DNA of 64,000 nucleotides from Coriobacteriia bacterium (GTDB lineage: Bacteria; Actinomycetota; Coriobacteriia; Anaerosomatales; Anaerosomataceae): positions 1 to 64,000 of the forward strand of contig JAFGVD010000044.1 of NCBI GenBank assembly GCA_016938135.1. Reading direction: 5' to 3'. The position numbers and the translations under genes were made by a program. The first letter of the stretch is position 1; each line of letters opens with the position of its first letter. Below are positions 1 through 64,000 of this stretch, in pieces. Below the pieces are notes generated by a model that did no database searches, had not been told where the DNA came from, and saw only the letters and a list, made by a program, of their open reading frames with translations.

Positions 1-657
1 GAGCACGCCTGTCACGAGCAGCGCGATCCAAACGGCGGAATCCGTTGGCAAAGACGGCCTCTCGAAGACCAACGATATGCCCCCTGTGACCACGCACACG
101 GTGGCCAACTGCACCAGCGTCAGGGGTCGTGAATCATGAGCCTTGCCAGGACCGCCAAGGATGATCATGTGCACAGAGTACGCTGTCGCGCATACCAACG
201 TGCGCGTATCCCCGACGTTCCAGCCGCCCGCAGCGCCCCCCGACAAGAGCCATAGTCCGCCCAACGCGAGCGCCGCGCCCGCAACAGTGGAGGGGCGCGG
301 GGGCTTACGCAGCAAGAGCGCCTGCAGCGCGGGCGTGATGATCACGAACATCCCTGTGATGAAGGCCGCCTTGGACGCAGAGGTGGCCTGGAGCCCCCAC
401 GTCTGGAAGATGTAGCCCACGCAAAGCATCAGCCCGGCGAGAACACCCACGCGCAACGTCCCTGGCTTGAACAGCCGAAAAGACCGCGGGAACATCACCA
501 TGAAGGCGACAAGCGCTACGGCGAACCGGAGCCCCAGAAAGCCATAGAGGGGATATCTCGACACCGCGTCTTTCACCATGACGAACGTGCCGCCCCACAC
601 CGCCGCCACGCCGACAAGCGCGAGTGCCACCCATATACGCTTGGCCGAGGGCGTCAC
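1..657 (-). CDS. EamA/DMT-family membrane transporter (3' part missing at window edge)
   Basis: This is the amino-terminal 219 residues of a drug/metabolite-transporter-superfamily permease; the rest lies beyond base 1. The chosen start is the GTG at 657, which overlaps the rsfS stop as GTGA. The frame stays open to the window edge. About eight hydrophobic segments alternate with short loops, and the first carries the typical WGGTF motif of the EamA repeat followed by a conserved arginine (LGLRFAVAL). The substrate cannot be told from sequence; members export amino acids, nucleotides or drugs. It is the last visible gene of the obgE-to-rsfS run and is probably translationally coupled to rsfS. 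Confidence 0.8.
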   Translation of the reverse strand, partial: MTPSAKRIWVALALVGVAAVWGGTFVMVKDAVSRYPLYGFLGLRFAVALVAFMVMFPRSFRLFKPGTLRVGVLAGLMLCVGYIFQTWGLQATSASKAAFITGMFVIITPALQALLLRKPPRPSTVAGAALALGGLWLLSGGAAGGWNVGDTRTLVCATAYSVHMIILGGPGKAHDSRPLTLVQLATVCVVTGGISLVFERPSLPTDSAVWIALLVTGVL

Positions 658-1064
658 GACTCGAGAGGTTCTTCCTGGTCCGCAGCGGGCTTCTCGGTCA
701 GATTGGCGATCTCTGCGGGAAGCTCCACGCGCGGAGCATCGGACCACAGCTTCTCAAGGCGGTAGAACTCGCGCTCCTCAGGCAGAAACACGTGGACGAC
801 CACATCAGCGAAGTCCAGAAGGACCCACTTGCCTTCGCGCTCACCCTCGCGTCCGATGACCGGACGTCCGGCGGCTTTCAGCTGAGCCTCTATCTCTTCA
901 GCGATCATGCGGACCTGTCGGTCGCTGTTACCGCTCGCGAGCACGAAGTACTCGGTGATCACTATCGTGGACGCGACGTCCAGTATCACGACGTCGGTCG
1001 CCTTCTTCTCGGCTGCGGCCTCTGCCGCAAGTACCGCGTACTCTCTGGGATCCAGCGCGCTCAC
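654..1064 (-). CDS. rsfS: Ribosomal silencing factor RsfS
   Basis: This 136-residue protein matches the RsfS/Iojap family, which binds ribosomal protein L14 and blocks subunit joining when nutrients are short. The core runs from about residue 10 to 115. It contains the family signature of a D-V-A-S-T segment, then ITEYFVLASGNSDRQV, then a W-V-L-L-D-F motif and a V-V-H-V-F motif. Its ATG overlaps the stop of the upstream LCP/LytR_C gene by 4 bp. The order nadD-yqeK-LytR_C-rsfS is common in Gram-positive bacteria. The acidic tail after residue 120 is not conserved. Confidence 0.93.
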   Translation of the reverse strand: MSALDPREYAVLAAEAAAEKKATDVVILDVASTIVITEYFVLASGNSDRQVRMIAEEIEAQLKAAGRPVIGREGEREGKWVLLDFADVVVHVFLPEEREFYRLEKLWSDAPRVELPAEIANLTEKPAADQEEPLES

Positions 1065-2257
1065 CCTCCAGTCTGCGTGTCTTCTTCAGAGACACGCACG
1101 TAATCGGCTCCGATTATAACGATGATATCGGCGACATCTTGTTCGGATGCCTGATCGACTATCGTTCCCACACCAAGCACGTCCTTGACGCGTTGGCCGT
1201 TTTCAACCACACCGTCTTGTACGACGATCAGCGTTTCTTCGTAGTCGAAGCGATCAGCGTTCTTCGTGTCCACCACGCGCATCCCGTTGCGGATGAACAC
1301 TTGCGCCGCTTCTCCGGCAATACCAGGTATACCCGCGCCATTGTAGACGATGACGCGGATGATGTTCTCATCCACACCGATCTTCACTCCCCACCAGGAG
1401 AGCAACAGCTCGGCCACTTCCTCACGCTGGGGTTCAAAGAAGGTCTGGTCGCCCAGACTGATAGGCTTGACCGGCAACGGCACCAAAGCGACATTCTCAC
1501 TGGGAACGCCGCTCATGAACGCGGCTATCTCCTCGCGCTCACCATCATCGAGGCCGGTGTCGATCACGTGCTCCATGACTCCGTCCAGCGACTGGGCGGT
1601 CAACGCCTCTTGATACGTGTCTTGATCGACGACGATGTACTTCTCAAAGGGCACCGAGAGGTAGTTCGAGATCGCCGCCATGGAAACCTCCGGACCGGCT
1701 CCGTAGCTATCGCCGATGCGCTCAAAGCCCTGCCCCGGAACCTCCATGAAAGCACCGTCGGGGACGGCTATTCCAAAGACCTGACCGCCATTCTCGTCAA
1801 GCCTGACCGCCAGGAAGTCAGCGCCCGACTTGCCGTTCTCCCCGATGATGAGAAGGTTCTCTTTGGCCTTCTCGCGGAGCGCCTCGGGAGAGGTCTCTGC
1901 AACCGCCTGCCTCTTCGCTATGTAACGAGCCAGCGAATTCACACCGGTGGCGACCAAGACCAGCACAAGCAGAAGTGTGGCCGCTGCACCAAGGATGATG
2001 GCACCTCGCTTGACCAGTGCCACAAGGCCTCTGCCGGTACGTCCGGCACGATGCTTCACGTCCTCTTTACGCCGGACGTTCTTGGCACTCCGTCGTGCCT
2101 TCTTCCCCGCGCGAGAGGAACGCTTCGATGTGCGATAGCCACCCGCCGTCTCGGGTGAATCGACGTGGGTACGGCGGCGAGGGTAGTCGGTCTCAGTCGC
2201 CCCATTCACCGGCGTTGAGTCAACGTCATTCTGGTTCCTGCGGGCGCTCACCGGCAC
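1061..2257 (-). CDS. LytR_C-domain envelope protein with degenerate LCP-like domain
   Basis: This is a 398-residue type II membrane protein. It has a very basic cytoplasmic N-terminus (about 1-85), one transmembrane helix (about 87-108), an LCP-like extracellular region (about 130-270) and a C-terminal LytR_C domain (about 300-390, around V-I-V-Y-N-G-A-G-I-P-G). LCP enzymes attach teichoic or other glycopolymers to peptidoglycan. Here the LCP part is weak: the usual start of the domain, with aspartate and arginine residues that bind the polyprenyl phosphate, reads ENLLIIGENGKSGADF instead. It may therefore be non-catalytic. The start is a GTG at 2257, overlapping the yqeK end by 10 bp. Confidence 0.65.
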   Translation of the reverse strand: MPVSARRNQNDVDSTPVNGATETDYPRRRTHVDSPETAGGYRTSKRSSRAGKKARRSAKNVRRKEDVKHRAGRTGRGLVALVKRGAIILGAAATLLLVLVLVATGVNSLARYIAKRQAVAETSPEALREKAKENLLIIGENGKSGADFLAVRLDENGGQVFGIAVPDGAFMEVPGQGFERIGDSYGAGPEVSMAAISNYLSVPFEKYIVVDQDTYQEALTAQSLDGVMEHVIDTGLDDGEREEIAAFMSGVPSENVALVPLPVKPISLGDQTFFEPQREEVAELLLSWWGVKIGVDENIIRVIVYNGAGIPGIAGEAAQVFIRNGMRVVDTKNADRFDYEETLIVVQDGVVENGQRVKDVLGVGTIVDQASEQDVADIIVIIGADYVRVSEEDTQTGG

Positions 2258-2826
2258 TCACCCGCGATACGTGAGTTCCAGGTGGCAATCGTGGCGGGAT
2301 GGATGCGCGTGCGGCGTTCTACAAGATGCTGCAGCGAAGCAGCGTAGGTGCGCTCGAACAACTGCGGAAGAGATATCTCCCCGACCTCGCCACGCAACTG
2401 CTCGACACCAGAATGGGTTCGTCCGGGTTCGATGGTGTCGGCGATGTAGACGATCATCCCCAACTCATCGATGTCAGCCGAGCCGTAGGTGTGATCGGCC
2501 ACCGCTGCCAGAACGTCGTGAGGCAGGTCCGGGAACTCTGAAGCCAACACCACGGAGGCGACAGGACCATGTAGCAGGTACGGAACAGCCCTGTCCACGT
2601 CGTCCACAGGAAGTCCCGCGTCCTCAGCAAGACGGACCAGCTCCTGACCGGGGATGTCTTTGCACCAGTCATGAACCAGACCAGCGAATCGCGCCTTTGA
2701 AACGTCGACATCATAGACACCGGCAAGCATGGCCGCTGTCTCCGCAACACGGAAGGAGTGATCCAACCCCGACGGGGAGAGACGAGACCGAAGCGCCTGA
2801 GCGGTGATGTCATAGTCCGGGATCAT
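2248..2826 (-). CDS. yqeK: YqeK-type HD-domain hydrolase (diadenosine tetraphosphatase family)
   Basis: This is a 192-residue HD-domain protein. The start is the ATG at 2826, which overlaps the nadD stop as ATGA; a longer open frame upstream overlaps nadD and is not used. Metal-binding residues of the HD superfamily are visible: an H in LDHSFRVAETA, HDWCKD, an H in LLHGPVAS, and VADHTYGS with a later IVYIADTIEPGR. YqeK homologues hydrolyse Ap4A symmetrically, and fusion or adjacency to nadD is the rule in Firmicutes and Coriobacteriia, as here. Confidence 0.88.
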   Translation of the reverse strand: MIPDYDITAQALRSRLSPSGLDHSFRVAETAAMLAGVYDVDVSKARFAGLVHDWCKDIPGQELVRLAEDAGLPVDDVDRAVPYLLHGPVASVVLASEFPDLPHDVLAAVADHTYGSADIDELGMIVYIADTIEPGRTHSGVEQLRGEVGEISLPQLFERTYAASLQHLVERRTRIHPATIATWNSRIAGECR

Positions 2827-3437
2827 GACGACTCGTCCGTATACAGCTGGTTCTTCGCCACATATGCGGCGACAGCCTCGGGAAGCAGATAGCGCACGGG
2901 ACGGCGCTGCGCAATCCGCGTACGAATGTCGGTCGAGGAGATCGCCAGTGCGGGGACCTCCATGAACTCGATGTTGATGTGCTGGGACACCTCGTCTTGT
3001 TCGAACCGGGACAGATCGTAGCCGGGACGCGTTGCCGCGATGAACGTACACACGTCTGCCAGCCGATCGGAGTCACGCCAGGAGAGGATGTCCCATACGG
3101 CGTCCGCCCCCGTGATGAAGTACAGTTCCGCCGAAGAGCCGTACTCCGCACGCAGAGCCAACATCGTGTCCACGGTATAGGTGAGCCCGGGCCGGTCTAC
3201 TTCCATCCGGGAGACCACGAAGTCCGGGTTGCTGGCTGTCGCAATCACCGTCATCAGGTACCGGTGCTCGGAGGAGGTCACCATGCGGTGGGACTTGCGC
3301 ACCGGGACGCCAGTGGGCATGAAAAGGACGCGGTCCAGATTGAACTGAACCAACGCTTCCTCGGCGGTGACGAGGTGACCGTAGTGGATCGGGTCAAACG
3401 TCCCGCCCATTATCCCGAGACGCAGCTTCTTTCTCAC
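2823..3437 (-). CDS. nadD: Nicotinate-nucleotide adenylyltransferase
   Basis: This enzyme adenylylates nicotinate mononucleotide to deamido-NAD, the penultimate step of NAD synthesis. The protein has 204 residues, the usual length. The nucleotidyltransferase signature GGTFDPIHYGHL sits near the start, a basic PTGVPVRKSH loop follows, and the ISSTDIR motif (ATP phosphate binding) lies near residue 165. The ATG overlaps proA by 4 bp and the stop overlaps yqeK by 4 bp, so the three are probably translated from one message. Confidence 0.95.
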   Translation of the reverse strand: MRKKLRLGIMGGTFDPIHYGHLVTAEEALVQFNLDRVLFMPTGVPVRKSHRMVTSSEHRYLMTVIATASNPDFVVSRMEVDRPGLTYTVDTMLALRAEYGSSAELYFITGADAVWDILSWRDSDRLADVCTFIAATRPGYDLSRFEQDEVSQHINIEFMEVPALAISSTDIRTRIAQRRPVRYLLPEAVAAYVAKNQLYTDESS

Positions 3438-4687
3438 TCGCGTATCTGACCGCTCCCCATCGCAATGAACTTGGTCGTAGTAAGCGCGGTAAGGCCCATG
3501 GGACCCCGCGCGTGTAGCTTCTGGGTCGAGATGCCTATCTCGGCGCCAAGGCCGAATTCGCCGCCGTCAGTGAAGCGCGTGGACGCGTTGACATAGACCG
3601 CCGCTGCATCGACCTCGTTGAGGAAGCGCTTGGCTGTCTCGTAGTCCTCGGTGATGATCGCTTCGCTGTGCTTCGTGCCGAAGGCGTTGATGTGCCTGAT
3701 CGCCTCGTCCAGACCGTTGACCACCTTGCACGAGATCTTCAGATCGAGATACTCGGTACCCCAGTCTTCCTCGCTCGCGGGCTGGATGCGCATGACCGCG
3801 CCGAGAGAGCGCGTCTTCTCGTCACCGATGATCGTGACGCCCTCGTGTTCGAGCGCCTTGAGAATGGGCGGGAGCACGCGCTCGTAGATGCGCTCATCGA
3901 TAAGCAGCGACTCGATCGCGTTGCAGACCCCGGGCCGCTGGCACTTCGCGTTGATGACGATGCGCTCGGCCATAGCCGCATCCGCCTTCTCGTGGATGTA
4001 GACGTGACAGTTGCCCACACCGGTCTCGATGACGGGCACCTTGGCGTTTTCGACCACGCTCTTGATCAGACCGGCTCCACCACGTGGGATCAGAACGTCG
4101 ATCATCCCATGCAGCCCCATGAGCTCCTCTGCAGCCTCACGATCCGGGGATTCCACCGACTGGATGCACGCAGGGTGCATCCCCGAGCCCGCAGCGGCGT
4201 TGGCAAGCACCTTGGTCATGGCGATATTGGACTGCATCGCCATGGACCCTCCCCGCAAGATGACCGCGTTGCCCGTCTTGATGCACAGTCCCGCGGCATC
4301 GGCGGTGACATTGGGTCTGGCCTCGTAGATCATCGCCACGACGCCCATGGGCACGCGGATCTGTTGGAGCCAGATCCCGTTGGGCATCCTGAATCCCGAT
4401 GTGACCTCTCCGATCGGGTCAGGCAGCAGCGCAAGGCTCTTGAGCGCCTCTGCGATGCTCTTGAGTCTCGCGGGATTCAGCTCCAGCCTGTCCAGCAGCG
4501 GAGCGGGGGTGTTCTTGAGCCTGGCCGCCTCGATATCCGCGGCGTTCGCCGAGAGGATCTCGTCTTGTTTGGCAAGGAGCGCATGTGCCATGGACAAGAG
4601 CGCGCGGTTGCGCTGGACGGTCGAGGTGGCTGCAAGAGCGGTAGCCGCCTCGCGAGCGCGGGTCGCGAGCATCTTCACTTCCGACAT
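3434..4687 (-). CDS. proA: Gamma-glutamyl phosphate reductase
   Basis: This is the second enzyme of proline synthesis; it reduces glutamyl-5-phosphate to glutamate semialdehyde with NADPH. The 417 residues are full length for ProA. Recognisable elements are ALLPDPIGEV, the VPMGVVAMIYEARPNVT stretch, and the catalytic cysteine in the QRPGVCNA motif. It follows proB with a 26-bp gap and overlaps nadD by 4 bp. Nothing unusual was seen. Confidence 0.95.
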   Translation of the reverse strand: MSEVKMLATRAREAATALAATSTVQRNRALLSMAHALLAKQDEILSANAADIEAARLKNTPAPLLDRLELNPARLKSIAEALKSLALLPDPIGEVTSGFRMPNGIWLQQIRVPMGVVAMIYEARPNVTADAAGLCIKTGNAVILRGGSMAMQSNIAMTKVLANAAAGSGMHPACIQSVESPDREAAEELMGLHGMIDVLIPRGGAGLIKSVVENAKVPVIETGVGNCHVYIHEKADAAMAERIVINAKCQRPGVCNAIESLLIDERIYERVLPPILKALEHEGVTIIGDEKTRSLGAVMRIQPASEEDWGTEYLDLKISCKVVNGLDEAIRHINAFGTKHSEAIITEDYETAKRFLNEVDAAAVYVNASTRFTDGGEFGLGAEIGISTQKLHARGPMGLTALTTTKFIAMGSGQIRE

Positions 4688-4713
4688 CTGCGATCCCTTC
4701 GTGTCTTTGCGTC

Positions 4714-7147
<2,434 letters not shown>

Positions 7148-7182
7148 CTATCGGACATGATAGGGCAACCGACCCGAATCAA

Positions 7183-7214
7183 CGAAGAAAGCCCCCCACC
7201 GGTAGGCGGAGGGC
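7183..7214 (-). terminator. Rho-independent terminator after rpmA
   Basis: Read on the minus strand, a 10-base arm (7214-7205), a TACC loop and a complementary arm (7200-7191, two G-U pairs) form a GC-rich hairpin. It is followed by TTTCTTCG. It lies 34 bp after the rpmA stop and separates rplU-rpmA from obgE, although some read-through is likely. Confidence 0.7.
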
Positions 7215-7247
7215 CTTCGAACGGATTCGTACAGCTCGAGTGGCCTT

Positions 7248-7502
7248 CTAGCCCTCGATCGGTCGAATATGCACGCGACGGTCTTTGCCGTGCGTGAAAT
7301 CAACGACACCGTCAGCCTTGGCGAACAGCGTGTCGTCCTTGCCGATACCCACGTTCACGCCGGGCTTCAGCTTCGTGCCACGCTGGCGCACGAGGATGGA
7401 GCCGGCAGTGACGACCTGACCGGCGAACCGCTTGACGCCAAGGCGCTTAGCCTTAGAGTCGCGGCCGTTCTTGGTAGAGCCGAGGCCCTTTTTATGTGCC
7501 AT
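7248..7502 (-). CDS. rpmA: 50S ribosomal protein L27
   Basis: This 84-residue protein is bL27, whose N-terminus reaches the peptidyl-transferase centre. The start [16 protein letters not shown] is the mature-type form without the cleavable Firmicutes extension. The conserved [15 protein letters not shown] segment follows. It lies 58 bp downstream of rplU, the universal pairing. Confidence 0.97.
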
Positions 7503-7560
7503 CTCTAGTTCACCTTCGTCCCGCAGACGTTACCTTCGCTCCCATAAGGAGAGGCTCCGT

Positions 7561-8088
7561 CTAGCCCTCGTACTTCTTCGCGTGCACGCCGCAGTACTTT
7601 GAACCCTCTTTGGCCTTGTTGGCACACTGGGTACCATCGGCCTTCACCGCAGCGCACTGGCCCGGCTCGGCAGCTGCTTCGACGGCCACAGGGGTCTTCT
7701 CGGCAACGGCTTCCGCTTTGGGCTCAGCCTTAGGAGCGGCCTTCTTCTCGGCCTTAACGGGAGCGGCCTTCTTGGCGCCGTCCATGGTGATCTCACCGAT
7801 GCGAACGACGGTCAGAAGCTGCCGATGACCCTTCTTGACCTTGTAACCCTTGCGCTTCTTGAACTTGAAGATCAGTGCCTTGTCACCCTGCTTGTGCTCG
7901 ACGACGGTGGCGGTCACGCTTGCCCCGGCCAAAGCAGCAGGGTCGGCGATGACCTTCTCGCCATCAGAGAACAGGAGTACGGGCAGCTCGACGGTCTCGC
8001 CGACGGCGGCATCAAGCTTCTCGATGACGGCCAGGCCATCCTGCTCGACCTTCACCTGCTTGCCGCCAGTTGCTACGACTGCATACAT
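7561..8088 (-). CDS. rplU: 50S ribosomal protein L21 with long C-terminal extension
   Basis: Residues 1 to about 103 are a normal bL21 (MYAVVATGGKQVKVEQ at the start, KFKKRKGYKVKKGHRQ near the end). The next roughly 70 residues are an addition. First comes a low-complexity Ala/Lys/Pro/Glu linker (about 106-143). A compact segment follows with spacing C-x7-C-x12-C-x2-H (QCAAVKADGTQC ... KYCGVHAKKYEG). The Cys/His arrangement suggests a small zinc-binding module. Ordinary L21 is about 100 residues, so this extension is distinctive; its function is unknown. Confidence 0.95.
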   Translation of the reverse strand: MYAVVATGGKQVKVEQDGLAVIEKLDAAVGETVELPVLLFSDGEKVIADPAALAGASVTATVVEHKQGDKALIFKFKKRKGYKVKKGHRQLLTVVRIGEITMDGAKKAAPVKAEKKAAPKAEPKAEAVAEKTPVAVEAAAEPGQCAAVKADGTQCANKAKEGSKYCGVHAKKYEG

Positions 8089-8126
8089 CTATATCGCTCC
8101 AGTCTCGGGAATTCACGCGAGGGAAA

Positions 8127-8155
8127 ATGCTAGCACAGCCCCCTACCAGCGTCAA
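8127..8155 (-). promoter_or_regulatory. Sigma-70-type promoter for rplU-rpmA
   Basis: On the minus strand TTGACG (8155-8150) and TAGCAT (8132-8127) are separated by exactly 17 bp, 39 bp before the rplU start. This is the best consensus promoter I found in the window. It fits independent high expression of the two ribosomal proteins. Confidence 0.7.
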
Positions 8156-8193
8156 CACGCCTCCGGGCGTCGTCACCTCTATATCGCATACTG

Positions 8194-9681
8194 CTAGGCC
8201 TCGAAGGCCTCCGCCGATCCAACTCGCCCTTCGATGAGCACTTTGACCTCTGTGGGGTCGCACTCGGGTACGGCGATGACTGAGACGTGCTTGCCGGTCT
8301 CGGCGCGCAGCATGGCCAGCGAGTTGTTGCCTGCAGCTGTCACCAGCGCATACGTCTCATTATCAACTCCGAACAGATACGCTGCGGACTTGCCCATAAG
8401 CAGTATCTCCCGCATCCGGCGCTCAACCGATATACGACGTGTAGTATCCGAGAAGATCCTGCCTTCGCCGTTACAGCACGCACAGGGCTCCGTGAGAACA
8501 CCATACAACCCGTCGGTGACATTCTTCCGGGTCATCTCCACAAGACCGAGGCGCGATATCTCCATCGCCCGGGTCTTGGTGCGATCGCGTTCCAGCGCTT
8601 TGGTCAAACGGGAGTACACCTCTGCACGATGTTTGGCTTCTTCCATGTCGATGAAGTCAATGACGATGATCCCGCCGATGTCACGTAATCTCAGCTGGCG
8701 CACCGCCTCATCGGCAGCTTCAAGATTGGTCCGTAAGATCGTGTCTTCGAGGTTCTTCTTGCCTACAAAACGCCCTGTGTTCACGTCGATGGCGGTGAGC
8801 GCTTCGGTCTTGTCGATCACGATATGCCCGCCACTGGGAAGCGACACTTCGCGCTTCATCGCACGGTCCACTTGTTCGTACAGACCGTACTGCTCAAACA
8901 ACGGCACCCTGTCTTTATGCAACGTCACCCGGCGGACCAATTTGGGCGACGTCTTCTTGAGAAATGAAACGACCTTCTCATACAGGCGCTTGTCGTCGAT
9001 CACCAGCTTCTTGTAGTCCTCTGAGAACGCGTCGCGTACCATTCGTAGCGCAAGGTCCATCTCGGTATAGACCACCTCGGGCGCCAGGCCTTCGCGTGAC
9101 TGATGCTGGACGCGTTTCCACAAACGCAACAGGAACTCGATGTCGCTTTCCAGCTCCTTGTCCGCGGATCCTGCGGCCGCGGTCCTGACGATGACTCCCA
9201 GACCCTCGGGCACAAGCGGGGCGATGATGTCATGCAGGCGGTCGCGTTCCTCCTCGGGCAACTTTCGTGACACTCCCACAAACGGCGAGAAGGGCATCAA
9301 GACGATGAAACGCCCGGGAAGCGTCACCTCGGTGGTGACGCGCGCGCCCTTTGTGCCCATGGGGTCTTTGAGCACCTGGACCATGATCTGCTGACCGGGT
9401 CGTAGGAGCTGCTGGATGTCACGCCGCGGAACGTCTTTGACGTCCTCAGGCGAGACCACTTCGTCAACGTACAGGAATGCGTTCTTCTCAAGCCCGATAT
9501 CCACGAACGCGGCTTGCATACCTGGCAGCACGTCCCGCACTTTGCCAAGATACACATTACCGACGACGCTTCGCTTCGGGCGCTCGATGTACAGCTCGAC
9601 CAGCTTGCGTTCTTCGATGAACGCAACGCGTGTCTCGTGTGAGTCGTGCGAGATAAGCATCTCGCGTGTTATGTCGCCCAT
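8194..9681 (-). CDS. rng: Ribonuclease E/G
   Basis: This endoribonuclease is used for rRNA and mRNA processing. The 495 residues are RNase G-like in length, with no long C-terminal scaffold. An S1 RNA-binding domain begins near residue 36 (GNVYLGKVRDVLPGMQAAFVDIG). The catalytic Mg2+ aspartates lie in TAIDVNTGRF and GGIIVIDFIDME. The zinc-link motif near residue 405 reads PCACCNGEGR. The gene lies between the TIGR03936 protein and rplU, the typical order in this group. Confidence 0.93.
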   Translation of the reverse strand: MGDITREMLISHDSHETRVAFIEERKLVELYIERPKRSVVGNVYLGKVRDVLPGMQAAFVDIGLEKNAFLYVDEVVSPEDVKDVPRRDIQQLLRPGQQIMVQVLKDPMGTKGARVTTEVTLPGRFIVLMPFSPFVGVSRKLPEEERDRLHDIIAPLVPEGLGVIVRTAAAGSADKELESDIEFLLRLWKRVQHQSREGLAPEVVYTEMDLALRMVRDAFSEDYKKLVIDDKRLYEKVVSFLKKTSPKLVRRVTLHKDRVPLFEQYGLYEQVDRAMKREVSLPSGGHIVIDKTEALTAIDVNTGRFVGKKNLEDTILRTNLEAADEAVRQLRLRDIGGIIVIDFIDMEEAKHRAEVYSRLTKALERDRTKTRAMEISRLGLVEMTRKNVTDGLYGVLTEPCACCNGEGRIFSDTTRRISVERRMREILLMGKSAAYLFGVDNETYALVTAAGNNSLAMLRAETGKHVSVIAVPECDPTEVKVLIEGRVGSAEAFEA

Positions 9682-9712
9682 CTTCTACAGACCACCATCA
9701 CAACAGCGAGCG

Positions 9713-10393
9713 CTACGCGTCTTCCTCCTCGGCCAAACGCGTGCGCGTTACGGAAAGAACCGAGCCGCTGGTTCCGGACCGCTGGAACGCTGCCATGACA
9801 AGGGACTCCGGGCGTAATGAGCCTCGATCACCCATGCGCGTCGTGATCTCCACGACGGTCTGCCCGTTCGATGTTCTCACCTTCGGCTCCTTCGGGAGCG
9901 TGCTGGCAAGATCAAAAACCTTCTGCTTCCCCTTATGCTCGACAACGAGCTCACCGGCCTTGACCAACGCGTCGAGAGAACCCTGCTGGTCCTCTACCGA
10001 GACACCTCCTACGGTCACGACGTCATACGTTGCTATCGTCAGCGACGCCGCCAGTGACGGCGCGCGGAGTGCCACATAACAAGCATCCAGAGGCGCAACA
10101 TCTATCGACGAGGATGATCTAAGCCTCTCGAGCGCCTCACCTGCGGGAACATACTCCCGGAGCCATACATCGAAGCGCTCACACGTACTGCCGGTCCCTA
10201 CCGGCAACGCGGGCCCAAAAGCGACCTTCATCTTAGGATTGAACCCCTGAGTCACAGCATACGGCAAACCCGCCCGTCGTGCAGCGCGTTCACATGCGGT
10301 GGTGAGCTCCAGGTGAGACAGGAACCGCAATCTGCCCGCTTTGGGGTAGGCTATGCGCAGCCGGAAGAGTCCCTCACTCACGGGACTCACCAC
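9713..10393 (-). CDS. TIGR03936-family (DUF2344) radical-SAM-associated protein
   Basis: This 226-residue protein of the DUF2344/TIGR03936 family is the constant partner of the TIGR03960 radical SAM protein, either fused or adjacent. The family signature RLRFLSHLELTTACERAARRAGLPYA-like region occupies about residues 17-45 (described, not fully quoted), and QGFNPKMKVAFGPALPVG follows. The exact role is not established; an RNA or tRNA modification role has been guessed from its link to rng. The start is uncertain (GTG at 10393, 10390 or 10381), all overlapping the upstream gene. Confidence 0.85.
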   Translation of the reverse strand: MVSPVSEGLFRLRIAYPKAGRLRFLSHLELTTACERAARRAGLPYAVTQGFNPKMKVAFGPALPVGTGSTCERFDVWLREYVPAGEALERLRSSSSIDVAPLDACYVALRAPSLAASLTIATYDVVTVGGVSVEDQQGSLDALVKAGELVVEHKGKQKVFDLASTLPKEPKVRTSNGQTVVEITTRMGDRGSLRPESLVMAAFQRSGTSGSVLSVTRTRLAEEEDA

Positions 10394-12215
10394 CTAAGAT
10401 GACATCGACGCCAAGCGTGGGACACACGCCACACCCCGTGCACTCGTCAAACGTGCAATCAGGCGTTGTGATCGCCTCGCTCGCTCGCTCACGCTCGATG
10501 CGCAGGAACTCCGAGGACAACCCGGTCTGGATATGGCCCCACGGCAGCTTCTCATCGAACTCACGCACGCGCGAACCGATGCTCAACGGATCCACTCCGC
10601 AAGCGTCGAACGCTTCTCGCCATCTGCCGAGCGAGAACTCCTCGGTCCAGGCGTCATAGCAGGCGCCCGCACGCCATGCATGCTCGATGACATCGGCGAT
10701 CTCTCGTCCGCCTCTGGCCATGACACCCTCAAGAAATGACACCTCGGGGTCGTGCCAGGAGAGGTCGATGCCCCGCTTAGGCATGCTGTCTCGCAGCACC
10801 GACTGCCGCCTGCGCACCTCGTCCAGCGTGATCTGCGCATCCCATTGGAACGGAGTGTGCGCCTTGGGGACGAAAGTAGCCACCGATACGCCTATGCGGA
10901 TCCCGCCACGCTGTGCCGGCGGTACCGACTCCTTTGCGGCCTCCTGGACCTTGCGCACCAGCGCACCGATTCCCTCGATGTCGGCGTCCGTCTCGGTGGG
11001 AAGCCCGATCATGAAGTAGAGCTTGATGCGATGCCAGCCTGCCGAGAAGGCCTTCCGGACCGTGCCCAGCAAGTCCTCCTCGGTCACGTTCTTGTTGATG
11101 ACGTCACGCATCCGCTGTGTGCCAGCTTCCGGCGCGAAGGTGAGCCCCGTCTTGCGACCTCCACCCAGCAGCCGAGCGATCTCCACAGAGAACGCATCCA
11201 CTCGCAACGACGGCAACGAAACCGTCACGCCCGTCCCTTCCAGCCGTCGGGAGAGCCTGCGCAGCACCTCTTCGAGCTGTGAGTGGTCCGCGCTGGAAAG
11301 CGATGTGAGCGAGACCTCCTCATGACCGGTGCACTCCAGACCCGCAAGCACATCCCGGACGATGGTGTCTGCGGTACGCTCACGCACAGGACGATAGACC
11401 ATGCCCGCCTGACAGAAACGGCAGCCGCGAGAACAGCCGCGCAAGATCTCCACGGTCACGCGGTCATGCACCACGTCCATGAACGGCACCACGGGGCATA
11501 CAGGCGACCGGACCATCCCGAGGTCGTCCAGCAGCCGCTTGGTCACCCGGGCGGGAGCTATACCCAACGAAACGGCCGACCCTGAATCAGTCGAATACAA
11601 CGAGGGGACGTAGACTCCCTCGACCTTTGCAAGCGCCGAGAGAATCTCATGGCGCGATACCCCTGACGCCTTCACAGCACGATGCACCGAGACGATCTGT
11701 CCGATGGCATGCTCGCCGTCACCGATCAATATCGCATCGAAGAAAGCTGCGACCGGCTCGGGGTTGTAGGCACAGGGCCCGCCGCCGATGACAAGCGGAT
11801 CCGAGGCAGTCCTGTCCGCAGCGCGCAATGGGATACATGCAAGATCGAGGATCTCGAGGATGTTGGAGTAGGTCAACTCATACGGCAACGTGATGCCCAC
11901 CAGGTCCATCTCGGACAGCGGGCTGCATGACTCCAGCGTGAACAGCGGGACATCGTTGTGGCGCATCTGCTCGGCCATGTCTCGCCATGGCAGGAATGCC
12001 CGCTCCGGGGCCACTCCGGGTATAGCCGCAAGGCACTGATAGAGGATCCCTATGGCCTGATTGGCCATACCCAGCTCATATGCATCCGGATAGACAAGAG
12101 CGGCACGGTACTCCGCATCATCTATGTGCAGTGCTCCCCACTCGCGGTCGATGTAGCGCGCGGGGCGTTCGACCGATGCCAACAACGGCTCGATCCGTGG
12201 CCACAAGTCACTCAA
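10374..12215 (-). CDS. TIGR03960-family B12-binding-like radical SAM protein
   Basis: This 613-residue radical SAM enzyme has an N-terminal cobalamin-binding-like region (about 35-190). The SAM-cluster motif is CSRGCRFCQAGMVYRP (CxxxCxxC). A C-terminal Cys-rich tail (CTFDECTGCGVC) may hold a further cluster or metal. The substrate is unknown. I place the start at the TTG at 12215, eight bases after GGAG; it overlaps the upstream stop by 8 bp. A longer in-frame start at 12284 would overlap by 77 bp and lacks conserved sequence. Confidence 0.88.
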   Translation of the reverse strand: MSDLWPRIEPLLASVERPARYIDREWGALHIDDAEYRAALVYPDAYELGMANQAIGILYQCLAAIPGVAPERAFLPWRDMAEQMRHNDVPLFTLESCSPLSEMDLVGITLPYELTYSNILEILDLACIPLRAADRTASDPLVIGGGPCAYNPEPVAAFFDAILIGDGEHAIGQIVSVHRAVKASGVSRHEILSALAKVEGVYVPSLYSTDSGSAVSLGIAPARVTKRLLDDLGMVRSPVCPVVPFMDVVHDRVTVEILRGCSRGCRFCQAGMVYRPVRERTADTIVRDVLAGLECTGHEEVSLTSLSSADHSQLEEVLRRLSRRLEGTGVTVSLPSLRVDAFSVEIARLLGGGRKTGLTFAPEAGTQRMRDVINKNVTEEDLLGTVRKAFSAGWHRIKLYFMIGLPTETDADIEGIGALVRKVQEAAKESVPPAQRGGIRIGVSVATFVPKAHTPFQWDAQITLDEVRRRQSVLRDSMPKRGIDLSWHDPEVSFLEGVMARGGREIADVIEHAWRAGACYDAWTEEFSLGRWREAFDACGVDPLSIGSRVREFDEKLPWGHIQTGLSSEFLRIERERASEAITTPDCTFDECTGCGVCPTLGVDVILGGESRE

Positions 12216-13173
12216 GGGTGTTCTCCGTATCGGCCACGACCAACCGGGGCTCCGGCTGGACCTCATCAGTACCGGGCAGCTCACCGGGACCCTGGTGTCC
12301 GGGCAAGTGCTCCACGGCCCGCTCTTTCAGCTTGGACGCCACCTGCATCATGTCAGCGCCCTCATCGAAGTACGCGACTGCGGCCTTCCCCATAGCCATG
12401 GTTCCGGCATAGCCGATGCCCCCCTTTACCGCCCAGCCCATGACAGGGACAGCAGTGAGCATCTGACGTGCAACCGCACGCAACGTGAACCCGCCACCAA
12501 CGATGACTGCAAGCTCCTTGATACGGTCGGTACCGAGCTTCTCGCCGTACGCGGCAGCGATCTGCAGCAGCATCTTGGCCTGGTTAGCGGTCATGATCGG
12601 CATGTCGGCACCCGGGAATATCGCGACCGCGCCGACAAGGCCGTTTTGCCACGCGGTCGTCTTCACGGCCTCGTCGGCCACTGCACGACGCATGAACGGG
12701 AAGTTATGCGCCAGCGCCAGCCTCTTGGACGCGAGGGTCTCGGCAAGCCACGCCCCGAGTTCCTCGACGCTTTGGGCAGCCGTCGGCCTGACCACAAGGT
12801 CACCAAGCGGCTGCAGCAGAAGATCCGCCAGCCGATCGCCGTATTCCTCCTCGCCCATCCCTAGAACCGCGACAGGCGTGTTGGCTTTGCGAAGCATGGT
12901 GATGATATCGATCAGGCCCGTGCCGGTACCCGCCACCAATACGGCAGCATCCATTCCGGCCTTCAGATCCAATGCTTTGCCGTGCTCGACCACCTCGACC
13001 TGCAGCGTCGCTCCACTGGTACGCGGCCGAAGCTGTGCACGCAACTCATCGATCAACGCATCGGGAGCATCCAACTCGATGAACACCGCGATACCGACCG
13101 ACAGTCCCCGATCTTGATCGAGGCGCTTGCCTGCCTTCAGCAGGTCTCTCACGTCAACAGGCAGTCTCGCCAT
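12208..13173 (-). CDS. DUF697-like (YcjF-type) membrane-associated protein
   Basis: This is a 321-residue protein of unknown function. Residues about 1-170 look like a Rossmann-type or GTPase-derived domain without a P-loop (the region ALDLKAGMDAAVLVAGTGTG and the DRLADLL segment). Residues about 175-290 resemble DUF697: a region GAVAIFPGADMPIMTANQ, then ELAVIVGGGFTLRAVARQ and short hydrophobic helices (VPVMGWAVKGGIGYAGTMAMG). It sits between rodA and the radical SAM gene and probably belongs to the mre operon transcript. Confidence 0.6.
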   Translation of the reverse strand: MARLPVDVRDLLKAGKRLDQDRGLSVGIAVFIELDAPDALIDELRAQLRPRTSGATLQVEVVEHGKALDLKAGMDAAVLVAGTGTGLIDIITMLRKANTPVAVLGMGEEEYGDRLADLLLQPLGDLVVRPTAAQSVEELGAWLAETLASKRLALAHNFPFMRRAVADEAVKTTAWQNGLVGAVAIFPGADMPIMTANQAKMLLQIAAAYGEKLGTDRIKELAVIVGGGFTLRAVARQMLTAVPVMGWAVKGGIGYAGTMAMGKAAVAYFDEGADMMQVASKLKERAVEHLPGHQGPGELPGTDEVQPEPRLVVADTENTLE

Positions 13174-13202
13174 GTCATATCATCCCCTCTTTGGCAGACG
13201 GA

Positions 13203-14345
13203 TCAGGTTCCGTAGCGGCGGGACCATACTGACAAGAGCATGCCCACCGCACCCAGGTTAGTGACCATCGCAGAGCTTCCGAAGCTCATGAACGGCAATG
13301 GGATGCCAGTGATCGGCATCATGCCGATCGTCATCCCAATGTTCTCCAGTATCTGGAACGACCACATACTGATGATACCCGCACAGATGAGCGCGCCATA
13401 CAAGTCGCGTGAAGATGTTGAGATCGCCAGAGCGCTGATGAGCAACGCCAGATACAGACCTAGAAGCAGCACCGCACCGGTGAAGCCGAGTTCCTCCCCT
13501 AGCACAGCGAATATGAAGTCGGTATGACGCTCGGGTAGGAAGTTGAGATTGGACTGTGTTCCTGCGGCAAGTCCCTTACCGGAAACGCCACCTGAACCCA
13601 CAGCGATCTTGGACTGAGCGAGGTTGTAACCGGCCCCCTGGGGGTCGCGAGTGTTGTCGATGAACACCAGCAACCGGTCCTTCTGGTAATCTTTGAGCGC
13701 GACATCCTCGCCAGCCATGTTGTCCAGGGCGGTATCGAGCAGCAAGATACCCCCGACGGCGACAACGGCCGCCAGACCGAAGATCAGGAACCATCGCCCC
13801 TTCATGCCGCCCACGAGAAGCATGCCTGCGGCGATAGCGACGAAGACAAGGCCGGTACCGAGGTCCGGCTGCATAAGGATGAGGACGAGCGCCAGACCCA
13901 TATAGGAGATGACACGCAAGACATCCTGTGGTTTGTCGATACGGCCCTTGTACTCGGAGACCACCGCAGCCATGACCGCAATGAAGATGAGCTTCGCGGG
14001 CTCAGACGGCTGGAACAGACGGACTCCGAACAGTTGCAGCCAGGACGTTGCGCCACCTGCCTCATATCCCAGACCGGGGATACGGGGACTGATGAGCAGG
14101 ATGCAGAGTCCCACGAGCAGAGGCCCCATCCAATGCTTCAAGACCTTGTAGTCGAGCACCCAGGCCACTACCAGTGGCACGAGGCCGACAGCGATTCCCA
14201 CGAGCTGACGGGTCAGCATTCCGCTGCCCATGCCTGTGGTCGCCGAAGAGACCATGACAGATCCATAGATCAGCAGTGCGACCGTCCAGATCACCAGCGG
14301 CAGATTCACCGCGTTTCGGAAACGCGTATATGGGGTCTTGTCCAC
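13203..14345 (-). CDS. rodA: Peptidoglycan polymerase RodA (SEDS family)
   Basis: This is a SEDS glycosyltransferase that polymerises lipid II for lateral wall growth together with PBP2. It has 380 residues and about ten transmembrane segments. The SEDS landmarks are RLFQPSEPAKLIFI, QPDLGTGLVF, the LAQSKIAVGSGGVSGKG loop, LPERHTDFIFAVLGEELGF and the C-terminal GIPLPFMSFG. The GTG start lies immediately after the mrdA stop, as expected for a functional pair. Confidence 0.95.
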   Translation of the reverse strand: MDKTPYTRFRNAVNLPLVIWTVALLIYGSVMVSSATTGMGSGMLTRQLVGIAVGLVPLVVAWVLDYKVLKHWMGPLLVGLCILLISPRIPGLGYEAGGATSWLQLFGVRLFQPSEPAKLIFIAVMAAVVSEYKGRIDKPQDVLRVISYMGLALVLILMQPDLGTGLVFVAIAAGMLLVGGMKGRWFLIFGLAAVVAVGGILLLDTALDNMAGEDVALKDYQKDRLLVFIDNTRDPQGAGYNLAQSKIAVGSGGVSGKGLAAGTQSNLNFLPERHTDFIFAVLGEELGFTGAVLLLGLYLALLISALAISTSSRDLYGALICAGIISMWSFQILENIGMTIGMMPITGIPLPFMSFGSSAMVTNLGAVGMLLSVWSRRYGT

Positions 14346-14347
14346 TG

Positions 14348-16270
14348 CTACCTCGACTCATCCACGGTATGGACCTGTTCGATCTCCAGCCCGAACAGCT
14401 GAGAGAGGATCTGGCGTGCCGCCGGACCCGCCACGGAGCCGCCGTGACCACCCTGCTCCACGATCACAGCCACGGCGTACTTAGGGTCCTCTGCCGGAGC
14501 GTACGCAGCGAACCAGGCGTAGTCGTCTTTGTTGGCCACCTGGGCCGTACCCGTCTTACCGGCTACGGTGACTTCGAATCCCCGGAAGACACCAAGCGCC
14601 GTGCCCTCGGTTGTCACGTCAACCAGGGCCCGGTGCATGACGGCAAGGCTTGACTCGGACACACCGGTCTCATAGGCAACGGCGGGCTCATACACGGTGG
14701 GTTCCTCACCAACGCCGGGAAGCACCTCGAGCATCAAATGCGGCATCATGACCGCGCCGCCGTTACCGATCGCTCCATATACCGAGGCGATCTGCAGCGG
14801 TGAAGTCAGCAAGTCGCCCTGGCCGATGGCCATGTTGACGGTATCGCCCGGCAGCCACATCTGGTACTCGGGGTAGTCCTCGTTGAAATCAGCCTTCCAC
14901 TCCGCGTCAGGGACTCGCCCTTTGACCTCACCCGGAAGATCGATCCCGAGCTTCGAACCCAGACCGAAGCTGCGCGCCATGGCCTGCAGCTCCTCTTCTT
15001 TGCGCTTGTAGAACTCATAGCCGATCTCGTAGAAGACGACGTCGCAGGACTGCTCGATGCCAGACCTGAACGATATCGTGCCGTGCCCGGAATGGTTCCA
15101 GCACCATTTCGGCCACTGTTCGCCCATCTCGGTCCATTTGCCGGAACATGTGTATGTCTTGTTCTCGTAGGTGACGCCGGCCTCAAGACCGGCAAGCCCC
15201 GTGATCGCCTTGAAAGTCGATGCGGGCGGATAGGCCGACATGATGGCCCGGTTGGTAAGGGGATACTCGCTGGCCTCGTCCGTGAGGTCTTCCCACTGAT
15301 CTGTGGATATGGAGCCCAGGAAGATCGAAGGATCGTATGTGGGCGCGCTGGCCATGGCGATGACCTCACCGGTAGTGAGATCCAAGACGACCGCAGCCCC
15401 GGCCTTTGCGTCATCGAAGTCCTGGCTGTGAGCCTCGGCGATGGCATCGGCAAGCGCCTTCTCAGCCACACGCTGGACCTCGATGTCCAGGGTGAGCTTT
15501 ATGTCCCTGCCGGGGACCGCCGCCTGTTCACTTACAACGCTCTGAGCCTTGCCAGAAGCGTTGACCTCGATCCGACGCCAGCCCTTATCACCCTGCAAGA
15601 CATTTTCGTACTGAGCCTCGATGCCGGTCTTGCCCACGATGTCGCCAAGTTCATAGCCCGCAGACGAATCACTCTCAGTAAACTCCTTGTCGGATATCTC
15701 GCCCGTGTACCCCAACACGTGAGCTGCCAGATTGCCTTGAGGGTACTCGCGAACCGCGATCTCATCGACTTCAACGGCCGGAAACTCGGTTTGCCTCTCG
15801 GCAAGCTGAGAGACCACATCGATGGGCACGTCCACAGCAACGACCCTGGAGCGCAGCGCCTCTACGCGGGTATCCGAGACCTTCTCCCATACCTCGGAGG
15901 CGGTCATGCCGAGTAGGTCGGCGAGAGGACTGAAACGCTCCTCGATCTCGCTCTTAGTGGGGTCATCGGCAGTATCGGAGTTCTGCGAGCGGATCAGAAG
16001 CAGCCTGACAGTGTCTTCTGAAGGATCGACGCTCACCGCGAGGGCGGCCCGGTTGGTCACAAGCGCAACGCCGTTGCGGTCGTAAATCTCACCGCGCGGT
16101 GCGTCTATGGATATCTCGCGGACGCGGTTGTTCTCGGCCTTGGCAGCATATGCGTCACCCTGCAAGACCTGCATCGTCCACAAACGGACGAACAACGAGG
16201 CGAGCATAATGACGACGATTATGCCGAGGGCCGCGAAACGCGACTTGAGTTCTTGGCGATACGTACTCAT
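14348..16270 (-). CDS. mrdA: Penicillin-binding protein 2
   Basis: This is a class B transpeptidase that cross-links peptidoglycan with RodA. The 640-residue protein has one N-terminal transmembrane anchor (about 13-35), a PBP dimerisation domain (about 50-235) and a transpeptidase domain. The active-site SxxK is in PPASTFKAITG, and KTGT lies in VAGKTGTAQV near residue 570. The order mreB-C-D-mrdA-rodA is the standard elongasome operon. Confidence 0.95.
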   Translation of the reverse strand: MSTYRQELKSRFAALGIIVVIMLASLFVRLWTMQVLQGDAYAAKAENNRVREISIDAPRGEIYDRNGVALVTNRAALAVSVDPSEDTVRLLLIRSQNSDTADDPTKSEIEERFSPLADLLGMTASEVWEKVSDTRVEALRSRVVAVDVPIDVVSQLAERQTEFPAVEVDEIAVREYPQGNLAAHVLGYTGEISDKEFTESDSSAGYELGDIVGKTGIEAQYENVLQGDKGWRRIEVNASGKAQSVVSEQAAVPGRDIKLTLDIEVQRVAEKALADAIAEAHSQDFDDAKAGAAVVLDLTTGEVIAMASAPTYDPSIFLGSISTDQWEDLTDEASEYPLTNRAIMSAYPPASTFKAITGLAGLEAGVTYENKTYTCSGKWTEMGEQWPKWCWNHSGHGTISFRSGIEQSCDVVFYEIGYEFYKRKEEELQAMARSFGLGSKLGIDLPGEVKGRVPDAEWKADFNEDYPEYQMWLPGDTVNMAIGQGDLLTSPLQIASVYGAIGNGGAVMMPHLMLEVLPGVGEEPTVYEPAVAYETGVSESSLAVMHRALVDVTTEGTALGVFRGFEVTVAGKTGTAQVANKDDYAWFAAYAPAEDPKYAVAVIVEQGGHGGSVAGPAARQILSQLFGLEIEQVHTVDESR

Positions 16271-16328
16271 ACAGAGAGACTCCCGGGGGCAGACATCCCC
16301 TGACGGTCACCGACAGGTCGGCGACCTA

Positions 16329-16841
16329 TCATGCTAACCGACGGAACGACTTCATGGACTGGTCAGACCGCAAGAAGCGCGCCAACCAGGGGTAGAGCAA
16401 CAGAGCAAGCACGGTGTTGTAGATGCCTCTGGGAAGCACCACGGTCCACACCGAACGCCAGAATGCGGGAGCCGATCCGATCACCTGCAATACGATGAGA
16501 TAGGACAGCTCGGCCAGCACACCGGCCACGATCGCAACGGTGAACGGCATCAGCCAGCCCTCGGCAAAGAGGTTCTCCTGGAGCAGCCCGGCGAGGTATC
16601 CGACGATTACGAGGACCAGAGCCCAGGCCCCGACGGGCGAGGTGCCGAGCAGATCAAGCATCAGCCCGGCCGCAAAGCCCGAGACAGCACCCGCCTGCGG
16701 GCCCTCCACGATAGCAAGGGTGATGACCACCAAGACGGGGAAGCTTGGAACAGCGCCGAACAGCGCCAGATGAGGCGCAAGCATCACTTGAGCGATGAGG
16801 GCGGCGAGAATGGCGCCCGCTGTGATCCAGAATCGTCTCAT
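16329..16841 (-). CDS. mreD: Rod shape-determining protein MreD
   Basis: This 170-residue integral membrane protein has about five hydrophobic segments and is part of the MreBCD elongation complex. It contains FPVLVVITLAIVEGPQAG and the conserved GLMLDLL motif in the middle. The ATG overlaps the mreC stop by 4 bp. Confidence 0.88.
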   Translation of the reverse strand: MRRFWITAGAILAALIAQVMLAPHLALFGAVPSFPVLVVITLAIVEGPQAGAVSGFAAGLMLDLLGTSPVGAWALVLVIVGYLAGLLQENLFAEGWLMPFTVAIVAGVLAELSYLIVLQVIGSAPAFWRSVWTVVLPRGIYNTVLALLLYPWLARFLRSDQSMKSFRRLA

Positions 16842-17701
16842 TCGACACTCCCCTCATCGACATCGGTGTCCAATACCGCGCCCACCAGCACGAGCACTTC
16901 CTCGACCTGCGCAATTGGAACACGCGACGTCACCGTGATGCGCGGGAAGAGTTCTCCTCGGCGCTCCTCGACAAACGTCACATCTCCGATCACAAGACCT
17001 TGCGGGTAGACGCCGCCCAGCCCGGAGGTCAGGATCACATCTCCCTCGACAGGCTTCTCCTCAGAAGATACGAACTCAAGCGTCAAATCACCCTCGATAG
17101 ACCCCTCAACGACCCCGGGGATGCGTGTTGACTGGATCAGAGCAGCTACGCCGCTCCGCTGGTCCGTGATCAGAACCACCTTGGCCGAGTTCTTCGACAC
17201 CTCGAGCACCTGGCCAACAAGCCCCTGCGCGGCAAGCACCGGCATACCCGGTTCGACGCCATCGGCAGAGCCCCGGTCGATGGTGATGACGCCTTCCCAG
17301 GAACTCGTGGGACGACCGATGATACGTGCGCCCAGCGTGGTGAGCTTGCGCTCCTCGGCAAACGCGACCAGCTCACGGAGCCGCTCGTTCTCCTGACGCG
17401 CCTCCTCCAACTCGGCCAACCGCGCAAGCAGCTCATCGTTCTGAGCCTCGAGCGACTCTAGATCCTCTCTGGATATCGAAAGATCGGAGAACCATGAGCC
17501 GACCGCGGTGAAGGGCGAGACTATGGCGTTTCCCGCACGCTCGAACGGTGCCGCGACCTCAAGCATCCCAGAGCGCAGCTTGTGGATGGGCCCGCTGTCG
17601 CCCTCGCGGAAATAAACCGTCACCAATGCCAGGGACACAATGATGAGCACTATGAGCAGCAACGGGTTGCCGCGTTTTGGATCCTCCAGAGTGACCTTCA
17701 T
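16838..17701 (-). CDS. mreC: Rod shape-determining protein MreC
   Basis: This 287-residue bitopic membrane protein links MreB to the periplasmic synthesis enzymes. It has a transmembrane helix at about 14-32, a coiled coil at about 70-112 (ESLEAQNDELLARLAELEEA), then the beta-rich MreC domain with ARIIGRPTSSWEGVITIDRG and the GLVGQVLEVS motif. The start at the ATG at 17701 is chosen because homology begins there; upstream in-frame codons overlap mreB. Confidence 0.92.
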   Translation of the reverse strand: MKVTLEDPKRGNPLLLIVLIIVSLALVTVYFREGDSGPIHKLRSGMLEVAAPFERAGNAIVSPFTAVGSWFSDLSISREDLESLEAQNDELLARLAELEEARQENERLRELVAFAEERKLTTLGARIIGRPTSSWEGVITIDRGSADGVEPGMPVLAAQGLVGQVLEVSKNSAKVVLITDQRSGVAALIQSTRIPGVVEGSIEGDLTLEFVSSEEKPVEGDVILTSGLGGVYPQGLVIGDVTFVEERRGELFPRITVTSRVPIAQVEEVLVLVGAVLDTDVDEGSVE

Positions 17702-17720
17702 CGCATCCAAGCCTCCCGGT

Positions 17721-18761
17721 CTAACGTGAGACCGTGAGGACCTTCTTGAGGACGTCGATCTCCTCCAGGGCCATGGCCGATCCGAGTACGACGTTGATGA
17801 GTGCATTCTCCGAGACGTGTACGGGCATTCCTGTCTCATAGCGCAAGCGCTCGTCGAGCGCCCTCAGCAGCGCGCCGCCACCGGTGAGCACGATGCCGTA
17901 CTCCATGATGTCGCTAGAGAGCTCAGGAGGTGTCTGTTCAAGGGTGCCCTTGATTGCAGCAACGATAGCCGCTGTAGGCTCTTCAACCGCGGTACGTATC
18001 TCCTCGGAGGAGAGCTGGATCGTACGGGGCAGGCCCGTAAGCAGGTCGCGCCCGCGCACCTCGACATCAAGCTCCTCGGAGAGCGGGAATGCCGAGCCGA
18101 TCTCGAACTTGATCTCCTCGGAGGTACGCTCGCCGATAAGGACGTTGTACTCCTTCTTGATGTGAGCGATTATCGCCTCGTCGAACTCGTCTCCACCGAT
18201 CCTGATCGACTGCGCGACCACTATGCCGCCCAGCGAGATGACCGCGACCTCTGTGGTACCGCCGCCGATATCAACGACCATGTTCCCGGTGGGCTCCTGG
18301 ATGGGCAGACCCGCCCCGATGGCTGCCGCCATGGGCTCCTCGATCAGATAGGCGTTGCGAGCACCCGCCTGCATCGTCGCCTCGAACACGGCGCGCTTCT
18401 CCACCTCGGTAACGCCCGAAGGCACACACACCACAACGCGGGGCTTGGGCTGCCAGGGGAACCGCTTCACACGGGTCTTGTTGATGAAGTAACGCAGCAT
18501 TGCTTCGGTGACTTCGAAGTCGGCGATGACACCGTCTTTCAGCGGCCGGATTGCCACGATGGAGCCAGGGGTACGGCCCAGCATGCGCTTGGCCTCGATG
18601 CCCACGGCCAGTACGCGCTTCGTCTCTCTCTCAACCGCGACAACAGATGGCTCGATAAGCACGATGCCACGGCCACGAACCGACACCAGGGTGTTCGCCG
18701 TACCGAGGTCGACTGCCATGTCGCCGCCCCAGGAATTGAAGAACATATCTACAAGCGACAA
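17721..18761 (-). CDS. mreB: Actin-like cell shape protein MreB
   Basis: This actin homologue directs cylindrical wall growth. It has 346 residues, the family length. The phosphate-1 motif is [10 protein letters not shown], the phosphate-2 motif is [15 protein letters not shown], and the adenosine motif is [16 protein letters not shown] choose the TTG at 18761 because AGGAG stands six bases before it; an ATG 15 bases downstream is the alternative. It is the first gene of the elongasome operon, directly after a terminator. Confidence 0.94.
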
Positions 18762-18823
18762 GTCGCTCTCCTCTCGACGCCGCGACTTCTCGCCGCGACC
18801 GCTAGGCCCGTCACATCGGGCAT

Positions 18824-18859
18824 GCAAAAGAACGCGCGGCAACTGACCGCTGCCGCGCG
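18824..18859 (-). terminator. Rho-independent terminator between radC and mreB
   Basis: On the minus strand CGCGCGGCA (18859-18851) pairs perfectly with TGCCGCGCG (18841-18833) around a 9-base loop. TTCTTTTGC follows. It closes the Rnf-radC transcript before mreB. Confidence 0.8.
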
Positions 18860-18962
18860 GTCGCATCCGCACATCGCGGCAAGTTTAGCACAGCACACGA
18901 CTGAACCCGGTCAGAGCCCGGCACCAGTATAGCAACACCGCAGGTCGTTGTATGTGTTTGGA

Positions 18963-19625
18963 CTACATCAGACCAAGATCGCGAACACTTGCGTGGGCAC
19001 CGCCATCGCCTATGATCACGTGATCGAGAAGCTCGATGCCTATGACGTCACCGGCTTTGGTCAGACGTCGGGTGAGCTGAAGGTCTGCTCCGGAGGGTGT
19101 TGGATCACCGCTGGGGTGATTGTGCACCACGACGATCGACGCCGCGGATAGCCGGATCGCTTCTTTGTAGAGCTCGCGTGGATGCACGATGGACGCATTG
19201 AGGCTTCCGATGGATATCTCCACAGTGCGCAGCAGCTGGTTCTTGGTGTTGAGTGCCAGAGCCCAGAAGTGCTCTCTGTCCAATCCCCGAAACTGCGGCC
19301 CACAGATCCTCACGACGTCCTCGGGAGTGGAGATGACGGGGCGCTCAGTTGCCGGCCTGCACGCCCATCGTCTGCTCATCTCCAGCGATGCGAGCAGCCT
19401 GGCCGCAGCAGCAGGTCCGACGCCTGGCTGCGCGGTCAGGTCCTCTGCGCATACGCGCCAAAGAGCGTCAGGCATAGGGTATTCGGCCATCAGACCGCGG
19501 CAAATCCTATCCTCACTACAGCCGAGCATCACCGAGACAAGGGCTGAATCCGCTACCGAATCGGCTCGTCCCTGCAAGACAAGCGTACGGGCATCCATAG
19601 ATCCGCCCACCAATCGTGGCGCCAT
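18963..19625 (-). CDS. radC: RadC/YeeS-family JAB-domain protein
   Basis: This 220-residue protein has a helix-hairpin-helix-like region (about 55-85, PGVGPAAAARLLASLE) and a C-terminal JAB1/MPN metalloprotease-like domain. The metal site is VVVHNHPSGDPTPSGAD. Despite the name, a DNA repair role is doubtful in other bacteria. It lies at the end of the Rnf cluster and just before mreB, the location common in Firmicutes. Confidence 0.9.
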   Translation of the reverse strand: MAPRLVGGSMDARTLVLQGRADSVADSALVSVMLGCSEDRICRGLMAEYPMPDALWRVCAEDLTAQPGVGPAAAARLLASLEMSRRWACRPATERPVISTPEDVVRICGPQFRGLDREHFWALALNTKNQLLRTVEISIGSLNASIVHPRELYKEAIRLSAASIVVVHNHPSGDPTPSGADLQLTRRLTKAGDVIGIELLDHVIIGDGGAHASVRDLGLM

Positions 19626-19643
19626 AAAGCGCCCTCCTCCCCT

Positions 19644-20192
19644 TCAGACCGCCAGTCTCAACCGGGAGAGAAGTGCCCAGGCTACAAACCCGGTCGCAGC
19701 ACCGAGGAAGATGCTTGCGAGTATGGACAGGGGCATCAAGGAGAGGACTCCGTCAGAACCCGTCACGGCGACCGCTCCCAGAAACTGACCCACGACATGT
19801 GCGGCGGCGCCGGCGATAGACCATCCAATGACCGAGAACCGCGAACCTGCCGCGCGAACCAGCAGCATGGCCACGAGCGCACACACCGACCCTGACATGG
19901 CCAGCAATGTCGCCGGACCGAAGAGTGCGCCTGTTGCAAGGCCCACCACCACGACCTTCAAGGACGTGACAGCGAACGCTGATCTGGGACCGACGTATGC
20001 GAGGGCGACGAGCACTGCGACGTTCGCCAGACCAAGTCGGAGCCACGGCACTGGAGAGAATGAGAGAAGCCAGGATTCGGCAAGTCCGAGGACGACGGCA
20101 CCCACAAGGAGGACGCCGCTATATGCGACACGCCGGGCTCCGTAGTCGACACTCCGAGCCAGGGGCAACGAAACCTCAGCGGACAATGGCAT
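19644..20192 (-). CDS. Gx transporter family protein (heptaprenyl diphosphate synthase component I-like)
   Basis: This 182-residue membrane protein with five to six hydrophobic segments belongs to the Hpre_diP_synt_I/Gx transporter family (SWLLSFSPVPWLRLGLANV, then VGLATGALFGPATLLAMSGS). Members are ECF-type S-component-like proteins, often found beside NusG-II proteins and Rnf or prenyl-synthase genes, as here. The ATG at 20192 is preferred because GGGAGG stands five bases upstream; it overlaps the NusG-II gene by 17 bp. The ligand is unknown. Confidence 0.75.
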   Translation of the reverse strand: MPLSAEVSLPLARSVDYGARRVAYSGVLLVGAVVLGLAESWLLSFSPVPWLRLGLANVAVLVALAYVGPRSAFAVTSLKVVVVGLATGALFGPATLLAMSGSVCALVAMLLVRAAGSRFSVIGWSIAGAAAHVVGQFLGAVAVTGSDGVLSLMPLSILASIFLGAATGFVAWALLSRLRLAV

Positions 20193-20535
20193 CGAGGCCT
20201 CCCCCCGCTGAACCAACGGTCACTGTGACACCATTGGGGACACATGCGATCACGCCACCCTGCGCGTCGATGGGGCTGCTATGAACGCACACTTTGTCAG
20301 GGCAGCTGGATTCCTTGACGCTGACAGCACCGGAGCGGACCTCCACGACCACGCTGCCCTGAAGTCCTTCGACGACCACTGTCTGATCAGCATCCAGACT
20401 CAGGACGCTGCGCCCTGCGGGACCCACCACGACTGCATCGCCACCGCCAGTCCCGACGGCCAGCGCCACTAGAGGCACCGCCACAAGAGCCAGAATGGCG
20501 ATGCCGAAGGCGAGTATGCGGTCCGCTCTGGTCAT
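20176..20535 (-). CDS. NusG domain II-containing secreted/membrane protein
   Basis: This is a 119-residue protein with an N-terminal hydrophobic helix (about 8-28) and a NusG_II-type beta domain (about 35-115). The domain contains the typical VKESSCPDKVCVHSS motif with two cysteines. Proteins of this type are regularly encoded with Gx transporters, ApbE or Rnf genes. The function is not established; placement next to rnfB suggests a link to Rnf assembly or flavinylation. Confidence 0.75.
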   Translation of the reverse strand: MTRADRILAFGIAILALVAVPLVALAVGTGGGDAVVVGPAGRSVLSLDADQTVVVEGLQGSVVVEVRSGAVSVKESSCPDKVCVHSSPIDAQGGVIACVPNGVTVTVGSAGGGLDAIVR

Positions 20536-20544
20536 CGCACGTAT

Positions 20545-21435
20545 CTACTCCGTTGCCTGGTCCTGCACCGCGAAACCAGGAGCGTTCTTGCCGTAGCCAT
20601 CGCCGGCGCGCGGCGGGATCGACGCGGCCCTTCCGTGAATGTCGATGCAGTTCTGAGGGCATACCGACACACATGTACCGCACGCGGTGCACTTCTCGTA
20701 GTCGATAACGGCAAGTGCGTCGATCACGTGGATCGCATCAGCCGGACAGGCGCGCTCGCACTTCTTGCATGCGATACAACATGCCGAACACGCGGCCTTA
20801 CGGTCTTTGATCTTGTCATGAGCATTGCAGCGAACAGCCACCGGGGCGTTCTCGGGAACCAGACTAAGAAGTCCGACACCTCCGCGGGGGCAGTTGTGAA
20901 CGCAGATCCCACAGCCGGTGCAGGCATCAAGATCGATGACCGGCAGACCACGCTCGTCCATGGCGATCGCGTCGAACGGACACGCCTCGACACAATCCCC
21001 GTAACCGAGACACCCGGCGGTGCACACGAGTGAACCGCCCGCAAGACGGGCCACAGCCGCACACGACTGGACCCCGCCATACTCGTACGCACGCTCGGCT
21101 TTGTTCCCGCCACCACACGCGCGTACCGACACGGCCGACGCAACGGCACATGCCTCCGCGCCCATCAATACCGCGATGCTGTCGGCGCAGCTCTGACCAC
21201 CGGCCACGCAGGCATTCACCGGCAGTGTTCCTTCAACGATCCCTTCGGCCACCGCGAAGCAGGAGGGATTACCGCATGCTCCGCAGTTAGAACCCGGGAG
21301 TATCGCCGCCACAGCCTCCACGCGGGGGTCTACCTCGACATAGAAGCGACGAGCCGCAGTGGAGAGCACCGCGGACGTGATCAAGCCCAAGGCACTGAGC
21401 GTCAAGACGGCCTTCAGTATGAGCATCAGATCCAC
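20545..21435 (-). CDS. rnfB: Rnf complex subunit B (polyferredoxin)
   Basis: This subunit takes electrons from reduced ferredoxin into the Rnf complex. The 296-residue protein has an N-terminal membrane helix and a [4Fe-4S] motif CGACGNPSC (about residue 50). Four ferredoxin-type clusters follow: CLGYGDCVEACP, CTGCGICVHNCP, CIACKKCERACP and CTACGTCVSVCP. The cluster-rich layout is that of clostridial RnfB. The start is a GTG at 21435, five bases after GGAG. It is the last rnf gene of a C-D-G-E-A-B order. Confidence 0.94.
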   Translation of the reverse strand: MDLMLILKAVLTLSALGLITSAVLSTAARRFYVEVDPRVEAVAAILPGSNCGACGNPSCFAVAEGIVEGTLPVNACVAGGQSCADSIAVLMGAEACAVASAVSVRACGGGNKAERAYEYGGVQSCAAVARLAGGSLVCTAGCLGYGDCVEACPFDAIAMDERGLPVIDLDACTGCGICVHNCPRGGVGLLSLVPENAPVAVRCNAHDKIKDRKAACSACCIACKKCERACPADAIHVIDALAVIDYEKCTACGTCVSVCPQNCIDIHGRAASIPPRAGDGYGKNAPGFAVQDQATE

Positions 21436-21444
21436 AGTATCTCC

Positions 21445-22071
21445 TTACAGCCCGAACCAGCCGGCGATTCCGACATAGGCGAGCGAAAGCAGTCCGGCAG
21501 TAATGAACGCCATAGGGTTGCCCTTCATGACTTTGGGCACGGGTGCGATGTCCAGCCGCTCCCGTAGCGCCGCGAAGGAGATGAGGGCGAACCCGAAGCC
21601 GGCGGAGACTCCGAGCGTGTAGATGAGTGCTTCACCCAGGCCCAGAGAAGCCCCCAGGTCGATGTTCATCTTGAAGAACCCCGGCTTCGCAGCTTCGGTA
21701 GCAGTCGCGAGCACAGCACAGTTGGTTGTGATCAACGGAAGGTAGATGCCCATGGCCCGATACAGCACCGGGCTCACCTTGCGCATGTACATCTCAACGA
21801 ACTGCACGAGAGACGCGATTATGAGGATGAACGCTGGGATGTACAGGAACTCGCCCACCCCGAGCGGTTCCAGCAGGAACGTCCAAACCACCCACGTTGA
21901 CGTGGATGCAAGCGTCATGACGAACACAACCGCAAGACTCATGCCCAGGGAGGTCTCGAAATTGCCCGAGACGCCGAAGAACGGACACAGACCGATGAAC
22001 CTAGTCAGCAAGATGTTATTGATCAGTGCAGCCCCGATGAAGAGCAGCGCCAGTTGCCCCACTGTGCTCAT
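21445..22071 (-). CDS. rnfA: Rnf complex subunit A
   Basis: This 208-residue integral membrane subunit has six hydrophobic segments and pairs with RnfE to hold a membrane [2Fe-2S] cluster. The landmarks are NNILLTRFIGLCPFFGVS near the start and ITTNCAVLATA in the middle, each with the conserved cysteine. The ATG overlaps rnfE by 4 bp. Confidence 0.95.
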   Translation of the reverse strand: MSTVGQLALLFIGAALINNILLTRFIGLCPFFGVSGNFETSLGMSLAVVFVMTLASTSTWVVWTFLLEPLGVGEFLYIPAFILIIASLVQFVEMYMRKVSPVLYRAMGIYLPLITTNCAVLATATEAAKPGFFKMNIDLGASLGLGEALIYTLGVSAGFGFALISFAALRERLDIAPVPKVMKGNPMAFITAGLLSLAYVGIAGWFGL

Positions 22072-22700
22072 GACGTCACCGCCTTCCTGCGCTTCTCGGC
22101 GCGCTCACCGAGCGCACGCGTGATGGCGATCATGAATCCGAAGATGAAGAAGGCTCCTGGGAACAGAAGCACCAGTCCGGGCGGCGCGTATCCGGACGGC
22201 AGCCCGATCAACGTGGCATCGAACATTACGATCTTCCCGGTGCCGAGGAGTTCCCTGATGAACGCAAGAGCGACGATGACGATCCAGTAACCCACGCCCA
22301 TCCCGAGACCGTCCGCAATGGCCAGTCCCACCTTGTTGTGATAGGCGAATGCCTCAGCGCGTCCGAGGATGGCGCAGTTCACGACTATAAGCGGTATCCA
22401 GATACCCAGGAACTGGTAGATCCCGGGCATAAACGCCTTCATCGTGAGGTCCACGATGGTCACAAAGGACGCGATGATCACGATGAAGATGGGGATGCGC
22501 ACCTCGTTGGGAATGAGCTTGCGGAACGCGCTGATGATCGCGTTGCTCATGGTGAGCACGAAGATCACCGCAAGACCCATGAACAGAGCGCCCTGGACCT
22601 GCGTCGATACTGCCAGCGTGGCGCACAGACCGATCATGAGGACCGTGAGTGGGTTCTCGATGGAAAGACCCTGCTTGAACGTCTTAATCCAATCACCCAT
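22068..22700 (-). CDS. rnfE: Rnf complex subunit E
   Basis: This 210-residue membrane subunit is homologous to RnfA with inverted topology. It begins with the conserved ENPLTVLMIGLCATLAVST, and IPLIVVNCAILGRAEAFA lies in the middle, again with the two cluster cysteines. The gene is two bases after rnfG and overlaps rnfA by 4 bp. Confidence 0.95.
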   Translation of the reverse strand: MGDWIKTFKQGLSIENPLTVLMIGLCATLAVSTQVQGALFMGLAVIFVLTMSNAIISAFRKLIPNEVRIPIFIVIIASFVTIVDLTMKAFMPGIYQFLGIWIPLIVVNCAILGRAEAFAYHNKVGLAIADGLGMGVGYWIVIVALAFIRELLGTGKIVMFDATLIGLPSGYAPPGLVLLFPGAFFIFGFMIAITRALGERAEKRRKAVTS

Positions 22701-22702
22701 CG

Positions 22703-23287
22703 CTACTCACCTCCCGCAAGATCGGACAGCACATCCGTATAGATGCGCCCACCTGCTTCAACGCCGTTCCGGACACCGCGAGAGGACTTGGTTGAGCCGC
22801 TGATCGTGTCCAGCTCCTTCATGTCGGCGGAGTCAAAGCCCTCGGGCAGCTGCTTGAACTGCTCAAGGAACCACTCCTCGCTCTGCACTTTGGTGCCCAA
22901 CCCCGGCGTCTCGCTCATGGTGAGGATTGTGACACCCGTGACTTTACCGGTGCTATCCAATCCCAAAACCAGCTCGATAGGACCGCCATATCCACGCCCG
23001 GCAACACGCAGCCCCCAACCGACTAGACTGCCGTCCGCCGATACCGCCCGATAGACAGCTGAGCAATCGACATCATCGGCGGCCGTTTGTGCGGCTTCCA
23101 AAACACCCGATCCTGCGTCCACGAACTCCGCCGCATCCGGCAGCACCGTCTTCAGCGAGTTCTCCTCGGCCAGACGGACCTGCTCGGCGATACGGTCTTT
23201 GGTTGCAAGGTATGTGACCGCAAGACCGCCTGCCGCGACCACGCAAGTCACGACAACCGCGATGATGAGCCTGAACGACTTACCCAT
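22703..23287 (-). CDS. rnfG: Rnf complex subunit G (covalent FMN)
   Basis: This 194-residue protein has one N-terminal membrane helix (about 7-28) and an extracytoplasmic FMN-binding domain. The flavinylation motif reads DTISGSTKSSRGV, with the acceptor threonine in SGST, a variant of the usual SGAT. ApbE would attach the FMN; no apbE is in the window. It overlaps rnfD by 8 bp. Confidence 0.93.
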   Translation of the reverse strand: MGKSFRLIIAVVVTCVVAAGGLAVTYLATKDRIAEQVRLAEENSLKTVLPDAAEFVDAGSGVLEAAQTAADDVDCSAVYRAVSADGSLVGWGLRVAGRGYGGPIELVLGLDSTGKVTGVTILTMSETPGLGTKVQSEEWFLEQFKQLPEGFDSADMKELDTISGSTKSSRGVRNGVEAGGRIYTDVLSDLAGGE

Positions 23288-24287
23288 TGCGCTTCACCCA
23301 CCCGAAAACACGTGGCCTGAACACACGGTCCAGCAGAGGTGCGATACCGTTCATGAACAGGATCGCAAAGGTGGTCGCCTCGGGCATCGAACCGTAGAAA
23401 CGGCCCACCGCGTTGAGTACTCCACAACCGATACCGTAGGCAAGCCGGGCGTTCTTCGCCATAGGCGATGAGACGTAGTCTGTAGCCATGAAAAAGGCTC
23501 CCAGCAAAACGCCACCGGCGATGATGTTGAATATGGGATCAGAGCCGAAGGCCCACGAAAGCAGACCCATGGCGCCTATGTAGCCCGCAGGGATCCGCCA
23601 GTCGATGATGCCTTTGAACAGCAAGACCATACCGCCCAGTATGAGCAGCGCTGCAGACACCTCGCCAAGAGAGCCCTCCAGGTTGCGCCACAGCAATGGC
23701 TGGTACTGCGCAGCAAGGTCAAAACCGTATGCTCCCCCGGCGGCCCTGTCAGCCGCCGCAACAGCCAGTCGGGTAGCACCTGTTATGGCGTCATATCCAC
23801 CGGTAGCTGCGATATCAAGGGTCTTAAACCAGCCCCTGCCCGGAGCGGAGGCCATGACTCCCGCCCATGAGACCAGAACGAAGGCTCGCCCCACGAGAGC
23901 GGGGTTGAACAGGTTGAAGCCAAGACCGCCGAATATCATCTTGCCCAGGGCTATGGCGATGAAGCCGGCCGCTACCGTGATCCACCAGGGTGTCATCGGC
24001 GGCATGCTCATCGCCAGCAGAACACCGGTCACAAGAGCGCTGCCGTCAGTGAGCGTCTGACGCTTCTTGGCTATCGCATTCCATGCACCCTCGGTGATGA
24101 GCGTTGAGCCCGCTGCGAGCGCGAACATGCGGATCGCGGGCAGGCCCATGCTGATGCATGCCCAGACCGCTGCCGGGGCGAGCGCGATGACCACCCAGAG
24201 CATGATCCCGCTGCACGTCGTGGTCGATGAGATCTGAGGCGAGCCGGTAACGACCGGCTTGCGTTCTGCTGTCATCTCAGGACTCAC
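23280..24287 (-). CDS. rnfD: Rnf complex subunit D (covalent FMN, membrane)
   Basis: This 335-residue subunit has about nine hydrophobic segments and belongs to the RnfD/NqrB family, which carries a covalent FMN and is part of the ion path. The likely flavinylation site is the threonine in DAITGATRLA. I choose the GTG at 24287, which overlaps the rnfC stop as GTGA and follows GGGGG by seven bases; the ATG at 24275 is the alternative. Confidence 0.93.
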   Translation of the reverse strand: MSPEMTAERKPVVTGSPQISSTTTCSGIMLWVVIALAPAAVWACISMGLPAIRMFALAAGSTLITEGAWNAIAKKRQTLTDGSALVTGVLLAMSMPPMTPWWITVAAGFIAIALGKMIFGGLGFNLFNPALVGRAFVLVSWAGVMASAPGRGWFKTLDIAATGGYDAITGATRLAVAAADRAAGGAYGFDLAAQYQPLLWRNLEGSLGEVSAALLILGGMVLLFKGIIDWRIPAGYIGAMGLLSWAFGSDPIFNIIAGGVLLGAFFMATDYVSSPMAKNARLAYGIGCGVLNAVGRFYGSMPEATTFAILFMNGIAPLLDRVFRPRVFGWVKRNG

Positions 24288-25588
24288 GGCTTCACCCCCT
24301 TTGTAAGTGCGGCAGCCTTGGCAATGCGGATCAGCTGCACCAGCGGACGCTTGGTCGGGCACACGAAGGAACAACAACCGCACTCGATACAGTCGAGCGG
24401 GTTGAAGCGACCGGCCCCATTCCAGTCCTGACGGGCCGAGTAGTTGCCGATCGCATAGGGCTGCAGAAACATCGGGCACGCCTCGGAACAACGACCACAC
24501 CGGATACACGCCTGGTCGTCCTCCACCAGGGGCGACGCCTCCTGCGGCGTCAGGACGACGATGCCTGATGTCCCCTTGGCGACCGGAACGTCCAAAGACG
24601 CCAACGCCGGACCGGTCATTGGGCCACCGGCTATGATCCTGCCGACCTCACCGACGGTACCGCCCGCATGCTCTATCAGGTCGGAGATAAGCGTGCCGAG
24701 AAGCACCCGGTAGTTGCCCGGACGCTTCACAGCTCCCGTTACGGTCACGATGCGCTCCGTGAGCGGCTTGCCCGTATCGATGGCGTCGGCGATAGCTGCC
24801 GCTGTGGCCACGTTGTGCACAAGCGCACCCGTCGCCGCAGGCAGCTTGCCGTGCGGGACCTCTTTGGCAAGGATCGCCCATATGAGCTGCTTCTCTGCAC
24901 CTTGAGGGTATCTGGTGGGCAGCGCCCGCACCTCAACGGTCCCGGGAGCGGCAGCACGCAGCGCCTCGATAGCGTCTTGCTTGTTGTCTTCCACGCAGAT
25001 GACGATTCGAGAGGCACCGATCAGCTCGGCGATCTTCTGAGCGCCATCGATGACTCGCGACGGAGTCTCCAGCATCAGCCTGTGGTCGCACGTGAGAAAG
25101 GGCTCACACTCACAGCCGTTGAGTATGACCGTGTTGACGGGTGTATCAGCCGGAGGAGACAGTTTCACGGTGGTAGGGAACGTGGCGCCGCCCATACCCA
25201 CGACCCCGGCTGCGCGAACTGCAGACTTGGGGTCGTCGGCCTCGACACGGAGGAAAGACCCGAGGTCTTGCTCCGCATCGGGCTTGATGGTCACCGCGGT
25301 CACGCGTGACCCCGCCGCGGTAAGGCAGGGAGCGATTGCGGTCACTTCACCATCGACAGGACTGTGCACGGGTGCACTCACGAAGGCGTCTACCGAGCCG
25401 ATGACTTCACCCCGGCTCACATGCTGGCCCACTTCCACGATCGGAGCGCACGGCGCGCCGAGGTGCTGGCTCATCGGTAGAACGAGCCGCGACGGAACCG
25501 GCATCCATTCGACTGGACTGCCGGCAGTAGCCGCCTTACGATCCGGCGGATGGATACCGCCCTTAAACGCGCCCTTCGCCAAATCCAC
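24284..25588 (-). CDS. rnfC: Rnf complex subunit C (NADH-binding)
   Basis: This cytoplasmic subunit passes electrons to NAD+. The 434-residue protein has an N-terminal RnfC barrel domain (about 5-110), a Rossmann-like NADH/FMN domain (about 115-290, GMGGATFPTTVKLSPP), an SLBB-type segment, and two [4Fe-4S] motifs near residues 365 and 405 (CIRCGRCSEACP, CIECGCCSFVCP). It is the first gene of the rnf operon and stands directly downstream of the hydrogenase terminator. Confidence 0.94.
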   Translation of the reverse strand: MDLAKGAFKGGIHPPDRKAATAGSPVEWMPVPSRLVLPMSQHLGAPCAPIVEVGQHVSRGEVIGSVDAFVSAPVHSPVDGEVTAIAPCLTAAGSRVTAVTIKPDAEQDLGSFLRVEADDPKSAVRAAGVVGMGGATFPTTVKLSPPADTPVNTVILNGCECEPFLTCDHRLMLETPSRVIDGAQKIAELIGASRIVICVEDNKQDAIEALRAAAPGTVEVRALPTRYPQGAEKQLIWAILAKEVPHGKLPAATGALVHNVATAAAIADAIDTGKPLTERIVTVTGAVKRPGNYRVLLGTLISDLIEHAGGTVGEVGRIIAGGPMTGPALASLDVPVAKGTSGIVVLTPQEASPLVEDDQACIRCGRCSEACPMFLQPYAIGNYSARQDWNGAGRFNPLDCIECGCCSFVCPTKRPLVQLIRIAKAAALTKGVKP

Positions 25589-25651
25589 TACCCCCTATCA
25601 CCGGACCGGACCATCGGTCAGACTCACTTCGTCGATTCGACGTCCGTTCCT

Positions 25652-25688
25652 GCAAACACGAACGCCGCCGTCCGTGAACGGCGGCGTT
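25652..25688 (-). terminator. Terminator between hydA and rnfC
   Basis: AACGCCGCCG (25661-25670) and CGGCGGCGTT (25679-25688) form a perfect 10-bp stem with an 8-base loop. On the minus strand CGTGTTTGC follows. It is 14 bp past the hydA stop. The T tract is short, so termination may be partial and rnf could be co-transcribed. Confidence 0.65.
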
Positions 25689-25702
25689 GTGACGGTCAAC
25701 GG

Positions 25703-26965
25703 TCAGTGTACCGAGCAAGACAAGCAGAGGTCGTATGCACGAACCAGTTCCTCCACTTGAAGGATGAACTCGTCATGCGGCAAACCCGCCACAGTCGGTG
25801 CGAATGCCCGCATGTCAGCGTCGAGGTTCCCGAGATTCTGAGCCGTTGGAGTGATGATGTCTCCAGACAGCACGAACCCGTCATCATCAAGCGTGTAGCT
25901 GTGATACACGGTACCCCGGGGAGCCTCCGTGGCTCCAACGCCGAATCCTGCCCTCACCTCGTACTTGACCGGGGTACTGGTCCCACCCTCAGCGACAAGA
26001 CGGTCGCAGTACACCGCGCAACGCTCACAGGCATCGATCAACTCGATCGCCTGGCACACGTTGTTCAAGAAGGTGTTCTTCCCGACTGCACCCGTGCTAA
26101 GAGACGCAAGCGCCTCCGCGGCACGCGGCATGAGCTGTTTGCCCGACAGATTGACCCGGGCGATCGCTCCTGTCATGAACGAGCGACCATCAGACGTGCT
26201 GTGCTTGGCGTTGCTGTGACCCACGACCTGCTCATCGATGAAGGCACGGTACTCTTGGACCGGGCGGTTCCACCCGGCCTCAAGCGCTGCGGTGTTGCCG
26301 TCATAGACCGCATACTCCTCGGTGTCAGCCAACGCCAGCATTTCACACGATGAGGCGAACTCCGGGACATCGAACGAGTCGAACAACTGCGCTGTCACAA
26401 CTGCATCGTCCACGAGCGCGAGCAGTCTGTCGCGGAAGGCTTCAAGCTCGTCAGCACCCGGCTCATGTGTGAACCCGCCAACAACAGCCGTCACCGGATG
26501 AACCGGACGCCCTCCAACGAGAGTGCAAAGCTCGTTGCCCGCCTTCTTGATCTTCAGTGCCCGCTCAAGGACATCGGGATGCGTTTCTGCCAGGGGAAAC
26601 ACGCTCGGCAGACCGAGAAAGTCCGGTGCCGAGAAGATATAGAGATGCGTGGCATGGTTCTGCAGATAGGATCCGTATACGAGCAGCTTGCGAAGCAGCT
26701 TGGTGCGCTCGCTAACCTGAATGCCCAACGCGTCCTCGATCGCTTTCAGCGACGTCACCGCATGGTTGGGCGAACAGATGCCACAGATGCGACTGGTGAC
26801 AAGCGAGACCTCATCGAACCGGCGGCCAACGACCATCGGCTCAAAAAAGCGAGCAGGCTCGATGATCTCCATGTGGACGTCTTTGACTGTCGAACCTTCA
26901 AGCTCGACGTGGATCGTCCCATGACCTTCGATACGCGCAACGTGTTCTACGGTGATGATGCTCAT
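25703..26965 (-). CDS. hydA: Group 3b-like [NiFe] hydrogenase large (alpha) subunit
   Basis: This subunit carries the NiFe(CN)2CO site of a soluble, probably NAD(P)-linked hydrogenase. The 420-residue protein has the L1/L2 motif RICGICSPNH near residue 61 and the C-terminal motif DLCLSCSVH. The stop codon follows this last histidine directly, so the precursor lacks the C-terminal peptide that a maturation endopeptidase normally removes. The four-gene order beta-gamma-delta-alpha matches the archaeal HydBGDA (sulfhydrogenase) arrangement. The ATG overlaps hydD by 4 bp. Confidence 0.9.
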   Translation of the reverse strand: MSIITVEHVARIEGHGTIHVELEGSTVKDVHMEIIEPARFFEPMVVGRRFDEVSLVTSRICGICSPNHAVTSLKAIEDALGIQVSERTKLLRKLLVYGSYLQNHATHLYIFSAPDFLGLPSVFPLAETHPDVLERALKIKKAGNELCTLVGGRPVHPVTAVVGGFTHEPGADELEAFRDRLLALVDDAVVTAQLFDSFDVPEFASSCEMLALADTEEYAVYDGNTAALEAGWNRPVQEYRAFIDEQVVGHSNAKHSTSDGRSFMTGAIARVNLSGKQLMPRAAEALASLSTGAVGKNTFLNNVCQAIELIDACERCAVYCDRLVAEGGTSTPVKYEVRAGFGVGATEAPRGTVYHSYTLDDDGFVLSGDIITPTAQNLGNLDADMRAFAPTVAGLPHDEFILQVEELVRAYDLCLSCSVH

Positions 26966-27705
26966 CGGACGCCCTCCCGGACCGCGTTGTACAGATCGAA
27001 GCGACGATCCAATTCGTTCGGATCGAATCCTTTGCTGGCAAGCACTTTGCGAGCCGCATCGAAATTGGCGTCAGGAGCCAGTCCACGACATCCGGTGCAA
27101 GGACGACCGAGACTCGGGCACTTCGCCCCACAACCCGTCCGCGTCACAAGTCCAAGACAGATCTCGCCGCGGTCAAGCAGGCAGACATTCTCCTTGGTCT
27201 TGCACACCGCACACATCGGATCGCCCGGCAGCGGGTCCGCAAGACCCTGAAGCGCTTTTGACAGGACGGCAAGGAACTCATCGGTGTCGATGGGACAACC
27301 CGGGACCTGATAATCGACGTCGATCACAGAGTGAACCGGGCCCGGTGCACACCGCCCCCGTGCGACATCGGATCCCTCCCCGTACACAGCGCTGTAGGCT
27401 GCATCGAGGTCACAGCGGTTCGCGAGCGCAGGAATACCGCCCGTGTGGGCGCATGTCCCGATCGTCATGACGACCGAAGCCGTCTTTCTCAGTCGCTTCA
27501 GCAGCTCGACGTGCTCCAGGGTGGTGACAGCACCTTCTACTACCGCGATGTCGTACTCAGCGGGCATGTGCCCGGACGATGCGAGCTGCCAATACCCGAG
27601 GTCGATCACATCCAGCATCTCCAGCAGGTGATCTTCGATGTTGGTTATCTGGACCTGGCAGCCAAAATCACTGGCGAGACCTACAACCACTACACGAGGC
27701 GCCAA
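26962..27705 (-). CDS. hydD: Group 3b-like [NiFe] hydrogenase small (delta) subunit
   Basis: This 247-residue electron-transfer subunit carries Fe-S clusters next to the NiFe site. The usual first proximal-cluster motif CxxC reads S-D-F-G-C here (GLASDFGCQVQ), so the first cysteine is an aspartate. The remaining cysteines are present: GTCAHTGG, VPGCP, then CAVCKTKENVC and CGAKCPSLGRPCTGC for the other clusters. The start is a TTG at 27705, directly after the hydG stop and eight bases after AGGAGG. Confidence 0.88.
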   Translation of the reverse strand: MAPRVVVVGLASDFGCQVQITNIEDHLLEMLDVIDLGYWQLASSGHMPAEYDIAVVEGAVTTLEHVELLKRLRKTASVVMTIGTCAHTGGIPALANRCDLDAAYSAVYGEGSDVARGRCAPGPVHSVIDVDYQVPGCPIDTDEFLAVLSKALQGLADPLPGDPMCAVCKTKENVCLLDRGEICLGLVTRTGCGAKCPSLGRPCTGCRGLAPDANFDAARKVLASKGFDPNELDRRFDLYNAVREGVR

Positions 27706-28572
27706 CTATATCGCCTCCTGTAGGTTCATAGCTTCCCAATAACTGAACACCGGACCATCGATACATGCGTACTGGTGACCCACGCCGCAATGACCGCACT
27801 TTCCGATGCCGCACTTCATCCTTCGCTCGAATGACATGTAGATCTTGTCGACATCCATGTTCTTCTTGCGCATCTCTTCGATCACGTACTTGTACATGAC
27901 CGGGGGTCCGCAGATGGCACCGTAAGTACAATCAGGATCGACGTCGACCTGATCGAACAGCTTGGTCACGACTCCGACCGGACCGTCCCATGTGTCATCA
28001 GACTCATCAACGGTCAGCATCAAGTCAAAATCCTCCCGATGCTTCCACATATCGAACTGATGGCGGAAGAGCACCTCACCCGGGTTCTTCGCTCCATACA
28101 TGATCGTGACTTTTCCGAATTCATGTCGCTCATCGTGAATGTGATTGATCAAGGACTTAAGCGGTGCGATCCCTAACCCGCCGGCGACCAGCAGAATATC
28201 GTTGCCCTTCATCTGCTCGAACGGAAAACCGCGTCCAAGCGGGCCACGAAGACCAACGATATCTCCGCACTGCTTCTTATGAAGAGCACCTGTCACATCG
28301 CCTGTGTTACGAACACACAGCTCGATGAAGCCCTGCTTGCTGGGAGCCGACGAAATCGAGATCGGAGCCTCGCCCACACCGAATATGGATATCTCAGCGA
28401 ACTGACCGGCGTGGAACTTGAAAGCCTCCCTTACCTCAGGGTCGATCAGACGGAGTTCGAAGAGCTTCTCTTTCTCCGTGAGATCTTGGATGGAGGTGAT
28501 CCTGGCCGGCCAGGGACGATAGGCATTGCCCACACCGTCGCACGCGCACTCATCCACACGTATGTCATTCAT
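27706..28572 (-). CDS. hydG: Hydrogenase gamma subunit, FAD/NAD(P)-binding oxidoreductase
   Basis: This 288-residue protein of the ferredoxin-NADP reductase superfamily links the hydrogenase to NAD(P). It has an FAD-binding barrel (about 20-110, FKFHAGQFAEISIFG), a nucleotide-binding domain (about 115-235, LLVAGGLGIAPLKSLI) and a C-terminal [2Fe-2S] motif CGIGKCGHCGVGHQYAC. It overlaps hydB by 4 bp. The sequence resembles HydG of Pyrococcus and the AsrB-type sulfite reductase subunit. Confidence 0.9.
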   Translation of the reverse strand: MNDIRVDECACDGVGNAYRPWPARITSIQDLTEKEKLFELRLIDPEVREAFKFHAGQFAEISIFGVGEAPISISSAPSKQGFIELCVRNTGDVTGALHKKQCGDIVGLRGPLGRGFPFEQMKGNDILLVAGGLGIAPLKSLINHIHDERHEFGKVTIMYGAKNPGEVLFRHQFDMWKHREDFDLMLTVDESDDTWDGPVGVVTKLFDQVDVDPDCTYGAICGPPVMYKYVIEEMRKKNMDVDKIYMSFERRMKCGIGKCGHCGVGHQYACIDGPVFSYWEAMNLQEAI

Positions 28573-29591
28573 CGAGACCCCCCAGCCTGCAGCGCTTCAA
28601 TGACCTTGACGGGGCTGATCCCGGATGGACAAGCAAGCGTACAACGCCCACATCCGACACAAAGGACCCGCTCAAACTTGGACAGATAGCCCCAGTACTT
28701 GTGGTAGTAGCGGTACTTCAGGCGGCTCGAGCGGTCCTCTCGGAAGTTCTGTCCATGTGCTACAGCGGCGAATTCCTTGAACTGACAAGAGTCCCAGGTG
28801 CGGACGCGAGCGCCTGACTTCTGATCGACCTCGAGTCTGTCCTTGACGTCGAAGCAGTAGCAGGTCGGGCACACCATCGAGCACGCCCCGCATGACAAGC
28901 ACTCGCTGCCGAAGTCGTCCCACACGGGACTATCGAACTTGGCATCGAGCAACACCGGCAGCTGCGCAGTGTCCACATTGTTCGAGAAGCCCTGCTTGAA
29001 CTCATGCACGACCTGCTGGAAATCGGCTGTGTCCTTCTCGGTCACGGCCCGGCTGTCCACGTGCCTGTCCAGGACCTCCGCCCCTTTGACCGTTCGTAGC
29101 GACGCGTAGTAGCGATCGCCAAGATCGGTGAGGAAGATATCAAAGCCCCAATGGACCTCGTCGGTGTCCCACACGTTGCAGAAGCACGTCGGCGAAGGCG
29201 TGCATGACATTCCCACGATCAGCGTGTTATCCCGACGGGCCTTGTAGTACGGATCGACGTGGCCCTGCAAGAAAACGTTGTCCAGCAGCAACAGCGAATT
29301 GATGTCACACGGATGCAAGCCGAACAGGACACGCGGAGACGCAACCACGGTATCATCGGTGACTTCTTCATCGGCACAATTGAAGTGCATCATCGTCTCC
29401 TCCGGTGGCATGAGCCACTTCTTCGGAGGAAGGAGCGTCGTATCATAGTCCAGACGGATCTGCGAAGGATCCGAGATAGGCGCGAAGACGAATCGGCCAT
29501 CCTTCTCGATCGGTCCGATGACCTCATGGTCGGACGATAGTCCGGCGATGAGATCCGGCAGGCGCTCCTTATCCACTACACGAAAGAACAT
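28569..29591 (-). CDS. hydB: Hydrogenase beta subunit, 4Fe-4S dicluster protein
   Basis: This 340-residue protein of the HydB/AsrA type carries two [4Fe-4S] clusters between the FAD subunit and the hydrogenase small subunit. The motifs are CLSCGACSMVCPTCYC near residue 225 and CVGCGRCTLACPSG near residue 310. The N-terminal region contains LFGLHPCDINSLLLLD and the MSCTPSPTCFC segment. It is the first gene of the hydBGDA operon. Confidence 0.88.
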   Translation of the reverse strand: MFFRVVDKERLPDLIAGLSSDHEVIGPIEKDGRFVFAPISDPSQIRLDYDTTLLPPKKWLMPPEETMMHFNCADEEVTDDTVVASPRVLFGLHPCDINSLLLLDNVFLQGHVDPYYKARRDNTLIVGMSCTPSPTCFCNVWDTDEVHWGFDIFLTDLGDRYYASLRTVKGAEVLDRHVDSRAVTEKDTADFQQVVHEFKQGFSNNVDTAQLPVLLDAKFDSPVWDDFGSECLSCGACSMVCPTCYCFDVKDRLEVDQKSGARVRTWDSCQFKEFAAVAHGQNFREDRSSRLKYRYYHKYWGYLSKFERVLCVGCGRCTLACPSGISPVKVIEALQAGGSR

Positions 29592-29637
29592 CGAGGCCCC
29601 CTCACGCGGGTCATGAAAGCCAACGGTCGGTCCGGAT

Positions 29638-30039
29638 CTAGCCGAAGAAAATGGCTATCTCGCGCTCAGCGCTTTCCGGAGAGTCAGAGCCGTGGATGAT
29701 GTTCGCATCGAGAGTCAGACCGAAGTCGCCGCGGATCGTTCCGGGGGCGGCGTCTGCAGGGTTGGTGGCGCCCATGAGCTTGCGCACGACCGGCACAGCA
29801 GAGGGACCGGACAGGACCATCTTCACGACGGGTCCCGAGGTGATGTACTCGACGAGGCCAGCGTAAAACGGCTTGCCCTCGTGCTCGACGTAATTGGCAG
29901 CAGCCTGCTGCGGGGTGACCATGCCGTGCTGCATGCGCTCGATAGTGAGACCTGTAGCCTCAAAGCGAGCCACGATCTGGCCCACAAGACCACGTGCGAC
30001 TGCGTCAGGCTTGATCATTACATATGTCTTCTGAGTCAC
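29638..30039 (-). CDS. ndk: Nucleoside diphosphate kinase
   Basis: This 133-residue enzyme transfers the gamma phosphate between nucleoside triphosphates. The active-site histidine lies in NIIHGSDSPESAEREIAIFF. It begins MTQKTYVMIKPDAVARGLVG. The start is a GTG at 30039, five bases after AAGGAG. Confidence 0.96.
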   Translation of the reverse strand: MTQKTYVMIKPDAVARGLVGQIVARFEATGLTIERMQHGMVTPQQAAANYVEHEGKPFYAGLVEYITSGPVVKMVLSGPSAVPVVRKLMGATNPADAAPGTIRGDFGLTLDANIIHGSDSPESAEREIAIFFG

Positions 30040-30075
30040 GCGTTCTCCTTATGCCGGGGGCAAAACACTTTGTGT

Positions 30076-30105
30076 CATATAGCAACAAAGTTTCGCCGCG
30101 CGCAA
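30076..30105 (-). promoter_or_regulatory. Probable promoter of ndk
   Basis: On the minus strand TTGCGC (30105-30100) and TATATG (30081-30076) are 18 bp apart, 36 bp upstream of the ndk start. The match is moderate. Confidence 0.4.
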
Positions 30106-30126
30106 CCCGAAACCTCTATCTAGTTG

Positions 30127-31392
30127 TCACGAACCGCCACCGGTGGAACGCCAGTCATTGGTTATCCCGTTGACTTTCCAGCCCACTCCTTCGCGCACCA
30201 TGAGTACCTGGTACGTGAGCGGGGCACCCGTCTCCAGCATCACGGTGACGACCACTTTGGATGTCTTGGCAGAGCGTTCGACTGCTCCAAGCTCATAGGT
30301 GAAATCGACGGGCAGGTTGCCCATCTCTTTCTCAACGTCAGCAGTGGGGACCGCGACCCAGTATTCGGACACGCTCGCTCCCTCGGCATGGGCGTCCAAC
30401 AGGCCGGTCACCGTCATGGTCTGCGTTGGATACCCGATGCCGCTCAACCACGCGAACGCCAGAACACCGAAGAGCGCGATACCGACGGCCGACCACACAG
30501 CAACAGTGAGCCACACGTTGCGCGAACTGCGCCGCTCAACACGTTCGCGCTTGCGCTCCTCTCTGTCACTGGCCTTCATGTCGCTGTCGGTCCTGGTGAA
30601 GAACTCACTCACAGGCTCCTGAAGCTCAGCACTGATGTCCGGCCGGGGAGTCATATCCAAAGGAGGCAGCTCACCCGTACGCCACCCCTCGACGACCTCC
30701 GGTCGCGCCAGTGCCTCTGTGCTCGCTTCGAACGCAGCGACGGCGGCAGCGGGAAGCTCGTAGTCGAACTCGCTCCCTGCACGCTCAAACGCCCTTGCCG
30801 CCTTCTCGTGCATTCCGAGAGCGACATATGCCATGCCGAGATTCGCCGAGGCCTTTCCCCGCCCTGCGTACCGATCCATATCCACAGCCGCGCGATACGC
30901 CTCAACGGCATCTTGTGGACGACCGAGACTCATGTACGCCAGACCCAGGTTGTTGAGCGCCTTTCCGGGATCGGGGTTGGCGTCATCGAGCGCAGCCATC
31001 CGATACGAGTCCGCAGCCTTCTCGGCGTGGCCGAGTTCCAGGAGCGCTCCCGCCATGCCCTGAAGGGCCTTGTATCGGCAATCGTAGCCGGGGTCATCCA
31101 GGGCCGCCTGATAGGCGGCGAGGGACTCCTCAGGATGCTTTCCTGCCACCAGGGCGGCGCCCAGATTCGCCTGAACGGAGGATCGGCGCTCATACTCGCC
31201 GTCGTTGAGGGCTTTTCTGTACACCGCGGCGGCGTCGTCGTAGCGCTTCAGGCGCATGAGTGCGTTGCCGGCCTGGTGATACGCAAGGCCATCGTTGTTC
31301 CCTGTCGTCGCGCCCAAGAACTCTCTCGCGGCGACACGGAAATCTCGACTCTTGTACGCCTCTACCCCTTGCTGGAATCTCGCGTCATCCAC
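30127..31392 (-). CDS. TPR-repeat membrane protein
   Basis: This 421-residue protein has a tandem tetratricopeptide-repeat solenoid at about 1-230 (ALNNLGLAYMSLGRPQDAVEA and ASANLGMAYVALGMHEKAAR are clear units). A charged linker follows, then one transmembrane helix (about 300-325, WSAVGIALFGVLAFAWLSGI) and an about 90-residue C-terminal extracytoplasmic domain. It probably serves as a protein-interaction scaffold; no enzymatic domain is seen. The start is a GTG at 31392 with GGGGA upstream. Confidence 0.7.
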   Translation of the reverse strand: MDDARFQQGVEAYKSRDFRVAAREFLGATTGNNDGLAYHQAGNALMRLKRYDDAAAVYRKALNDGEYERRSSVQANLGAALVAGKHPEESLAAYQAALDDPGYDCRYKALQGMAGALLELGHAEKAADSYRMAALDDANPDPGKALNNLGLAYMSLGRPQDAVEAYRAAVDMDRYAGRGKASANLGMAYVALGMHEKAARAFERAGSEFDYELPAAAVAAFEASTEALARPEVVEGWRTGELPPLDMTPRPDISAELQEPVSEFFTRTDSDMKASDREERKRERVERRSSRNVWLTVAVWSAVGIALFGVLAFAWLSGIGYPTQTMTVTGLLDAHAEGASVSEYWVAVPTADVEKEMGNLPVDFTYELGAVERSAKTSKVVVTVMLETGAPLTYQVLMVREGVGWKVNGITNDWRSTGGGS

Positions 31393-31409
31393 TGGTTCCC
31401 CTGTCTCGG

Positions 31410-31949
31410 CTATGGCCGCTGATCGATGACGATGGACTCTATGGTGTCGCCTACCGCGATGGAATGAACGACGTCCATACCCTCTGTCACCTCACCGAAC
31501 ACCGTGTACTGCCCGTCAAGGAACGGCTGCGGGCCGAAACAGATATAGAACTGCGATCCGGCTGAATCCGGGTTCTGCGACCGCGCCATCGACAAGGTTC
31601 CCTCAAGATGGGGCCGCTCGTTGAACTCGGCAGCCAGATTGAAGCCTGGACCACCTGTGCCCAGAGCAGGATCGGACGGGGAGTACATCTGGGCCTTCTG
31701 CCTGCGCACGATCTCGCGTACTTCGTCTTCGCTCAAAGGCTTGGTCAGCGGGTCGCCTCCCTGGACGACGAAGTTGGGCTCGACCCGGTGGAACTTGATG
31801 CCATCAAAATAGCCATCACGAGAAAGCTCCACGAACGTGGCAACCGTGTTAGGGGCGTCGTCGCCGAAGAACGACAGCTTGACGACTCCCTTCGACGTGG
31901 TGACAACGGCCGTCTCCGACCCTGTGAGTTCGATCTCTGATACGTGCAT
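31410..31949 (-). CDS. Cyclophilin-type peptidyl-prolyl isomerase
   Basis: This 179-residue cytoplasmic cyclophilin has no signal peptide. The active-site arginine lies in FHRVEPNFVVQGGDP, followed by SQFYICFGPQPFLDGQYTVFGEV. An inserted loop of about 35 residues (TKPLSEDEVREIVRRQKAQM) separates the two, as in many actinobacterial members. AGGAGG lies five bases before the ATG. Confidence 0.93.
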   Translation of the reverse strand: MHVSEIELTGSETAVVTTSKGVVKLSFFGDDAPNTVATFVELSRDGYFDGIKFHRVEPNFVVQGGDPLTKPLSEDEVREIVRRQKAQMYSPSDPALGTGGPGFNLAAEFNERPHLEGTLSMARSQNPDSAGSQFYICFGPQPFLDGQYTVFGEVTEGMDVVHSIAVGDTIESIVIDQRP

Positions 31950-32217
31950 CGGCTCCTCCTAGGAGAGTGTGGTGCCGGTAGTGGACCGTCCTATTCTACC
32001 AATGCGGGAACCGCCGAGTAACCCGACACCTCAGAAGCGCCAATTGCAGAGCAGGAACCGGCGTATGTGCTATGTTTGCCTTGCATCTTATCGCGTCACA
32101 ATCGTTCGTCGCGCCACCAGGGTTTCTGTGTAAGACACGGGACCCGCCGCGGACGCCGAACCTCGACGATCGCGGCATCTTCTATCGTCAGTTTGTGAGC
32201 CACGGGAGGCGATGCGC

Positions 32218-34284
32218 ATGGGAGCGCCAAGTACCGACAGGGTCCGGAACGTCGCGTTGGTGGGCCATGGGGGCGCGGGGAAGACATCCCTCGCCGAGGC
32301 AATGCTCTACATGGCCGGCGAGACGCCACGCCTCGGCAGCGTCGATGACGGTCACTCGTCACTTGACTATGACAGCGAAGAGCTTAAACGGAAGATGTCC
32401 GTCAACCTCTCGCTCGCTCCGTTCGTTCACAAAGACGTCAAGATCAACATCATCGATACTCCCGGCTATGCCGACTTCGTAGGCGACGCCATTGCAGGGC
32501 TCGAAGCCGCGGAGATGGCCCTGTTCGTAGTGGATGCCGTCTCCGGCCCACAGGTCCAGACAGCTCAACTCTGGGAGGCCGCCGGAGAGATCGGGATCGC
32601 TCGCGCCGTGTTCATCAACCGTCTGGACAAAGAACACGCCAGCTTCGAGACCGCGATGCAGTCACTGGACGACGCATTCGGCCATCGGGTTGGAGCGGTC
32701 CAGATTCCCATCGGCAGCGAGGATGACTTTACGGGTGTCATCGATGTCATCCGCATGAAGGCCTACATCCACACTGACGACAACAAGGTCAACGTCGTCG
32801 ACATCCCTGCCGAGTACAGCGAGACCGCGGCCGAATGGCGAGAGAAGCTCCTGGAGCTTGTCGCAGAGGCCGATGATGACCTGATGGAGAAGTACCTCGA
32901 AGGTGAGACTCTGAGCCAGGAAGACCTTGAGCGTCTTCTCGGCCTTGCCATAGCCCAGGGTATCTTCATCCCGGTGTTCATCGGATCCGCTACGCGCCTC
33001 ATCGGCGTTCGCGACCTGATGGATGAGATCGTCTCCTTCTTCCCCGAGCCCACCGCACACGGGCCATTGCTCACTCGCGATGGCGAAGAGGTGCCCATCA
33101 CTATCGAAGGCGCAACCACGCTGTTCGTGTTCAAGAGCATGTCGGATCAGTACGTCGGCCGCCTGTCGTTCGTCAAAGTGGTCGCTGGCACTCTCACTCC
33201 GAACACCGAACTCATCAACTCCCGTACAGGCAAAAAGGAGCGCGTTGCACACGTGTTGAAAGCGCTCGGTAAAGACACCACGGACATCGAAGCGGCACCA
33301 GCGGGCGACATCGTCGTCCTTGCGAAGCTGAGCGACACCCTCACCAACGACACGCTCAGCGTCGATGGCAAGACGGACTTCGCGACACTGCCCCTTCCCG
33401 AGCCGCTGTATCCGGTCGCGATCATCGCAAAGACCAAAGCCGACGAGGACAAGCTGGGCACCGCGCTCAAGTCCCTCGTGGACGAGGATCCCCTGCTCGT
33501 CCTCCGAAGGGATGAGGAGACGCACCAGACCGTCATCTCGGCGGTGGGAGAAACGGCCATCGATGTGGTGCTCTCCCGTCTGCACGAGCGATTCCATGTG
33601 GAGGCTGAGCTCGAGGAGCTCAGGATCCCCTACCGTGAGACAATCCGCACCAAAGCCACCGCCCAGGGCCGCCACAAGAAGCAGACCGGCGGCAGCGGGC
33701 AGTTTGGAGACTGCTGGCTGCGTGTCGAGCCGAACCATGGTAGGGGCTACGAGTTCCTCGACGAAATCGTCGGCGGCAGGATCCCTCGCCAGTTCATCCC
33801 TGCGGTGGACAAGGGTGTCCAGGAGACCATGACCCACGGCGTCTTGGCGGGTTACCCGATCGTAGACGTGAAGGTCGCCGTGTACGACGGCTCCTATCAC
33901 GCTGTGGACTCCAACGAGATGGCGTTCCGAACAGCGGCGAGGATTGGCTTCAAGGCGGCCGTCGAGAAGGCGGACATGATCTTGCTCGAACCCATGGCCA
34001 CGCTGGAGATCGAGGTACCCGACGACTATGCAGGTGCGGTCATGGGTGACATATCATCGATCCGCGGGCGCATCCTGGGAATGGGCGCACCACGACCCGG
34101 CGTTCAGACCATCAGCGCTCAAGCGCCCTACGCCGAAGTGGTGCACTACTCTTCGCACCTGCGCTCCATCACCAGCGGGACAGGCCGCTACACGATCTCC
34201 ATAGATAGCTACGAACCTGTACCCGGAGACCTTGCGAAGAAGATAGTCGAGGAGTACCAAAGAGAGCGCGCCGAGGGGCACTAG
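32218..34284 (+). CDS. fusA2: Elongation factor G-like GTPase (EF-G2 family)
   Basis: This 688-residue EF-G paralogue has the G motifs GHGGAGKTS, DTPGYADF and NRLDKE. The G2 switch is shorter than in canonical EF-G, and the catalytic PGH is PGY, a trait of the actinobacterial EF-G2 family. Domains II to V follow, with QTGGSGQFGDCWLRVEP in domain IV. I choose the ATG at 32218 (eight bases after GGGAGG) over the ATG at 32212, which is only two bases away from it. The cellular role of EF-G2 is unclear. Confidence 0.9.
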   Translation: MGAPSTDRVRNVALVGHGGAGKTSLAEAMLYMAGETPRLGSVDDGHSSLDYDSEELKRKMSVNLSLAPFVHKDVKINIIDTPGYADFVGDAIAGLEAAEMALFVVDAVSGPQVQTAQLWEAAGEIGIARAVFINRLDKEHASFETAMQSLDDAFGHRVGAVQIPIGSEDDFTGVIDVIRMKAYIHTDDNKVNVVDIPAEYSETAAEWREKLLELVAEADDDLMEKYLEGETLSQEDLERLLGLAIAQGIFIPVFIGSATRLIGVRDLMDEIVSFFPEPTAHGPLLTRDGEEVPITIEGATTLFVFKSMSDQYVGRLSFVKVVAGTLTPNTELINSRTGKKERVAHVLKALGKDTTDIEAAPAGDIVVLAKLSDTLTNDTLSVDGKTDFATLPLPEPLYPVAIIAKTKADEDKLGTALKSLVDEDPLLVLRRDEETHQTVISAVGETAIDVVLSRLHERFHVEAELEELRIPYRETIRTKATAQGRHKKQTGGSGQFGDCWLRVEPNHGRGYEFLDEIVGGRIPRQFIPAVDKGVQETMTHGVLAGYPIVDVKVAVYDGSYHAVDSNEMAFRTAARIGFKAAVEKADMILLEPMATLEIEVPDDYAGAVMGDISSIRGRILGMGAPRPGVQTISAQAPYAEVVHYSSHLRSITSGTGRYTISIDSYEPVPGDLAKKIVEEYQRERAEGH

Positions 34285-34306
34285 ACCTCTCTTGTTCACT
34301 GATAAG

Positions 34307-34344
34307 CGAAGGCCCGATCGCATCGATCGGGCCTTCGGTGTTTC
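34307..34344. terminator. Strong hairpin terminator after fusA2, possibly bidirectional
   Basis: A 14-bp perfect stem (34307-34320 with 34324-34337) and a 3-base loop are followed on the plus strand by GTGTTT. It is 22 bp past the fusA2 stop. It also lies directly downstream of the minus-strand tRNA-Arg and could stop that transcript. Confidence 0.8.
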
Positions 34345-34350
34345 CGGGTC

Positions 34351-34426
34351 TGGTGCCCCCGACAGGACTCGAACCTGTGGCCTTCTGCTCCGGAGGCAGA
34401 CGCTCTATCCGCTGAGCTACGAGGGC
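34351..34426 (-). tRNA. tRNA-Arg (anticodon CCG)
   Basis: On the minus strand the 76-nt sequence folds as a tRNA. The acceptor is GCCCTCG with CGGGGGC. The D arm is GCTCAGCGGATAGAGC. The anticodon stem TCTGC/GCAGA encloses loop CTCCGGA with anticodon CCG. The T arm is built on GGTTCGAGTCC. A genomic CCA end is present at 34353-34351. Confidence 0.96.
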
Positions 34427-34556
34427 GCGCTGTACCGCCCGAGAACAGTAGCACAGCACAGTGCTGTTTCCAACCCGAACGACGACGGCTATCCTGATAG
34501 ATGCGGTAGCTGACCGCGGCTAGTGGAGCTCTCACCCCGACGGCCCGAAGGGACCG

Positions 34557-35471
34557 ATGAGACCCATGACACTTGGCAGAGCACTCATAATCATCAACCC
34601 CGCTGCACGACACGGAGAGACAGCTCCCCTCATTCCCGTCATCGAGGAACTCATCGACGGAACCGTCGAACACGAAACCGTGTTGACCGAGAGGCCCGGA
34701 CACGCAACCGAGCTTGCCCGCGAGGCGGTCGGATTCCACGTGATCATCGCGGTAGGCGGCGATGGCACGGCACATGAGGTGCTCAACGGCATCATGGCAC
34801 GGCCTGAAGATGACAGGCCTGCCATGTCGATCCTGCCCACCGGCTCCGGCAACGACTGGCGACGCACCCTTGGCATCTCCAAAGACCTCGTCACCGCGGT
34901 ACGGCAGGTCCTCTCGGGAGAACGTAAACGCGTCGACGTGGGCGTGTGCAACGGCACATACTTCGCCAACTCGCTTGCGATCGGTCTTGATGCGAGGGTG
35001 ACCGCAAAGGCAGTGGAGTTCAAGGTCACCACCGGTTGGTCGGGGCTGCCCCTGTATTTCAGGGCTCTCATGTACGTCTTGCTGCATCAGTTCTACGCAC
35101 ATGATGTGCGGGTGAAGCTCAACGATGGTCCCGTCCAGGAGCGAGACATCCTCATCATGGCCCTCACCAACGGACCCACGTACGGCGGCGGCTTCTTCAT
35201 CAATCCCAAAGCGATCGACGACGACGGATTGTTGGATATGTGCATCATCGACAAGATCTCGCTTCCTTCCGCCCTATGGCGACTCCCCTTCGTGGTCACC
35301 GGCAAGCACAAGTGGATGTCGATGGTGCATATGCAGCGTCATGCCAGGGTCGAGCTGTGGTCCGACGCTCCGGTTGCGGGTCAGGTTGACGGCGAAGTGC
35401 TTCTTTCAGACCACTACGAAGTGTCGGTCATCGCGGCTGGTCTAGAGGTCATCGTACCGAGGCCGGAATGA
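34557..35471 (+). CDS. Diacylglycerol kinase-family lipid kinase (YegS/DgkB type)
   Basis: This 304-residue lipid kinase has the nucleotide-binding motif GGDGTAHEVLNG at about 63-74 and PTGSGNDW near residue 97, and later the NGPTYGGGFFINPKA segment. It likely phosphorylates diacylglycerol or a related lipid. It is translationally coupled (ATGA overlap) to plsY, so the pair may salvage diacylglycerol and make phosphatidic acid. The start could be either the ATG at 34557 or the one at 34566. Confidence 0.88.
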   Translation: MRPMTLGRALIIINPAARHGETAPLIPVIEELIDGTVEHETVLTERPGHATELAREAVGFHVIIAVGGDGTAHEVLNGIMARPEDDRPAMSILPTGSGNDWRRTLGISKDLVTAVRQVLSGERKRVDVGVCNGTYFANSLAIGLDARVTAKAVEFKVTTGWSGLPLYFRALMYVLLHQFYAHDVRVKLNDGPVQERDILIMALTNGPTYGGGFFINPKAIDDDGLLDMCIIDKISLPSALWRLPFVVTGKHKWMSMVHMQRHARVELWSDAPVAGQVDGEVLLSDHYEVSVIAAGLEVIVPRPE

Positions 35472-36196
35472 TTTCCGGTCCTGTCTCCGGCGGCTGGAAC
35501 GTGATGGGTTTGACGTTTCTTCTCGCCTATCTGATCGGGTCGTTCCCGAACGCCTACTTCATAGCGAGACATGTCACAGGCGAGGACATCACCACGCACG
35601 GATCCGGGAACGTAGGTGCCATGAACGTGCGCCGCACCACAGGCTCATGGACCTGGTTCGCTGTGGCTATGTCCGCAGACTTCATCAAGGGACTCGCCCC
35701 TGTCGCGCTGGCGAAACTCGTTGTCGTAGGCGGTCTGTCCCTGCTGGTGAGCCCGTGGGGCGCGACGCTCGCCTCGGCAGGCACCGGCTGGTGGACGGTC
35801 GGCACGTACTACGTACCTATGGCGGCGGTTGCCGGCGCAGTCATTGGCCACAACTACTCGCTGTGGCTCGGCATCATCAAGAAGCGGCTGCTCCGAACCG
35901 GCAAAGGACTTGCAACGGGTGCCGGTGCACTTCTGGCGTATGACTGGCGGTTCTTCCTGGCTGTAGTGATCGTCGGGCTTGCAGTCATCGCGATCACGCA
36001 CTACATGATGGCGGGCCAGGTCGTCGCCTCCATCGTGCTTCCGATAGCCGCAGTGGTGTTGCGTTCACCCGACTGGATCTTCGCGGCAGTCATGGGCGCG
36101 CTGGTCTACGCGGCACACCACAAGCGGTTCATCGGCATGCTGCAGGGCAAAGAACCCAAGTTCTACATCCACGACCGCCAGGGTCCCCGGGGATGA
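35468..36196 (+). CDS. plsY: Glycerol-3-phosphate acyltransferase PlsY
   Basis: This membrane enzyme transfers acyl from acyl-phosphate to glycerol-3-phosphate. The 242-residue protein is somewhat longer than the usual 200. The motifs are AYLIGSFPNAYFIAR, HGSGNVGAMNVRRTTG (normally GSGNIGATN) and GHNYSLWLG, followed by GKGLATGAGALL. Five or six membrane segments are visible. It overlaps the lipid kinase by 4 bp. Confidence 0.88.
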   Translation: MISGPVSGGWNVMGLTFLLAYLIGSFPNAYFIARHVTGEDITTHGSGNVGAMNVRRTTGSWTWFAVAMSADFIKGLAPVALAKLVVVGGLSLLVSPWGATLASAGTGWWTVGTYYVPMAAVAGAVIGHNYSLWLGIIKKRLLRTGKGLATGAGALLAYDWRFFLAVVIVGLAVIAITHYMMAGQVVASIVLPIAAVVLRSPDWIFAAVMGALVYAAHHKRFIGMLQGKEPKFYIHDRQGPRG

Positions 36197-36200
36197 TCAA

Positions 36201-36231
36201 TGAGGCCGGCCCCAAGGGGGTACCGGCCTCA
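36201..36231. terminator. Convergent terminator between plsY and ferredoxin gene
   Basis: TGAGGCCGG (36201-36209) and CCGGCCTCA (36223-36231) form a 9-bp stem between the ends of two converging genes. No good T tract is present on either strand. Confidence 0.5.
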
Positions 36232-36251
36232 TCAAGGAACAACAGTGCGGA

Positions 36252-36428
36252 CTACTTGAGCTCGATCGCCTCGTTCGGGCACACATCGGCGCAGGTTCCA
36301 CACTCAGTGCAGTCATCGGGACGAGCCAGAACGGCTACATCCTCAAGATCGAGAGCGCTTGTGGGGCACTCATCGACACAGATGCCACAGGCAGTACACA
36401 GATCAGGATCGACGACAGGCTTACCCAT
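36252..36428 (-). CDS. 2[4Fe-4S] ferredoxin
   Basis: This 58-residue bacterial ferredoxin has two canonical cluster motifs, CTACGICVDECP and CTECGTCADVCP. The ATG at 36428 follows AAAGGA by nine bases; a TTG further upstream lies within that ribosome-binding site and is not used. It comes 78 bp after the BshC-like gene on the same strand. It could serve Rnf and the hydrogenases or the thiol cluster. Confidence 0.92.
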   Translation of the reverse strand: MGKPVVDPDLCTACGICVDECPTSALDLEDVAVLARPDDCTECGTCADVCPNEAIELK

Positions 36429-36506
36429 ATCACATGGTCCTTTCAACGTACCGGCGATTCCCCAAAAACGGGTGCACCAATGATACCACCAGGCACAAGC
36501 TCCGGG

Positions 36507-38078
36507 TCATCGCACTTTATCCATGACCTCTTGCGGACTCCATAGACAGTACGGATAGGTCCGGTCAGTGAGCACCTCGGAGGCTTCCTTCTGGGCGCGG
36601 GTGGCCGCCAGGAGCTGCTCGGTCTCCTCGACGACAGGCGCCATGATGGCTGCGAGCCGGCTGTTGACGGCACGGATCCGCTGCCCGATCGCCTTCTTGT
36701 CAGCGCCCGGTTCGGCGATCCGTGTGACCAGCGAGCACTTCTCGGCAACCAGTGCCTCCGCCTCGAGGCGTTCGGACGGATCGTCGAACTCCACCTCGTC
36801 CATCAACTGATCGGGATTGTGCTCCAGACGCTTGAGGCGCTGCTCAAGGCCAACGATCTCCTCCTCAGTCACCTCATGCGCGCCAAGCGGAAGGAACAGC
36901 GTCATCGATGCGACCACAAAGGGAGGCGGTTCGACTCCGTAGTAGCGCCGTGCGACCGCATCCGTGACGCGGTCATACCGACCGCCGCCCACCCCGTGAA
37001 TGAACAGGTCGGCGACGAACAGACGATTGAACAGCGTCAGAGACACGGCCCTGGGGACGAGCAGCGCATCGGCTTGCTCCAGAGCTCGCATGGACGTCTC
37101 GACGTCATCGGAAAGCTCGCACACCTGCTCATCGCCCGCGAGCAGCCGGATAGGCGCACCGGTGGACACTCGCGCCGAACGCCTTATGCCAGCCGAGAGG
37201 ACCCAGAACGGGATCTCGACGTAATCGTCGTCAACGGCGAGGTCAGGAAACGGCTGGGCCTTGGAGCGTGTTCCTGTGCGCGAACGGTAGGCCTCCAGCT
37301 CGGAGTTGAAAACAGTGCTGAACCCGGCCGCATCCAGCGCTATCGATACAGCGAACCGCCGAAAAGCAGAGGTCCGCGACTGGCGCGAAACGCCAAGCTC
37401 GAGATAGTCGGTGCCGGCCGACGCCTCAAAGCGTCGGCGAGCGCCGGTGACGGCCTGAGCAAGGTCATCAGCATGCGAGCGGGATATCTCCATCGCCTCG
37501 CAAAAGGCGTCAAAGTGCCGCGCCAGTGCTGGTGCCGGCAATGTTGTCAGCGCATCTCCGCCCGCCGCACAAAAGGCGGCTATGTCGTCAGAAGTTGGCA
37601 CATCGGAACATACGTAGCATCCGCCCGGCCCGGCGGTGGCAAGGACAGCGCTGCATCGTCCGACCGCCGGTCGCATACATGGCGTCTTAAGGTCCACGTG
37701 GTCGAACGAGTCGGTGTCGACCACCAGGTCGAGCGCAGCCGCTCCTGTCTCATCCGCCAGCCGCTGCAGAAGGAAGTCTTTGACCCACACGCCGGGATGA
37801 TAGAGCTCGGGCTGATGGCCGGTGACCACCAGCAACTCCGGCTCTGCCTCCACCGCCGCGACGTCGATTCCCATCCTGCGTGAATACGCACCCGCCTCGG
37901 CCACGCTCTCACGTCGCGCAAGTCGACGTAGCGATGGAGCGGACATGCCTCCCACCGAGAAGTCCCAGCGACAAACCGCGTACGCATTGTCTCGCGCGCG
38001 AGCCGCCCAGGAATCGTAGGACGGCTCTGTGAGAACCTCCCCGTGTCCCGTGGGCGTGGCATGACGAGCTCTCAGCAT
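36507..38078 (-). CDS. BshC-like protein (putative cysteine-adding enzyme of a bacillithiol-like pathway)
   Basis: This 523-residue protein is close to the length of BshC (about 540). It has an N-terminal Rossmann-like part with VVTGHQPELYHPGVWVKDF, which matches in position and pattern the VTGQQAGLLTGP...YK segment of BshC, and a C-terminal coiled coil (about 405-490, EEEIVGLEQRLKRLEHNP). BshC adds cysteine to glucosaminyl-malate. The similarity is by pattern only. The call is strengthened by the BshB1-like neighbour 5 bp upstream. The ATG at 38078 is chosen; a GTG at 38087 overlapping the upstream stop is possible. Confidence 0.6.
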   Translation of the reverse strand: MLRARHATPTGHGEVLTEPSYDSWAARARDNAYAVCRWDFSVGGMSAPSLRRLARRESVAEAGAYSRRMGIDVAAVEAEPELLVVTGHQPELYHPGVWVKDFLLQRLADETGAAALDLVVDTDSFDHVDLKTPCMRPAVGRCSAVLATAGPGGCYVCSDVPTSDDIAAFCAAGGDALTTLPAPALARHFDAFCEAMEISRSHADDLAQAVTGARRRFEASAGTDYLELGVSRQSRTSAFRRFAVSIALDAAGFSTVFNSELEAYRSRTGTRSKAQPFPDLAVDDDYVEIPFWVLSAGIRRSARVSTGAPIRLLAGDEQVCELSDDVETSMRALEQADALLVPRAVSLTLFNRLFVADLFIHGVGGGRYDRVTDAVARRYYGVEPPPFVVASMTLFLPLGAHEVTEEEIVGLEQRLKRLEHNPDQLMDEVEFDDPSERLEAEALVAEKCSLVTRIAEPGADKKAIGQRIRAVNSRLAAIMAPVVEETEQLLAATRAQKEASEVLTDRTYPYCLWSPQEVMDKVR

Positions 38079-38083
38079 GCCTG

Positions 38084-38764
38084 TCACACCAGATCCGCAA
38101 CAGACTTGATACCCACCGGCTCCGGGGCGAAGAACGGCTCCCCCGCCTCCACGCCGATCTGCGTCCCCCACATGCGAGCAGCCTCGGCCATCATCGGAAT
38201 GACTCCCCGGTTGGCCTCATTGGCCTGGAATTGAGACGCATAGCACGCCAGCGCATCGAGCTTCGTCTGAAGCGTCTCCGAGACGTCGACGATGAACGAA
38301 GGCTCACGGACCAGACGCATATGCACCGCCATGTAGTGGAACACGCGAGCAGGGTAATGTGGACTGCCCCCCATGTCTGTCTTGGTGAACTTCGAGTAGA
38401 AACGGGCTGCTCGGCCTATAGAAGCCGCCGAGAGATGATCGGGATGTGCGTCCTCCGGATACGGAAGGAACAGCACTCGAGGGCGAAGCTCCCGCAAGAC
38501 CTCTGCCAGCTCGATCCTCGCCTCAACCGTGTCGAACAGGTAGCGATTGGGCTGAGAGAGCGTCCTTCTTTGAGCGTCGAGACAAGATGCGGCCGCGGCA
38601 GCCTCGGTCATCCGTGTCTCGTGAGTACCATGCGGCGTCGGCTCTCCATCAGTCAGGTCGACTATGGTCACCTCAAGGCCCTGTGCGGTCATCCCCGCAA
38701 CCGTGGCCCCCATACCGATCTCCACGTCGTCAGGATGCGCACCGATGCAGACGATGTCAGCCAT
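38084..38764 (-). CDS. PIG-L/BshB1-like N-acetylglucosaminyl deacetylase
   Basis: This 226-residue zinc-dependent deacetylase has the metal motif AHPDDVEIGMG at the start and the second metal ligand in PYPEDAHPDHLSA. The C-terminal K-LDALACYASQF segment is typical of BshB1, which deacetylates GlcNAc-malate in bacillithiol synthesis; MshB and PIG-L relatives act on other GlcNAc conjugates. I prefer the ATG at 38764, five bases after GGGGAG; a GTG at 38770 overlaps the glycosyltransferase stop. Confidence 0.82.
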   Translation of the reverse strand: MADIVCIGAHPDDVEIGMGATVAGMTAQGLEVTIVDLTDGEPTPHGTHETRMTEAAAAASCLDAQRRTLSQPNRYLFDTVEARIELAEVLRELRPRVLFLPYPEDAHPDHLSAASIGRAARFYSKFTKTDMGGSPHYPARVFHYMAVHMRLVREPSFIVDVSETLQTKLDALACYASQFQANEANRGVIPMMAEAARMWGTQIGVEAGEPFFAPEPVGIKSVADLV

Positions 38765-38766
38765 TC

Positions 38767-39498
38767 TCACTCCCCGCGCAGCGCATCATTCCAGACGCGC
38801 ATGTAGTAGTTGAAGCGCTTCTCCGGATCGTCCAGGTCCTCGCCGAACGAGCGGTCGTTGTCGAAGTATATGCGCTCGATGGGGGCTTCCGTCACGCGCA
38901 GGCCGGCGCGGTAAGCGCGTGCCCACAGCTCCATCGGCATCCCGTAGCCCGCTTCACCAAGACTCAGCATCGCTAGGGACTCCATACAGTACGCTTTGAA
39001 CCCACAGAACGCGTCGGTTATCCCCCAACCGGTCACTCTGTTGATCTCGGCGGTGACCCGTGCGTTGACCTCACGCCTCTGTTGGGGCGCTGATCCTGCC
39101 ACCGGACTCCCCGGCAGATACCGGCTGCCGCTTACGATATCCACACCCGTGGCATCCAGTGAGTGCAGCAATGCCGGTATCCGAGCGGGCTCATGTTGTC
39201 CGTCGCAGTCCATCGTCACAAGGCGGCGCACACCGCGAACGCGAGCGAGCGCAAAGCCATCAGCAAGCGCACGCCCGTAACCTTCATTGTGGCCGTGCTC
39301 AAGCAGCACGATGTCATCACGGGACTTCAGCGCATCGCGTGTACCGTCGGTGGACCCATCGTCCACGACGATCACGGTCCCGTCAAAAACCTGCATGACG
39401 GTGTCCAGCACGAGATTGACCGTTGGGGCCTCGTTGTAGACCGGAATGAGAACTCCGTCATGTCCCTGGGCGCAAACAGACACAGAATCAGACTTCAA
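38767..39498 (-). CDS. Family 2 glycosyltransferase (dolichyl-phosphate-mannose synthase-like)
   Basis: This 243-residue cytosolic GT-A glycosyltransferase has the opening LIPVYNEAPTVNLVLDTV, the sugar-nucleotide site VVDDGSTDGT and the DXD-type metal motif MDCDGQHEP, with no C-terminal membrane helices. In canonical bacillithiol synthesis the first step uses a family 4 enzyme (BshA), so a family 2 enzyme in this operon is unexpected. It overlaps the OsmC gene by 11 bp, with BshB1-like following directly. Confidence 0.85.
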   Translation of the reverse strand: MKSDSVSVCAQGHDGVLIPVYNEAPTVNLVLDTVMQVFDGTVIVVDDGSTDGTRDALKSRDDIVLLEHGHNEGYGRALADGFALARVRGVRRLVTMDCDGQHEPARIPALLHSLDATGVDIVSGSRYLPGSPVAGSAPQQRREVNARVTAEINRVTGWGITDAFCGFKAYCMESLAMLSLGEAGYGMPMELWARAYRAGLRVTEAPIERIYFDNDRSFGEDLDDPEKRFNYYMRVWNDALRGE

Positions 39499-39907
39499 CG
39501 ATGCGATAGCTTGTGGTCACAGAAACACCCGGACCGAACATGCCTTTGACCGAGCAGTACTTGTCTTCCGATAGGGAGATCGCCCGCTCCACCGCGGAAG
39601 CCTTGAGACCCACTCCCGTCAGAACGTACTCGATATTGATCCGCTCGTAGTAGCGCGGCTGTTCCTCTCGCTGCTCAGCGGTGATAACGAGTTCGAAATC
39701 GCTGACTGTCTGCCGCTGCTTCTCCAAGATCGCGATGATGTCGATGCCCGTGCACCCGCCCAGCGCATAGAGCACAAGTTCAAGCGGCCTCGCGCCGCTG
39801 CCATCGCCCTTGAACTGCGCGGAAGCGTCCATCACGATACCGTGTCCCGCCTCGTCCCAACCGACAAAGCGTCGGCCGCCGTTCCATTTGACCTTGACCG
39901 CGTCCAT
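39488..39907 (-). CDS. OsmC-family peroxiredoxin-like protein
   Basis: This 139-residue OsmC/Ohr-fold protein has the two redox cysteines in ALGGCTGIDI (about residue 53) and EDKYCSVKGMF (about residue 117). Members reduce organic peroxides or bind persulfides using a thiol or lipoyl donor. It is the first gene of the OsmC-GT2-deacetylase-BshC-like operon, which suggests that the thiol made by the operon could be its reductant. GAAGGGG lies upstream of the ATG. Confidence 0.88.
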   Translation of the reverse strand: MDAVKVKWNGGRRFVGWDEAGHGIVMDASAQFKGDGSGARPLELVLYALGGCTGIDIIAILEKQRQTVSDFELVITAEQREEQPRYYERINIEYVLTGVGLKASAVERAISLSEDKYCSVKGMFGPGVSVTTSYRIVEV

Positions 39908-39936
39908 TGTGCCCCTTCCAGCGCCCGCGATTGCAG

Positions 39937-41511
39937 CTATATCTTGCGTCCCAACATCTGTGCGAGTTCACGCGGCTCCTGCGCCTTGCCGATAGCCTCT
40001 TCGAAGGTGACCTTGCCAGCCTGCAGGAGCGCCTTGAGGTGCTGATCGAGCGTCTGCATACCCATGGATGCTCCACCCTGGATGATCGTGGGCATCTGGT
40101 GCGTCTTGCCTTCCCGTATCAGGTTGCTGATCGCGGGGATGCCCAGCATGATCTCCATCGCCATAACGCGGCTCTTACCGTCGGTCGACCGCAGCAGGAC
40201 CTGGGAGAGCACGCCTTCAAGCGTGCCTGACAGCTGCATGCGGACCTGTTGCTGCTGGTGAGGCGGGAACACATCGATGATGCGGTCTACGGTCGCCGGA
40301 CCGCCCGTGGTGTGCAATGTGGCCAAGACGAGGTGGCCCGTCTCGGCAGCCGTGATGGCCGCAGCGATCGTCTCCAGGTCACGCATCTCGCCGACCAAGA
40401 TCACATCGGGGTCCTGGCGCAAGACACGCTTGAGCGCCGAGGTGAACGAATGGGTGTCCTCGCCAATCTCACGCTGGTTGACATAGGCCTTCTTGTTCTT
40501 GTGCATGAACTCGATGGGGTCTTCGAGGGTGATGATATGAAGAGCCTTGTTCGCGTTGATGTGGTCGATCATGGCGGCAAGCGTCGTCGACTTGCCTGAA
40601 CCGGTCGGACCGGTCACCAGGACAAGACCGCGTGGTCTCTCGGCGAGGAACTTGCAGACCTTGGGTAGGGCGAGGTCTTCCAGACTCGGGATCTTAATGG
40701 GAATGACGCGGAACACCGCACCCAACGAGTTCCGCTGCTGGAACACATTGGCGCGGAAGCGAGACAGGCCCGGGATGCTGTAGGCGAAGTCCAACTCCAG
40801 TTCGGTCTCGAAGCGCTTGCGCTGCTCCTCGGACAGCAGACTCAAGATCATCTCCTGAGTATCCCGTGGCGTCAGCACGGGAATGTTCTCCACAGGCAGC
40901 AACTCACCGCGCTGCCTGATTCCCGGAGGGCTCCCGACCGCGATATGAAGGTCGGAGCCTCCGCGATCGATCATCAAACGCAAGAGATCATCGATGTGAA
41001 CGGAGTCATGTCGAGGCTCGGCTGAAGCACCTACAGGTGGGACTCGCCTCGTCTGTGCAGCCTGAGGAGCAGCCGCGGCCGGGTTCGGGGCGGTTTGCCC
41101 GGCAGGGGGCGCTGCATTCGGCGCCGCAGTGACCTCGACCTTCGCGAGCTTGAAAACCGTGCGCACCAGTGAGCTTAGATCCGCGTTGCTCGGCATATGC
41201 GCCGCAGCTCCCGCCTGACGTGCCTTCAACGCAGTAGCGTCATTGGGCTCAGCAGACAAGATCATGACGGGCGTTCCCGAGAGGTCGGGATCGCCGTTCA
41301 GCTCCTGCGTGAAGGCAAACCCGTCCATTCCCATGAGGTCGCCATCCACAACGATGACATCCGGCTTATGCTGCTTGGCCATACCCAACCCACGGGGCGC
41401 AGATATGGCATTGAGCGTCTCCGTACCCGGCACGGCAGCCTTGAGCGCAGAGCCGAGTCTTTCGAAGTACGACGCGTCGTCGTGAACGATGAGTACCTGG
41501 GTTGCTGCCAC
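39937..41511 (-). CDS. pilT: PilT-like type IV pilus retraction ATPase fused to an N-terminal receiver-like domain
   Basis: This 524-residue protein has two parts. Residues about 1-120 look like a response-regulator receiver (LIVHDDASYFERL, then VIVVDGDLMGMDGF and MILSAEP); the usual final Lys-Pro is Met-Pro (AHMPSNADL). A Pro/Ala-rich linker follows (about 128-165). The rest is PilT: IDDLLRLMIDRGGSDLHI, Walker A GPTGSGKST, the VNQREIG loop, Walker B VILVGEMRD and the LATLHTTGG His box. The GTG at 41511 is preferred; GAGGAGG lies 12 bases upstream. PilT alone is about 350 residues. Confidence 0.88.
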   Translation of the reverse strand: MAATQVLIVHDDASYFERLGSALKAAVPGTETLNAISAPRGLGMAKQHKPDVIVVDGDLMGMDGFAFTQELNGDPDLSGTPVMILSAEPNDATALKARQAGAAAHMPSNADLSSLVRTVFKLAKVEVTAAPNAAPPAGQTAPNPAAAAPQAAQTRRVPPVGASAEPRHDSVHIDDLLRLMIDRGGSDLHIAVGSPPGIRQRGELLPVENIPVLTPRDTQEMILSLLSEEQRKRFETELELDFAYSIPGLSRFRANVFQQRNSLGAVFRVIPIKIPSLEDLALPKVCKFLAERPRGLVLVTGPTGSGKSTTLAAMIDHINANKALHIITLEDPIEFMHKNKKAYVNQREIGEDTHSFTSALKRVLRQDPDVILVGEMRDLETIAAAITAAETGHLVLATLHTTGGPATVDRIIDVFPPHQQQQVRMQLSGTLEGVLSQVLLRSTDGKSRVMAMEIMLGIPAISNLIREGKTHQMPTIIQGGASMGMQTLDQHLKALLQAGKVTFEEAIGKAQEPRELAQMLGRKI

Positions 41512-41680
41512 TACGTTCGATGACCTCCTCGGCGGACCTTGAGTCCTATCACCCTCGTGAACATAAGACCAAGAAAATGGCATTCGCATACCTATCGGCA
41601 GAAGAATGCCTCGACTCAATAAGATACCCACTGCCGAGCTGGCGTATGATGGTCGCCGACAGCAGCCGACAGGAGCATGC

Positions 41681-42973
41681 GTGAACCTCACAATCGAAAG
41701 CCTAGCATATGGCGGAGCAGGTGTTGCACACGCCGAAGACGGTGTGACCGTGTTCGTTGACGGCGCATGCCCAGGAGACGTGGTCAGTGCGACCATCACG
41801 GAGGATCACGGACGGTTTCGCAAAGGTGCGATAGAGTCCATCATCGCTGCTTCTCCAGACCGCGTCACACCCCGCTGCCCCTATTTTGGAGAGTGTGGCG
41901 GTTGCCAGTGGCAGCACGTCGACTACGGCGCTCAATTGAAGTGGAAACGCCAGTCAGTGCAAGACGCCCTGACCAGGATCGGGAAGTTCGAGATCCCCGT
42001 TCGTGACACCTTAGGCAGCCTCCACTCCTACGGGTATCGCAACAAGATCGAGCTCTCCGCCACCGCGACACCGAAGGGAACCGCGTTCGGCTACGCCCGT
42101 GCGGGTTCCACAGACATCCTGCCGATAGAGCGATGCGCCCTACTGCCCAAGAAGCTGGAACGTGCACCGCGCGCGCTTGGCGGCGCGCTCAGATATCTCT
42201 CCTCGCAAAACGACACCCCGGTCGAGCGTCTCGGCATCCGTGTCTCTACCAGCGGGAACATCGAAGTCGACCTTTGGACGGCACCGGGGCCATTCCCCCG
42301 TCAACTGGCCGCCAAGATCATCACCGACGCGGTGGGTGCGCGCACGATAACCCGCATTCTGTTCAAAGGCGAGCTGAAGGCGCGCAACATATCCAAAGTG
42401 GAAGTCTTGCGCGGACCGGGAGTCTGGGAGGAGCGTCTCGATGAATTCCGCTACCTCGTGTCAGCGCCGTCTTTCTTCCAGGTGAACACCGCCGCCGCCC
42501 GCAAGCTGCAACACACGGTCATCGAGGCACTGGATCCCGACGGTACGGACGATGTGATCGATCTGTTCGCAGGAGTCGGCACCTTCACACTGCCGCTCGC
42601 CGAGAGAGCAGCCAATGTGATCGCCGTTGAGTCGTCCCGTCACGCGATCAACGATCTGCGCCGCAACCTCGAGATGAACGGCATCTACGCCGAGATCGAG
42701 CCGGGCGACGCCGACCGGATCCTGCCCGAACTCGGCCGGGCCGATCTGGTGGTCGTCGACCCGCCGCGCTCCGGACTGGCCGAGAGCACCGTCGAGTCCC
42801 TGGCGTCCACGGGGGCACGCAGGATCGTGTACGTCTCTTGCGACCCGACAACGCTGGCCCGCGATGCAGCGCGCCTGGTCGCCAAAGGTTACAGGCCGAC
42901 AGAAGCGACTCCTGTCGACCTGTTCCCGCAGACTTACCACGTCGAAACGGTGTTGACCCTCGACGCTGTCTAG
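41681..42973 (+). CDS. RlmD/TrmA-type 5-methyluridine methyltransferase
   Basis: This 430-residue SAM-dependent enzyme makes m5U in 23S rRNA or tRNA. It has an N-terminal TRAM domain (about 1-55), the [4Fe-4S] cysteines C66, C72 and C75 (CPYFGECGGCQWQH) with a fourth in IERCALLP, a Rossmann domain with DLFAGVGTFTLPLA, and the catalytic cysteine in YVSCDPTTLARD. The start is the GTG at 41681, five bases after AGGAG. The RlmC, RlmD and TrmA activities cannot be told apart here. Confidence 0.93.
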   Translation: MNLTIESLAYGGAGVAHAEDGVTVFVDGACPGDVVSATITEDHGRFRKGAIESIIAASPDRVTPRCPYFGECGGCQWQHVDYGAQLKWKRQSVQDALTRIGKFEIPVRDTLGSLHSYGYRNKIELSATATPKGTAFGYARAGSTDILPIERCALLPKKLERAPRALGGALRYLSSQNDTPVERLGIRVSTSGNIEVDLWTAPGPFPRQLAAKIITDAVGARTITRILFKGELKARNISKVEVLRGPGVWEERLDEFRYLVSAPSFFQVNTAAARKLQHTVIEALDPDGTDDVIDLFAGVGTFTLPLAERAANVIAVESSRHAINDLRRNLEMNGIYAEIEPGDADRILPELGRADLVVVDPPRSGLAESTVESLASTGARRIVYVSCDPTTLARDAARLVAKGYRPTEATPVDLFPQTYHVETVLTLDAV

Positions 42974-43197
42974 ACGAGCTTCCCCACCTCGGGGAAGTCA
43001 ACGATGTGCTCGTCGTGCGGAGCTTCCTCATGCGCCTCAGTGAGATCAAGCCCGGCCGAGTGCATGCCCTCGTGGTCGCCGTCGCCCCACATCGCGCTCT
43101 CTGATACGTCATACACAACACCCGCATACGCGACATACGCGGGCTTTCCACCGGTGCCATCGAAGCTCTTGAGCTCTCCTAGCGTGAATTCTCTCAT
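42970..43197 (-). CDS. Cytochrome b5-like heme-binding protein
   Basis: This 75-residue single-domain protein of the cytochrome b5-like heme/steroid-binding family reads FTLGELKSFDGTGGKPAYVA, then VYDVSESAMW and GDHEGMHSAGLDLTEAH. The histidines in the last segment are likely heme ligands, replacing the HPGG of classical b5. The ATG follows GGAGG by five bases. The 3' end overlaps the converging methyltransferase gene by 4 bp. Confidence 0.8.
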   Translation of the reverse strand: MREFTLGELKSFDGTGGKPAYVAYAGVVYDVSESAMWGDGDHEGMHSAGLDLTEAHEEAPHDEHIVDFPEVGKLV

Positions 43198-43267
43198 CGC
43201 AACCTCCGTGCTGTCTTTACGGCCTTCTGGTCTACATTCCCAATACAGCCGTCGTACGCACGGAGCC

Positions 43268-43612
43268 CTAGTGAAGCAAGCGACCGATCTTGCCAAGGTA
43301 CTTCATCGCAGTAAGGGCCGCGCCTGAGAGTGCCGCCAGACCAAAGAACCCTCCTACCTGTCCCTTACCGTCTTCTCCCCCAAGGTCCAGGTTCATGGAA
43401 TGCTCTTCGCCTTCGACATCCAGAGTGACAGTCGCGCCGTCCGACCCCAACTGGATGTCTGTGACGCTTGAAACGAACTCACGCGCGATGTCGACTCCGC
43501 TTGTGCTCCGGACTTCACGGTCGACAAGGACCGGTTCTTCAGCGAGTGCAGGGGTGGCAGCAAAGACCAGACAGAGTACCACCATGAAGATCAAGATCGA
43601 AGTCCTTCGCAT
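43268..43612 (-). CDS. Small secreted protein of unknown function
   Basis: This 114-residue protein has a clear signal peptide (MRRTSILIFMVVLCLVFAAT then PALAEE, cleavage after ALA likely). The mature part is acidic and beta-rich up to about residue 80 (DGATVTLDVEGEEHSMNLD). A hydrophobic C-terminal helix (GFFGLAALSGAALTAMKYL) with a basic end may anchor it in the membrane. A CRP-type palindrome stands about 70 bp upstream of the ATG. No family was recognised. Confidence 0.7.
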   Translation of the reverse strand: MRRTSILIFMVVLCLVFAATPALAEEPVLVDREVRSTSGVDIAREFVSSVTDIQLGSDGATVTLDVEGEEHSMNLDLGGEDGKGQVGGFFGLAALSGAALTAMKYLGKIGRLLH

Positions 43613-43681
43613 GGTTTCCCCACACCCCTTTACCGCAAATGCCACGTTGAGGAGTGTATCGACGCAAGGACCAGGGGCAGA

Positions 43682-43697
43682 CGTGACAAACATCACA
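43682..43697. promoter_or_regulatory. CRP-type operator upstream of the small secreted protein gene
   Basis: CGTGACAAACATCACA (TGTGATGTTTGTCACG on the minus strand) matches the TGTGA-N6-TCACA consensus in nine of ten arm positions. It is 70-85 bp upstream of the start at 43612 and about 93 bp past the stop of the adjacent Crp/Fnr gene, whose recognition helix carries the same S-R-E-T core as E. coli CRP. Confidence 0.6.
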
Positions 43698-43789
43698 GAA
43701 TCAGAATAGAGATGATGAACGGTACCGTTTATCTTCCTTTTGCGTCCGTTTATCAAGCCCGATTACCGGACATTCGCGCTCAGATACCG

Positions 43790-44485
43790 TTAGTCGCTTT
43801 CAAGAAGAGTACCGAGGGCGATGAGGTCGACCACGATCTTGCGCCCCTTGGTGCCCACGATCCCCTCTTTTGTGAGCTGTGAGATCACACGACTCGCGGT
43901 CTCACGAGAGGTTCCGGCCAGCGTTGCGATCTCGTAATGCGTAAGACCTTCGACGATAGGCACTCCGCTCGACTCGTACGCAGCGGTCGCAACATTGAGC
44001 AACACTCTCATCACCCGATGAGTGGCGTCATGAAACGCCATGTCCTCAAGTCGCGAGATCAACTGCCTCACCCGACGAGACAGCGTGCCGATGACGGTCA
44101 ACGCCAGCCTGGGCTGCAGCTGAATGGCCGCCGAGAGGTCTCGCGAGTCAAGCGCAAACGCCTCCACTTCAGTGACAGCTATGACATCGGCTGAGCGAGG
44201 CTCTGCATCCACCAGGCTCATCTCGCCGAAGTGAGAAGGTGACTCCAGGTAGTTCAAAGCCAGCTCCTTGCCTTCAGGCGAGGCCAGCGAGACTTTCACG
44301 CGACCGGACACCAGGAAGTACATGGCTGTGCCGATCTCATTCTGCGTCAGTATGAACTCGCCTTTTCCGAACTGCTTGAAAGCCATCATGTCCGCCAGTG
44401 TCGCAAGGTCTTCATCTCCGAGATCAGCGAACATCTCGAAAGAGCGCAACCTGTCGGCTATGTATGCCTTGGATGGAGTGGCCAT
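43790..44485 (-). CDS. Crp/Fnr-family transcriptional regulator
   Basis: This 231-residue regulator has an N-terminal cyclic-nucleotide-binding fold (about 15-130; FGKGEFILTQNEIGTAMYFL, then LNYLESPSHFGEMSL), a dimerisation helix, and a C-terminal winged helix (about 160-225) with THYEIATLAGTSRETASRVI. There is no FNR-type cysteine cluster, so it is CRP-like rather than an iron-sulfur O2 sensor. The effector is unknown; the cAMP-contact arginine is not evident in the phosphate-binding loop. The ATG at 44485 follows AAGGA. Confidence 0.9.
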   Translation of the reverse strand: MATPSKAYIADRLRSFEMFADLGDEDLATLADMMAFKQFGKGEFILTQNEIGTAMYFLVSGRVKVSLASPEGKELALNYLESPSHFGEMSLVDAEPRSADVIAVTEVEAFALDSRDLSAAIQLQPRLALTVIGTLSRRVRQLISRLEDMAFHDATHRVMRVLLNVATAAYESSGVPIVEGLTHYEIATLAGTSRETASRVISQLTKEGIVGTKGRKIVVDLIALGTLLESD

Positions 44486-44611
44486 AGGTTCCTTATCGGC
44501 GCGTGGCAGACCTGACTGAAACGCGGTCTGACCGGGACACGTATTCGTACCCCCAGTAAACACGAAGAGCGACAGGTTTGGAAACCCGCCGCCCTTCGCA
44601 AGCGCATCAGA

Positions 44612-47600
44612 CTACAGCTCGTTCTTGATGTACTCCAGCATCTTGGGAACAAGATCCGGGATGACCAAGGGAAGCATGTTCGGCAGCAGCGCATCCATCG
44701 TCTTGGGGAGCAGATCAGGCATGAGCTCCTCCATGTCCTCAGGCAGCGGACCCACCCTGCGCGAGACCTCTGCAAGCATCGCAGGCATCACCTGCGGCAT
44801 CATCGATGGCATCATCTTGGGCATCATCGATGGCATCATCTTGCCCATCATCGCAAGACCGCCCGGGATCGTGCGTGCAACCTTCATCATGGGGACCATG
44901 CCACCGGGCATAGCCTTCATCATCTCCGGCAACAGCGTGACCATGATGTCGGCGATCGACTCCGGCTTCATCAACCAGATGAACTTCTCGAAATAGCCCC
45001 ACAGCTCGTTCGCGTACGCGGTCGGATCCGGATGTGCTATACCGAGTCCGTCCATCGCAAGGTGAGCCAGATCGACTACCTCCATGGGGATGTCTTTCTT
45101 CGCGACAGAGTCACGGAACTGCACCTGACAGCAAGGGCAGAGTGCCACCATCGCGTCGGCCTCGACAGCTACAGCCTCGTCAAGCCTCATCTTGCCAAGC
45201 TCAGGCGCGACCGGTGTATCACCGATCAGGGTCAGAACCGAACCACAGCACAACGCTTCCTCATGATTGTGCTCCATCTCCACGAACTCGACGCCGGGAA
45301 TGGCTTTGATGATGTCTCTTGGCGGCTCGTAATTGCCCTGTGCGCGACCCATGTGGCACGAGTCGTGGAACGTAAGCTTCTTGTTGACCTCGTGGTCGAA
45401 CTCCAGCGTGCCGTCTGCGATAGCGTCGGCTACAAGCTCCGAGTAGTGCTTGACCTCGAACTCGTACTCCTCGCCACGCTCAGCGGCAAGATTGGCGTAG
45501 AGCTCCTTCCATACAAGCCCGCAGGCCGGGCACGAAGTCACGATCGTCTTCGCACCACGCTTGCGCGCCTCAGCGGTATTGTGCTCGTAGATCTCCTCGA
45601 AGACATCCCACTTGCCGGCGACCTTCATGGGAATGCCGCAGCAAGCCTCGTCCTCACCCATGTAGTTGAACTTCACACCCGCACGGTCGAGCAACTCGAC
45701 CGATGCTTGCGCCACATCGGTGTTGACCAGACTGGCGGTGCATCCTGCGAAGTAGAGGATGTCGGAGGACTCATCGATCTTGGGCTTGATGTGCTCGGGC
45801 ACCCAGTCAGCGCGCTTCTCCTTCTTGGAGGCCCAGATGTTCAGCTCGCCCCGGAGAGATGCGGCCATCATCTCGAAGGGCGGGAACGTCATGCGCTTCT
45901 CATCATGGATCAGCTTCCCGCGCATGGCCATCCAGGAGTGCTCGACCGGGAGCTGAAGCTGACAACGCGAATTACACACCTCACAAGTGGTGCAGACCAG
46001 GAATGTGTCGACCATGTGCTGGTCGAACTTCTCGCGACCTTCGAGTACCTCTTTCAGGTATGCGTACTTGCCTCGTGGCGAGTGGCTCATCCATCCGCGA
46101 ACCGAGTACTCCTCGCAGGTGGGAACACAGTACCCGCACTGCGCGCATGCATATGAGTAAAACGCCACATCCGCCGGGATGCCGTTCTTGTCTTTGGTGC
46201 CGACCATGTCGCCGGTCGGAGCTTTTGCGGCATTCGCGATGGGACGGACCAGCGGTTCGAAGGCGAGGGCCATACCCATAAGCGCATTCACGGCACCCGT
46301 ACCCAGTATCTTCTTCGGGTTCATGATGCCTGCCGAATCAGTTGAGCGCTTGAAGGAATCCAGGACTTCGTACTTCTTGGCGCCCAGGACGCTCTTGGCT
46401 TCCTGACGGAAGTACAGGCCGGTGGAATATGCGCCGCCGCAATGCTCCTTGGCTATCTTGATGACCACCAGGGACAGTGCAAACGCCAGGTTGAACGCGA
46501 GCGTACGCTCGTCGTGCGGGATGAAGCCGAGCAGCACGACCTTGTCCCCTTTGCCAAGCATGCCTTCGAGCACGAATGACTGCTTGACCCGCTGGTCTAT
46601 CTCGGAGAGGACCGCGCCCAGCTCCGAAAGAGGGACGACGACCTCAGTGGGGACGATCGACGGACCGACACGCTTCAGGCGCATCGGAGCGAAGCGCTGC
46701 TCCCACTCATGCTCTGCAGCCTCGGGCTCACACTCGGTGCCGCCATTCGACTCCATGATCGCGGTCAGAGCGACGTCGATCGCTCCCCTACGCGACTCCG
46801 GATACGCGATGACGGCAAGAAAGCCCTCAGGGAACTCCGGCTCGTATCCCATGTGGGTCATCTCCCAAGGATGACCGTGGCGATGAGGGATCGTCTTCTT
46901 GAGTCGCACCGACTCCGGATTGAGAAAGGTAAGAGACCAGATGGGGAGCTTCTGAACGGAGATAGCGTTCAGTGCCGACTGCAGGTCAGCGATCGTCGGG
47001 AACGACAGGACGCGGTGCACCTCGGCCCCAAGGTCACGCAGCGCAATGGTGACTTCGGTGATGATGCCGGTGATGCCCTCGGCGTCCGCAACGAGGGTCT
47101 CAAGCTCCTCGCCGGTGAACTCGCGAATGGAAGCATCGGGAAGCATCACGCGGGCGGAGAGAACACTGTCCTTGAAGAACCCGTATTCGTAGCTGCCAAA
47201 CCCGGCACCACCCTGTGCAAGCCAACCCGCCACTGTGGAAGACGGGAGCGAGGACGGATACAGACGCAGATCAAGACCCTCTGCGTTCAGCTTCTTCTGC
47301 AAAGGCTCCCACAGAGTACCGCCCTGGACGCGAACGGTCTTGGCCTCGGCGTCTATCTCGAGGATCTTACCCATGGCGGACATGTCCGCAACGATCGCAC
47401 CAGGCAAAGGCAGAACTCCACCGTAACCCGATGTCGACATGCCTCTTGGCACTAGCGACACGTGCTCGGCCCTTGCAAGCTTGATCAACGCGAGGACTTC
47501 CTCCTCCGTCTGAGGTCTGACCACCGCTCCGGCAACGCCCGTGGGCATCAATGGCTTGACCAGCTTGGGAAGCGCACCGATATCAGCCGAGTAAAGCTTC

Positions 47601-47680
47601 CGCTCAACACGATCGGTCCTGACTCGGTCACCGAAGATATCCTTCAGCTGGCGTTCGACCCGTTCACTGACTACTGACAT
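44612..47680 (-). CDS. FAD-linked oxidase / Fe-S / CCG-domain fusion oxidoreductase with Met-Pro-rich tail
   Basis: This 1022-residue fusion has an FAD_binding_4 domain (about 40-220, VSLVPRGMSTSGYGG and SSTVAGWLAQGGAGFGSYEYG) and an FAD-oxidase C-terminal domain (about 230-480). Two [4Fe-4S] motifs follow (CAQCGYCVPTCEEY, CTTCEVCNSRCQ), then two CCG domains (ACCGIPMKVAG; DSCHMG and LCCGS). The layout resembles D-lactate/glycolate dehydrogenases fused to GlpC/HdrD modules and is close in size to YdiJ. The last roughly 130 residues are Met-, Pro- and Leu-rich helices. Substrate unknown, likely a 2-hydroxyacid. GAAGGG precedes the ATG at 47680. Confidence 0.85.
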   Translation of the reverse strand: MSVVSERVERQLKDIFGDRVRTDRVERKLYSADIGALPKLVKPLMPTGVAGAVVRPQTEEEVLALIKLARAEHVSLVPRGMSTSGYGGVLPLPGAIVADMSAMGKILEIDAEAKTVRVQGGTLWEPLQKKLNAEGLDLRLYPSSLPSSTVAGWLAQGGAGFGSYEYGFFKDSVLSARVMLPDASIREFTGEELETLVADAEGITGIITEVTIALRDLGAEVHRVLSFPTIADLQSALNAISVQKLPIWSLTFLNPESVRLKKTIPHRHGHPWEMTHMGYEPEFPEGFLAVIAYPESRRGAIDVALTAIMESNGGTECEPEAAEHEWEQRFAPMRLKRVGPSIVPTEVVVPLSELGAVLSEIDQRVKQSFVLEGMLGKGDKVVLLGFIPHDERTLAFNLAFALSLVVIKIAKEHCGGAYSTGLYFRQEAKSVLGAKKYEVLDSFKRSTDSAGIMNPKKILGTGAVNALMGMALAFEPLVRPIANAAKAPTGDMVGTKDKNGIPADVAFYSYACAQCGYCVPTCEEYSVRGWMSHSPRGKYAYLKEVLEGREKFDQHMVDTFLVCTTCEVCNSRCQLQLPVEHSWMAMRGKLIHDEKRMTFPPFEMMAASLRGELNIWASKKEKRADWVPEHIKPKIDESSDILYFAGCTASLVNTDVAQASVELLDRAGVKFNYMGEDEACCGIPMKVAGKWDVFEEIYEHNTAEARKRGAKTIVTSCPACGLVWKELYANLAAERGEEYEFEVKHYSELVADAIADGTLEFDHEVNKKLTFHDSCHMGRAQGNYEPPRDIIKAIPGVEFVEMEHNHEEALCCGSVLTLIGDTPVAPELGKMRLDEAVAVEADAMVALCPCCQVQFRDSVAKKDIPMEVVDLAHLAMDGLGIAHPDPTAYANELWGYFEKFIWLMKPESIADIMVTLLPEMMKAMPGGMVPMMKVARTIPGGLAMMGKMMPSMMPKMMPSMMPQVMPAMLAEVSRRVGPLPEDMEELMPDLLPKTMDALLPNMLPLVIPDLVPKMLEYIKNEL
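44796..44843 (-). repeat. Two exact 24-bp tandem repeats inside the Met-Pro tail
   Basis: The 24-base unit starting GGCATCATCGATGG (plus strand) occurs twice in direct succession, 44796-44819 and 44820-44843. It encodes repeated K-M-M-P-S-M-M-P on the minus strand. The exact DNA identity suggests recent duplication. Confidence 0.85.
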
Positions 47681-47727
47681 CGCTGCGTCCCTTCCGTCGG
47701 GCATCACGGTCCGACGTTCCGTGTGGT

Positions 47728-47760
47728 ATACCCCCTCGCGTATTTCCAACGATACCCCCT
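47728..47760 (-). promoter_or_regulatory. Paired 9-bp direct repeats upstream of the FAD/Fe-S gene
   Basis: On the minus strand AGGGGGTAT occurs at 47760-47752 and again at 47736-47728, 24 bp apart from start to start. This is 48-80 bp before the FAD/Fe-S gene and within the divergent promoter region of the HAD gene. The downstream copy runs into GGTATACC, a perfect palindrome. The spacing (a little over two helical turns) suggests paired binding of a regulator. Confidence 0.4.
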
Positions 47761-47801
47761 ATGGTATGCGTCGTCAACGCACTTAAGCAATTTGCGTGCC
47801 G

Positions 47802-47829
47802 TTGGAAAGACAGACCCGCGTGCTATGAT
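47802..47829 (+). promoter_or_regulatory. Probable promoter of the HAD hydrolase gene
   Basis: TTGGAA (47802-47807) and TATGAT (47824-47829) are separated by 16 bp, 46 bp before the HAD start codon. The -10 element matches five of six consensus bases. Confidence 0.5.
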
Positions 47830-47875
47830 TCGCAAGAGTCTCAACCCCATCTGTATCATATTCCCAGGGAGCCCC

Positions 47876-48574
47876 ATGCGAGCGATACTCTTCGATTTAG
47901 ATGGCACGCTGCTACGCATCAATCTCGAGTCGTTTCTGCATAGGTACTTCAAGGAACTCGAATCAGCAGCGTCCACGCTCTCCCCGCTCGGCGACGGCGC
48001 ATCCATTCTACGCGCGATCAAGGACGCTACAACCGCGATGATGGGCAAGCACGACGGCTTAACGAATCAGGAGACCTTCTACGCGGACCTTCTGGAACGC
48101 ACGGGAATAGACCTCGAAGTCCACTGGGATACGTTCGGACGCTTCTACGAGAAGGTGTTCCCCACACTGGGAAGCGACTGCCGACCCGCCAAGGACGCCA
48201 GGCAGGCTGTTGAGACGGCGCTCTCGCATGGGCTCAAAGTCGCCATCGCAACAAACCCGATCTTTCCCCGGATCGCAGTCGACGAGCGCTTGTCCTGGGC
48301 CGGGTTGACCGATCTTGACCTTGAGATCGTCACCAGCTACGAGACGATGTACGCGTGCAAGCCTCATCCGGAGTACTTCAGGCAGACAGCCGGTATGGTC
48401 GGCGTGGCTCCGGCGGACTGTCTGATGGTAGGCGATGACAGGTTCTTGGACATGCCGGCCGCGGATACCGGGATGCGGACCTTCTACGTGGGTACAGATC
48501 CCAACGCTACTGCAGACTATAAAGGCGACTTGACCGCACTGTGCGAGCTCATACCGCGCCTGGCCAGCACCTAG
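47876..48574 (+). CDS. HAD-superfamily hydrolase
   Basis: This 232-residue haloacid-dehalogenase-type phosphatase has motif I FDLDGTLL at the N-terminus (two catalytic aspartates), motif II in KVAIATNP, motif III lysine in CKPHPEYF and motif IV VGDDRFLDMPAA. The cap is alpha-helical (about 15-95). The substrate is unknown. AGGGAG precedes the ATG by four bases. It converges with the DUF2249 gene with a 4-bp overlap. Confidence 0.88.
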   Translation: MRAILFDLDGTLLRINLESFLHRYFKELESAASTLSPLGDGASILRAIKDATTAMMGKHDGLTNQETFYADLLERTGIDLEVHWDTFGRFYEKVFPTLGSDCRPAKDARQAVETALSHGLKVAIATNPIFPRIAVDERLSWAGLTDLDLEIVTSYETMYACKPHPEYFRQTAGMVGVAPADCLMVGDDRFLDMPAADTGMRTFYVGTDPNATADYKGDLTALCELIPRLAST

Positions 48575-48831
48575 ACCAAACGGCGACGAATCAGCGCGAC
48601 CCACGCGCCGTCCAGACGCTGGTCCGTATCGAATTCGAAACAACCGCGGGACTCTCGCCTGAGATCCAACTGGTAGCCGAGTCCGGACGGGTCATGATCG
48701 CAGATGATCACGATGCTGTCATGGCAATCGGTCTGTAGCATCTTGTCCACCACTGCGAAGACCACCGGCCTCCGCATGGCGGGAGTGAGTCCTCGGAGGT
48801 CCATGACCAAACCGTTCGCTGCGTTGCTCAA
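48571..48831 (-). CDS. DUF2249-family small protein
   Basis: This 86-residue protein has the TusA-like DUF2249 fold: MDLRGLTPAMRRPVVFAVVD near the start and IICDHDPSGLGYQLDLRRES in the middle. DUF2249 proteins are often encoded with hemerythrin-like or nitrogen-oxide metabolism genes in other organisms; no such partner is visible here. The only cysteines are scattered (C36, C43 and C64 approximately) and no CPxP sulfur-transfer motif is present. Confidence 0.7.
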   Translation of the reverse strand: MSNAANGLVMDLRGLTPAMRRPVVFAVVDKMLQTDCHDSIVIICDHDPSGLGYQLDLRRESRGCFEFDTDQRLDGAWVALIRRRLV

Positions 48832-48860
48832 GCTTCCACCTTAGTACGACTGCGGACGGC

Positions 48861-49055
48861 TCACGAGCCACCGTCTTCTTCGTTCTCGTACGCCTCGGCC
48901 AGGTCTGTCCCGGCGCAGTCCGCCGTTTCGTGCGGCTCCATTGAATCCCGATCATTGCGGCAACGCTCGCGAAGGGCGTCGATATCCTTCTCGTCTTCGC
49001 CACTCGGCGGCGCATCCCCGAAGATCCTCTGATGGGAGAGTTTCTCTTCAGACAT
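48861..49055 (-). CDS. Small acidic hypothetical protein
   Basis: This 64-residue, strongly acidic and polar protein (MSEEKLSHQRIFGDAPPSG at the start, AYENEEDGGS at the end) has no hydrophobic segment, and two cysteines (CRNDRD and DCAGTD). No family was recognised. The case for a real gene is the excellent ribosome-binding site GGAGGGG five bases before the ATG and the position directly upstream of the DUF2249 gene on the same strand. Confidence 0.5.
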   Translation of the reverse strand: MSEEKLSHQRIFGDAPPSGEDEKDIDALRERCRNDRDSMEPHETADCAGTDLAEAYENEEDGGS

Positions 49056-49653
49056 ACTAACCCCTCCTATAGTGATTAGTCGTTCAGCCCCTGATTCCTG
49101 CCGACTGTCGCCTATATACTTCACGAAGACAGGTATATGCACCAACTCATTGAATTGTTCCACCTGATTAGCATTCCGTGCGCGCCAACGTATTGGTACA
49201 CTATGTAATCAGTGGTTTCGCGAGGGGAACCGAGGGGTTATGGGAAAACGTCGGCGCACGCCGGCCAGGACGAATACGAATATGCAGCGCATCTCTACAT
49301 CCGGCAGTCCCTGCGGGAAAGGTGCGGCATACGTCGTCACCCCATCTGACACCATCCACACTTGAGCGTCCGCTGGGGCAGGTCTGCCCCGGGAATGGTC
49401 GCCACCTAAGCGGCCTTTCTCCCCCACCATTCTTAATCAGTCCCGCGCGACATTCTCGTCGCGCCATCAACACGGTAGCCTCGGGCCCGATGCGCATCGC
49501 CGGTCACGCGCATCGGTTCCCGTTCGAGGCCATAAGAAATCGAATCGAGATCCGGAAAGGAGGAGCTAGTGTTCGATAGTCGGGCAATGGGGCCCGGCGT
49601 TCACGGTTTTCCTGCAATGTAGGTACCGTTATTACACCAAGGAGGTGTATGGC
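49056..49653. other. 598-bp intergenic region upstream of the [NiFeSe] hydrogenase operon
   Basis: No convincing long gene is present; the overlapping open frames here have no family features. The first 150 bases are AT-richer than the surroundings and hold three TGATTA elements (near 49073, 49165 and, inverted, 49205), a likely site for divergent promoters. A hairpin GGGGCA/TGCCCC lies at 49375-49390. A 17-codon leader frame lies at 49569-49622. The length suggests a regulated leader for the hydrogenase operon. Confidence 0.6.
49569..49622 (+). CDS. Possible 17-residue leader peptide before the hydrogenase operon
   Basis: The sequence AAAGGAGG (49557-49564) stands five bases before a GTG that opens a 17-codon frame (MFDSRAMGPGVHGFPAM), ending in TAG 31 bp before the hydrogenase small-subunit ATG. 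The ribosome-binding site is as good as that of the hydrogenase. It could be a translated leader or chance; no attenuator-type codon run is present. Confidence 0.3.
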   Translation: MFDSRAMGPGVHGFPAM

Positions 49654-50868
49654 ATGGCGCATGAGGGGCATAACGCGCTGCATGATCTGCTTACGGTCCG
49701 CGGCGTGACCCGTCGTGACTTCCTGAAGTACTGCGGCAGCATTGCCGCAGCACTGGGAATGTCCGAGACGATGGCACCTCAGATTGCCGCAGCCCTCGAA
49801 GGGGCACCGAAACTGATGCCCACCCTGTGGCTGAACGGTGGATCTTGCACCGGCTGTACCGAGTCCATCGCACAGGTGGACTCCCCCGACGTCGCTACGA
49901 TCGTTCTCGACTACCTCTCGACCAACTATTTCGAGACGATCATGGCTGCTGCGGGCGAGCAGGCGGAGAAGCAGATCGAGGAGACGATTGCCGAAGGCGG
50001 CTACATCGTCATCTACGAAGGATCGGTAATGACCGGCCAGGATGGCAACACCCTGCTGGTCGCTGGCAAGAAGGGCACCGAGATTCTGTCCGAGGCGGCT
50101 CGCGGAGCAGCGGCTGTCATCGCTGTGGGATCTTGTGCAGTGGACGGCGGCTGGGTCTATGGTTACCCCAACCCTGCCGAGGCAACGGGCGTCCAGGCGT
50201 GGCTGAACCACGAAGGAATCACGACTCCCGTCGTCAACCTGCCCACGTGCCCGGTCAACCCCGAGTGGATCGTCGCCATGGTCGTCCAGCTGTTGCTGGT
50301 CGCCGACCGTGACGTCGCCGCCTTCGTGGAGAAGACCGAATGGGTCACCCGTTCCTACACGGATCGCAAGTACGGCGCTGTCGACTTGCTTATGCCGAAG
50401 GGCATCTTCGGTCAGAGCATCCACGACAACTGCCCGCGTCGCGGTCACTTTGAGAACGGTGAGTTCGTTACCGAGTTCGGCAGCAAAGAAGAGGCCATGG
50501 GCTATTGCCTGTACAAGGTCGGCTGCAAGGGTCCGCAGACGTTCACCAACTGCCCTGTCGTGCGGTGGAACCGCAGGACGAGTTGGTGCGTCGAAGCTGG
50601 AAGCCCCTGCATCGGCTGCGGCGGTCTGAATTGGGTGGACAACAACTCCCCGTTCTTCCATAGGCTCGCTGACATGCAGATGGGCGATGCGCTCGGTAAC
50701 GTCCAGCCTGGTTCCGTTGGCGCAGTCGTCGGTGGCGTAGCCGCCGCGGCTCTCGTCGCACACGGCCTCGGCATGAAAGCCGCCGGCCGAGTCGGAGACG
50801 GACCTCCTATGGAGGAAATGAAGAAGTACGACCGTAAGCGTCTCGCGAAGAAGGGAGGCGATAAATAG
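49654..50868 (+). CDS. hysB: Group 1 [NiFeSe]-type hydrogenase small subunit, Tat-exported
   Basis: This 404-residue electron-transfer subunit is exported by Tat with the large subunit: the signal is TRRDFLKYCGSIAAALGMS. Proximal cluster ligands are in GGSCTGCTES, GSCAVDGG and NLPTCPVNP. The distal cluster has QSIHDNCPRRGHF, GYCLY and GCKGP. The medial site reads SWCVEAGSPCIGC: residue 312 is Cys where [NiFe] enzymes have Pro, so three [4Fe-4S] clusters are predicted, as in [NiFeSe] enzymes. A hydrophobic C-terminal helix (GSVGAVVGGVAAAALVAHGL) anchors it. The ATG at 49654 lies eight bases after AAGGAGG. Confidence 0.93.
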   Translation: MAHEGHNALHDLLTVRGVTRRDFLKYCGSIAAALGMSETMAPQIAAALEGAPKLMPTLWLNGGSCTGCTESIAQVDSPDVATIVLDYLSTNYFETIMAAAGEQAEKQIEETIAEGGYIVIYEGSVMTGQDGNTLLVAGKKGTEILSEAARGAAAVIAVGSCAVDGGWVYGYPNPAEATGVQAWLNHEGITTPVVNLPTCPVNPEWIVAMVVQLLLVADRDVAAFVEKTEWVTRSYTDRKYGAVDLLMPKGIFGQSIHDNCPRRGHFENGEFVTEFGSKEEAMGYCLYKVGCKGPQTFTNCPVVRWNRRTSWCVEAGSPCIGCGGLNWVDNNSPFFHRLADMQMGDALGNVQPGSVGAVVGGVAAAALVAHGLGMKAAGRVGDGPPMEEMKKYDRKRLAKKGGDK

Positions 50869-52535
50869 TGGCACGCGCAGTCATTGACCCGGTTACCAGA
50901 ATCGAAGGTCACCTTCGCGTTGAGTGTGAAGTCACGGATGGTGTCGTCAAAGACGCCTGGGTGTCTGGAACGCTCTACCGCGGCATGGAGACGGTCATGC
51001 TTGACCGTCAGCCTGAGGATGCCTTCTATGTAACGCAGCGCATCTGTGGCGTCTGCCCGATCTCGCACAGCCACGCGTCTTCGATGTCAACTGAAGCCGC
51101 TCTCGGCATTGAGATCCCCAACAACGCCCGCCTCATCCGCAACCTGCTTGAGGCAGCACAGTTCCTGCACAGCCACATCCTGTGGTTCTACACGCTGGCG
51201 GCTCTCGACTTCGTGAGCCCGATCAACGCCCTATCCGCGAACATCGCCGACACCTACGCTCTTGCGCAGGCTGCCGGTACGCGTGTTGCAGACTTCGGCG
51301 CGATCGCAAAGCGTCTCACGGCATTCGCCGAGAACGGCCAGCTGTCATTCCTGGGCGGTCACTACTGGGACCACCCAGGCTACGTCCTCCCGCCGGAACT
51401 CGACCTCATCGCTACCGCACACTACCTCGAGGCTCTCGAGATGCAGGCTGTGGCCAACGAAGTCGTCGCGGTCATCGGTGGCAAGTTCCCGCATCCCATG
51501 ACCTCTGTTCCTGGTGGTACGGCATTCGTGCCCACCGAACAGAAGCTGGATGACATCCTGTTCCGCTTCACGAGGCTCAAGGACTTCATCGATACGGCGC
51601 TCATCCCTGACACACTTGCGATCGCACCGTTCATTCTTGAGACCACGACATACGGCGGCGGCTGCGGTAACTTCCTGAGCTGGGGCGTCTTCGACTCCGC
51701 AGACAGGGATCCGTACAACCGCTTCCTCCCCCGTGGTTTCGTGACCGGTGGCCTGACGGCGGAAGAAGTCGGACCCGACGATGTCACCGAGTATGTTGAG
51801 CACTCATGGTACGACTCGGCTAGCGGCCTCAACCCTGCCAAGGGTGAGACCAGCGTGAACTTCGACGAGTACAACGTAGACAACAAGTACTCGTACGGCA
51901 AGGCAGCACGCTGCAAGGAGAAGCCGGCCGAGGTCGGTCCTCTTGCACGTATGGTCGCCGCCTATGTGTACGAAGCTGGCGGAAAGACACTCGTCGAGGA
52001 CACATCGGTCCGTACGCCGAAGGCGCTCATCGACCTCACGCTTGAGGCGCTGGGTGTTGCAGGCAAGCCCGAGGTTCTGGTATCTCTGCTCGGTCGTATC
52101 GCCGCACGCAACCTTGAGGCTGCATACGTTGTCGACCTCGCCCTCATGTGGGTCAACGAGCTCGTCGGCGCCATCAAGGGCGGAGACTCCTCGTACTTCA
52201 AGGCCCGCGAGTCGTTCGACGGCCAGGGTGCTGGCCTGTGGGAAGCTCCCCGCGGTTCAGTCGGTCACTGGATCGACATCAAGAACAACAAGATCCAGGG
52301 CTATCAGGTCGTTGCTCCCACAACATGGGACATCGCACCCCGCGACGCCGCCGGTGTTGCCGGCCCGATGGAGCAGGCGCTCATCGGTGCTCCGGTCTTC
52401 GATGTCGAAAGGCCTCTGGAGATGCTGCGCATAGCGCACAGCTTCGATCCTTGAATCGGTTGTGCTGTCCACGTTGTGGACACAAAGACCGGCAAGGAGA
52501 GCACTGTGATGTCTTCGCCGATGGGGGTGATGTAG
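50868..52535 (+). CDS. hysA: Group 1 [NiFeSe] hydrogenase large subunit with in-frame UGA (selenocysteine)
   Basis: This is the catalytic subunit, with 555 residues if the TGA at 52452-52454 is read as selenocysteine (residue 529). The N-terminal motif RICGVCPISHSH is intact. The C-terminal motif reads S-F-D-P-TGA-I-G-C-A-V-H: the TGA replaces the first Cys of DPCxxCxxH, and Cys532 and His535 lie beyond it. After His535 comes a 20-residue peptide, expected to be removed by the maturation protease at 53313, then TAG directly before the cytochrome b ATG. Stopping at the TGA would remove essential nickel ligands. The start GTG overlaps the small-subunit stop by one base; GGGAGG lies nine bases upstream. 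Confidence 0.92.
52452..52485 (+). promoter_or_regulatory. Bacterial SECIS-like element after the UGA of hysA
   Basis: Starting 12 bases after the TGA, GTCCAC (52467-52472) and GTGGAC (52476-52481) form a perfect 6-bp stem with loop GTT. TTGT and ACAA can extend the stem below a GCU bulge. Distance, short apical stem, GU-containing loop and a bulged U resemble the E. coli fdhF SECIS, which SelB binds. Confidence 0.7.
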
Positions 52536-53183
52536 ATGGGTTCTCACGCACACTACCGTGAGGCGCATCCACTGGTCTTCGTGATCACTCACTACATCAA
52601 CCTGATCTGCATGATCATGCTCGCGTTCTCAGGCTTCTACATCCACTTCCCGTTCTTCTCTGCCGGGTTCATGGGTGTCGCCCGAGGCATGCACTTCGTC
52701 GCGATGTACGTGATCTTGATCACCCTCGTCTTCCGCATTATCGCCGCCTTCTTCGTGAAGACCGCGACACAGCTTGGAAGCCGCGAGGTTGATACGGACA
52801 TCAAGAACTGGCTGCCGCAGGCTGAGAACAAGCATCAGCTGTTTGAGACAGTCAAGTACTATTTGTTCTTCCGCAAGGAAGGCGTCATCTCGGGCAAGTA
52901 TGGCTCGCTCCAGAAGATCGCATATCTGGCGACCATTCCGCTGACGTTCATCCAGGCCTATACCGGTTTCGCGATCTACGCCCCGTTCATGAACGCGGGC
53001 ATCTTCGCTAGCGGTATCGACATGGTTGGCGGCCCGATGAACATGCGGATCATCCACTACTTCGGTATGTGGGTGTTCATCCTGTTCACTATGGTCCACG
53101 CCTACCTCGCAAACATCTACAACTTCGCTCCGAGCAAGATCATCTTCCTGTGGAAGGAAACCCTGCCGGAGGGCAAGCACTAG
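52536..53183 (+). CDS. Hydrogenase cytochrome b subunit
   Basis: This 215-residue di-heme membrane subunit of the HyaC/HydC family passes electrons from the periplasmic hydrogenase to the quinone pool. It has four transmembrane helices and membrane histidines at HPLVFVITHYIN, ARGMHFVAMYV, RIIHYFGMW and MVHAYLANIYN. The ATG follows the hysA TAG with no gap and stands eight bases after GGGGG, which overlaps the 3' end of hysA. Confidence 0.9.
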   Translation: MGSHAHYREAHPLVFVITHYINLICMIMLAFSGFYIHFPFFSAGFMGVARGMHFVAMYVILITLVFRIIAAFFVKTATQLGSREVDTDIKNWLPQAENKHQLFETVKYYLFFRKEGVISGKYGSLQKIAYLATIPLTFIQAYTGFAIYAPFMNAGIFASGIDMVGGPMNMRIIHYFGMWVFILFTMVHAYLANIYNFAPSKIIFLWKETLPEGKH

Positions 53184-53190
53184 ATGTGAT

Positions 53191-53279
53191 CCGGTTGGAA
53201 GACCGGGCAACGAGCTCGGTCTTCCTCCGGATGACGTAGGGTCTTGGAGCTCACGCTTCAAGACCCTACGCTTTTGTCC
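53191..53279 (+). terminator. Tandem hairpins between cytochrome b and protease genes
   Basis: Two inverted repeats fill the gap. The first pairs GGAAGACCG (53197-53205) with CGGTCTTCC (53217-53225), extended by outer CCGG arms. The second pairs CGTAGGGTCTTG (53235-53246) with CAAGACCCTACG (53259-53270) and is followed by CTTTTGT. The second looks like an intrinsic terminator or attenuator, which would lower protease expression relative to the structural genes. Confidence 0.65.
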
Positions 53280-53312
53280 TTGAGTCATTTCCTACGAGAA
53301 GAAAGGCTCCTC

Positions 53313-53885
53313 ATGCCTACACCCCAACGTGTGTTGGTCCTTGGCATCGGCAATCCGCTCATGCTCGATGAAGGGATCGGCGTTCGTGTCCTGGAGGAGA
53401 TGGCCAGCCACTACACCTTCGCTGAAGGCACCGAGCTCGTTGATGCGGGCACCATGGGCCTTGGCATGATAAACATGTTCCGTGGCATCGACTTCATGCT
53501 GATCATAGATGCGATTGATGGCACCGGACATCCGGCAGGGACCGTCGTTCGCGTCTCCCCGAAAGACTTCAGCCCCAACCAGGTCTTCCACGGTCTACAT
53601 GACGTCCGTTTTGTGGACGTTCTCAATTCCGCATCGCTGATTGGGATCGAACCGGAAGCGGAATGCGTTGGCATCCAGGTTCAGGACATGAGCCCTCCAG
53701 AGCTCACAGTGGGACTGTCTGAGCCGGTCGAGGCTTCCGTGCCCCGTGCGGTCGCCGCTGCGCTCACACTCCTTGACGAGCGTGGAATCCCGTTCACTGA
53801 GATCAGCAATCCTGATTCAGAGCCGTTCTTCGAACTGGTTCGCTCGGCATACGAGGAGATGCGCGACAAGCGCCGGGATCACTAG
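53313..53885 (+). CDS. Hydrogenase maturation endopeptidase
   Basis: This 190-residue HyaD/HybD-family protease removes the C-terminal peptide of the large subunit once nickel is inserted. Nickel-probing residues are visible: GIGNPLMLDEGIGV (Asp/Glu), the IIDAIDG aspartate and the GLHDVRFVDVL histidine. The ATG at 53313 is chosen because homology begins at MPTPQRVLVLGIGN and AAAGG lies six bases upstream. Its expected substrate is the 20-residue tail after the UGA in hysA. It converges with the kinase gene, overlapping by 4 bp. Confidence 0.92.
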   Translation: MPTPQRVLVLGIGNPLMLDEGIGVRVLEEMASHYTFAEGTELVDAGTMGLGMINMFRGIDFMLIIDAIDGTGHPAGTVVRVSPKDFSPNQVFHGLHDVRFVDVLNSASLIGIEPEAECVGIQVQDMSPPELTVGLSEPVEASVPRAVAAALTLLDERGIPFTEISNPDSEPFFELVRSAYEEMRDKRRDH

Positions 53886-55018
53886 AGATCTGAGCGAGGC
53901 AGTTCGAAGCCGACCGTCGCACCGCCTGCTTCGTTTCGCTGCGCGAACACGCTGCCCCCGTGATCATGAATGATGCGCTTGGAGATGGCCAACCCCAGGC
54001 CGCTTCCTCCTGTACCCACTGCTCTGGCGGCATCCGACCGATAGAAGCGTTCGAAAACATACGGCAGGTCAGCTTCGGGTATACCATCACCTGTGTCGAT
54101 AACCGACACCCGCACACGCCCATCGACGGGGACCACGTTCGCCCCGATCGTGCCAGAGACAGTATGCCGTACCGCATTCCCCAGCAGGTTGCGCAGCACC
54201 TGGGCGATGCGCATCTCGTCCGCCTCGACAAAGAGCCCTTCAGATGGACAACTCGCCGATAACGTGACGTCCCCCTCTACAAGTGCAGCCGCACGGTCTA
54301 TCTCGCGGCGTACGAGGTCGCAGACATCGAGCCTGACCTGGTCATAGCGCAACCGGCCGGCCTCTGCCACGGAGAGCTCCTGCAGGTCGTCGACCAGATG
54401 GGACAGATGAGCGACGTCCTCCACGATGGATGCAAGCCGTGCGTCATCAAGTGGCAACACGCCTTCGGCGACACCTTCTGCCTGGGCGCGAAGCGCAGCA
54501 AGCGGGTTACGCAGCTCGTGCGCCACATCGCTGACGAGACGCTGTCGCAGCTCCTCTGACTCCTGCAGCGATGCCGCCATATCGTTGAATGCGGATGCAA
54601 GGTCCTGGAACTCACCCGGCCCCTCTGGCGCTACCCTGTGGTCGAGATCCCCGGCAGCCAGAGCCTGGGCGCCAGAAGTGATACGACGTACCGGTCGGCC
54701 CAGTAGCCGCGCAAGCAAGATCGCTGCGACTGCTGCAAACGCCACGCCCACGAGTGCAGAGATGGCGATCCCTTTGTCGGTGGCATCAAGGAAGGCCGTC
54801 TCGGCGACGCCGAGCATCATGCGACCCATCCCCCGCCCCACACCCACCGTGGCACCATCAGTACCGCCTATGTATTCGGCAAAGGCGTTAGACAGAACGG
54901 CACGCGCGATCAGGCCCGACGTCATGATGGATCCAAGTGCCACCGCTACGATGGATATGAACGTCACCCACACGAGGGAGTGCCTGGAGTGCGGGGCTGT
55001 GTCATGCTCTTTGCTCAT
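53882..55018 (-). CDS. Membrane sensor histidine kinase
   Basis: This 378-residue kinase has two transmembrane helices (about 15-40 and 85-110) around a short sensor loop of about 45 residues. A HAMP domain follows (about 110-160), then a HisKA domain with the phospho-accepting histidine in DVAHELRNPLAALRA and a HATPase domain with N (LRNLLGNAVRHT), DTGDGI and GGSGLGLAI boxes. It overlaps the response regulator by 4 bp (ATGA). The signal is unknown. Confidence 0.93.
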   Translation of the reverse strand: MSKEHDTAPHSRHSLVWVTFISIVAVALGSIMTSGLIARAVLSNAFAEYIGGTDGATVGVGRGMGRMMLGVAETAFLDATDKGIAISALVGVAFAAVAAILLARLLGRPVRRITSGAQALAAGDLDHRVAPEGPGEFQDLASAFNDMAASLQESEELRQRLVSDVAHELRNPLAALRAQAEGVAEGVLPLDDARLASIVEDVAHLSHLVDDLQELSVAEAGRLRYDQVRLDVCDLVRREIDRAAALVEGDVTLSASCPSEGLFVEADEMRIAQVLRNLLGNAVRHTVSGTIGANVVPVDGRVRVSVIDTGDGIPEADLPYVFERFYRSDAARAVGTGGSGLGLAISKRIIHDHGGSVFAQRNEAGGATVGFELPRSDL

Positions 55019-55710
55019 TCCGCATCCGCCTTGTATCCGACGCCGAAGACGGTACGGACATACTGCGGATCTTTGGGGTCGTCTCCAAGCTTCCTACGCA
55101 GGTTCTTGACGTGAGCGTCCACAGTCCGTTCATAGCCGTCGTACGCATCGCCAGAGGCAGCCTCAAGCAACTGCAACCGTGTGTACACTCGCCCGGGATG
55201 CGCGGCCATCGTGGCAAGGATATCGAACTCAGTACGCGTCAGGTCGACCGAAATGCCCGCCTTGCGCACGTCCCGGCGCTCTGCGTCGATCTCCAGATCA
55301 CCCAGCTGAATGACTCTGGCCTGCATCCCCACGCTACCCTCCACCCGGCGGAGCACGGCCTTCACGCGGGCAACGACCTCGCGCGGGCTGAACGGCTTTG
55401 AGATGTAGTCATCGGCGCCTATCTCAAGGCCGATGAGCCTGTCGACCTCATCCGACTTAGCGGTCACCAGGATGACCGGCAGCGAGTACTCCCGCTGGAA
55501 GCGGCGTGTCAGTTCGATGCCGTCAATACCCGGAAGCATGATATCGAGCAGCGCGATGTCCGGGCGGCGCTCTTTGACCGCCTGAACGGCTCCGGGACCA
55601 TCCGCCGATGTTCTCACCGAGAATCCCTCAGCTTCAAGATACGCCGAGAGAACCTCCACTATCTTCGCGTTGTCATCAACGACGAGGACATCACGACTCA
55701 CGCGGTTCAC
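55015..55710 (-). CDS. OmpR/PhoB-family response regulator
   Basis: This 231-residue regulator has a receiver domain (VLVVDDNAKIVEVL, phospho-Asp in ALLDIMLPG, the IGADDYISKPF lysine) and a winged-helix output domain (LTRTEFDILATMAAHPG, then VDAHVKNLRRKLGDD). It is coupled to the histidine kinase. The GTG at 55710 is a provisional start; a GTG nine bases downstream is possible. The target genes are unknown. Confidence 0.93.
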   Translation of the reverse strand: MNRVSRDVLVVDDNAKIVEVLSAYLEAEGFSVRTSADGPGAVQAVKERRPDIALLDIMLPGIDGIELTRRFQREYSLPVILVTAKSDEVDRLIGLEIGADDYISKPFSPREVVARVKAVLRRVEGSVGMQARVIQLGDLEIDAERRDVRKAGISVDLTRTEFDILATMAAHPGRVYTRLQLLEAASGDAYDGYERTVDAHVKNLRRKLGDDPKDPQYVRTVFGVGYKADAE

Positions 55711-55782
55711 CGCCCATCACTGTGCATCTATACGGAAACATTGCCACGTCGATATGAAGGACTCGTGAACGCGCGATGCATA

Positions 55783-57705
55783 TCATGCGCGGGCTGCCTT
55801 GAGTGCTGCCGCTACGATTCCCGCTGTATCCAGACCCGCATCCGCATAGAGAGCCGCAGCCGCGCCAGAGGAAGAATAGCCCCTGACGCCCAAGGGGACG
55901 ACTACGGACCCGCCGGGCCGGTGCAGGGCCGCCCACTCGGCCACCGACGCCCACAGCCCGGTGCGCCAGTGATGGTCTTCCGCAACGAGCACCCAGGGAG
56001 CGGCCATCGACCTGCGCATGGCCTCATCATCAAGCTCAAGGGGAGAAGACACTATGCCTACCCCCACGGACACGCCCTGCGTGCGAAGCAGGTCACTCGC
56101 ATCCACAGCCGCCCAGGCGACCGTGCCCATGGTCAGGATCACGCCATCAGTGCCCTCGCGCGCCCATGTGACCTTGCCGTAGTCGAACGCATAGTCTCCG
56201 CCGAAGACCGGCTTGCCGTCGGTAGTGGTGATGATCGGCAGTTTGGATCTGCCCATGGCGACCGCCACATTGCCGGGCATCGATGCACATGCCCGGACCA
56301 GCTTGTCTGTCTGATTGGCGTCCGCCGGAACGAGCACTCTCCATCCGAACGTGTTACGGAAAGCGCCCACATAGTCCAGGCACTGGTGCGTCTTGCCGTC
56401 TTCGCCGACATCAAGTCCGCAGTGCGTCACTACGAGCTTGAGCGCCGCCTCATTCAGGTCGTTCAGTCGCTGCTGGTTGTAGACTTCGTCGATGCCGAAC
56501 ATGCCGAAGTCCGACCAGAAGGTCAGGACACCTGATGCCGAAAGAGCCCCACCAACGGTGGCGGCGTTGTGTTCCCCTACCCCGCACTGAATGAATGACT
56601 CTGGTCTCTGCTCGTGGAAACCGTTTGTCTTCACCGATACCGCGAGGTCGCAGTCCAGGACCGCGATCGGCATATCGGGGTTCTCTCGCGAGATGTCTAC
56701 GAGAGCCGCACCCCAAGATGACCTGTTGTCTGTCACAACGTCCGCACCGTACTCGCGACCCTGGGACTGCCTTAAAGCGAGAGGACGTGCCGCGACATCA
56801 AGGCCCATCGTCACGGGAGGCTGCTCTCTCAGTTCGCGAAAACGGTCAAGCTCCGGCTCAAGCCCCAGCTCGGCCATTGCCCGGACATACTCATCGGGCT
56901 TCAATCCTCTGCCGTGGAACTCAGGCTCGCCCTCCATGAAGGAGACGCCCTTCCCGATCACCGTAGGCGCAACGACCACGAAGGGGCGCGATCCGTCGCC
57001 GGCGGCTGCAGCTATGGCCTCGTGGAGAGCGCGCACATCATGACCATCGCACTCGATGACTCCCCAACCGTCTGCGGCGAAATCCGCTGCCACGTCCACG
57101 GGCATGACATCGCTGGTCCTGCCCGATATCTGGATGCCATTGAGGTCGACGATCACCGTCAGATCCACCAGGTGCTCTTTGACGGCCAAGCGCCTTGCCT
57201 CGGCAACCTGGCCTTTATGCTGCTCACCGTCACTCATCGCCACGTACGTGTGCCAGCCATGTCCGGTCATCCTCGCCGCGAGTGCGAAGCCTACACCTGC
57301 CGAGAGGCCCTGCCCTAGATTGCCCGTGGACCACTCCACGCCGGGAACCGTACGCTCCACGTGACCCTCGAACGGACTACCCGCCTGTCGGAAGTGTGCG
57401 ACAGCATCCTCCAAGGGAAAGAATCCGTTTTGTGCCAGAGCTGCGTACACACCCGGGGACGTATGACCGTGGCTGACCACGATCCGATCACGCTGGGGCC
57501 ACAGAGGGCGTTGCGGGTCTATGCGCGCAACAGAGTAGAGCAGCGAATACATCTCCATCGAAGAGAACGACCCGCCCGGATGACCCGATGCGGCAACTGA
57601 GGTCATGGTCAACACGGCACCGCGAGCATTGCACGCGTCCCGTTCGATATCCGCTACGTCCTGTTTGTTCAGAACAGACGCAGCAAAACCCTGATGTCGT
57701 TCCAA
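55783..57705 (-). CDS. tkt: Transketolase (single-chain)
   Basis: This is a 640-residue thiamine-diphosphate enzyme of the pentose phosphate pathway. The N-terminal half binds ThDP (ASGHPGGSFSSMEMYSLLY, then STGNLGQGLSAGVG and SDGEQHKGQ). The pyrimidine domain holds QCGVGEHNAATVGGALS with the catalytic glutamate, and a C-terminal domain follows. The start is a TTG at 57705, six bases after GGGAGG; there is no ATG nearby. In some actinobacteria it is split into two genes; here it is fused. Confidence 0.92.
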   Translation of the reverse strand: MERHQGFAASVLNKQDVADIERDACNARGAVLTMTSVAASGHPGGSFSSMEMYSLLYSVARIDPQRPLWPQRDRIVVSHGHTSPGVYAALAQNGFFPLEDAVAHFRQAGSPFEGHVERTVPGVEWSTGNLGQGLSAGVGFALAARMTGHGWHTYVAMSDGEQHKGQVAEARRLAVKEHLVDLTVIVDLNGIQISGRTSDVMPVDVAADFAADGWGVIECDGHDVRALHEAIAAAAGDGSRPFVVVAPTVIGKGVSFMEGEPEFHGRGLKPDEYVRAMAELGLEPELDRFRELREQPPVTMGLDVAARPLALRQSQGREYGADVVTDNRSSWGAALVDISRENPDMPIAVLDCDLAVSVKTNGFHEQRPESFIQCGVGEHNAATVGGALSASGVLTFWSDFGMFGIDEVYNQQRLNDLNEAALKLVVTHCGLDVGEDGKTHQCLDYVGAFRNTFGWRVLVPADANQTDKLVRACASMPGNVAVAMGRSKLPIITTTDGKPVFGGDYAFDYGKVTWAREGTDGVILTMGTVAWAAVDASDLLRTQGVSVGVGIVSSPLELDDEAMRRSMAAPWVLVAEDHHWRTGLWASVAEWAALHRPGGSVVVPLGVRGYSSSGAAAALYADAGLDTAGIVAAALKAARA

Positions 57706-57781
57706 TGGAGACCTCCCAGACCGAAGCACCCGTCCACTAACCGCTACACTGAGAATACCCGAACCGTTGGAGGCCGACGCC

Positions 57782-58591
57782 ATGAACCAGGACCTGACAA
57801 CTGCGATCTCAGCGGCACGTGCGGGCGGCGATGCCCTCAAGGCTCGGGCCGGCGACCTGGGTGCCATACGCATCAAGAGCAGTCGGCTGGACATGGTAAC
57901 TGATGCCGATGTCGCATCGGGAGTAGCGGTCTGCTCGGCCATCGCGGAACGGCTCGAAGGTGCGCGGTTCGTCGTTGAAGAGCCCGAGGTCTACGCCCTT
58001 GCCGGCGTTGATGCCGGCTCGCTTGATGACCCGAGCGTGTGGGTGATCGACCCAATAGACGGCACTACTTCGTTCGTCCACGGCTTTCCCTGCTATTCAG
58101 TGAGCGTGGCCCTGCTCAGCGACGGAGTGCCTGTTGTCGGCGTCGTCTATAACGTGCCCGCAGAAGAGCTTGTGGCGGCCTCCGTAGGCGGCGGCACTAC
58201 GCTGAACGGCGTGTCCACAGCCTGCACTGACACCGCCGCCATATCCGAATCGCTCATCATGACGGGCTTTCCTTATGACCGGGAGGCCATGCTCCGCCGC
58301 CAGCTGGCGATCTTTTCCGAGGTCATGCGAACGGTCCACGGGATTCGTCGGGACGGCTCAGCAGCGGTCGACTGTTGTCATGTGGCTACCGGTCGCGCAG
58401 ACGCGTTCTGGGAGTTCGGGCTGCAGGCCTGGGACACCGCCGCAGGAGTCGTGGCACTGCGAGAATCAGGAGCCGTCGTCACGGACCATGATGGCGGCGA
58501 GTGGACACCTCAGACTCGCCACATAGTCGCTGCCAACCCTGTGCTCCACGCCGAGCTGCTCGAGCTCATACAGCGAGTCTCCAGGCCCTGA
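57782..58591 (+). CDS. Inositol monophosphatase-family phosphatase
   Basis: This 269-residue metal-dependent phosphatase has the metal motif EE (VVEEPEVYA), WVIDPIDGTTSF and the C-terminal LQAWDTAAGVVALRESGA. Members act on inositol-1-phosphate, fructose-1,6-bisphosphate or PAP; the substrate is not determinable. The ATG at 57782 has GGAGG eight bases upstream. Confidence 0.9.
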   Translation: MNQDLTTAISAARAGGDALKARAGDLGAIRIKSSRLDMVTDADVASGVAVCSAIAERLEGARFVVEEPEVYALAGVDAGSLDDPSVWVIDPIDGTTSFVHGFPCYSVSVALLSDGVPVVGVVYNVPAEELVAASVGGGTTLNGVSTACTDTAAISESLIMTGFPYDREAMLRRQLAIFSEVMRTVHGIRRDGSAAVDCCHVATGRADAFWEFGLQAWDTAAGVVALRESGAVVTDHDGGEWTPQTRHIVAANPVLHAELLELIQRVSRP

Positions 58592-58597
58592 ATACGA

Positions 58598-58629
58598 CAG
58601 GGGCGGCAGCCATATGGCCACCGCCCCTG
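58598..58629. terminator. Convergent terminator between IMPase and acs
   Basis: CAGGGGCGG (58598-58606) pairs with CCGCCCCTG (58621-58629) around a loop that contains the palindrome GCCATATGGC. It lies between two converging stops; T tracts are weak. Confidence 0.55.
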
Positions 58630-58654
58630 ATTCCATGCCGTAGCACCGTCAGAC

Positions 58655-60637
58655 CTACGGAGCCGTCACCAGTATCTTGCGCACGATAGAAGGATCGGCG
58701 AGCGTCGAGATATCACCGAACGCCTCCATGTCACGCTCCCCACCGGCGATCTTACGCAAAATCCGGCGCATGATCTTGCCCGAACGGGTCTTAGGCAACT
58801 CAGGTACAAAGTGGATACAGTCCGGCTTCGCGATCGGCCCGATCTCCTCGCGAACATGACCTGACAAGATCTTCTGCAGGTCGGACGTCTCTTCAAAGCC
58901 CTCACGCAAGATGACATAGGCGTAGATGCCCTCACCCTTGATGTCATGCGGGAAGCCGACAACGGCCGCCTCCGCCACGCTGGGGTGGCTCACCAGGGCG
59001 CTCTCGATCTCAGCGGTACCCATACGATGACCGGAGACGTTGATGACGTCATCCACGCGGCCCAGGAGCCAGTAATAGCCGTCGTCATCGACACGCGCGC
59101 CGTCACCCGTGAAGTACTTGCCGGGGAATGCCGAGAAGTACACGTCCTTCATGAGCTTGTTCTCAGGGTCGCCCCAGGTGCCACGCAGCATACCGGGCCA
59201 TGGCTTGTTTATGCACAGACGGCCGCCGGAGCCCACAGGCGTGGGCGAGCCGTCCTCATTGACGATCTCCGGGGATATGCCGAAAAACGGCTTGGTCGCA
59301 GAGCCCGGCTTCATGGGAGTCATACCGGGGAAGTTGGTGATGATATGACCACCGGTCTCGGTCTGCCAGTAGGTGTCCACGATCGGCGTGCGCTCGTTGC
59401 CGACGTTCTTGTAGTACCACATCCAGGCCTCAGGATTGATGGGCTCACCAACGGTCCCGAGCACGCGGAGCGTAGACATGTCGTACTTCGCCGGGAAGTC
59501 CTCACCTGACTTCATCAACGCACGGATCGCGGTAGGCGCGGTGTAGAACTGATTCACGCCATGCTTCTCCACAATCTCCCAGAAACGCCCCGCATCGGGG
59601 TAGGTGGGAACGCCCTCGAACATCAGGGTGGTCGCACCTACAGCCAGAGGTCCATAAACGATGTAGCTGTGTCCCGTGACCCAACCGATGTCAGCCGTAC
59701 ACCAGTAGACATCCTCATCATGGTAGTCGAACACATAGCGGAAGGTCGTCGCTGCATAGAGCAGATATCCGCCCGAGGTATGCAAGACACCCTTCGGCTT
59801 GCCGGTGGAACCGGATGTGTACAGGATGAACAGGGGATCTTCTGCATCGACCCACTCGATATCACAGTGTCGACCTATATCCGCCGCGCGTACCTCCTCG
59901 TGATACCAGAAGTCACGACCCGGCTCCATGTCCACACGCGTTCTCGCGCGAGATACGACGATCACGGATTCGATAGTGGGGCACTCGTACAGAGCGCTGT
60001 CCGCCTCGGCCTTCAAGGGGACCACGCGACCGCCGCGGATACCCTCATCAGCAGTGATGAGCATACGCGCACCGCAGTCCTGGATCCGGTCACGTAACGC
60101 GGATGAGCTGAATCCGGCGAACACGATCGAATGCACCGCGCCGATACGAGCACAAGCCAACATCGAGACCGCGAGCTCAGGGATCATCGGCAGGTAGATG
60201 GCGACCCGATCACCCTTCTTGATGCCGTGCTTCTTGAGGACATTCGCTAACTTGCACACCTTGTAGTACAGCGACTGATAGGTGTACATCTTCGTGCGAC
60301 CTTCATCAGACTCCCAGATCAGGGCCGCCTTGTTCCGTCTCCAGCCTTCCAGGTGACGGTCAACGCAGTTGTAGGTGACGTTGAGCTTGCCTCCCTTGAA
60401 CCACTCGACTCGTGGCTGATGGAAGTCGTAATCCAGTACCTTGTCCCACCTCTTGTGCCAATGGAGCATCTCATCGGCCATGTCGGCCCAGAAGCCTTCT
60501 GGATCATCGATCGAGCGCTGATAGAGCTCTTCGTACTCATCCATCGTCTGGATGTGCGCTCGCTCTGTCACCCATGCCTGTGGTTGGACAACACGATACT
60601 CGTGGGACAGCGATTCGATGGCGTTCGAATCCGTCAT
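58655..60637 (-). CDS. acs: Acetyl-CoA synthetase (AMP-forming)
   Basis: This enzyme activates acetate to acetyl-CoA with ATP. The 660-residue protein is full length. The P-loop [11 protein letters not shown], the [10 protein letters not shown] acetyl-AMP site and the C-terminal [11 protein letters not shown] with the acetylatable lysine are present. The ATG at 60637 follows GGAGG by seven bases. It indicates growth on or scavenging of acetate. The 5' region holds a large palindrome that could be an operator. Confidence 0.95.
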
Positions 60638-60815
60638 ACTCTCGCCTCCTCGTCTTTGACAAGCCATCCGAACGAAACAGCGCCCGGACTGCTTTGACCT
60701 ACATAGCAGGAGGACACAGCGCCCCCCGAGACCATCGTAAAGGGATGAAACGGCTGGGACGGCGCTCACTCAGGTCGGCGGCTGCGATTTCTCGGTAGGC
60801 GGCACCATGTACCCC

Positions 60816-60842
60816 GTCACATGCAAGATAGTCGCATGTAAC
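60816..60842. promoter_or_regulatory. 27-bp palindrome upstream of acs, probable operator
   Basis: GTCACATGC (60816-60824) and GCATGTAAC (60834-60842) are inverted repeats with one mismatch around a 9-bp centre. It is about 180-205 bp upstream of acs. The regulator is unknown. Confidence 0.45.
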
Positions 60843-61034
60843 AACTGTTGCATATGTCCCTGCCATGAGTTACCGTTCTGAGAAGAAGCAGATTCCCTTC
60901 CCTGACGATGGCGTGATGCGGAGAAACCGCACTACGCCGGGTGTAGACTCATCGTTGACCGGCATCGCGATGAATCAGCTCGAAAGAGCCGCTCTAGGCT
61001 ACGGAGACTCAGGGGTAACCAGGGAAGGAATAGG

Positions 61035-61062
61035 ACGACCCCGGTCTGAAGACCGGGGTCGT
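61035..61062. terminator. Terminator-type hairpin after the short [2Fe-2S] gene
   Basis: ACGACCCCGGTC (61035-61046) and GACCGGGGTCGT (61051-61062) form a perfect 12-bp stem with loop TGAA. It lies 14 bp past the stop of the minus-strand gene at 61076 and could also end a plus-strand transcript. Confidence 0.65.
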
Positions 61063-61075
61063 TCCGCATTCAGGG

Positions 61076-61372
61076 TCAGATTCGCGGAGGCTTCATGACA
61101 TTGAGCGCCTTTATCGTCACCGGCGACTCAACAGTGAGCAGACAGGCGAGATAGACGCCCTTTGGCATACGCACGGCTCGAGTAGAGGGGATAACCCTTC
61201 CCGGCTCGCCGTCCAGCACTCGAACCGCACACTTGCCACACGTTCCCCTGCCACCGCACGTAGCTACGATATGCAGCCCCGCCCTGGCGGCAGCTTCCAA
61301 CACGGTAGTCCCCTTCGGCACTACGATGCGCTCCCCGCCAGGTAAGAACGTGACGGTGACTCCGTCAGGCAT
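61076..61372 (-). CDS. Short [2Fe-2S] ferredoxin-like protein
   Basis: This 98-residue protein has the plant-type ferredoxin cysteine pattern in CGGRGTCGKCAVRV and the fourth cysteine in YLACLLTV. The sequence resembles the N-terminal domain of ASKHA corrinoid-activating ferredoxins (RACo-type) but lacks the large ATPase part. The ATG at 61372 lies inside the last codons of degV (8-bp overlap), so the two are coupled. Its redox partner is unknown. Confidence 0.8.
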   Translation of the reverse strand: MPDGVTVTFLPGGERIVVPKGTTVLEAAARAGLHIVATCGGRGTCGKCAVRVLDGEPGRVIPSTRAVRMPKGVYLACLLTVESPVTIKALNVMKPPRI

Positions 61373-62219
61373 CAACGGTCTCTTCGGGCAAAAGTGCGAC
61401 GCCCCAGCCGCTTCCCGTGTGCGTGCTGATCACCGGACCAGCCTTGACCACGTACATGGCGACAACATCGAACTTGGACTCGATCGCTGCCCGGAGCCAC
61501 TCGGCCTTCTCAGGTGACATGGCATGCATGACCGCAAACGTAGCTCCTCGATGGTTCTCCATTTTCTCTGTGACCCACCGCATCGTCTCGACAAGGCCCG
61601 CCTGGGCACCGCGTATCCGGGCAACTGGGGCAAAAGAGCCTTCCGGGTTCACCGTGAAAAGGACGCGCAGCTTCAGCATTCCGCCAAGGAACTGGGACAC
61701 TCTCCCTATTCGACCACCCTTAGCGAGGTTCTCAAGCGAATCAATCCCGACTACCATCCGCAGTCTATCGCGAGCGGATTCCGTCGCCTTGACCACGTCT
61801 TGCCAGGAAGCGCCGGAAGCAGCCACCCGTGCCGCCTCGATAACCTGCAGCCCTTCACCCCAACTCAGGTTCAGGCTGTCGACCACGTGCACGCGATCTC
61901 CAAACTCCCGAGCAGCCTCGCGAGCGGCATCGATCGTGCCGGAAAGCGCACTGGAGACATGGATCGACACGACAGACTCCGCGTCTTGGAGTCTGCGACG
62001 ATACGTCTCGACGAACGCGCCCACCGAAGGCAGCGACGTCTTCGGGAGCTCTCGGGACTCCGCCATCTTCGCGAAGAACTCCTCCTGAGTGAGTTCGCTA
62101 TTGAGGTAGACCTCGTCTCCGATGGTGAAGCTGAGTTCGACGACCGAAATGTCATACTCCGCACAGATCTCGGGCGTTAGATCGGCTGTGCTCTCAGTGA
62201 CTACAGCGACATCCTTCAT
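61365..62219 (-). CDS. DegV-family fatty-acid-binding protein
   Basis: This 284-residue DegV/FakB-type protein starts VAVVTESTADLTPEICAEY and has the conserved TSLPSVGAF and VHVVDSLNLSWGEG segments. FakB proteins present fatty acids to the kinase FakA for incorporation into phospholipid. No fakA is in the window. The end overlaps the short [2Fe-2S] gene. Confidence 0.9.
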   Translation of the reverse strand: MKDVAVVTESTADLTPEICAEYDISVVELSFTIGDEVYLNSELTQEEFFAKMAESRELPKTSLPSVGAFVETYRRRLQDAESVVSIHVSSALSGTIDAAREAAREFGDRVHVVDSLNLSWGEGLQVIEAARVAASGASWQDVVKATESARDRLRMVVGIDSLENLAKGGRIGRVSQFLGGMLKLRVLFTVNPEGSFAPVARIRGAQAGLVETMRWVTEKMENHRGATFAVMHAMSPEKAEWLRAAIESKFDVVAMYVVKAGPVISTHTGSGWGVALLPEETVDA

Positions 62220-62234
62220 CAGGCCTCCGGTTAA

Positions 62235-62591
62235 TCATGATCTGTCAGAGAAGTTCACCATACCGTGTGACATTGGCTTGCCGCCTATTACATGGATGTG
62301 CAGGTGATGAACCGTTTGGGACGCATCTGCCCCCGAGTTCACGATGACACGATAACCGGACTCTTCAATCCCCTTGAGCTGAGCCACCCGCGACGCAGCC
62401 GCAAACAGTCTACCCAGCAGCTCTTCCGGGACATCGTCACTCATGTTCGCGTAGTGCTGCTTCGGGATGATCAACGTGTGCACCGGCCCTTGAGGGGCTA
62501 TGTCGTCGAAAGCAATCAACTCGTCATCCTCGAATACCATCTTCGAAGGTATCTCGCCCTTTGCGACCATGCAGAATATGCATTCTGACAC
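62235..62591 (-). CDS. HIT-family hydrolase (HinT type)
   Basis: This 118-residue histidine-triad protein carries the nucleotide-binding motif HHLHIHVIGG and starts CIFCMVAKGEIPS with a Cys pair. HinT proteins hydrolyse nucleoside phosphoramidates. It lies 15 bp from degV. Confidence 0.95.
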   Translation of the reverse strand: MSECIFCMVAKGEIPSKMVFEDDELIAFDDIAPQGPVHTLIIPKQHYANMSDDVPEELLGRLFAAASRVAQLKGIEESGYRVIVNSGADASQTVHHLHIHVIGGKPMSHGMVNFSDRS

Positions 62592-62635
62592 GTGGTTCCC
62601 TCCTCTTTAGCTCACGACTCGGGACTATCGAGCGG

Positions 62636-62869
62636 TCAGGCGTCGCTCGCCTCATCCTCGTCAAGCTCCCCTACCAGCATGGTGACGCGTTGTTCAGCAT
62701 CTGCCAACTTGGACCTACATGCCCTCAGCAGGCTCACTCCCCGCTCGTACCGAGCCAGGCCATCTTCCAGCTCGAGCTGTCCGCTCTCCAGCGCCTTGAC
62801 GATCTGCTCAAGCTCGGACAGGGCTGCCCCAAAGGACAACTCATCCACAGACTTGTCCAACTCATCCAT
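62636..62869 (-). CDS. xseB: Exodeoxyribonuclease VII small subunit
   Basis: This 77-residue helical protein has the family core FGAALSELEQIVKALESGQL then LEDGLARYERGVSLL. It forms ExoVII with XseA. The ATG follows the xseA stop with no gap. Confidence 0.94.
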   Translation of the reverse strand: MDELDKSVDELSFGAALSELEQIVKALESGQLELEDGLARYERGVSLLRACRSKLADAEQRVTMLVGELDEDEASDA

Positions 62870-64000
62870 CTAGCTCTCCGATCTGACAGACTCAACCACA
62901 CAGCCGAGTCTCGTCTCGGCAAGGCGGACGGCGACGCGATCTCCCACTGCAACATCATCAGCCGACCGCACGACCATACTGCCTGACGAGTCATAGCATA
63001 CCGCGTATCCGCGCCGAAGGATTGCCAAAGGAGACAGATCGTCCAGCCTTGCGGAGTACCCGGTCACTTCGATCATGGCTCTCTCCACCATCCGTTGTCC
63101 GGCGTCCGTCAGACGTTCGCCACCTCTGGCGATGGCGTCTTCATGACGCTCCGTCAGTCGACCGGCCACGCGAGCCAAACCTTGCTCACAATGAGTGAGC
63201 GCCTCGTGGTCCCTGGCAAGCCGAGCAGGCAGTGCGCGGCGCAGGGCGACATCTGCGAGATCCAGAGCCTGCATCGAAGTACTGAACAGACAAGCCGGCT
63301 CGCGCATGACGGGTCGCTGCTGCAACAAACGCAAACGATGTTCACTACCACGGATGCTGTGATGTAGTGCCCTTCCCAGCCGCCTGGCCCTTCCATCGAG
63401 TCGCTTGCCCAACTCGTCGACAGACGGTGCCACCGCTTCTGCTGCTGCTGTCGGGGTCGATGCACGGAGGTCGGCCACCATGTCGGCGATCGTGTTGTCC
63501 GGTTCATGACCGATGCCGCTGACCACGGGCTGACGACTAGTGGCGACCGCCCGGGCCACCTCCTCCGTATTGAACGGCATCAGATCCTCATAGCTTCCCC
63601 CGCCCCGTGCGAGGATGACCACATCGACATCTCCTCTGGCAGACATCATGACCAGGGCACCGGCGATGGCATCCGCCGCCCCCTCACCCTCGACACGAAC
63701 GCCCGCTATGACGAGCTCTGCCACAGGATAGCGGCGCCTCAGGGTACGTATGACGTCGTGTACCGCCTTCCCCCGGGGGGATGTAACGAGTCCTATACGC
63801 GTAGGGAACTCAGGGATAGGCCGCTTCCGCGCATCAGACATCAGCCCGGCATCCTCGAGACGTCGGGCAAGCGCGGCAACCTGCATGCGCAAGACGCCCT
63901 CACCTGCGGGCGCCATGTTGCGCACCTGGAACTGCATGCGCCCCTTGGGAGCGTATGCAGTGAACGATCCCGACACTTCCACCAGCATTCCCGCGCGCAA
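62870..64000 (-). CDS. xseA: Exodeoxyribonuclease VII large subunit (5' part beyond window edge)
   Basis: The 376 visible residues are the C-terminal part of XseA; the N-terminal OB-fold is cut at the edge (first visible segment LVEVSGSFTAYAPKGRMQF). The catalytic core shows RIGLVTSPRGKAVHDVIRTL, then ARGGGSYEDLMPFN and SGIGHEPDNTIADMVADLRASTPTAAAE. A helical region follows and then the beta-rich C-terminus. ExoVII degrades single-stranded DNA. Confidence 0.95.
   Translation of the reverse strand: MRAGMLVEVSGSFTAYAPKGRMQFQVRNMAPAGEGVLRMQVAALARRLEDAGLMSDARKRPIPEFPTRIGLVTSPRGKAVHDVIRTLRRRYPVAELVIAGVRVEGEGAADAIAGALVMMSARGDVDVVILARGGGSYEDLMPFNTEEVARAVATSRQPVVSGIGHEPDNTIADMVADLRASTPTAAAEAVAPSVDELGKRLDGRARRLGRALHHSIRGSEHRLRLLQQRPVMREPACLFSTSMQALDLADVALRRALPARLARDHEALTHCEQGLARVAGRLTERHEDAIARGGERLTDAGQRMVERAMIEVTGYSARLDDLSPLAILRRGYAVCYDSSGSMVVRSADDVAVGDRVAVRLAETRLGCVVESVRSES

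Follow-up and report, generated by a model that had tools for sequence, protein, structure and literature searches.

In [NiFe] hydrogenases, the large subunit is cut behind its last His after Ni insertion and travels with a small subunit carrying a twin-arginine (Tat) signal. In bacterial selenocysteine (Sec) insertion, SelB brings Sec-tRNASec to a hairpin (SECIS) behind the UGA, which as a rule has a G within the first two loop bases; the archaeal SECIS is located in the untranslated region. HysAB, the periplasmic group 1a [NiFeSe] hydrogenase of Desulfovibrio and Desulfomicrobium, has Sec as a Ni ligand, encoded by UGA with a downstream SECIS, and in its small subunit the medial cluster has a fourth Cys. 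Sec also replaces a Ni-ligand Cys in the methanogen [NiFeSe] hydrogenases Fru and Vhu (PMC13188914), which belong to group 3 and are cofactor-linked or heterodisulfide-reductase-linked. A 2026 review restricts [NiFeSe] hydrogenases to sulfate reducers and methanogens, and a NiFeSe-type gene has been named in Nautilia (PMC2628731). HydDB (PMC5037454) lists [NiFeSe] variants for groups 1a, 3a, and 3c only and describes group 1i as the Coriobacteria-type. The cluster of two cultured strains that grow on H2, Anaerosoma tenue and Parvivirga hydrogeniphila, was assigned to group 1i (PMC9686372); both probably belong to the order of the genome studied here (Anaerosomatales, OPB41). Selenium is unmentioned in PMC9686372, which cites three accessions for four products, and our guess is that the large subunit may be missing or truncated in that record.

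The window analyzed here is a 64,000-nucleotide stretch (contig JAFGVD010000044.1, assembly GCA_016938135.1) from a Coriobacteriia bacterium. Its forward strand carries a hydrogenase operon in which Pfam and NCBIfam profiles gave the order small subunit, large subunit, cytochrome b, and maturation protease. The small subunit (49645–50868, start codon approximate; TIGR00391, TIGR01409, PF14720, and PF01058) scored 289.9 bits with TIGR00391 (cut-off, 179.5) and has a Tat signal (TIGR01409) with RRDFLKYCG and Fe-S cluster motifs, among them one that gives the medial cluster a fourth Cys (SWCVEAGSPCIGC). The b-type cytochrome subunit (52536–53183; PF01292), which scored 100 bits with TIGR02125, under the cut-off of 121.5, is predicted to be the membrane anchor and quinone-side electron carrier. 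The HyaD/HybD-type maturation protease (53244–53885; PF01750 and TIGR00072) scored 107 bits with TIGR00072, over its cut-off, and its true start is probably downstream of 53244, near MPTPQRVLVLGIGN. Elsewhere in the window, a second [NiFe] hydrogenase cluster of the Cys type with sulfhydrogenase-like subunits lies on the reverse strand (24284–29591). Its large subunit (25703–26965) ends with DLCLSCSVH and a stop, with the C-terminal propeptide absent, and RnfC-like and RnfD-like genes come after this cluster.

The large subunit ORF at 50868–52454 encodes 528 aa and is closed by a TGA (52452–52454). Read through this codon, the frame runs on over IGCAVH and a further 20 codons until a TAG at 52533–52535, which directly abuts the cytochrome b ATG (52536), giving a protein of 555 aa (50868–52535) with the C-terminus SFDP-U-IGCAVHVVDTKTGKESTVMSSPMGVM. 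The initial annotation had given the same frame, TGA position, residue number (Sec529), and 20 codons to a TAG touching the cytochrome b ATG, and all of these were correct. PF00374 scored 511.9 bits over residues 38–535 (cut-off, 25.8). Both CxxC motifs were present, one of them with Sec: the N-terminal RICGVC (Cys60 and Cys63) and the C-terminal DPUIGCAVH. Cys60, Cys63, Sec529, and Cys532 are the predicted Ni ligands. Group 1 large subunits in the PDB, whose structures already define the fold, aligned through the C-terminal end of the readthrough protein (1h2a, E 1e-121), indicating that the TGA occupies exactly the first Cys of DPCxxCxxH in solved structures. The mature PDB chains stop at the His homologous to His535, and by this family precedent the last 20 residues (VVDTKTGKESTVMSSPMGVM, 52473–52532) would be a propeptide removed after His535 by the maturation protease. 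The last propeptide codons contain GGGGGTGA, a likely ribosome-binding site of the cytochrome b gene; this may be why GV is kept at the C-terminus. The peptide past the TGA was visibly conserved (VHV.E..TGK). Its pN/pS was 0.47 after the TGA and 0.60 beyond the hairpin described below, compared with 0.36 before the TGA and 0.75 in the untranslated frame that follows the true stop; the value after the TGA is only moderately under that of the untranslated frame and is too weak as a main argument.

Homologues of the large subunit occur throughout Coriobacteriia. In the family of the window's genome, 26 of 27 genomes encode the enzyme, each with a single in-frame TGA located at codon 529. Among 398 genomes sampled from the class, TGA was found at this codon in 34 further genomes of the order and in eight from three other families (f17, f20, and f21), and other families, e.g., f19, f25, and f28, had TGC or TGT; the in-frame UGA thus sits where homologues have Cys. 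The TGA-bearing homologues ranged from a 92% identical protein in the same genus to 55–79% identity in other families of the class. In 396 genomes sampled from the phylum, relatives from f46, f48, and f54 had TGA with the motif DPU[IM]AC[AS]VH, and in f34 and f60 relatives TGA was indicated by the stop count only. The initial annotation had named a Cys codon or a true stop at this position as evidence against Sec; instead, independent assemblies from the same genus to other families share the exact codon, indicating that the TGA is neither chance nor sequencing error. Mapped onto a tree built from 107 large subunits, the residue (Sec or Cys) changed only three times, compared with 27.7 times in shuffles. 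One enzyme on a long branch within the Sec clade (L105 of G055) has Cys (TGC) in the motif DPCVGCSIH and is probably a Sec-to-Cys reversion. In three genomes (G017, G026, and G126), a Sec enzyme coexists with a Cys enzyme. The extra medial-cluster Cys proved not to be tied to Sec, since Cys homologues carry it too. A link of Sec with Gly before the second Cys (GC versus AC) held within the class only; the phylum-level Sec enzymes have Ala there. No relative of the hydrogenase was found in the viral contigs searched.

The initial annotation had made its Sec reading depend on sel genes, and selA, selB, selC (tRNASec), and selD were all present in the window's genome (99% complete), clustered as selD–selA–selB–tRNASec. 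Both Rfam and ARAGORN found the one strong tRNASec match (contig C49, 47516–47608; 65.8 bits, over the cut-off; anticodon TCA by ARAGORN) directly behind selB (45577–47448; SelB profile, 376 bits, over the cut-off), with selA ahead of selB and selD ahead of selA. selD (L064:6703–7770) itself contains an in-frame TGA where Sec is known to occur in SelD (KAGUAAKWGP), and the gene for a formate dehydrogenase alpha subunit (L168; G000:C8:39582–42428, reverse strand) has one at the canonical Sec position (ARIUHSATVQGL). The search by family thus gave at least three predicted selenoproteins, and together with the sel gene set, the TGA-bearing SelD and formate dehydrogenase indicate that this genome is equipped to decode UGA as Sec.

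SelB was detected in 55 of the 68 genomes of the class that carry the TGA hydrogenase gene. Of the 13 in which it was not found, nine carry at least one of selA, selD, and a strong tRNASec, and no sel gene was found in the other TGA-gene genomes G020, G136, G082, and G116 (MAGs, 82–96% complete). In G024, G033, and G070, SelB surfaced on re-search, its earlier apparent lack being a scoring limit. In five genomes with the TGA hydrogenase (G025, G005, G001, G023, and G110), selD was present and contains a TGA, but selA and selB were not found, and the selD neighborhood differs in some of them; in G025 (98% complete), 3.9 kb separate selD from a contig end, and both selA and selB are missing behind it. 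The tRNASec-like matches of 48–50 bits in three of these genomes (G005, G023, and G001) are weak and were left out of the evidence. Incomplete assembly is the simplest reading of the missing genes, and some of these genomes may have lost sel genes. In G039 (99% complete), a member of the same order with only the Cys enzyme, selA, selB, selD, and tRNASec were all undetected. We dropped the idea that SelB is confined to genomes with the TGA enzyme because selB also occurs in many Cys-enzyme genomes, where it presumably serves formate dehydrogenase or SelD.

Just 3′ of the UGA, we found a SECIS-type stem-loop (52456–52492; MFE −17.6 kcal/mol, z −2.1) with a core 7-bp stem (52466–52472 paired with 52476–52482) and the apical loop GUU (52473–52475). 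The hairpin starts 11–12 nt past the TGA, and its loop opens with CG or G 18–19 nt past the UGA, in line with the loop G of bacterial SECIS elements. In most relatives, bases 11–17 after the UGA pair with bases 24–30; part of the window's family, including the window's genome, has a shifted register (12–18 with 22–28), which retains the stem length and CG(U) at the top. At least six of the seven pairs formed in 74 of 75 Sec genes but in none of 32 Cys genes. Only 10.6% of synonymous recodings of Sec genes attained this, and therefore the protein code alone rarely yields the hairpin. Among 45 distinct sequences with the commoner register, 97.5% of cells paired, slid partners failed, and the covariation score was 0.229, compared with 0.056 ± 0.014 in shuffles, none of 500 of which reached it. 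This covariation signal comes from the two outer pairs, which vary on both sides (G-C, C-G, and A-U); the other five are invariant. In some of these cases, an amino acid change in one arm (Ala, Gly, or Gln at codon 533) was matched by a third-position change in the other, e.g., CCG, CCC, and CCT at codon 539. In Sec genes, codons 535 (His CAC in 75 of 75) and 536 (GTG or GTT in 74 of 75) are nearly frozen, but both are free in Cys genes. RNAalifold recovered the same hairpin unprompted. The fold-energy test alone was modest (p ≤ 0.05 in 28 of 66), and Rfam gave no match at the SECIS site, its sole match within the window being an ordinary tRNA gene (34354–34426, reverse strand). A near-identical hairpin (GCGGTTCACGTGATTGAACC) occurs in Sec hydrogenases of other actinobacterial families at 44–51% protein identity (L143 and L148–L156). 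In 11 relatives (L045–L048, L063, L065, L070, L074, L076, L083, and L088), a second TGA, without a hairpin, serves as the true stop 26–28 codons past the Sec TGA; these twin roles of TGA within one gene are a natural test of SECIS specificity.

Because of the sel genes, the deeply conserved TGA, the covarying hairpin missing from Cys homologues, and the sel-less, Cys-only relative G039, we consider it almost certain, as judged from these genomic data, that the TGA at 52452–52454 encodes Sec529, as initially proposed. Annotated in the standard way, the gene would stop after 528 aa, as expected if the TGA were a genuine premature stop, arising by pseudogene formation or sequencing error, that left the hydrogenase dead or truncated. 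Within the class, however, dozens of independent genomes share this codon, even where protein identity falls to 55%, the C-terminal extension is conserved with Cys532 and His535 retained, the hairpin covaries, and the neighboring genes are intact. A dead enzyme amid an intact four-gene operon, already disfavored in the initial annotation, is thus extremely improbable. The frame that stays open past the UGA would fit reading of the codon as Trp or Cys through a reassigned code or a suppressor tRNA, but TGA also terminates genes here, including this very gene in the 11 relatives with two TGAs. Moreover, the single TGA coincides exactly with a Ni-ligand position, the genome encodes a dedicated tRNASec together with SelA, SelB, and SelD, and Trp would not be expected to ligate Ni; we give this reading hardly any credence.

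Sec insertion is generally inefficient, and the UGA could double as a regulatory stop, Sec being inserted conditionally according to selenium supply and other hydrogenases substituting for this one. The Cys paralogues kept in G017, G026, and G126 and the Cys-type hydrogenase in the window are in keeping with such an arrangement, but the window's genome has no Cys paralogue of the Sec enzyme, and we regard conditional insertion as very unlikely. In the favored reading, SelB and Sec-tRNASec would bind the hairpin just past the UGA and insert Sec, which, as the terminal Ni ligand, would hold Ni with Cys532, Cys60, and Cys63. After Ni insertion, the neighboring protease would cut behind His535 and remove the last 20 residues, so that residues kept in the mature protein would be encoded by the 5′ arm of the hairpin, and the discarded propeptide by its loop and 3′ arm. 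The mature large and small subunits would then be exported via Tat, and electrons from H2 would pass through the Fe-S clusters and cytochrome b to the respiratory chain. The predicted enzyme is thus a Tat-exported, cytochrome-b-linked group 1 uptake hydrogenase.

The parallel with Desulfovibrio [NiFeSe] hydrogenases drawn in the initial annotation held for the Sec, which by alignment is at the same Ni-ligand position, and the two also share a UGA with a downstream SECIS and the fourth medial-cluster Cys. It did not extend to identity with HysAB: the NCBIfam models for HysA, HysB, and the NiFeSe maturase (NF045518, NF045520, and NF033181) scored 422.4/780, 226/470, and 507.2/600, all under their cut-offs, and, unlike HysAB, the window enzyme is encoded together with a membrane cytochrome b. 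Fru and Vhu share the replacement of a Ni-ligand Cys but differ in being group 3 enzymes. Occurrence in the same bacterial class and the same gene set (small subunit, large subunit, cytochrome b, and protease) point to group 1i, whose Cys homologues are 44–62% identical across the class and from which the window enzyme differs in that Sec replaces the first Cys of DPCxxCxxH; judging from the literature on relatives, the Sec hydrogenase appears to be group 1i-like. The initial annotation had regarded a Sec hydrogenase joined to a cytochrome b as an unfamiliar arrangement in actinobacteria. The linkage to cytochrome b is itself ordinary for group 1 uptake hydrogenases, and the novelty lies in Sec: searches of the open-access literature yielded no earlier description of a Sec hydrogenase from this group, and a hidden Sec hydrogenase gene in actinobacteria seems to be previously unreported.

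Predicted Sec enzymes occur in the order of the window's genome, in three of the other families in its class, and, beyond the class, in as many as five families of the phylum. As far as the gene sequences indicate, the Sec form is the rule in this order and is present in other actinobacterial lineages, not an isolated oddity. We think it likely that Sec uptake hydrogenases are old and widespread in anaerobic Actinomycetota, forming a membrane-bound [NiFeSe] branch apart from HysAB with very few Sec/Cys switches from the Cys enzymes of group 1i, and that they have escaped notice because gene annotation breaks off at the UGA. Oxygen tolerance and H2 evolution make [NiFeSe] enzymes sought after, and the present finding extends these hydrogenases to a large actinobacterial group in which they are linked to a cytochrome b. 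Since the order has two cultured H2-oxidizing members, the prediction is testable at once. A truncated annotation would hide the catalytic residue from surveys of subsurface H2 oxidizers.
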